Source: a virus
Virus record (IMG/VR): IMGVR_UViG_3300021963_006854
Coordinates: 1-21,232 of that record
DNA: 21,232 nt
Strand: one strand, 5' to 3'
Position numbers and translations under genes: made by a program
Shown: in pieces, positions 1 to 21,232 of the stretch
How positions within the stretch are numbered: the first letter of the stretch is position 1
Layout: every line of letters begins with the position of its first letter
The notes under the pieces: model-generated
Told to the model about the DNA's origin: nothing
Seen by the model: only the letters and a program-made list of their open reading frames with translations
Database searches by the model: none

Positions 1-403
1 TACCAGAGCTTCCACTAGAGCCGCTGCTACCTGAACTGCCGCTAGAGCCACTTCTACCAGAAGTTCCACTTGTACCACTGCTACCAGAGCTTCCACTAGA
101 ACCACTGCTACCAGAGCTTCCACTAGAACCACTGCTACCAGAGCTTCCACTAGAACCACTGCTACCAGAACTTCCACTAGAACCACTGCTACCAGAGCTT
201 CCACTAGAACCACTGCTACCAGAGCTTCCACTTGCACCATTAGTACCTGAAGTTCCATCTATACCACTAGTACCTGAACTTCCACTTGAACCACTAGTAC
301 CAGAAATGCCATCGATTACACTTGTTGTAATATTTTTTGGCGGAGCAATTACTACGTTAACCTCATTAGAATTTGAATTTACTGTAATATCAAAATTAGC
401 CAT
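1..403 (-). CDS. Collagen-like (Gly-X-Y) fibre protein, 3' end beyond the window
   Basis: The gene starts at 403 and runs off the left edge, so only the N-terminal 134 residues are visible. Residues 1-31 are a non-repetitive, beta-prone leader. From Gly32 onward every third residue is glycine, and the X and Y positions are almost all Ser or Thr (GSS, GTS, with rare GID, GTN, GAS). Such Gly-X-Y runs form collagen-like triple helices and are common in phage tail or head fibres, so a trimeric virion fibre is the likely role. The start lies one base after the stop of the 405-734 gene, indicating translational coupling. The Ser/Thr density makes it a possible O-glycosylation substrate for the sugar-transfer genes in this window, which is inference. 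The missing C-terminal part would normally hold the receptor-binding or trimerisation domain. Confidence 0.8.
   Translation of the reverse strand, partial: MANFDITVNSNSNEVNVVIAPPKNITTSVIDGISGTSGSSGSSGTSGIDGTSGTNGASGSSGSSGSSGSSGSSGSSGSSGSSGSSGSSGSSGSSGSSGSSGSSGSSGSSGTSGTSGRSGSSGSSGSSGSSGSSG
74..235. repeat. Six tandem copies of a 27-bp repeat encoding (Gly-Ser-Ser)3
   Basis: Six head-to-tail 27-bp units (74-100, 101-127, 128-154, 155-181, 182-208, 209-235) are nearly identical. The fourth unit has one internal change and the sixth differs in its last bases. Each unit encodes nine residues, three Gly-Ser-Ser triplets, on the minus strand. The DNA identity is higher than the protein repeat requires, which suggests recent duplication and possible length variation by recombination or slippage. 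Confidence 0.9.
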
Positions 404-404
404 T

Positions 405-734
405 TTATAATTGTGTTACGTCTTGTAGTACATCTAATCTGAATTCAAATAAAGTCCTATCCAAAATACCTGTTGAATAAAAATGCAAATCACCATATAA
501 ATTAATTGGTGGAAAATTTTTTGTAATATTTGAAGGTATATTAAATTCAACTACTCCAGTTCCAACCATACCAGTGACTATTGTAGGTGTAAAAGTGTAT
601 AATAAATTCCCATCAGGATGAGGGCGAATTTGCCCTGTACATACAATATTAGTAAAATCCAAAGAATCTGATGTAACCGTTATTGTTTGAGTAGGAAACG
701 TATCGCCTCTTATGACTGTTAACTGAGTAGCCAT
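405..734 (-). CDS. Small beta-rich phage structural protein (109 aa), function unknown
   Basis: This 109-residue protein has no transmembrane segment or signal peptide. Its sequence alternates short polar and hydrophobic stretches, typical of a beta-sandwich. The opening (TQLTVIRGDTFPTQTITV) and the central GQIRPHPDG section resemble small N-terminal domains of phage baseplate or fibre-associated proteins. It lies directly upstream of the collagen-like fibre gene with a one-base gap, so a role in attaching or assembling that fibre is plausible but inferred. A terminator lies upstream (770-797) and a GTGTAA motif sits nine bases before the start, so the 734-to-1 pair is probably its own transcription unit. 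Confidence 0.75.
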   Translation of the reverse strand: MATQLTVIRGDTFPTQTITVTSDSLDFTNIVCTGQIRPHPDGNLLYTFTPTIVTGMVGTGVVEFNIPSNITKNFPPINLYGDLHFYSTGILDRTLFEFRLDVLQDVTQL

Positions 735-739
735 TTCAT

Positions 740-754
740 AATATTACACTATAT
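740..754 (-). promoter_or_regulatory. GTGTAA start-proximal motif (candidate phage promoter)
   Basis: On the minus strand this reads ATATAGTGTAATATT, with nine bases between GTGTAA and the start codon at 734. It is nearly identical to the element before the PhoH gene (13215-13230). It lies just downstream of a terminator, as expected for the start of a new transcription unit. Confidence 0.45.
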
Positions 755-769
755 ATTAAATATAGAGAC

Positions 770-797
770 AAAAAAAACCCAAGTACTAACTTGGGTT
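770..797 (-). terminator. Rho-independent terminator after the SAP-like gene
   Basis: An 8-bp perfect stem (AACCCAAG / CTTGGGTT, 776-783 and 790-797) encloses a 6-base loop. On the minus strand it is followed by a run of eight T (770-777, two of them in the stem). It lies 30 bases past the stop of the 827-1246 gene, in the correct orientation to end its transcript. Confidence 0.85.
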
Positions 798-826
798 ATA
801 GTTTATTTTTTAATATTAAATTTTTA

Positions 827-1246
827 TTATATTTCGCGAAGAATCTTTAAAGTCTTTAAATGTTTTGGATTATTAGGATCTAATACTAAAGAAGGATTTT
901 GAACCAACATGGATATTGTTCCCTTATTAGTAGACTTAAATTCGCGCAACAACTTCTCCTTGATTTGTTGGCGTGAGCCACTAGCAAATATGCCAACTTT
1001 TTCGCACATATGCTGCAAATCTACTATGGTCATTTCATTTAACTTTTCCTTAAAAATATCAATATTAGATGTACCAAATGGATTCATCTTTTTAATACCA
1101 AGAATTTCTTCAAGCTTTTTTACCTTATCGATATCTGGATCAGTATGAACTTTTCCATCAGCAAGATTTAGAGTATCTAGCTCAGACTTTTTAGGTTCAG
1201 GCTTTGCTGCATTTGTTAATTTATTTTTTGTTGACTTTTTAGCCAT
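827..1246 (-). CDS. Small phage protein with a SAP/HeH-like helical motif (139 aa)
   Basis: This 139-residue protein has a lysine-rich, probably disordered N-terminus (about 1-45). A helical segment around residues 68-106 follows (MTIVDLQHMCEKVGIF then SGSRQQIKEKLLREF). This helix-extension-helix pattern, with a glycine turn and basic second helix, resembles SAP or HeH DNA-binding motifs. It stands alone between two minus-strand terminators (1280-1310 and 770-797) directly after the major capsid gene, so it is a separate late unit. A role in nucleoid packaging, head completion or DNA binding is possible. I do not recognise a specific family member. A GTGTAA motif lies eight bases before the start and there is no Shine-Dalgarno sequence. 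Confidence 0.75.
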   Translation of the reverse strand: MAKKSTKNKLTNAAKPEPKKSELDTLNLADGKVHTDPDIDKVKKLEEILGIKKMNPFGTSNIDIFKEKLNEMTIVDLQHMCEKVGIFASGSRQQIKEKLLREFKSTNKGTISMLVQNPSLVLDPNNPKHLKTLKILREI

Positions 1247-1250
1247 ATAC

Positions 1251-1264
1251 TATATTACACAAAA
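1251..1264 (-). promoter_or_regulatory. GTGTAA start-proximal motif before the SAP-like gene
   Basis: On the minus strand the element TTTTGTGTAATATA lies eight bases upstream of the start codon at 1246 and just after the capsid-gene terminator. This is the position expected for a promoter that restarts transcription. Confidence 0.4.
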
Positions 1265-1279
1265 TTTATAATATTCAAT

Positions 1280-1310
1280 AAAAAAGGCGTTACCCTTTCG
1301 GATAACGCCT
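1280..1310 (-). terminator. Rho-independent terminator after the major capsid gene
   Basis: An 8-bp perfect stem (AGGCGTTA / TAACGCCT, 1285-1292 and 1303-1310) can be extended by two C-G pairs across one mismatch. On the minus strand it is followed by six T (1280-1285). It lies 25 bases past the capsid stop codon and is the strongest hairpin terminator in the structural region, as expected after a highly expressed gene. Confidence 0.9.
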
Positions 1311-1335
1311 AATTTATGACGAACTGCTATTTATA

Positions 1336-2511
1336 TTAGACAATCAATCCAACCAAAGCGCGATTGTCGAGAACCATGCGACCCTCTTCAAGAGCGCCAT
1401 AATAACCAATCTTACCCTGACGTAGAGTATATTGGTCATCAGCGACTAGATTGAATTCTGATCCAGAATCAGCATCAACAGCTACAGCGCGAATGAGTGA
1501 ATCGCGTGATCTGTCGAGACCAACTACGATCTGCTCAGTAGCGAGGAATTGTTGAGCAGTACCACTATTGGATTGTACAGCGTAGTTATCAGCATAAGCT
1601 GTAGTGCTAGCGACTGTATCAAAGATTGTGGTGAACTTCTTACCGACACCGAATTCTAGGATTTCCATGATGGAAACTCCGAAGAATTCAGGAATACCAG
1701 CCTGACTGAAAACTTGATTACGAATTTCGTCAGTAGCAGCGATAGGAGCGTTTGAAGCTGTCTGTGAAGCAGCGTTACCAGTGGTCAAACTTCCCTTGGT
1801 ATTAATTGGGTTGTAAGCCATACCACGAATTTCTTCGATGATTTCTGGTGAAACGATAAGATCGGTTAGACCTCTACGAGCGCCAGAAGGAGTACCACCA
1901 ACGAATGAAGCGTTGATACGCTTAATCTTGGTGAATAGCTTGTTCAAGTCGTTAAGAACGAAACGACCAGCAGCAGCAGAGCGGAAAACGTGATAATTAT
2001 TAGCAGCAGTGCTATCATTACCAGTTGAAGCTTGAGCTAGAGCAGTCATTACGAGGTTAGCAGAAGTTCTTTCTTGCTTAAGCATGACTTCTTGAGCAAT
2101 GCGAGTGAAAGACTTGCTAACTACGTCCAAGCGGCTCTTAGCGGCGTACTTCTTATCGAAAGCGACAGCGCTATCTAGACGATAAGTAGCGATCTTTAGC
2201 TCAGAAGCTAAAGGTTGTACTACGTTCTGAGGAAGACCACCAGCTACACTTTGGCTATAAACCTTGATATAGTCCTCATCGAAGATATCATAATAGAGAT
2301 CTAGAGGAATTGAGGGATTATCTTCAGCATTGAATTGAAGACTAGTGAACAAATTTGAAATAGTTGGAGCGTTATTAATAACTTCAGCCAAAACTGGTCC
2401 AATGAATTCAGCCAAAGCTACTTGAGCGTCGAAGGCTACTTCACGGTTTTTGGAGGCTAGAGCTTTGATTAGCTCAACTTGTTCATCTGTTCTCTTTAAA
2501 ACGATTTTCAT
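1336..2511 (-). CDS. Major capsid protein
   Basis: This 391-residue soluble protein is placed where phages encode the major head subunit: after TerL, portal, protease/scaffold and a probable decoration protein. It opens with a charged helical N-arm (KRTDEQVELIKALASKNREVA) and continues into an alpha/beta body rich in Ala, Gly and Thr with no cysteine, consistent with an HK97-type coat fold, although I identify it mainly by context and composition. Its codons favour AAC, ATC, TTC and CGT, unlike the AT-ending codons of most neighbours, which indicates very high expression. A strong terminator follows it at 1280-1310. N-terminal processing by the upstream protease is possible but not visible. 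Family and fold assignment is moderate; the role is fairly sure. Confidence 0.85.
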   Translation of the reverse strand: MKIVLKRTDEQVELIKALASKNREVAFDAQVALAEFIGPVLAEVINNAPTISNLFTSLQFNAEDNPSIPLDLYYDIFDEDYIKVYSQSVAGGLPQNVVQPLASELKIATYRLDSAVAFDKKYAAKSRLDVVSKSFTRIAQEVMLKQERTSANLVMTALAQASTGNDSTAANNYHVFRSAAAGRFVLNDLNKLFTKIKRINASFVGGTPSGARRGLTDLIVSPEIIEEIRGMAYNPINTKGSLTTGNAASQTASNAPIAATDEIRNQVFSQAGIPEFFGVSIMEILEFGVGKKFTTIFDTVASTTAYADNYAVQSNSGTAQQFLATEQIVVGLDRSRDSLIRAVAVDADSGSEFNLVADDQYTLRQGKIGYYGALEEGRMVLDNRALVGLIV

Positions 2512-2532
2512 ATTATTTGATAGTTAAATAGA

Positions 2533-3210
2533 TTAGACAACGTAAGATGTGGTGCAGTCGAACTGAACGAGAGCGTATTTACCAGTAGTAGTACCGGCAA
2601 AATAATCACTCTTACCATTCTGAGAAACACGTTGACCAGTGCCGAGAATACGGCCAATGATACTTGTGGTTCCAGTGATTGGGGATACAGCACTAGCCAA
2701 TAGGCCAGAAACTTTACCAGCATTAGCTGAGATAACAAGATGGCTATTAACAACCATATTAGCGTCAACCCAGTCAATAGCTGTGTCCGCCAATGTAAAG
2801 ATACCGCGAGTAGCTACAGGAACAGCTTGTCCAGTGAGAACAGCTTGTAGTTCAGCTCTCTTTACAGGATTATAAAGAAGTCTTTCGCCATTTTCATCAG
2901 CAGCTAGGGTCTGATTAAGAGTCATGCCTAGAACTGGAACACCAGCAGTGGCAGCAGTGAACTGCAAAGGTACAGCAGGGTATTGAGCAGCACCCAAGAA
3001 AGGATAATCTGCCTTACCAAGTGTATTTGTAATATCGGTAGCTGTGTATTGAATTGGATCTAGATCCAAGTTACCAGCTGATACCTTGACGAAAACACCA
3101 GCTGAACCATTACCATTTGTAGATGGGGTGGCATCAACAGTGTCGCTTGCGAACATGTTGACAACATCAACGTCGCTATACTGTCTGAATGGATATAATC
3201 TTAGTGACAT
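2533..3210 (-). CDS. Probable capsid decoration / head protein (225 aa)
   Basis: This 225-residue protein is rich in Ala, Gly, Thr and Val and has only one cysteine, near the C-terminus. It shares the high-expression codon bias of the capsid gene next to it. The segments VPVATRGIFTL (about 131-141) and GRILGTGQRVS (about 187-197) resemble the beta-tulip pattern of phage head-decoration proteins. The gene sits between scaffold and major capsid with short gaps (5 and 21 bases), so a co-expressed capsid component in many copies fits best. It could instead be a head-fibre or minor capsid protein. No signal peptide or transmembrane helix is seen. Confidence 0.65.
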   Translation of the reverse strand: MSLRLYPFRQYSDVDVVNMFASDTVDATPSTNGNGSAGVFVKVSAGNLDLDPIQYTATDITNTLGKADYPFLGAAQYPAVPLQFTAATAGVPVLGMTLNQTLAADENGERLLYNPVKRAELQAVLTGQAVPVATRGIFTLADTAIDWVDANMVVNSHLVISANAGKVSGLLASAVSPITGTTSIIGRILGTGQRVSQNGKSDYFAGTTTGKYALVQFDCTTSYVV

Positions 3211-3215
3211 ATATT

Positions 3216-3926
3216 TTAAAATTTAACTGTTATATTTTCCTTACTGAAAGCCTTACCTAGTCTTTCTTTCCAAGAAGTTTTTGAATCTGAAGGAGAAACT
3301 GACTGAGTGGGTATAGCTGGCTCTTCGCGTTTGGCGTTAGCCAAAGCTGTTTCAACTTCAACTGTCTTTTCGACAACTTCAGTTTGTTGAGTCTTTGCTT
3401 GTCCCATTCTCTTAGCCAATTCGGCTTCTAGACGTTCTTGGAAAATCTTATCTTGATCTTGCTTTGAAGCTTTGCTCTTATGTCTAAAAAGAACAGCGAG
3501 CTTTTCTTTATAAGAAGCGAAAGCTTCTTCTGTGTTAGCCAAAGCAGATACTTCTTTAGCTAGAAATTGACGATCAACTTCATCAAGATCGTAATCATTA
3601 TCTAATGAACTCATTCTTGAACTATAAAGTTCTTGAGCAGCTTGAGCAGAAATTGTGCTTTCGAGTTCTGCGAGCTTGGCAGCAGTCTCAGAAAGCTTCT
3701 TGTTATTTTCTTCAAGATCTTTCTTGAATTGTTCAGCTTGAGCGATAGCTTCAGCCTTAGCGACTTCAGCCTTTTCGATTTCTAGCTTGATTTCTTCGTT
3801 CTTTAGTTTAATGCTTTCAGCGATTTTAGCTGAAATAGAAGCTACAGCTTCTTCACTAAACTTTGCAGTATCTTGCTTTTCAGCGAGAACTGTTTTTAAT
3901 GCAGATAGTATTTGTTCTAAATCCAT
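3216..3926 (-). CDS. Possible separately translated scaffold (internal start, Met303)
   Basis: An in-frame ATG at 3926 (MDLEQILSAL) would give a 236-residue product comprising only the coiled-coil scaffold. Upstream codons are AT-ending (ATA, AAT, AGA). From about ten codons after this ATG they switch to AAG, ATC, AAC, GCT and CTC, as in the major capsid gene. Many phages make free scaffold from an internal start nested in the protease gene. The codon switch is directly visible; the internal start is inferred. Confidence 0.45.
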   Translation of the reverse strand: MDLEQILSALKTVLAEKQDTAKFSEEAVASISAKIAESIKLKNEEIKLEIEKAEVAKAEAIAQAEQFKKDLEENNKKLSETAAKLAELESTISAQAAQELYSSRMSSLDNDYDLDEVDRQFLAKEVSALANTEEAFASYKEKLAVLFRHKSKASKQDQDKIFQERLEAELAKRMGQAKTQQTEVVEKTVEVETALANAKREEPAIPTQSVSPSDSKTSWKERLGKAFSKENITVKF

Positions 3927-4832
3927 AATTTTAGTTTTGGTAATATTTACAGGTTGTTTTTCTGTTTGTGAAAATATTTTATTATTCAAATTAAGTAATT
4001 CTATAGAATTTACTTCGTAAGACTCAGCTTCTTCAGTTTCCATTTCTTCCATCTCGTTTTCATCTTCATTTTCATCTTCATCTTCGGTTTCTATAGCAGA
4101 TGTTCCATCGTCAATTACAACTCCTTGAACATCAGCAGCAGGATTTGTAGTAAAGCCAATACCTAAAGGATAAATACGACCAGTAACTAAACGGTATACT
4201 GGAGTACCATCATTCATAAAACCAGAACCATCAAAGCCTTTTAAATATTTTTTAAATTCCTCTATCTGTTCTTTTTTTGTAATAATTTCTGCTTGCTTCA
4301 AATCTAAACTTCCAACTGCAACGTAATATTCGTTAAATCCAATTTCCCAACTAGCGCTAATTTTTTCAAACAATGCTGATTGTGGATCATTAGAATCTAC
4401 AAGTGCATCAGCAAATTGACGATCAACCGTTTTATATACAACAGCGGCCAAAGCAATATTAAATGGACTAAGAGTTCCTTTGACATCTTCATCAGATAGA
4501 ATTTTATTTTCTCCATAAGAAGAAAATGCTGAATTAACAATGTGACCAACTACTCTTTGCTTCTTGTGTTCAATATTTGTTGGTTTATGTATAAAATATT
4601 TTTTAAATGCAATTGCGGTATTCGTATCAATACCATCACCATTCTTATTAAAACGATTAACAACAGCAGCGTTAAATGCAGCGCCAACTAAATCTACATT
4701 TTTTTCCAAATTAACTGAAGAAGGTATAATTGACTTAAGAGAATTCAATGAAGCTTGAGACAATAAAACATTATTATCAAAATTCAATGAAGCTGTAACT
4801 ATATTGTCAAATTTAGTTCTATAAAGAAACAT
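3216..4832 (-). CDS. Prohead protease fused to scaffolding protein
   Basis: This 538-residue protein has two parts. Residues 1-235 look like a phage prohead serine protease. The likely catalytic His is His89 in KPTNIEHKK, and the likely Ser is Ser161 in SASWEIGF, which matches the Ser-X-Glu pattern of gp21-like enzymes. An acidic linker (247-270, almost all Glu/Asp) follows. A long Ala/Glu/Lys coiled coil (about 303-405), a second helical region to about 480 and a basic tail make up the scaffold half. In this kind of phage the scaffold organises capsid subunits and is then digested by the protease. Codon use changes sharply near Met303. It lies between portal and decoration genes. The catalytic residues are assigned by motif only. 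Confidence 0.8.
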   Translation of the reverse strand: MFLYRTKFDNIVTASLNFDNNVLLSQASLNSLKSIIPSSVNLEKNVDLVGAAFNAAVVNRFNKNGDGIDTNTAIAFKKYFIHKPTNIEHKKQRVVGHIVNSAFSSYGENKILSDEDVKGTLSPFNIALAAVVYKTVDRQFADALVDSNDPQSALFEKISASWEIGFNEYYVAVGSLDLKQAEIITKKEQIEEFKKYLKGFDGSGFMNDGTPVYRLVTGRIYPLGIGFTTNPAADVQGVVIDDGTSAIETEDEDENEDENEMEEMETEEAESYEVNSIELLNLNNKIFSQTEKQPVNITKTKIMDLEQILSALKTVLAEKQDTAKFSEEAVASISAKIAESIKLKNEEIKLEIEKAEVAKAEAIAQAEQFKKDLEENNKKLSETAAKLAELESTISAQAAQELYSSRMSSLDNDYDLDEVDRQFLAKEVSALANTEEAFASYKEKLAVLFRHKSKASKQDQDKIFQERLEAELAKRMGQAKTQQTEVVEKTVEVETALANAKREEPAIPTQSVSPSDSKTSWKERLGKAFSKENITVKF

Positions 4833-4841
4833 AATATTAGA

Positions 4842-4852
4842 TTTTACACAGA
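4842..4852 (-). promoter_or_regulatory. GTGTAA start-proximal motif before the protease/scaffold gene
   Basis: On the minus strand TGTGTAAAAT lies 11 bases before the start at 4832. It overlaps the last two codons (Val-stop) of the portal gene, so coding constraint could explain it. This makes it the weakest of the five copies. Confidence 0.3.
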
Positions 4853-6874
4853 ATATTTAGTGCTGTGATATAAAAGCGCTGCTGCATATGTATCTAAATC
4901 ATGTTCGCTGGCAGTTATTTGCACTTCGTTAAGTATATTTAACTTGTCTAGCTTATCAGTATTATTCAAAACATCTGTAGCAGTAGAGATCCAATTTTCT
5001 GATTCAGATCCAATTATAATTGCTTCAGAAATACCCTGAGCTAATTTTTTTTGTTCAGCGTTTAAAGATTTTTTAGAATATTTCTTTTTTAAACCAGCTT
5101 CAATAATAGAATATAAATCTTTTGTTTTATCCATTACTTTAGCAATTGCATCTTTAGCGTAAACAGTTGCTTTTGATCCAATTGGACGACCCCTTTCATT
5201 TGGAGTGGTAGTCTTTTTAATTGGAGGTTTGACTCCTGAAACTTCAGGCATTGGTGGAGGAATAACAGGAACGCCACCAACAATTGGATTATAAAATCCC
5301 TTCTTTCTTTCTTCTACAAATTTAGCCTGAGCAGCACCCAATTCTTCTTGAGTTGGATAAATACCTGTTTCAATAACTCGTAGACCTTCTTCAGGCGGTA
5401 ATATACCAAGCTCCATCATGCGCGTGACCACGCGATTAAATTGAGTTTCATCTTTAATAGAAACTTCTTCGAACTTAGCGATTGGACACTTACCTTTGAA
5501 TCCTAGATTACGAAATATCAATTCCATTTCAGGCTGTAAGAAATCATTCAAGAAAGCTTTTCTAGCTTCTTTTAATCTTTCAAAGAATACCTGAGCTTTT
5601 ACTGTAGTATTAGCAAACTTTTCTGATCCAATAAGAATATTTTGCAATCCTTCTTTGATGTCTTCGTTGACTACTTTGTATTTTTCATATCCCAAAACTT
5701 TATTCATGTCAGGAATAATGAATTCAGCTTTTGTTGTATAGTCAGCAACTAAAACGCGACCAACAGATTGATTGCTCAAAAGACTTTGCATGGCTTTTAT
5801 GTTTTTATGGTTGATGCCGCCTTTAGCTGGCTCAGTTCCCATAGTTATCAACAAGATAACGTTCTCAATTGTGCGGCAAATAGCTTGATCAATCTTTTTC
5901 ATTTCCATTTTAAAATTAATATCATCAAGAACCGCGAAACCAAATGGTACGGCAAATGGTTCATAGTCTTGTTTCTTATAAAAAGAATAAATGATATCAG
6001 TAGGATTCAATTGAATCTTCAAACCATCTCTAGCCCATTGTCCTAATCTGATTTTTTCTTTAGTGTCGTTATCTAAGCTTTCAAAAACGGTTTTATCATG
6101 TTCATTTTTGGGAGATCTTAGTCTTTCCAATTCGTATTCGGAAAGTATTTTCTGATAAACAACTTGATGCCAAGAGCTTGTATGATTTGTTGTTAGATAA
6201 AATGGATTGAGTAGTATATATTGAACAGGAACTAAGTTCTTTACATCGTATGGTGTTGGATAATTATATAATTTAATATCTGTATTATACGAAGATCCAT
6301 CATACGAAGCGTATGTTTCCAAAAGCTTTTGGAAGTCATCGATTTCAAACTTAGCATTGATCTTGTAAAAGAACACGTTACCACTACGATAGTATTCGCG
6401 GAAATATTGATCTTTTACATTCCACATTCTTGTATACTTCATCCATTTGGTGAAGAAGTCTTTAGCTTTTTGACTTCCGCCTTCTAAATAAATTTCGGCG
6501 TTAGCAAATTCAGACATTATATCAACTGCATTTCTAAAAATAGCTACGTTAGCATAAGCTTTTTGACATAATTCAATAGCATCACGAATATTATATCCAT
6601 TGATAGACATCTCAAATGGTAACATACCTTCTCTGATGTTGCCGTATTTATATATTTTTGGTCCTACATAAGCTAGATTTCTGCGAAGGTTGGTTGTTTC
6701 GCCAGTTCCAGTTCGTTCGTATGTGGAAGCTGTGCTTTGCTCGTAAAACGGGTCGCCAACAAGCGAAGGTTCTGAGTAATCCTTTAATAAAGCGTCCAAA
6801 GGTGCTGATTGATTCTCATCTGCCTTTGAAAACTTACTCCAATAATCTGATCTTTTATTATATTTGCGACTCAT
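4844..6874 (-). CDS. Portal protein
   Basis: This 676-residue protein lies directly after TerL and before the protease, the standard phage position for the dodecameric portal that forms the DNA entry channel at the head vertex. Its length suits T4-gp20-like portals. It shows the expected mixed alpha/beta portal body, with a long helical section around 440-480 (VNEDIKEGLQNILIGSEKF, then a helix rich in Glu, Lys and Arg) that likely contains the crown and stem helices. A Pro-rich linker (about 535-555, VIPPPMPEVSGVKPP) leads to a Lys-rich helical C-terminal extension of about 120 residues that may be dispensable for the channel. Assignment rests on context, size and overall pattern rather than a diagnostic short motif. 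It is separated from TerL by 46 bases containing an inverted repeat. Confidence 0.85.
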   Translation of the reverse strand: MSRKYNKRSDYWSKFSKADENQSAPLDALLKDYSEPSLVGDPFYEQSTASTYERTGTGETTNLRRNLAYVGPKIYKYGNIREGMLPFEMSINGYNIRDAIELCQKAYANVAIFRNAVDIMSEFANAEIYLEGGSQKAKDFFTKWMKYTRMWNVKDQYFREYYRSGNVFFYKINAKFEIDDFQKLLETYASYDGSSYNTDIKLYNYPTPYDVKNLVPVQYILLNPFYLTTNHTSSWHQVVYQKILSEYELERLRSPKNEHDKTVFESLDNDTKEKIRLGQWARDGLKIQLNPTDIIYSFYKKQDYEPFAVPFGFAVLDDINFKMEMKKIDQAICRTIENVILLITMGTEPAKGGINHKNIKAMQSLLSNQSVGRVLVADYTTKAEFIIPDMNKVLGYEKYKVVNEDIKEGLQNILIGSEKFANTTVKAQVFFERLKEARKAFLNDFLQPEMELIFRNLGFKGKCPIAKFEEVSIKDETQFNRVVTRMMELGILPPEEGLRVIETGIYPTQEELGAAQAKFVEERKKGFYNPIVGGVPVIPPPMPEVSGVKPPIKKTTTPNERGRPIGSKATVYAKDAIAKVMDKTKDLYSIIEAGLKKKYSKKSLNAEQKKLAQGISEAIIIGSESENWISTATDVLNNTDKLDKLNILNEVQITASEHDLDTYAAALLYHSTKYSV

Positions 6875-6883
6875 GTTAATAAT

Positions 6884-6900
6884 AGTTACACATTGTAACT
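6884..6900. promoter_or_regulatory. Inverted repeat with GTGTAA motif between terL and portal
   Basis: A perfect 7-bp inverted repeat (AGTTACA / TGTAACT) with a 3-base spacer lies in the 46-bp gap between TerL and portal. On the minus strand it contains the GTGTAA element, 11 bases before the portal start. It lacks a following T run, so it is more likely a protein-binding site, promoter part or RNA processing site than a terminator. Confidence 0.4.
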
Positions 6901-6920
6901 TTGAAAGTGACTTTTTAACT

Positions 6921-8786
6921 TTAACCTATAAACATAGGCTCAAAAGTTTCTGTAACATCATCAACTTGAGTATTACCCATATCGAAATATATTTTACAAA
7001 GCCAATTTCCTAATACTAATGCTGAATAGCTATCTTTTCTAGGTTTATCTGGTCCAGATTTGCGTTTTAAATTAGCTGGAAGATCAAAATTCTGCATACC
7101 TTGCGCAGAAGTTGTTATTTGTATAAGAGCGCATTCTGTTTTTGTAAGCATAATCATATCTGACAAATGTTCTACGAAATCAATCATCTTGGCTTCTTCA
7201 TTTTCTTTTTCACTATCTAAAGCGTTTGAGAATTTAAGATCAGTAATACCAATGTGTTTTTTAGTTTGGCTTCTAAAGTTGTCGTCAATAGCTCTGCTCG
7301 CAAAATATGTGCGACGATGATCAAAGTTTGCTTGCAATAACTCGTTAGCTAAACGTATCCAACCAGAAGTTGGCTTTCTTAAGAACACATATTTATAATC
7401 TGATTTATTATATTCGCTTTTTGCGGCATAAAGATTTTGAGCGTACTCTTCTGGACGCTCAAATTCCGTTACTATTGACTTCAAACTAATCTTAGCGTCT
7501 TTAAATAGTTCGCTTTCATTGCAAGAATTCATAAACTGAACACCACCGTTATAATCCATACAAATTCCTACTACATTGAAGTTTTGCAATAGATATAAGA
7601 AATATTTAATATGATCTTTTAGCGCAGATCCTGAAAGCGCGTAAGAATGCACTAATGTATTGATTTGTTTTTCTTTATTAATTTTTAATACTTGAATGGC
7701 GAAATCGTCTGATGATTCCGTCTCTGACCAAGAAGGGTCAACCGCTAATATATATTCATCTTCTGGATTTCCAACAACTTCAACAGCAGGTAATTCACCA
7801 TCTGGCACTGTACACAAAGCCATCTTGGAAATTTTAAAATATCCAGAACTATCATCACTAAATTGTGCGCCAAATTCTCGCAAGAATTGTGACTCACTCA
7901 TTGTTGCTTTAGCTTGATTGATTAGATTCTGATCGTATAGTTGGACTGGAGCGCAATCATAAGAAAATTGCATGATGCAACGCTTTGTTTTTTCATTGTT
8001 TTTAGGGTTAAATATTAAGTTATCATATTGCTCATATAACTTATATAAATATTCAAATTTAAAAGAGGCAGAAGACAATGCAATCAATTTATTATTAGGC
8101 CAGATATATCTATCGTTCTCAGTCATCTCTCCTTTAGCAATCAGTTGTGTTTCTAAGTTATATAACTCTTCTCGTTGAGTTGGATTTTGCACAACAGACA
8201 AGAATGGCACAATAACTTCATTATAAATACGCTCAGGCATCAATAAAAACTCATCAATAATAATACGATGAAAGCGGAATCCACGGAGCTTTTCGCCATC
8301 ACCTAATGGCAATGCACGAATGCGGCTTTTGCCAATCTCCATCACCCATTCATCATTAGATTTAGATATTTTTGTAATACATTGCTTTAAAAGATAAGCT
8401 TCTGGTTTTGCCGCAATATCTTCTATCTTTTTAAAGATCATTTTCGACTGACGAAATGAGCGCGACAATATTCCAGTCTCAACTCCCTGATTTAATATTG
8501 CATCAAGTACAGCATAAATGCCAGTGGTATAAGATTTACTCATACCACGCGACCATACTCCTAAAAAATAATCACTTTCCAACATGCCTTTAATAGCCAT
8601 ATGTTGAAATGGAAATAATTTTACTCCCGTTATTAAATCGGTTGTAAAAGTAGTATTATTACGAAGAAATTGATAAAACAATAACTTTGCTTCTCTCTCT
8701 TCTAAATAACCAGGAATCTTCGCTAACTCCTCATTGGAAATGAGCTGCGATTTCCTTGGTACTTGGTTGCCTGTTTCCCAGCTCAT
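6921..8786 (-). CDS. terL: Terminase large subunit (ATPase-nuclease)
   Basis: This 621-residue protein powers DNA packaging into the prohead and cuts the concatemer. The N-terminal ATPase shows a Walker A-type motif SRGMSKSYT (79-87) and Walker B RIIIDEF (174-180, Asp178 and catalytic Glu179). The C-terminal RNase H-like nuclease shows its acidic residues in ILAVDPSWSE (Asp350), GICMDYNGG (Asp411) and the terminal KDSYSALVLGNW (Asp near 591). Length and motif order match full T4-gp17-like terminases. The start at 8786 lies inside the end of the nuclease gene (56-bp overlap). It is kept because the next in-frame Met is at residue 63, within the N-terminal region, and residues 1-45 have the usual terminase adaptor pattern. 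All catalytic residues appear intact. Confidence 0.95.
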   Translation of the reverse strand: MSWETGNQVPRKSQLISNEELAKIPGYLEEREAKLLFYQFLRNNTTFTTDLITGVKLFPFQHMAIKGMLESDYFLGVWSRGMSKSYTTGIYAVLDAILNQGVETGILSRSFRQSKMIFKKIEDIAAKPEAYLLKQCITKISKSNDEWVMEIGKSRIRALPLGDGEKLRGFRFHRIIIDEFLLMPERIYNEVIVPFLSVVQNPTQREELYNLETQLIAKGEMTENDRYIWPNNKLIALSSASFKFEYLYKLYEQYDNLIFNPKNNEKTKRCIMQFSYDCAPVQLYDQNLINQAKATMSESQFLREFGAQFSDDSSGYFKISKMALCTVPDGELPAVEVVGNPEDEYILAVDPSWSETESSDDFAIQVLKINKEKQINTLVHSYALSGSALKDHIKYFLYLLQNFNVVGICMDYNGGVQFMNSCNESELFKDAKISLKSIVTEFERPEEYAQNLYAAKSEYNKSDYKYVFLRKPTSGWIRLANELLQANFDHRRTYFASRAIDDNFRSQTKKHIGITDLKFSNALDSEKENEEAKMIDFVEHLSDMIMLTKTECALIQITTSAQGMQNFDLPANLKRKSGPDKPRKDSYSALVLGNWLCKIYFDMGNTQVDDVTETFEPMFIG

Positions 8787-9687
8787 TGTCTAAAAAATAT
8801 TGTATATCTACCTGCCATAGCGACTTACCATGATATAATAATCTAGGTATAATATCCAAAGATTTATTTCTACTACCTGTAAATATAAATTGTATATGTC
8901 TAGGATATTTATGACACAAATTACGCATATTATGAAAAACATATTCTAAATTTGTTTTTCGATTAAATTTTTTCTGATTAAAAAGAATTGTATTCATGTC
9001 ACTTTCTACAACTACAAATAAATAACAATCAAGTTCGACAGCCTTGATCAATTCTCTTTCGAATCGTTCAATTCCTGAAGCCATCGTTCCTAAAAAGTCA
9101 GATTCGCTTTTCCTATCTACAAATGTATTAGTAAAATATCGTTTATCAGCGATAAGATAATCGCCAACAAATATTTTTTCTATTTTGCAGTTTTTAAATT
9201 CAAGAGCGTCTTGTTCTCTTGTGTCTACAAGAATAGGTAAATGAGATAATTCTATTTTCTTGAATGTATCTGGTAAATTTTTATTAAATAAAGGTTCAAT
9301 GTTTAGCAATTTACAAGCAGCAGTATAAGAATTAAAATGCTTCTTATAAATATTTAAACTAGGCATATCTAAAGTTATCAATTCATTATGAAATGGAGCG
9401 AAATGATATTGCTTTTCATCGATTCTCTTTTTTAGAATCTCTAAACATTTAGTTTTGACAGCTTCCTCATGTTCACATTTTTCCCATCTCAAGAATTCTG
9501 AATAATCAATAAATTCAGTTTCAAAATATTGTTTTTTATTTTTAAATGGTATTTGCTGCCTATAATACAACGAGTATCTAGGATAATATTTACAATAATA
9601 CTCTGCTTGATATATATTATGTTTTTTTAAATGAGCGTGAAAAGATTTATCATTATTAAAAATTTCATTACAGATTTTACATTGCAT
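8731..9687 (-). CDS. C2H2 zinc finger + ERCC4/XPF-type nuclease
   Basis: This 318-residue protein starts with a classical C2H2 finger (Cys3, Cys6, His19, His23). After a helical linker region it continues into an ERCC4-family nuclease domain (about 150-290). The metal-binding motifs are VDTREQ (154-159), GDYLI (175-179) and VDRKSESDF (190-198). The last is the family's ERK motif with Glu replaced by Asp. Such enzymes cut branched or flap DNA. The 3' end overlaps the terminase start by 56 bp, so the two are probably co-translated. Trimming recombination or replication intermediates before or during packaging is a reasonable inference. The zinc finger likely gives DNA binding. Domain calls are strong; the biological role is not known. 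Confidence 0.85.
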   Translation of the reverse strand: MQCKICNEIFNNDKSFHAHLKKHNIYQAEYYCKYYPRYSLYYRQQIPFKNKKQYFETEFIDYSEFLRWEKCEHEEAVKTKCLEILKKRIDEKQYHFAPFHNELITLDMPSLNIYKKHFNSYTAACKLLNIEPLFNKNLPDTFKKIELSHLPILVDTREQDALEFKNCKIEKIFVGDYLIADKRYFTNTFVDRKSESDFLGTMASGIERFERELIKAVELDCYLFVVVESDMNTILFNQKKFNRKTNLEYVFHNMRNLCHKYPRHIQFIFTGSRNKSLDIIPRLLYHGKSLWQVDIQYFLDNELGNRQPSTKEIAAHFQ

Positions 9688-9689
9688 AT

Positions 9690-10262
9690 TTAATTATTAG
9701 GCGTTATGTAAATAATTCCACGTTTAGCTCCTTCAGAATACAAGTCATTATTATAAAAATAACTATAGTTATTATCATATATTTTATTTAACGAATCTTT
9801 TATCCAATCGATATTTAATATTTGATTATTCCAAGTATCATAACCTAGCGTTGAAGCACCAGGAACATAAAAATCATGAATAGCAATAATCGGTTTTAAA
9901 TTATATTCTTTAATCAAATTTAACTCATTAAGCAAAGGACAATGCTCATACCAATGGGCATCTAAATAAAAAATTGTATTGCCAGTTAATTTATTTAATA
10001 TTGCTGGTAAAATATTTTCACTTTTACCGTGAATAAGAGTGGGATTTAAATTTTTATTTTTTAAATAAGCTGCGGCTTTATTTATAAAATCATAATTTGA
10101 TTCAATTGAATATACTGTATTAAAATTTTCGGATAAAAACGCAGTAGTTCCTCCTTCAAAAGTTCCAGTTTCGACTGCGTTTAAAATATTATATTTTTCT
10201 TTTAATTTTAAAAAAGTATTTGCTATATATTTGTCGTTATTGAATGGTTGATCGAAGTACAT
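9690..10262 (-). CDS. Class I SAM-dependent methyltransferase
   Basis: This 190-residue protein has a Rossmann methyltransferase pattern. The SAM-binding motif I is AVETGTFEGGTT (29-40), followed by an acidic residue at the end of strand 2 (SIES, Glu54). YLDAHWYEH (99-107) and IAIHDFYVPG (126-135) supply Asp/His residues that may bind metal. This arrangement resembles small O-methyltransferases acting on sugars or natural products rather than DNA methylases, since no DPPY-type motif is present. The gene is tightly coupled: two bases to the nuclease gene downstream and one base after the upstream stop. It may cap glycans made by the glycosyltransferases in this window, which is inference. It may otherwise be a moron carried in the packaging block. 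Confidence 0.75.
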   Translation of the reverse strand: MYFDQPFNNDKYIANTFLKLKEKYNILNAVETGTFEGGTTAFLSENFNTVYSIESNYDFINKAAAYLKNKNLNPTLIHGKSENILPAILNKLTGNTIFYLDAHWYEHCPLLNELNLIKEYNLKPIIAIHDFYVPGASTLGYDTWNNQILNIDWIKDSLNKIYDNNYSYFYNNDLYSEGAKRGIIYITPNN

Positions 10263-10263
10263 A

Positions 10264-11334
10264 TTAAATTGCGTCGTCTTTTGAAATACCTAAAATTCTA
10301 GCTTTCCATGCAGACATGTTTTCTAAACGGTCAGCTTCTTCCTTGATTGTGCGCTTTTGCATGTCAGCGATTTGAATCATCATTTTACGCTCTTGTTCGT
10401 CTTGAAACAGTTCTACAAGATTTAAAATAGAAGCATTTTTTTGATGATGCTGTTCTACCCTCTTAGATCGTTCGCCATTCAATTTTTGAATGCTCTTATC
10501 TATTCTGCCAGCACATTGATTATATTCTTCTGAAATCGTTTTTAACACTTCAGTTAAACGCATAGTAAAATCTTTTTGATCTTGAGTTTCATTAAACATA
10601 TCATTGATCTTATTCTTTTTAATATCAATTTGGCGCAGATTAATATAATCCATACAAACATTAATATATAAATTAATTTCATCAACTGTTAAATCAGGCT
10701 TATCCCATACTGAACGAACAAACTCAGCTTCAAACAACTCTTTGTCTGTAGAACTATTATAAGAATCGTAATTACCGACAAATCTTGGACTTGATAAATA
10801 AGTTAATAATTTTTCCATACATTTTCTATGCTGCAACGATAACTTTTCTTCAGAAATGTTTTGTCCAGCCCATTTATTAACCTTATTGATTACAGTCTTA
10901 ATTGAACGTGGCACAGAATATTTGTCTCCAACTCCAGATTCATTATCTACAAGATAATCAGGATATTTTTCTTTAATATATTTTTGAATCGCTCTGTATT
11001 CAGGAGTGATGAATATATTTATATTTTCTAATCCAATAAATTTTTCATGAAATATCAATTCTGTTACTTGGCGAGGAGTAATTCCTGTTTTTATATTTTG
11101 ATCAATAAATTCACAATTTTCTTTCGATAGTATTTCTACTGTTTGAACTGGCTTAGGTTTTTCTTGTTTTTTTGTAAAACCAGTTGTTATCAAAAAATCT
11201 CTTACAGCTTTCGCTTCTTTAGATCTTCCCGTAAGATCTTCTTTATTGAAAACAAGATTAGCTAGAACAACATAATCTTGCGTTCCTTCATTTATTTTTC
11301 TTAGTATAAATGCTTTATTTTCGTCAGTTAACAT
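10264..11334 (-). CDS. Unknown phage protein with duplicated N-terminal domain (terminase small subunit candidate)
   Basis: I do not recognise a named family. The 356-residue product begins with two related helical domains. LTDENKAFILRKINEG (about 2-17) and LSKENCEFIDQNIKTG (about 69-84) share LxxENxxFIxxxIxxG, and each is followed by a similar hydrophobic pattern and a helix rich in charged residues. A long helical region follows, with a probable coiled coil around 250-335. This architecture and the position upstream of terL could fit a small terminase subunit or another DNA-binding protein; evidence is indirect. The start at 11334 is preferred over an in-frame ATG at 11355. It sits one base after the sigma-factor stop (TAA-T-ATG), the same junction as two other gene pairs here, whereas 11355 would overlap by 20 bp. 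Confidence 0.7.
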   Translation of the reverse strand: MLTDENKAFILRKINEGTQDYVVLANLVFNKEDLTGRSKEAKAVRDFLITTGFTKKQEKPKPVQTVEILSKENCEFIDQNIKTGITPRQVTELIFHEKFIGLENINIFITPEYRAIQKYIKEKYPDYLVDNESGVGDKYSVPRSIKTVINKVNKWAGQNISEEKLSLQHRKCMEKLLTYLSSPRFVGNYDSYNSSTDKELFEAEFVRSVWDKPDLTVDEINLYINVCMDYINLRQIDIKKNKINDMFNETQDQKDFTMRLTEVLKTISEEYNQCAGRIDKSIQKLNGERSKRVEQHHQKNASILNLVELFQDEQERKMMIQIADMQKRTIKEEADRLENMSAWKARILGISKDDAI

Positions 11335-11335
11335 A

Positions 11336-12049
11336 TTAAGAAGAGAATATATCATTATCTTTTAGCAAATTCTTCGCTTTGATATATAACATTTTTTTTA
11401 AATTTTTTATTTGTTTATAACCAGCTTTTCTGCCTTTTTCATTTGTTTTGAAATGTAAAATTTTAGCAATTTGATCATCTGTTAGATTATCTATAAAAAA
11501 CATTTTATAAATAAAAAAATGTTTATCATTTAAATTACTTTTCATCAAATCATGCAGTTTATTTTCAGCTTTTTTATAATCATAAGTTATACTTGATTCA
11601 AAATTCATAAGATAATTTTTATGATTTTCTAAACTTACTGTTATTTTGACATCATATGCTGATTTTTTTATCTTTTCCCATTTAGCGTATAAAGGGCATT
11701 CATTACATTGCTTGCCACTACTAGTGAATCCACAAGACATTTCTGCACCAGAATCTCCCTCTTTATTTTGATTAAATGGACAAGATAAACACGGTCTAGC
11801 AAAATTTGTATAATTATTTCTAATTATATTTCTTATTTGATTTGTAACTATGCGATTTACCCAAGGCTCAATAGCTCGCGATTGATCCCATAGATGCCAT
11901 TTTTTATATATATGCAGCTTTATGATTTGCTCTATATCTTCAAAATCAAACCAAGTAATCGCTTTTAATTTCCATTTGTTTTTTCGCTTTTTAATTACTT
12001 GGTCAATTATTTCATACATGTCTTCAAATTTTTTCTTTTTACGATTCAT
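11336..12049 (-). CDS. Phage RNA polymerase sigma factor with internal zinc-binding insert
   Basis: This 237-residue protein shows a sigma-70 region-2 pattern at about 34-82: DFEDIEQIIKLHIYKKW, then WVNRIVTNQIRNIIRNNY. Region 4 is at about 172-230, with the helix-turn-helix NLTDDQIAKILHF followed by a basic recognition helix. Between them lies an insert with five cysteines (CxxC at 87/90, Cys106, CxxC at 115/118), suggesting a zinc knuckle. It probably redirects host RNA polymerase to phage late promoters, much as T4 gp55 does. The GTGTAA elements in this window are candidate targets. The ATG at 12049 is chosen; a TTG three bases earlier is possible. It overlaps the zinc-ribbon gene by 11 bases, with the only Shine-Dalgarno-like AGGA in the set. 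Confidence 0.8.
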   Translation of the reverse strand: MNRKKKKFEDMYEIIDQVIKKRKNKWKLKAITWFDFEDIEQIIKLHIYKKWHLWDQSRAIEPWVNRIVTNQIRNIIRNNYTNFARPCLSCPFNQNKEGDSGAEMSCGFTSSGKQCNECPLYAKWEKIKKSAYDVKITVSLENHKNYLMNFESSITYDYKKAENKLHDLMKSNLNDKHFFIYKMFFIDNLTDDQIAKILHFKTNEKGRKAGYKQIKNLKKMLYIKAKNLLKDNDIFSS

Positions 12050-12443
12050 CAATATCCTGAATAGGTCGCGAACTGCACTCTTTTAGAGATTGTGCTAAAA
12101 ATTCTTCTTTAGACAGTCTTCTATAATTACTATTTACTCCAACAGATATTCTTTCATTAGGATCTACAGGAGGAGCTGTAAATAATTCTTTTCCAGAATA
12201 TTTATTACCTACTGGTTTTTCAATTTCATAATGAAGTTTTGAAGGTCTTACGAATGTCGTAGGTATTCCATCTTCATCAACATCTCTTGATTGATTTTTA
12301 GATATATTTCTAGAATTAATCTGTTGTTGAATTGATGGTTTAGCAACATTAGCAAATCCTCCAAGCGAATTTCCACAATTAGTACAAAATTTAGATCCTA
12401 ATATATGCTTCGTTCCACAATTTGAACAGTAAATGTTGCTCAT
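12039..12443 (-). CDS. Zinc-ribbon protein (134 aa)
   Basis: The N-terminus is a single treble-clef zinc ribbon with two CxxC knuckles (Cys6/Cys9 and Cys20/Cys23) in the form YCSNCG and FCTNCG, typical of small zinc-ribbon domains. The remaining roughly 105 residues are polar, rich in Ser, Asn, Lys and Arg, and probably disordered or partner-binding. The gene overlaps the sigma-factor gene by 11 bases and follows PhoH by 12. This suggests a coordinated unit, possibly an accessory to transcription, but no function is proven. Confidence 0.75.
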   Translation of the reverse strand: MSNIYCSNCGTKHILGSKFCTNCGNSLGGFANVAKPSIQQQINSRNISKNQSRDVDEDGIPTTFVRPSKLHYEIEKPVGNKYSGKELFTAPPVDPNERISVGVNSNYRRLSKEEFLAQSLKECSSRPIQDIDES

Positions 12444-12455
12444 ATATATATTATA

Positions 12456-13205
12456 TCAGTGTATATTTGTTTTATCTAATTTCTTAAACATACCTACAAT
12501 ATATTTCAAAATTTCACTACGCATAATATCTTCTTCATCAAATTGAAAACAGTAAATTCCACGTTCTTCACTTTCTTTGTTATTAAAAAGATCATAAACC
12601 CTCATAAAACCAGATTTATTACCAATATCTGATTGCATTGCATCGCCGCATATAAACATCTTAGTATTTTCTCCAATACGAGTGAGAAGAGTAACTAATT
12701 CTTTACTACTATAATTTTGAGATTCATCTGCAATAATAACTTTATCATTCCAAGTAGCTCCTCTTAAAAAATTAATTGGCAAAGCTTCAATAAATCCATT
12801 TGTCTCCAAGTATTTAGATTGAGACATTGGTAATAATTCATCTAATTTATCATATAATGGCATCATAAATGGATTAAATTTCTCATCTACTGTTCCAGGT
12901 AATGATCCAAGACCTCTTTCACCAGATTCAGCAATAGTTCTTATATATTTTAGTTCAGCTCGTTGATTCATATTTAGAATATGAAGCGCACAATAAACAG
13001 CTAAAAAAGTTTTAGAACTTCCTGCTGGACCATTAATAAAAATAATTTTAGTATTTTTATCAAATGCTATTTGTGCAAAACTTTTTTGTTTATCAGTCAA
13101 ATTAAAATTTTTAATATTTAATTTAACTGATCTAAAATGATTATCAGCAATAATTTCATTTAGATCTTCTTTTTCTTTTTGAATTTTTTTCTTTTTGATT
13201 GACAT
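12456..13205 (-). CDS. phoH: PhoH-like ATPase
   Basis: This 249-residue P-loop ATPase matches PhoH closely. Walker A is GPAGSSKT (59-66), the PhoH signature GERGLGSLPGTVDEK is at 95-109, Walker B is VIIADESQN (156-164), and the GDAMQSD motif is at 187-193. PhoH-like proteins are very common in phages and are related to helicase/RNA-processing ATPases, though their role in infection is unsettled. A highly charged N-terminus (about 1-20) precedes the ATPase. The gene heads a minus-strand block with the zinc-ribbon and sigma genes. It is divergent from the GT4 gene with only 27 bp between them, and that gap contains a GTGTAA element reading toward phoH. Confidence 0.93.
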   Translation of the reverse strand: MSIKKKKIQKEKEDLNEIIADNHFRSVKLNIKNFNLTDKQKSFAQIAFDKNTKIIFINGPAGSSKTFLAVYCALHILNMNQRAELKYIRTIAESGERGLGSLPGTVDEKFNPFMMPLYDKLDELLPMSQSKYLETNGFIEALPINFLRGATWNDKVIIADESQNYSSKELVTLLTRIGENTKMFICGDAMQSDIGNKSGFMRVYDLFNNKESEERGIYCFQFDEEDIMRSEILKYIVGMFKKLDKTNIH

Positions 13206-13214
13206 GTTGTTTAA

Positions 13215-13230
13215 AATTTTACACTATATT
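13215..13230 (-). promoter_or_regulatory. GTGTAA start-proximal motif before phoH
   Basis: On the minus strand AATATAGTGTAAAATT lies in the 27-bp divergent gap, 13 bases before the phoH start. It shares a 15-base core with the element at 740-754, differing at one A/T position. Confidence 0.45.
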
Positions 13231-13232
13231 GT

Positions 13233-14291
13233 ATGGTTTTTCACTGTTTGAGTATTCCATATTCACCGACAAGAAAAGATATTTCTTTGTGCGCCTTCGT
13301 TCAAAAGGTTTATAAATTTTGTGAAGAAATGACTAAAAGAGGTCACACTGTTTATCATTATGGTCATGAAGACTCTAGTGTTAATTGCACAGAACATATT
13401 AATGTTATTAATAATGATATATTAAAAGAGAGTTATGGCAACTTAAATGATTGGAAAGAGAAAGGATTTGATCAAAACGTAGGAACTAAAGCTATTAGTA
13501 TCTTTAACAATAATTGCATTATTGAATTAACAAAAAGAATAAAATCTAATAACGAATTTATATTATGTTGGTTTGGATTTGCTCATGAACCATGTGTAAA
13601 ACATTTTTATAATAAAGCTATAGTTGTAGAACCAAGTATTGGTTACGACAGCATGTTTGCACCTATTAAAATATTTGAAACGCATAGTCAAATGCATAAA
13701 ATGCACGGCCATTCATGTACACATATAGGTTTGGGATCTGAATTTGTAGTTTATCCAGGTTTTGATCCTAATGATTTTTTATATAAAAAAGAAAAATCAA
13801 ATACGGCTTTGTTTCTTGGTAGAATTATAGAAGAAAAGGGAGCTAAACTTGTATATGATATATGCAACGATTTAAAACAAGATATAATTTTTGCTGGTCC
13901 AAACATACTTGGCTTAAAAGATACTAAATATTGTCAATTTGTTGGCTTTATTGATCCAATTAAAAGAATGCATTTGCTTAGTGACGCAAAATTTTTATTT
14001 GCTCCTTCATTATTTGTCGAACCCTGTAATTGGACTGTTATTGAAGCTCAATTTTCAGGAACTCCTACAATAACAACAAATTTTGGAGGCTTTACTGAAA
14101 CTATATCCCAAGCAGAAACTGGATTAAGATGTTCTACCATAAATGATATTGTTTATGCCGTCCAAAATATTAATAAATTTATTAATCCAGAAAATTGCTA
14201 TAAAAATGCAATTTCAAGATTCACGTTAGAGAAGCAGTGTGATTATTACCAACATATTTTTCATAACCTATCTTTAACTCAGACAAATTAG
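13233..14291 (+). CDS. GT4-type (GT-B fold) glycosyltransferase
   Basis: This 352-residue enzyme probably transfers a sugar from a nucleotide-activated donor. The N-terminal half has the acceptor-side pattern MTKRGHTVYHYG (33-44). The C-terminal half has donor-binding signatures: FLGRIIEEKG (194-203) and the E-x7-E retaining GT4 motif (Glu263-Glu271 in VEPCNWTVIEA), followed by SGTPTITTNFGGFTE (275-289). It is intact and close to the size of phage GT4 enzymes. It is the only plus-strand gene inside the minus-strand block, lying between phoH and the small 127-residue gene. Its last 71 bases overlap the end of the latter in antisense. It is likely part of the same glycosylation function as the large glycosyltransferase, though separately regulated. 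Confidence 0.88.
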   Translation: MVFHCLSIPYSPTRKDISLCAFVQKVYKFCEEMTKRGHTVYHYGHEDSSVNCTEHINVINNDILKESYGNLNDWKEKGFDQNVGTKAISIFNNNCIIELTKRIKSNNEFILCWFGFAHEPCVKHFYNKAIVVEPSIGYDSMFAPIKIFETHSQMHKMHGHSCTHIGLGSEFVVYPGFDPNDFLYKKEKSNTALFLGRIIEEKGAKLVYDICNDLKQDIIFAGPNILGLKDTKYCQFVGFIDPIKRMHLLSDAKFLFAPSLFVEPCNWTVIEAQFSGTPTITTNFGGFTETISQAETGLRCSTINDIVYAVQNINKFINPENCYKNAISRFTLEKQCDYYQHIFHNLSLTQTN

Positions 14292-14604
14292 TATTAAAAA
14301 ATTTTTTCTGAAAGCTTTCTTTAGCTATGTGCCTTTGATAATTACAATAATCAACATACTGTGCAGAGACTTCATTATTCTTGGCTTTATCAACGGCTTC
14401 GAAAGTTAATAAATTTGCTTTAATCATATTTTTATATTCTTCTGAATTTATTATCGATAACCATTTTTCTGAATCAAATTGATTTTGTAGATTAGAAAAA
14501 CAATTCTCCCAAGCACTATTAGCGTTTGAAGATTTTCGTTTTTTTATTTCAAGTATGCTTAAATAATCGAAAGCGTAAGCTTCATCAACTTTTAAATTAA
14601 TCAT
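14221..14604 (-). CDS. Small conserved-looking protein of unknown function (127 aa)
   Basis: This is a soluble, largely helical 127-residue protein without transmembrane segments or metal motifs. It opens with KVDEAYAFDYLSILEIKK, a pattern I associate with small phage proteins found beside glycosyltransferases, though I cannot name a family. It follows the giant glycosyltransferase with an 11-base gap, suggesting co-transcription and a helper role. Its last 71 bases are antisense to the end of the plus-strand GT4 gene. The reading frame appears genuine because its amino-acid composition and start context match its neighbours. Confidence 0.65.
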   Translation of the reverse strand: MINLKVDEAYAFDYLSILEIKKRKSSNANSAWENCFSNLQNQFDSEKWLSIINSEEYKNMIKANLLTFEAVDKAKNNEVSAQYVDYCNYQRHIAKESFQKKFFNTNLSELKIGYEKYVGNNHTASLT

Positions 14605-14615
14605 ATTAATTTATA

Positions 14616-17600
14616 TTAAAAATTTTTTACTCTTTTATCTATAAAAGATTCACCATCATACTGTGAGGCGAATCTATTGAATACGATACCCATTTTTAAA
14701 TTATTATTATAACAAAAATCATTAAACCAACCATCTATCACATACCAAGGTTTATTTTTAAAATCTTCTATAAGTAAATTTCTTATATTTTTATTAAACA
14801 TTAAGCACTGACTTCCAATTATTTTATCAGTAATATAACATAAACCTTGATCTTTAGGAATTTCAACTATTGATGATTGTAAAATTCTGCTTTCAAGCGT
14901 TTTAGAATCGCCAAATGAAAAGTATGAAATATTTTCCTTCTCGCAAATTTCAGTTATCTTTCCAAGATATTTAATAAAGTCTTCATGACTTATTTCAAAT
15001 AAACAGTCTCCTTCACATGTTATTAAAAAATCTGTATCATCATTAAATTCTTTTAATATAGCTTTTCTATATGAATCAAAACATCCATAATGTCTATTTG
15101 TAAGCCTATCATCACTATCAGCATTTAATAATTTTGGATATTTACAATTAACAAAATGATCATATCCATCATATAATTTATTTTTAATATTGATATATTC
15201 AACACCAAAATTCTTGAATTTTTCTATAAAAGCTTGAGATTTTTTTTCATTTTCTGTGTTTATAGTTGTCTGCAAATGAACAATCTTAATTTTTTTATGT
15301 TTATTTTTTAATTCGTCAATTATTATATCAATTTTTTCCATAATTTGATCTTCATTAATATTTTTTGAACATTCAAAATTTTTATTTTCTGGACACCAAT
15401 TCCAAAGAGAAGCGTCGAAATTATATTTTTTATTATTAAAACATCCATTGCATACCTTATCATTAAAAACAGTATATGGAGAAAAAAATTCAAATTGCGG
15501 AGTTACAGATGAGTTTATTTTTATTATCTTTTTATTTAGAGACCAAGCTAACCATGATAAACCCGAACTTAAACCTATAAAAAATTCACAATTATTAATA
15601 ATATCTATTACATTATCAAAATCGCTGTTTCCAACAAATTCATCAATATTAATTGGACATGTATTAATGAATTTATCCTTGCCAAATGAAAAATGTTTAT
15701 CAACGCATATTACTTTATAGCCTTTATTTTTGAGATAATCTATAATTTTCTCCCAACCTTGTTTTTTATTCCAATAACGTGATTGAGACGTTGATTGCAT
15801 TGCTATACATACATATTTTTCATATTTTAATTTATATTTATTAGGAACATTAACTTTAGTTTTTTCAATTGGAACATCGATATTTAAAATTCTACCAGCT
15901 ATTTGTTGTAAAGATATTTCTCTCCAGTCTACAGGAATTTTACTCCCAAACTCAAAACAACCAATTTGAAAATTAGCATAATAATGAACAAAAGTTTCAT
16001 CTTCATAATTATAAAAATTAATGTTAGGATATTGTTTATCAAATAAATTTTTTTTAGGAGTAAAATAATGAACTATACAATCATGTTTCTTTTGAAATTC
16101 ATTAATTATAGGCATCCATGCAATAGAATCTCCTAAACTTCCAGATTCATTTGTAATTTTTATTACTTTTTTATTTAAATCGAAATTAAATATTTTTTCA
16201 ATTCCGTATTTAATATTAGTTACAACTATTTTCCATTTGCAATAGTAACTTGTAGAGCAAGCTGTCCAATGATTGGTTCGTATATTAGATTGGAAATGAA
16301 TTGATCCTGTAAGCTCATCAATAAATTTTACATTATATACGATATCTTCTTTTCCATTTATTTCTATAGTTGGCGTTGGTGTAAATCTACATTGTATATT
16401 ATTAGGCTCAGTATCCTGTTCGATAAAAAAAGTATAATTATTTTTATTATTAATTGGTAATTTTTCAAACAAGTAGCGTTCCAAATTGTTATTTTTTATA
16501 AATTTTAAATTATCGTTTTCTGAATAAATTGATCTGAGTGTGTTAATGTCAGATATAAAACACATCATATTCCATGACAACGCTTCTTTTAATGAAATAG
16601 GATTTAATTCTTCAAATGATGGCAATACAAATACATCCATACAAGACATAAATACATCAACATCATTTCTTTCTCCCCAAATTTTACAATTTTCTAAATC
16701 TTTATTTAAATTACACTCATCAATATAACAACTGTTTCCTACAAAATGAAATTGTATATTTTTTCCTAAAAATTTAATCGCTAAATCAAAAATTGATTTT
16801 TGATTTTTATTTATAGAAAACAAACCAACTTGCAAAACATGTATTTTATTTGGATCTAAATTTAGATTTTTTAAAGTTAAATCTCTGTCTGGCCTAATTT
16901 TGACATTAATATTCATTTCTACAAGTCTAGATTTGATGTTTGTTGTTTTAATTTTTTGATATTGAAAATCACTAACAACCCATACTTCATCAGGTAAATT
17001 TAGTTTTTTTGTTACATCTGTTTTAGCTGAATGAGTAGTTTCGAATAATTTAAATTTTCTATTCTTATCGTATAAGAAAGATATTAATTCATTAGTTAAA
17101 TTAGCTATAGCAAAATTCTCACTAAACTCATTCAAATGAATAAAATCAGGATCAAAATTTTTAATATATTCAATTACAAATTTAGTTTGTTCTTCAAAAT
17201 AATTTTTATCTTGAGTATAATGTCCAACGCTTAGAAAATTAGTTTCGCCAATCATTCTTATAATTTCATTTCTTTGAACAATATAAGTTGGACTATATAA
17301 ATTCCACTCAATTACTTTTATATCAAAACCTTCTTTAATTTTATTTGATATTAGCCATTCTAAATACTTGGGACTTCCGCCAGTAGATAAATGAGGAGCT
17401 ATAAAAAGAAATCGCTTTTTATTAACCAATATATTCTTTTCTTTATCTGATGATATGTAATTGATCACATTTTGTGGCGATGGATGACATTCAAAACTAG
17501 ATTTATTTTCTAAACAGTTAATTAATGGAGGAACGCCTTGAATCGTCTTCCATTCTTTTACTCCATATTTCATGTCTGAAGCGCAAAAAATGTTACAAGA

Positions 17601-19286
17601 TCCACTAATATACTTGTATTTATATGATTGAGATCCTTTTCTATATGGGGCGCGTAATTTATTATTAATTGATGAGCCTAGTTGAATTATTTCAGCATCG
17701 GTAGTTCCAGCAAGATGCAATAAACCAGAATCCATAGTAATAAAATACTTAGATTTATTTATAACATGCCAACATTGTGAAATAGAAAGTTTATTAGTTA
17801 AATCTAATCCATTCAAAAAATTTAATTTTTTAGTTGGTTTTTCTATATTATAAAAACCAGATTCATAAGCATTTTTACCAATTAAAACTACAGAAAAACC
17901 TTTTTGATTTATTAGATTTATCAAAGTTTGCCAATTTTCATCTGAATAAGTTCTTGAAGGCCAAGTATTGGCAACATGCAAACAAATATAATTTTCTGGT
18001 AAATTATTTATTTCTATATAATCATTTGCTATATAGTCATACTCCATTTCATTTTCATGGAGCATAAACCCTAAATCTATAGCATGAAATTGTCTAATAT
18101 CTATAGTATTGTGCTTCTTCTCAACACCGTATTTATTTTTCTCTCCACCTAATCCTAAAAATGTATTAAAAATTTCTTTATACTTATTTTCATTAATTTT
18201 TTCATCAAAAGCGAAAACTTTATTAACATACTTATTATTTAAAAATAATTCTGGATGATATGTAACAACATCTATTTTTTTATCATAAGAATTATACAGT
18301 TTACGCAATGTTGGCGTAGCGGCTAAAGTATCACCAAGAGATACTGAATTTATTTTTAATAAAAAATTAGAAGTCATTGTTTGTATAATATAATTATATT
18401 CATCATCAGAAATTTTACCATGATAAAAATATAAATTTTTGATATTTTCAATCGAAGGAATTCTGCAAAAAGTGTCTATAAAATAATCTTCATGACGTAA
18501 ATTTTTAAGACTATTTAACATTTCTTTTATTTTTTGTAATGATTTGGCATAATCGTAATTATTATATGGCAAATTAATTAAAGATTGAGATAAATCTACG
18601 ATAGATGATTTTTGCCACATCAAACAGTTTGCAACAGTCTCTTCATGAAAAGGAGCTATATATTTCCAATTTTCAACCACTTCTTTTTTTATACAAATAT
18701 TAATCCATTCATTAAAAAAATTTTTACATTTATTATTAAATAGAAATATACCTGTTTGCAAATACTGTTTTCTTATACCAACATCTAATCCCATTAAATT
18801 CATAAGATCAGCCTCCAAACAAAGTTTTAAATCATATCCATTGTTTATAAATGGATCTCCTCTTCCATTAATTAACATGAAGTCATGACAGCCTTTATTA
18901 AATAAAGGATAATCTATTATTAAAGATGATTTATCGAAAATATTATCACAATTATTAATCGCTAAACAATCAGCATCTAAATAACAAAAATTATTTTTAA
19001 CATCTGATTCTGTAGACAACAACTCTCTCATTAAAAATGGTTTCAAAAATACGTTATAAGCCTTTGTAGTCTCTTCAATAGAAGAATATTTGCTATAACG
19101 TTCAAAATTATGCAAATAAATTTTAGAATTTACTTCAATCGGTATGACGTTAGTGAATTTAGATTTATAGTTGAAATCTACTGTATAAAAAATTATTTTA
19201 TTGTTAGAAAATAATGATAAAGTTTCAAAAAGACGTTCAGCATATTTTAAAAAATGCACATCACAATGAGTAACGAAATAATTCAT
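14616..19286 (-). CDS. Five-module glycosyltransferase polyprotein including an autotransporter-heptosyltransferase-like module
   Basis: One 1556-residue frame holds five apparent sugar-transfer modules. Residues 1-300: GT-A fold with the metal-binding D-A-D at 104-106. Residues 308-610: GT9-like heptosyltransferase (SLGDTLAATPTLRKL, 316-330; MDSGLLHLAGT, 518-528) with four Cys at 564, 568, 591 and 600. Residues 622-945: GT4-like, with GLFSINKNQKS (821-831) and E-x7-E (Glu893-Glu901). Residues 960-1330: a beta segment plus GT9-like domain resembling bacterial autotransporter heptosyltransferases (SLGDSIAWMP, 1050-1059; RYWNKKQGWEKI, 1170-1181; SSGLSWLAWSL, 1240-1250) with CxxC, Cys and Cys at 1279, 1282, 1298 and 1306. 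Residues 1333-1556: GT-A/GT25-like with E-G-D at 1425-1427. No signal peptide or transmembrane helix is seen. It may assemble a short glycan on phage or host proteins or surface. The start lies one base after the epimerase stop. Confidence 0.88.
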   Translation of the reverse strand: MNYFVTHCDVHFLKYAERLFETLSLFSNNKIIFYTVDFNYKSKFTNVIPIEVNSKIYLHNFERYSKYSSIEETTKAYNVFLKPFLMRELLSTESDVKNNFCYLDADCLAINNCDNIFDKSSLIIDYPLFNKGCHDFMLINGRGDPFINNGYDLKLCLEADLMNLMGLDVGIRKQYLQTGIFLFNNKCKNFFNEWINICIKKEVVENWKYIAPFHEETVANCLMWQKSSIVDLSQSLINLPYNNYDYAKSLQKIKEMLNSLKNLRHEDYFIDTFCRIPSIENIKNLYFYHGKISDDEYNYIIQTMTSNFLLKINSVSLGDTLAATPTLRKLYNSYDKKIDVVTYHPELFLNNKYVNKVFAFDEKINENKYKEIFNTFLGLGGEKNKYGVEKKHNTIDIRQFHAIDLGFMLHENEMEYDYIANDYIEINNLPENYICLHVANTWPSRTYSDENWQTLINLINQKGFSVVLIGKNAYESGFYNIEKPTKKLNFLNGLDLTNKLSISQCWHVINKSKYFITMDSGLLHLAGTTDAEIIQLGSSINNKLRAPYRKGSQSYKYKYISGSCNIFCASDMKYGVKEWKTIQGVPPLINCLENKSSFECHPSPQNVINYISSDKEKNILVNKKRFLFIAPHLSTGGSPKYLEWLISNKIKEGFDIKVIEWNLYSPTYIVQRNEIIRMIGETNFLSVGHYTQDKNYFEEQTKFVIEYIKNFDPDFIHLNEFSENFAIANLTNELISFLYDKNRKFKLFETTHSAKTDVTKKLNLPDEVWVVSDFQYQKIKTTNIKSRLVEMNINVKIRPDRDLTLKNLNLDPNKIHVLQVGLFSINKNQKSIFDLAIKFLGKNIQFHFVGNSCYIDECNLNKDLENCKIWGERNDVDVFMSCMDVFVLPSFEELNPISLKEALSWNMMCFISDINTLRSIYSENDNLKFIKNNNLERYLFEKLPINNKNNYTFFIEQDTEPNNIQCRFTPTPTIEINGKEDIVYNVKFIDELTGSIHFQSNIRTNHWTACSTSYYCKWKIVVTNIKYGIEKIFNFDLNKKVIKITNESGSLGDSIAWMPIINEFQKKHDCIVHYFTPKKNLFDKQYPNINFYNYEDETFVHYYANFQIGCFEFGSKIPVDWREISLQQIAGRILNIDVPIEKTKVNVPNKYKLKYEKYVCIAMQSTSQSRYWNKKQGWEKIIDYLKNKGYKVICVDKHFSFGKDKFINTCPINIDEFVGNSDFDNVIDIINNCEFFIGLSSGLSWLAWSLNKKIIKINSSVTPQFEFFSPYTVFNDKVCNGCFNNKKYNFDASLWNWCPENKNFECSKNINEDQIMEKIDIIIDELKNKHKKIKIVHLQTTINTENEKKSQAFIEKFKNFGVEYINIKNKLYDGYDHFVNCKYPKLLNADSDDRLTNRHYGCFDSYRKAILKEFNDDTDFLITCEGDCLFEISHEDFIKYLGKITEICEKENISYFSFGDSKTLESRILQSSIVEIPKDQGLCYITDKIIGSQCLMFNKNIRNLLIEDFKNKPWYVIDGWFNDFCYNNNLKMGIVFNRFASQYDGESFIDKRVKNF

Positions 19287-19287
19287 A

Positions 19288-20097
19288 TTAAATAATTGTA
19301 TTTATCTTAGTAATATTCGCGCACGAATGTCGAACTTCTTTTTTTGCTTCCTTATATATGATATCATTTCCAAACTGTTTTGCTAGTGTGTTTATAGAAA
19401 TAGAATTGCCGGTCCCAATATTAAATATTTCATTTTTTATATTTTTATTTATAAGGTTAGATATGTGATTACATGTATCGCTAACGCTTATAAAATCTCT
19501 TGTTTGTTCGCCATCGCCATATATAATTAAAGATTCATTCTTTTGTTTAGCAAGATTAAATGCAGTTATTACGCCAGCATATTCAAGATTTTGACCAATA
19601 CCATATACATTAAATAAACGTAGTATTAAATAATCGATATTCCATAATTGACAATACATTTGTATATATTTTTCGGATACTAATTTATCTAATCCATATG
19701 GACTATTCGGCTCTGTAGAATCTGTTTCGCTAACAGTTCCTTCTTTATCACCATACACTGCTGCGCTAGATGAGAATATAAATTTTTTAATATTATGGAG
19801 TTTGGCGGCTGATAATATTTTTATAGTCAAGAATGTATTATTGCCGAAACTATTCACTGGATCATCAAATGATCGCGGCACACTTACCATTGCAGCAAGA
19901 TGAATGATACAATCTATATTCTTAAATATATTATCATTAATATCAACATCTAATATGTCTATGATTTTTTGCCGATGATCGGGAAGTGCGGGGCTGGGAA
20001 TTTTATCTAGATTGTATATTTCGTGTCCATCATTCAACAGCCTATTTATTAAATGAGTGCCTATGAAACCTGAACCCCCAGTAACTAATACGCGCAT
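19288..20097 (-). CDS. NAD-dependent sugar-nucleotide epimerase/dehydratase (SDR), C-terminally short
   Basis: This 269-residue extended short-chain dehydrogenase resembles UDP-glucose 4-epimerase. It has the NAD-binding motif TGGSGFIG (6-13), an acidic residue ending strand 2 (Asp31), the catalytic region FSSSAAVYG (108-116) and YxxxK (Tyr134, Lys138). Family members usually run to about 300-320 residues. Here the chain ends just after the conserved EVRHSCANITK segment, so roughly 40 C-terminal residues are missing and no downstream remnant is visible. It would supply a modified sugar nucleotide to the glycosyltransferase encoded one base downstream (TAA-T-ATG). The active site looks complete, so it may still function. 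It starts beside a TATAAT box and a 12-bp palindrome. Confidence 0.85.
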   Translation of the reverse strand: MRVLVTGGSGFIGTHLINRLLNDGHEIYNLDKIPSPALPDHRQKIIDILDVDINDNIFKNIDCIIHLAAMVSVPRSFDDPVNSFGNNTFLTIKILSAAKLHNIKKFIFSSSAAVYGDKEGTVSETDSTEPNSPYGLDKLVSEKYIQMYCQLWNIDYLILRLFNVYGIGQNLEYAGVITAFNLAKQKNESLIIYGDGEQTRDFISVSDTCNHISNLINKNIKNEIFNIGTGNSISINTLAKQFGNDIIYKEAKKEVRHSCANITKINTII

Positions 20098-20103
20098 ATA
20101 TCA

Positions 20104-20132
20104 ATTATAAAAATTCGACATGTCGATTTCTA
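20104..20132 (-). promoter_or_regulatory. Candidate promoter with embedded palindromic operator for the epimerase-glycosyltransferase operon
   Basis: On the minus strand a perfect TATAAT (20109-20104) lies six bases before the epimerase start, with a weak -35 (TAGAAA) 17 bp upstream. The 12-bp perfect palindrome TCGACATGTCGA (20115-20126) fills the spacer, the usual position of a repressor site. The very short leader implies a nearly leaderless transcript. Evidence is sequence only. Confidence 0.4.
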
Positions 20133-20193
20133 AAAAAACATGAATACTATAAACAATCTTTAAAGAATGTTAACGCTAAGTGCTGGATAGTAG

Positions 20194-20221
20194 TTGAAAG
20201 CGGCGGATAGTATTGTATTAT
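20194..20221 (+). promoter_or_regulatory. Candidate sigma-70-type promoter for the HNH gene
   Basis: TTGAAA (20194-20199) and TATTAT (20216-20221) are separated by 16 bp, with five of six matches to each consensus box. The promoter lies about 38 bases before the HNH start. The two GGATAGTA repeats flank the -35 box and could bind a regulator. Confidence 0.35.
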
Positions 20222-20258
20222 AAAAATTTTTTTTGACATCGGCGGCTATAAATGTAGT

Positions 20259-20969
20259 ATGTCAATAAATATGGACATCACATTTAATCAAGAAAGAAAA
20301 TGCTGCGTTTGTTCGCTAGTTTTAATTCCCGGCGATAATATACACGAAAATGAATATAAAAGAGGTGGAAAAATTTGCAGATCGTGTCATACAAAACAGG
20401 AAAAAGAAAAAAGAAACAAGACAAACGAGTTATGCGCGACATCTGAACAAGCACGTTGGAAAAGAGTTGAAAGATTGACTACTAATTGTTGCAGTAGAAC
20501 TAGAGAAGGCGAAGTTAAATTAACAAATGATTCATCGCGTATTTTAATAAAACATCTTAGAGAAAAATATCCAGTTTTACCAGTTAAGTGTCCGATATAT
20601 GAAGATATTGATTTAATATATTCATCTATGAGTTTAACAGATTCAAGAAAAAACAATGGTATATCAATAGACAGAATAGATGCAAGCAAAGGATATGTTG
20701 TAGGTAATGTACAAATTATATCTAATAAAGCAAACAGACGAAAAAGCGATGCGAGTTTAACTGATGTTCTAAAATTGGCTGCACATGGTTTTGGACCTGA
20801 TAAAAAAAATAACAATAAAGTTATAAAAAATAGTGGGTTCGTATTTTTTTCGAAAAATAATAGGAAAAAAACGAATAAAAAAAGAAAAATCTTAGAAAAA
20901 CAGGGGGGGGTATCCATTGGTTTGGTAGATGATGGTCAGTTTGAGTTTGATTTTGTAACTTGGTCGTAA
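20259..20969 (+). CDS. HNH-type endonuclease with zinc finger
   Basis: This 236-residue protein has an N-terminal zinc-binding unit with CxxC at 15/18 and 40/43. A basic linker leads to an HNH-like core around 110-175. The core shows CPI (111-113), SIDRIDASKGYVVGNVQIIS (136-155) and NKANRRKSDAS (156-166), the usual pattern of small phage HNH nucleases, with DR in place of the more common DH. The C-terminal tail (about 180-236) is Lys/Asn-rich and contains an eight-G tract coding Gly-Gly. Free-standing phage HNH genes are often homing endonucleases, and this one lies divergently at the edge of the structural block with unusual flanking DNA. It could instead act in DNA processing. A second in-frame Met at residue 5 is an alternative start. 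Confidence 0.75.
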   Translation: MSINMDITFNQERKCCVCSLVLIPGDNIHENEYKRGGKICRSCHTKQEKEKRNKTNELCATSEQARWKRVERLTTNCCSRTREGEVKLTNDSSRILIKHLREKYPVLPVKCPIYEDIDLIYSSMSLTDSRKNNGISIDRIDASKGYVVGNVQIISNKANRRKSDASLTDVLKLAAHGFGPDKKNNNKVIKNSGFVFFSKNNRKKTNKKRKILEKQGGVSIGLVDDGQFEFDFVTWS

Positions 20970-21109
20970 TATTTATAGGTAAATATAATAAATGAGATAT
21001 ATATGATGTTGTATATATTAAGTAATATATAAGATAGAATAAAATGGGATTAGAGATTGAGAATACCCTCCCCCCCTGTTACAGCAGAAAAAACAAGAAC
21101 TTTTTTTTC

Positions 21110-21134
21110 AAAAAAACGGGGGGGATTGACCCCC
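21110..21134 (-). terminator. Candidate terminator for minus-strand transcription entering from the right
   Basis: On the minus strand GGGGG (21134-21130), a 5-base loop and a C run (21124-21118) form a 5-bp or longer G-C stem. A single G and then seven T (21116-21110) follow. This is the layout of an intrinsic terminator for a gene located beyond the right edge. Confidence 0.5.
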
Positions 21135-21144
21135 ACCCCCCACC

Positions 21145-21217
21145 TTGGCACGGTTCGTGCTTGGTGTAGTGTGCAATTAAACCCCCCCCCCTCCTAGCAG
21201 GTTCTGTGCCAACCTGC
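21145..21217. repeat. Nested inverted repeats in the GC-rich end
   Basis: A hairpin GCACG-GTT-CGTGC (21148-21160) and a 7-bp hairpin GCAGGTT / AACCTGC (21197-21203 and 21211-21217) lie within 70 bp. TTGGCAC (21145-21151) and GTGCCAA (21206-21212) form a longer inverted pair. The two hairpins also look like diverged copies, each preceded by a C run and containing GGTTC. Structured RNA, a processing site or a mobile-element end are possible. Confidence 0.5.
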
Positions 21218-21232
21218 GCCTTCCAGGCCATC

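Follow-up and report, generated by a model that had tools for sequence, protein, structure and literature searches.

A single-chain set of five glycosyltransferase modules with a TibC-type module in a phage of an uncultured lineage

Introduction

Glycosyltransferases (GTs) of phages are usually ascribed to the modification of DNA or to changes of the host lipopolysaccharide (LPS). In bacteria, enzymes of the TibC/Aah type put a sugar on protein serines (PMC4358343), and in the streptococcal serine-rich repeat adhesin pathway (Gtf1/2, Gtf3, dGT1, GalT2, Gly) one protein GT initiates the glycan of a Ser-rich surface protein and further GTs extend it (PMC5207161). Among viruses, PBCV-1 A111/114R and A064R hold several GT (and methyltransferase) domains in one protein and build a virion-protein glycan (PMC9614988), Mimivirus modifies its own collagen-like protein with L230 and R655 (PMC9614988, PMC9546862), and phage-encoded GTs modify virion proteins of mycobacteriophages (Freeman 2023, as cited in PMC12619734). 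Here we describe a chain of five GT modules encoded by a phage of an uncultured lineage, in a window of 21,232 nucleotides that comprises the whole stretch of DNA analyzed (IMG/VR virus record IMGVR_UViG_3300021963_006854).

Results

Positions 14616-19286 of the window were found by ORF reading to hold, on the minus strand, one intact gene of 1,556 codons (1,556 aa) with zero internal stops. The uninterrupted frame reported in a first-pass annotation of this DNA, which had left the strand unsaid, was thus borne out. The plus strand across the same positions is crowded with stops, and the chance of a stop-free frame this long at this base composition is about 10^-69. The same frame is present in an overlapping assembly (L002, a contig of 28,561 bases; 14.6 kb common to both at 99.99% identity), and the five-module order, which the first-pass annotation had proposed to seek in other phages, recurs in a second species (L022/L195 and L025/L196; 1,557 aa, 62% identical). 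Comparison of the two species gave dN = 0.29 and dS = 1.61, with third codon positions the most changed in each of the five modules, which places the chain under purifying selection from end to end. An assembly join of separate genes, raised in the first-pass annotation as what would undo its claim, is therefore rejected as highly improbable even though the modules exist as separate genes in some relatives, since the overlapping contig carries the identical frame, the fusion in the second species was assembled from two samples, and all modules are under purifying selection. The chain and its modules are as follows.

14616..19286, minus strand: five-module glycosyltransferase chain, 1,556 aa (single ORF; L002 frame; L195/L196 order)
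18366..19286, minus strand: module 1, aa 1-307, GT-A with DxD (D104, D106), GT8/GT6-like (predicted fold, invariant residues)
17433..18365, minus strand: module 2, aa 308-618, GT9 (LPS-heptosyltransferase-like), GT-B, SLGD motif (PF01075, TIGR02193)
16407..17432, minus strand: module 3, aa 619-960, GT4, GT-B, E-x7-E motif (PF00534, PF13692, motif)
15303..16406, minus strand: module 4, aa 961-1328, protein O-glycosyltransferase module of the TibC/Aah type, with a putative N-terminal barrel region and an iron-finger of four cysteines (TIGR04414, 4rap)
14619..15302, minus strand: module 5, aa 1329-1556, GT25-like GT-A (predicted fold, homologue profile matches)

Profile searches and fold predictions made segment by segment, as the first-pass annotation had suggested, identified every segment as a GT by profile or fold, and the limits given there (about 1-300, 308-610, 622-945, 960-1330 and 1333-1556) lie close to those determined here. 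A PHROGs search of the chain was without useful match. Module 2 was recognized by PF01075 (E 6e-22; 78.5 bits for the whole protein against a cut-off of 22; best stretch aa 422-548) and by TIGR02193 (E 2e-15, under the curated cut-off), and module 3 by PF00534 (E 7e-10; 39.2 bits against a cut-off of 26.4), PF13692 (E 1.5e-7) and an E-x7-E motif, EELNPISLKE, that starts at aa 892.

For modules 1 and 5, comparison of profiles with PDB sequences brought up no reliable match, and these two modules were therefore folded. Module 1, for which a Pfam search returned no family match, was modeled by AlphaFold2 at pLDDT 92; the model matched LARGE1, GT6 and LgtC in Foldseek (probability 1.00), VIA gave a Z of about 16, and D104, D106, E216 and H289 are invariant among 28 sequences. 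On this model, module 1 is a predicted GT-A fold with a metal-binding DxD, GT8/GT6-like and outside any assigned CAZy family. The model of module 5 (pLDDT 89) had Mimivirus R655 and human COLGALT1 (VIA Z 17.7, TM 0.67) as top matches, a likeness of fold alone that does not imply function. PF01755 matched 6 of 23 module 5 homologues (best E 4e-6), the module of the window itself not among them, and module 5 is described as GT25-like, with a GT-A fold as modeled.

Module 4 had been taken for a second GT9. By contrast, it scored 306 bits with TIGR04414 (curated cut-off 200; E 3.5e-91) and matched the TibC structure 4rap at E 7.7e-56, which makes it a homologue of the TibC/Aah-type protein glycosyltransferases. 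The TIGR04414 alignment spans the N-terminal beta-barrel region, where Pfam TibC_1st was unmatched. The conserved residues are D1053, T1166, W1245 and C1279/C1282/C1298/C1306; D1053 corresponds to the TibC catalytic Asp110, and 94 viral modules share this Asp and the four Cys that bind metal without exception. At the TibC donor site, Thr226 and Trp305 are kept, Lys230 is replaced by Arg and Arg286, the adenine contact, by Val. Of 91 modules on genome contigs, 89 retain Arg286, versus 51 of the 94 viral ones. The segment of the beta-hairpin thumb has kept its length, with the hydrophobic TibC tip F265-V266 aligned to K-F. In phages carrying the TibC-type module gmhA was not found, and rfaE gave only matches under cut-off, with similar ones in controls. 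With Arg286 changed to Val and the heptose-synthesis genes not found, the donor need not be ADP-heptose. The known TibC acceptor, a strand-loop-strand repeat (TIGR04415), was matched in 0 of 32 phage records, the contig of the chain included, while controls including E. coli were matched. The TibC-type module is present in 4 of 50,697 deposited phage records, one of them an isolate, Microcystis phage Mel-JY01, in which it is annotated merely as 'methyltransferase FkbM'.

The locus adjoins packaging and capsid genes, and three further genes border the chain.

19288..20097, minus strand: NAD-dependent nucleotide-sugar epimerase/dehydratase, 269 aa, directly upstream of the chain (PF01370, E 2e-54)
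14221..14604, minus strand: 127-aa protein, directly downstream of the chain (synteny)
13233..14291, plus strand: separate GT4 glycosyltransferase, 352 aa, convergent with the chain (PF00534, E 6e-14; PHROG 3408)

The epimerase is found in the same place in at least five relatives at 66-91% identity. The 127-aa protein, for which Pfam and NCBIfam searches were without match, is likewise in place in L194-L198 and L207 (70-84% identical), and the separate GT4 gene is found in nearly all terminase-related contigs. The glycosylation locus that had been proposed around the chain thus stands for the epimerase, the GT4 gene and the 127-aa gene, all syntenic in close relatives, but not for a supposed 190-aa 'methyltransferase' (9690-10262), which lies about 4 kb off, is unmatched in Pfam and, being absent at that place from all relatives examined, was rejected as a member. 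Its matches to a chemotaxis inhibitor and the like (E 0.02-0.05) were taken as chance.

Every one of 30 contigs selected solely by terminase carried the TibC-type module at this place, with differing partner modules. This module forms the constant core of the locus, around which the others vary. Nor does the five-module chain stand alone, for its relatives comprise four to about six modules. The chain is mosaic, 49-69% identical between phages with capsid and terminase proteins that are 80-99% identical. In related phages the same modules occur as separate neighboring genes or in other fusions, and a joint pathway is therefore likely. L194 had been read as carrying a naturally separate module 5 gene, but the two parts are in different frames that meet at an A run, which weakens that reading; mutation, misassembly or slippage may account for the break between modules 4 and 5.

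A candidate acceptor is encoded at the edge of the window.

2..403, minus strand: N-terminal part of a collagen-like fibre protein (Pfam Collagen, Peptidase_S74)

The fibre protein matched Pfam Collagen (E 2e-23; 82.3 bits against a cut-off of 27.2) and Peptidase_S74 (E 2e-9), is at least 1,529 aa long in the overlapping contig (L192, 1-4587, minus strand) and contains numerous NTTG-type repeats besides. In the phages picked by terminase, 15 contigs reach beyond the capsid gene, and 14 of these encode, just past the capsid genes, a collagen-like fibre of proline-free (Gly-Ser/Thr-Ser/Thr)n type, with 76-97% Ser/Thr and almost no Pro at the X/Y positions. In other phages, TIGR04414 was found in 21 of 47 fibre contigs versus 0 of 26 random contigs (Fisher P 2e-5, the random set being lineage-unmatched), at most 6 kb from the fibre in 14 of these 21. 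On contigs of at least 100 kb, fibre and module were within 6 kb of each other in 6 of 9, versus about 1.1 expected (P 1.4e-4), and in the isolate Mel-JY01 they are at most 2 kb apart. Fibre genes and GT genes may each cluster near virion genes for other reasons, and the Ser-Gly repeats of the fibre might serve as spacers that bear no modification. The TibC-type module is absent from about half of the contigs with the fibre, many of which are fragments.

Discussion

We consider it somewhat more probable than not that the fibre receives an O-glycan made by the chain, with the TibC-type module as the initiator. The single-chain set of five GTs would build a short O-linked glycan on a virion protein, for which the best candidate is the Ser/Thr-rich collagen-like fibre of the phage itself, the first-pass annotation having named no acceptor. 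The TibC-type module would begin by linking a sugar to side chains of Ser/Thr, most likely those of the (Gly-Ser/Thr-Ser/Thr)n fibre, and the GT-A, GT9, GT4 and GT25-like modules would then attach more sugars; the epimerase and the separate GT4 would serve to supply the glycan or to extend it. Sequential, 'assembly-line' action of the modules, as predicted from their sequences, is plausible. As modules are gained, lost, inserted and recombined, the glycan would come to differ from phage to phage, as one would expect of a surface that hosts or predators encounter.

Other readings were weighed against this fibre glycosylation. The chain might instead modify a host surface glycan (LPS, O-antigen or capsule), for instance to prevent superinfection, a role proposed for the GTs of pelagimyophages (PMC7029224); modules 2 and 4 fall in GT9 or are similar to it, module 5 is GT25-like, and LPS synthesis is known to involve both. 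We regard this as unlikely, since the module that stays constant belongs to a protein-modifying type and is linked to a Ser/Thr fibre gene, and the locus adjoins packaging and capsid genes. There is a small chance that the virion is glycosylated mainly on another protein (major capsid, decoration or tail) or on the NTTG-repeat part of the fibre, in which such repeats are many. Capsid and tail-tube proteins of mycobacteriophages (as cited in PMC12619734) and the PBCV-1 capsid (PMC9614988) are glycosylated; the association across lineages is, however, with Gly-Ser/Thr triplets. Glycosylation of modified bases of the phage DNA, an activity of some phage GTs (as cited in PMC12619734), is very improbable: no base-modifying gene was recognized in the 21 kb window, and the fibre-gene linkage would be left unexplained. 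We know of no role of TibC-type modules on DNA.

Beyond this lineage, we tentatively raise the possibility, itself rather doubtful, that many phages have a dedicated glyco-collagen system with a TibC-type initiator, combinatorially fused extenders and O-glycosylated, proline-free (Gly-Ser/Thr-Ser/Thr)n fibres, in which sugars would replace proline/hydroxyproline in stabilizing the triple helix and the variable chain would diversify the virion surface. In one phage lineage a type of protein-modifying enzyme stays constant at the centre of a locus that changes fast, and in many other phages it is linked to one recognizable fibre, which makes acceptor, donor and order of action directly testable; the isolate Mel-JY01 offers a system for the laboratory. 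Glycoengineering would also have a use for multi-enzyme chains that include a protein-initiating module.

Comparison with known systems

Module 4 resembles the TibC/Aah autotransporter heptosyltransferases (TIGR04414; 4rap) over nearly the whole profile, and shares with them the catalytic Asp, Thr226 and Trp305 as well as all four Cys of the iron-finger, but is fused to four other GTs, has Arg286 and Lys230 changed, and occurs in a phage without an autotransporter or the TIGR04415 repeat. The streptococcal pathway shares with the proposed chain an initiating enzyme followed by extending ones. Its initiating enzyme, Gtf1/2, is a GT different from the TibC type. Unlike the phage chain, the pathway is encoded by separate genes that act stepwise (PMC5207161). 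The PBCV-1 proteins are similar as multi-domain enzymes, but have three domains, come from an algal virus, build a capsid N-glycan and are without a TibC-type module (PMC9614988). Mimivirus is alike in modifying its own collagen, yet its sugars are on hydroxylysine rather than Ser/Thr and the five-module chain is absent. In mycobacteriophages, where phage GTs also act on the virion, capsid and tail-tube C-termini are modified, and the passage of PMC12619734 on them reports no multi-GT chain.

A fused five-module gene in an uncultured tailed-phage lineage

The first-pass annotation had placed a fusion of five glycosyltransferase (GT) modules at positions 14616-19286, and these coordinates were found to be exact, with the gene on the minus strand. 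The viral record (21,232 bases) derives from an uncultured tailed-phage lineage, and the closest deposited terminases were just 22-28% identical to that of the window phage. Next on the same strand come genes for the terminase, portal, protease/scaffold, capsid and fibre, the portal, protease and capsid labels being based on gene position and size. An overlapping contig (L002, 28,561 bases) shared 14.6 kb with the window at 99.99% identity, and the 1,556-aa frame was present in both. A frame this long would lack stops by chance with an estimated probability of ~10^-69, and all five modules were found to be under purifying selection (dN 0.29, dS 1.61). In the right flank of the overlapping contig (L193, 1300-3600), short G/C-rich inverted repeats recurred between small genes and encoded PPPPPGGGGG-like stretches in several frames.

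Features of the window and modules of the chain
14616-19286 (-): chain, 1,556 aa
9690-10262 (-): 190-aa class I methyltransferase-like ORF, missing at this site in all relatives examined
2-403 (-): N-terminal part of a collagen-like fibre
Module 1, aa 1-307: GT-A enzyme (AlphaFold2 model, pLDDT 92)
Module 2, aa 308-618: GT9 (PF01075 match)
Module 3, aa 619-960: GT4 (E-x7-E motif present)
Module 4, aa 961-1328: TibC/Aah-type (TIGR04414, 306 bits; curated cut-off 200)
Module 5, aa 1329-1556: GT25-like fold (predicted structure, pLDDT 89)

Module 1 had no family match in Pfam; its AlphaFold2 model was near GT6, LgtC, LARGE1 and one half of the bifunctional WbbM (Z ~16), and D104, D106, E216 and H289 were invariant among 28 sequences. 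The predicted fold of module 5 matched GT25 enzymes, with human COLGALT1 on top (Z 17.7), and the GT25 Pfam model matched 6 of 23 module 5 homologues.

Module 4 is related to TibC

The crystal structure of TibC was also a match for module 4 (7.7e-56). The candidate base of TibC is Asp110; its beta-phosphate contacts are Thr226 and Lys230, Trp305 contacts heptose, Arg286 contacts adenine, and Cys339, 342, 358 and 370 are the iron ligands (PMC4358343). Phage module 4 retains the equivalents of Asp110, Thr226, Trp305 and the four iron-binding Cys, with Lys230 replaced by Arg and Arg286 by Val. Among modules from bacterial genome contigs, 89 of 91 retained Arg286, compared to 51 of 94 viral modules, and in a tree of the family (FastTree only, with long branches) the viral modules mostly grouped apart. 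Because of these substitutions and this separation, module 4 is classed from its sequence as TibC-type and not as an autotransporter heptosyltransferase. Heptose supply genes were not found in phages carrying the TibC-type module, nor was the known TibC acceptor repeat in phage records.

The TibC-type module is constant among related phages

Eighty contigs were gathered solely by terminase similarity. At least one TibC-type module was detected upstream in all 30 that had enough upstream sequence (several being of the same species), and its companion modules differed. The five-domain order claimed for the window recurred in two related contigs (L195 and L196), and the junction of modules 4 and 5 is in frame in all three. 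In a further relative (L194, 5040-5130) these parts lie in different frames, joined at a homopolymeric A run, which could reflect mutation, assembly error or slippage. Modules 1-2-3-4 occurred alone or followed by a GT2 or FkbM methyltransferase gene; other variants were modules 3-4-5, 2-3-4, module 4 alone, and longer chains such as that of L207 (8454-14129 (-), 1,891 aa; GT-A, GT9, FkbM methyltransferase, weak GT2-like, GT4, TibC-type). This last has about six modules, as modules 2 and 3 are separated by the inserted FkbM methyltransferase and weak GT2-like parts. Elsewhere among phages, separate adjoining genes encode the modules.

Among related phages, capsid and terminase proteins were 80-99% identical and the chain 49-69%. 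The first ~100 residues of the chain were identical to those of L194 and the remainder ~42-90% identical, which points to recombination in its history. A 1,600-aa relative (L004, 3628-8430 (+)) carries module 1 twice in tandem, which suggests growth by duplication. A contig in a Chloroflexi MAG (L112) with phage-type module 3-5 and module 4 genes probably represents phage sequence that was binned with that genome.

The TibC-type module is associated with a collagen-like fibre

In L002 the partial ORF at 2-403 continues into a fibre protein that spans 1,529 aa or more. In this phage group the fibre gene lies directly past the capsid genes, and the protein contains extended (Gly-X-Y)n repeats; Ser or Thr fills 76-97% of the X and Y positions, and Pro is nearly absent from them. 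The fibre matched Pfam Collagen (2e-23) and, in the window phage, ends in a Peptidase_S74 chaperone domain, a domain common on phage fibres. Such a Ser/Thr collagen-like fibre was present in 14 of the 15 contigs with sufficient sequence.

Viral contigs outside the lineage were drawn by a DNA pattern for GTSGSSGTSG, and a comparison set by random 15-mer. With two positive controls left out, 21 of 47 fibre contigs had a TIGR04414 match above cut-off, compared to 0 of 26 random contigs from a set not matched for lineage (Fisher P 2e-5). The two genes were within 6 kb in 14 of the 21; among contigs of at least 100 kb, proximity was found in 6 of 9 compared to 1.1 expected (P 1.4e-4). Some of this linkage could stem from a tendency of virion-related genes to cluster. 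In the isolate Microcystis phage Mel-JY01 (L018, 2-3052 (+)), a frame that spans 1,016 aa or more and carries these same repeats (Collagen 1.4e-66), not annotated as collagen-like, ends 1.7 kb before a GT4 and TibC-type fusion annotated 'methyltransferase FkbM'. This frame runs off the record start, and the two opposite-strand CDS annotated across it are probably antisense artefacts.

Proposed function and comparison with known systems

We propose that the TibC-type module would start an O-glycan on the fibre and that the remaining modules would lengthen it; the order of sugars need not follow that of the modules. It is possible that the chain modifies the host instead of the fibre, or that another virion protein is the acceptor. 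If the fibre is glycosylated as proposed, one hypothesis is that the glycan would stabilise a proline-free triple helix.

In searches of open-licence papers, neither a phage TibC-type module nor the fusion described here was found to have been reported. Separately, there are precedents for virion glycosylation, for TibC-type enzymes and for multi-GT viral proteins. TibC transfers sugars to a surface protein (PMC4358343), the bacterial collagen-like protein BclA is glycosylated (PMC8968730), and virion glycans are built by viral multi-GT proteins such as A111/114R and A064R of PBCV-1 (PMC9614988).

Follow-up and report, generated by a model that had tools for sequence, protein, structure and literature searches.

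Enzymes of the BAHT (TibC/AAH) type are virulence-linked modifiers of bacterial adhesins, and the locus considered here raises the question of what such an enzyme is doing in a phage and which protein it would modify. The window, meaning the whole 21,232-nt (21.2 kb) stretch of viral DNA that was analysed, comes from a virus record with terminase and PhoH genes, where head genes can be assigned by position only, and it contains an ORF of 1556 amino acids that joins several glycosyltransferase modules (Table 1). The sequence-only reading had placed an autotransporter-heptosyltransferase-like module with an intact cysteine finger at residues 960-1330 of this ORF; the coordinates it gave, for the module and for each cysteine, are exact. 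The epimerase/dehydratase gene that adjoins the glycosyltransferase gene possibly serves it by donor modification. Elsewhere in the window, an ORF of 190 aa (9690-10262, minus strand) has no PHROGs match and no counterpart among the ORFs listed for the corresponding stretch at the related loci L004 and L005.

Table 1. Features of the window, with coordinates, strand and basis of assignment.
Feature	Coordinates	Strand	Basis
Collagen-like tail fibre, N-terminal part, proposed acceptor; Gly-X-Ser tract at 2-310	2-403	-	PF01391 Collagen and PF13884 Peptidase_S74
Separate GT4 glycosyltransferase, opposite strand	13233-14291	+	PF00534
Multi-domain glycosyltransferase ORF, 1556 aa	14616-19286	-	ORF call and domain profiles
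ORF residues 1-308	18363-19286	-	No family match at meaningful level
GT9-like second module, residues 309-622, no beta-barrel, own cysteine quartet	17421-18362	-	Profiles, structure
GT4 module, residues 621-959, directly N-terminal to the BAHT module	16410-17426	-	PF00534
BAHT/TibC-like module, residues 960-1330	15297-16409	-	TIGR04414, 4RAP match, TM to TibC
C-terminal ORF residues 1331-1556	14619-15296	-	No family match at meaningful level
N-terminal beta-barrel strands, residues 963-1034	16185-16400	-	Model strands E4-E75; aligned to TibC from its residue 41
Asp1053, equivalent of TibC catalytic base Asp110	16128-16130	-	Alignments; role from PMC4358343
Thr1166, equivalent of TibC Thr226 (donor contact)	15789-15791	-	Alignment
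Arg1170, replaces TibC Lys230	15777-15779	-	Alignment
Beta-hairpin at the place of the TibC thumb, residues 1200-1209	15660-15689	-	Model strands 241-244/247-250
Val1226, replaces adenine-contacting TibC Arg286	15609-15611	-	Alignment
Ser1240, at the TibC Pro300/AAH Ser294 position (donor stereoselectivity)	15567-15569	-	Alignment; role from PMC4358343
Trp1245, equivalent of TibC sugar-binding Trp305	15552-15554	-	Alignment
Iron-finger cysteines Cys1279, Cys1282, Cys1298 and Cys1306	15369-15452	-	Residue mapping, alignment
NAD-dependent sugar epimerase/dehydratase, adjoins the glycosyltransferase gene	19288-20097	-	PF01370, E 2e-54

Both profile and structure searches assign the module to the TibC/AAH family. 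In particular, it matches NCBIfam TIGR04414 (hepto_Aah_TibC, an equivalog with a curated cut-off of 200 bits) at 281.4 bits (E 1e-83; 306 bits for the whole protein); in contrast, Pfam GT9 reaches only 33.8 bits, and the LPS heptosyltransferase profiles (WaaC/WaaF, generic GT9) reach at most 22 bits against cut-offs of 135-569. A sequence search of the PDB with the module returns TibC (4RAP; E 8.5e-57, query residues 25-356 covered) and nothing significant besides the two TibC entries. An AlphaFold2 model of the module, built from 63 relatives (pLDDT 95.8, pTM 0.92), retrieves TibC first in Foldseek (E 8e-38, TM 0.92, rmsd about 2.1 Å), followed by non-TibC GT9 enzymes with TM values of at most 0.54. 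Along the predicted hairpin, the TibC thumb-tip residues F265/V266 are replaced by K/F in the window module. The claimed resemblance to TibC/Aah along the length of the module is thus borne out, both by the profile search and by the superposition that had been proposed as checks on it. The profile search did not favour generic GT9 enzymes alone, an outcome that would have spoken against the resemblance; whether the four cysteines cluster in the predicted model is answered only indirectly, through its close superposition on TibC.

Published TibC residues were mapped onto an alignment of 181 viral and bacterial sequences. The TibC iron ligands Cys339, Cys342, Cys358 and Cys370 have spacings of 3, 16 and 12 (PMC4358343), compared with 3, 16 and 8 in the window, and the last spacing is 8 in many phages. 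The four cysteines are aligned in all of the 79 other viral, 7 GSS-selected viral and 93 bacterial sequences. The TibC spacings of 3 and 19 given in the sequence-only reading are right for the first three cysteines, as is its remark that the fourth lies closer. The Asp110 and Trp305 equivalents are invariant across every viral and bacterial sequence compared. However, the full TibC donor-binding set (Thr226, Lys230, Arg286 and Trp305) is not met, where threonine and tryptophan are kept and the other two positions carry K230R and R286V. At the Lys230 position, arginine occurs in 7 of the 79 other viral sequences and lysine in 72; Arg286 is kept in 92 of 93 bacterial sequences versus 46 of 86 viral ones (Fisher p 2e-14). 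Replacing Lys230 or Arg286 of TibC by alanine abolishes or largely diminishes its activity, and a P300S mutation lets TibC take both ADP-D,D- and ADP-L,D-heptose (PMC4358343). Because of K230R and R286V, the module is filed as a family variant rather than as a functional TibC equivalent, and an ADP-heptose donor is an inference only. Overall, the evidence supports a genuine but variant BAHT module that is carried by a phage and keeps all four cysteines.

The GT9-like module at residues 309-622 is structurally closest to TibC (TM 0.60-0.67) and to the Veillonella GT9 enzyme 3TOV (0.60-0.64), then to WaaC (about 0.5), and its profile matches are LPS heptosyltransferases, all below cut-off. It has a quartet of its own, C564-x3-C568-x22-C591-x8-C600 (17487-17597, minus strand), which an alignment of 28 phage relatives shows without exception; when the set is widened to 48 rows, C568 is kept in 30 and each of the other three columns in 45-47. 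The quartet is possibly another metal finger. It is conjecture that this module could extend a glycan begun by the BAHT module.

The window phage is not alone in carrying such a module. The statement that no described phage version was known holds to the extent that no paper was found on the UniProt protein named 'Glycosyltransferase Aah/TibC'; the name itself, together with at least 546 viral stretches in IMG/VR that encode relatives, rules out uniqueness. A literature search, which left out preprints and most subscription papers, found none that combines phage, collagen-like and heptosyltransferase. Among 50,697 annotated phage records, only 4 contain a relative, namely Microcystis phage Mel-JY01 and three uncultured phage records (636-735 kb). 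In Mel-JY01 (PP395634.1, 4750-8430), a gene annotated as 'methyltransferase FkbM' contains GT4 and BAHT, the latter at 320 bits, so that the annotation is incomplete. Viral BAHT modules are mostly fused to other glycosyltransferases, with 77 of 115 viral open frames longer than 600 aa versus 2 of 94 bacterial ones (not dereplicated), and a GT4 module directly preceding the BAHT module, as in the window, recurs in phage relatives. Ten loci (L019, L020, L022, L025-L028, L033, L056 and L068) have ORFs of about 284-309 aa with a BAHT-like catalytic domain, without the beta-barrel, and with another BAHT in the locus. A quick maximum-likelihood tree groups TibC, the bacterial sequences and a single viral contig (L091) in one clade (SH-aLRT 100) and leaves the remaining phage sequences outside it as a deep, diverse set. 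Since the bacterial sample comprised no more than the 80 loci closest to the phage query, and since the tree has an arbitrary root, no direction of transfer is claimed. Two sequences from bacterial assemblies (L093, Chloroflexi, and L094, uncultured bacterium) group among the phage rows and are probably phage contigs binned with hosts.

What, then, would the module glycosylate? Partner autotransporter repeats were rejected as the acceptor, since a search of 13 phage records for the repeat family TIGR04415 at E ≤ 1 gave no match (the window record is a fragment). Hence the autotransporter label fits the type of module, while an autotransporter acceptor is unlikely, both from this absence and from a strong association with Gly-X-Ser tail fibres. 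Inspection of the flanks found collagen-like Gly-[Ser/Thr]-Ser ORFs near viral BAHT genes. The notion that the repeat always lies next to the enzyme did not survive, as the fetched flanks contain a tract at just 11 of the 91 viral BAHT loci (many are short contigs). Because the first sample overstated adjacency, contig-level tests with independent sampling were carried out. When contigs were picked solely by a (G[S/T]S)5 DNA pattern, TIGR04414 was present in 22 of 50, compared with 0 of 50 contigs picked by G-P-X or G-[A/D/E]-T collagen-like repeats (Fisher p 2e-8); below 46% GC, the counts are 19 of 43 Gly-X-Ser contigs versus 0 of 24 other-repeat contigs. In the reverse test, the repeat pattern occurs in 18 of 32 contigs chosen by BAHT versus 1 of 50 controls. 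A general richness in glycosyltransferases was considered as the cause of the association and is countered by counts restricted to GT4-bearing contigs, where BAHT is found in 21 of 25 Gly-X-Ser versus 0 of 6 other-repeat contigs. The samples were neither lineage-matched nor dereplicated, and the statistics ignore relatedness. Against the fibre reading, 14 of the 32 BAHT contigs lack the strict pattern and 28 of the 50 repeat contigs lack BAHT; most of these are fragments, but not all absences are so explained (the 636-kb LR756504 has no pattern match).

Moreover, BAHT and repeat ORFs lie on the same strand with gaps of 4-32 bp at loci from several tree clades (L008, L079, L094, L187, L244, L256 and L275), and several of the adjacent partner ORFs contain a Collagen domain together with Peptidase_S74 (L187, L244, L275) or with a T7 tail-fibre N-terminal domain (L256). 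This adjacency mirrors the bacterial gene order, where BAHT genes are often followed by the substrate (autotransporter) gene (PMC4358343). The gap is 4 bp in L094. At the BAHT loci L053-L055, collagen-like Gly-Tyr-Thr/Gly-Ala-Thr triplets replace Gly-X-Ser, possibly with Thr as the acceptor. All repeat-selected local hits lack Arg286; the proposal that loss of Arg286 marks repeat-associated phages was rejected, as repeat-positive contigs with Arg286 exist (L015, an L020 paralogue, L052, L071 and L089).

The window phage has a fibre of this kind. Contig L524, whose sequence is identical to the window over the 5296 bases that they share, carries the fibre product on to 1529 aa or more, with the frame still open where the contig stops. 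This product combines a 39-triplet and a 19-triplet tract with a long repeat body, which matches tail fibres annotated in phages, and with Peptidase_S74 at the C-terminus. Ser fills 55 of the 58 third positions of the triplets, and Ser or Thr fills 53 of the 58 second positions; in control collagen-like tracts, Ser makes up 5% of third positions and Pro is common at the second. Because TibC modifies Ser, not Thr (PMC4358343), the third-position Ser is the best candidate for an acceptor. Weighing against the fibre reading, the genes for fibre and enzyme are 14 kb apart in the window phage, and this clade has lost Arg286 and changed Lys230, two positions that matter for TibC activity.

For the donor, phage-encoded heptose synthesis was sought and largely dismissed. 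The 636-kb phage LR756504 has gmhA (sedoheptulose-7-phosphate isomerase; 430182-430640, 251 bits, over cut-off) 27 kb from its BAHT gene and with no recognisable heptose genes beside it, and one contig has a weak, sub-cut-off rfaE-II-like match. As hardly any phage heptose-synthesis genes were found, the host is assumed to supply the donor.

Because relatives in many phages adjoin or travel with Gly-X-Ser fibre genes, these results suggest that phages sugar-coat their own tail fibres, and the explanation that is probably correct, in the absence of biochemical evidence, is that the module is a Ser O-glycosyltransferase of BAHT type acting on the collagen-like tail fibre of its own phage; its activity, donor and metal are inferred. 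Glycosylation would take place in the infected cell, before virion assembly, most likely on the near-invariant third-position Ser of the Gly-[Ser/Thr]-Ser triplets, an acceptor site that is itself inferred. A nucleotide-activated sugar from the host (ADP-heptose or a relative) would bind between the two lobes, Asp1053 would activate the acceptor Ser, and a putative Fe(Cys)4 finger and the beta-barrel would hold a presumed oligomer together and keep the repeat substrate in place. The glycan may then be extended by the two other fused modules, GT4 and the second GT9, although this order of transfer is inferred as well. A broader proposal remains tentative: a phage-own BAHT branch would be dedicated to the third-position Ser of proline-poor collagen-like tail-fibre tracts, the sugar may stabilise the triple helix where proline/hydroxyproline is scarce, substituting for it, which is an inference, and clades without Arg286 may depend on some donor different from ADP-heptose.

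The contigs that lack the strict pattern also favour a rival reading in which another part of the virion is glycosylated, such as the NTTGxxNSAFGY repeats of the fibre, a capsid protein or some other structural protein, and in which the link to Gly-X-Ser merely reflects that both genes belong to the tail region of the same groups of aquatic phages. The window fibre indeed has a further long Asn/Thr/Ser-rich repeat stretch, and mycobacteriophage glycans are located on capsid and tail-tube subunits (Freeman et al. 2023, as cited in PMC12619734). However, fibres with AFGY-type repeats are found in, for example, Pelagibacter HTVC112P and Prochlorococcus P-SSM2 although BAHT is so rare among annotated phage records, and the adjacent partner ORFs have the collagen tract in common, while contigs with other collagen-like repeats lack BAHT; such a target is therefore considered unlikely.

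The make-up of the ORF and its surroundings also bears on remodelling of the host surface glycan (LPS or capsule), in the manner of phage seroconversion enzymes, by a BAHT enzyme that switched from a protein to a glycan acceptor. GT9 homologues are mostly LPS heptosyltransferases, whose profiles the second GT9 module matches, and an epimerase gene adjoins the 1556-aa gene; yet the module keeps the barrel and cysteine finger that are specific to BAHT and that in TibC serve assembly and recognition of the protein substrate, and its partner in the genome is a repeat protein and not a set of LPS genes, which makes a glycan acceptor improbable. A catalytically dead module, acting as a scaffold or binding domain, would account for R286V and K230R at donor-contact residues and has a precedent in Burkholderia BimC, described as a targeting factor for BimA that acts through its iron finger (PMC11499645). 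The retained equivalents of Asp110, Thr226 and Trp305, the conservative nature of K230R and the lysine kept in other phage clades leave little room for it. Glycosylation of the collagen-like tail fibre remains the preferred reading. If it is true, a wide phage BAHT branch tied to collagen-like fibres would be an enzyme-substrate pair for virion glycosylation; it could explain the almost pure Gly-X-Ser composition of some phage collagen tracts and would offer compact modules for glycosylating repeat peptides.

Glycosylated collagen-like proteins occur in bacteria and giant viruses, such as BclA and Mimivirus collagen, where a Gly-X-Y acceptor likewise has a partner glycosyltransferase. The enzyme families differ from those considered here, and the phage tract has little proline and carries Ser at position Y. 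In mycobacteriophages, phage glycosyltransferases also decorate virion proteins (Freeman et al. 2023, cited in PMC12619734 and PMC11256854); the sites are the C-termini of capsid and tail-tube subunits, and the available portions of the two citing articles mention neither BAHT nor a collagen-like acceptor. BFVD has the same module within two longer proteins of viral origin (924-985 aa), A0A6J5SVC1 ('Glycosyltransferase Aah/TibC', uncultured Caudovirales phage) and A0A7S9XE01 (Virus NIOZ-UU157), with TM values of 0.87-0.89 and 32-35% identity; these are database names only, for which no described function or acceptor was found. Compared with TibC of ETEC and AAH (TIGR04414; PDB 4RAP/4RB4; PMC4358343), the window module is phage-borne, fused into a multi-glycosyltransferase, altered at Arg286 and Lys230 and at the fourth cysteine spacing, placed outside the bacterial clade in the quick tree, and without autotransporter repeats in the 13 phage records. 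At the TibC Pro300 position it has Ser, like AAH. It has in common with this family the whole-length fold, barrel, four cysteines, catalytic Asp and Trp305, and a Ser-containing, repeat-rich protein as its likely acceptor; a hairpin is predicted at the place of the thumb.
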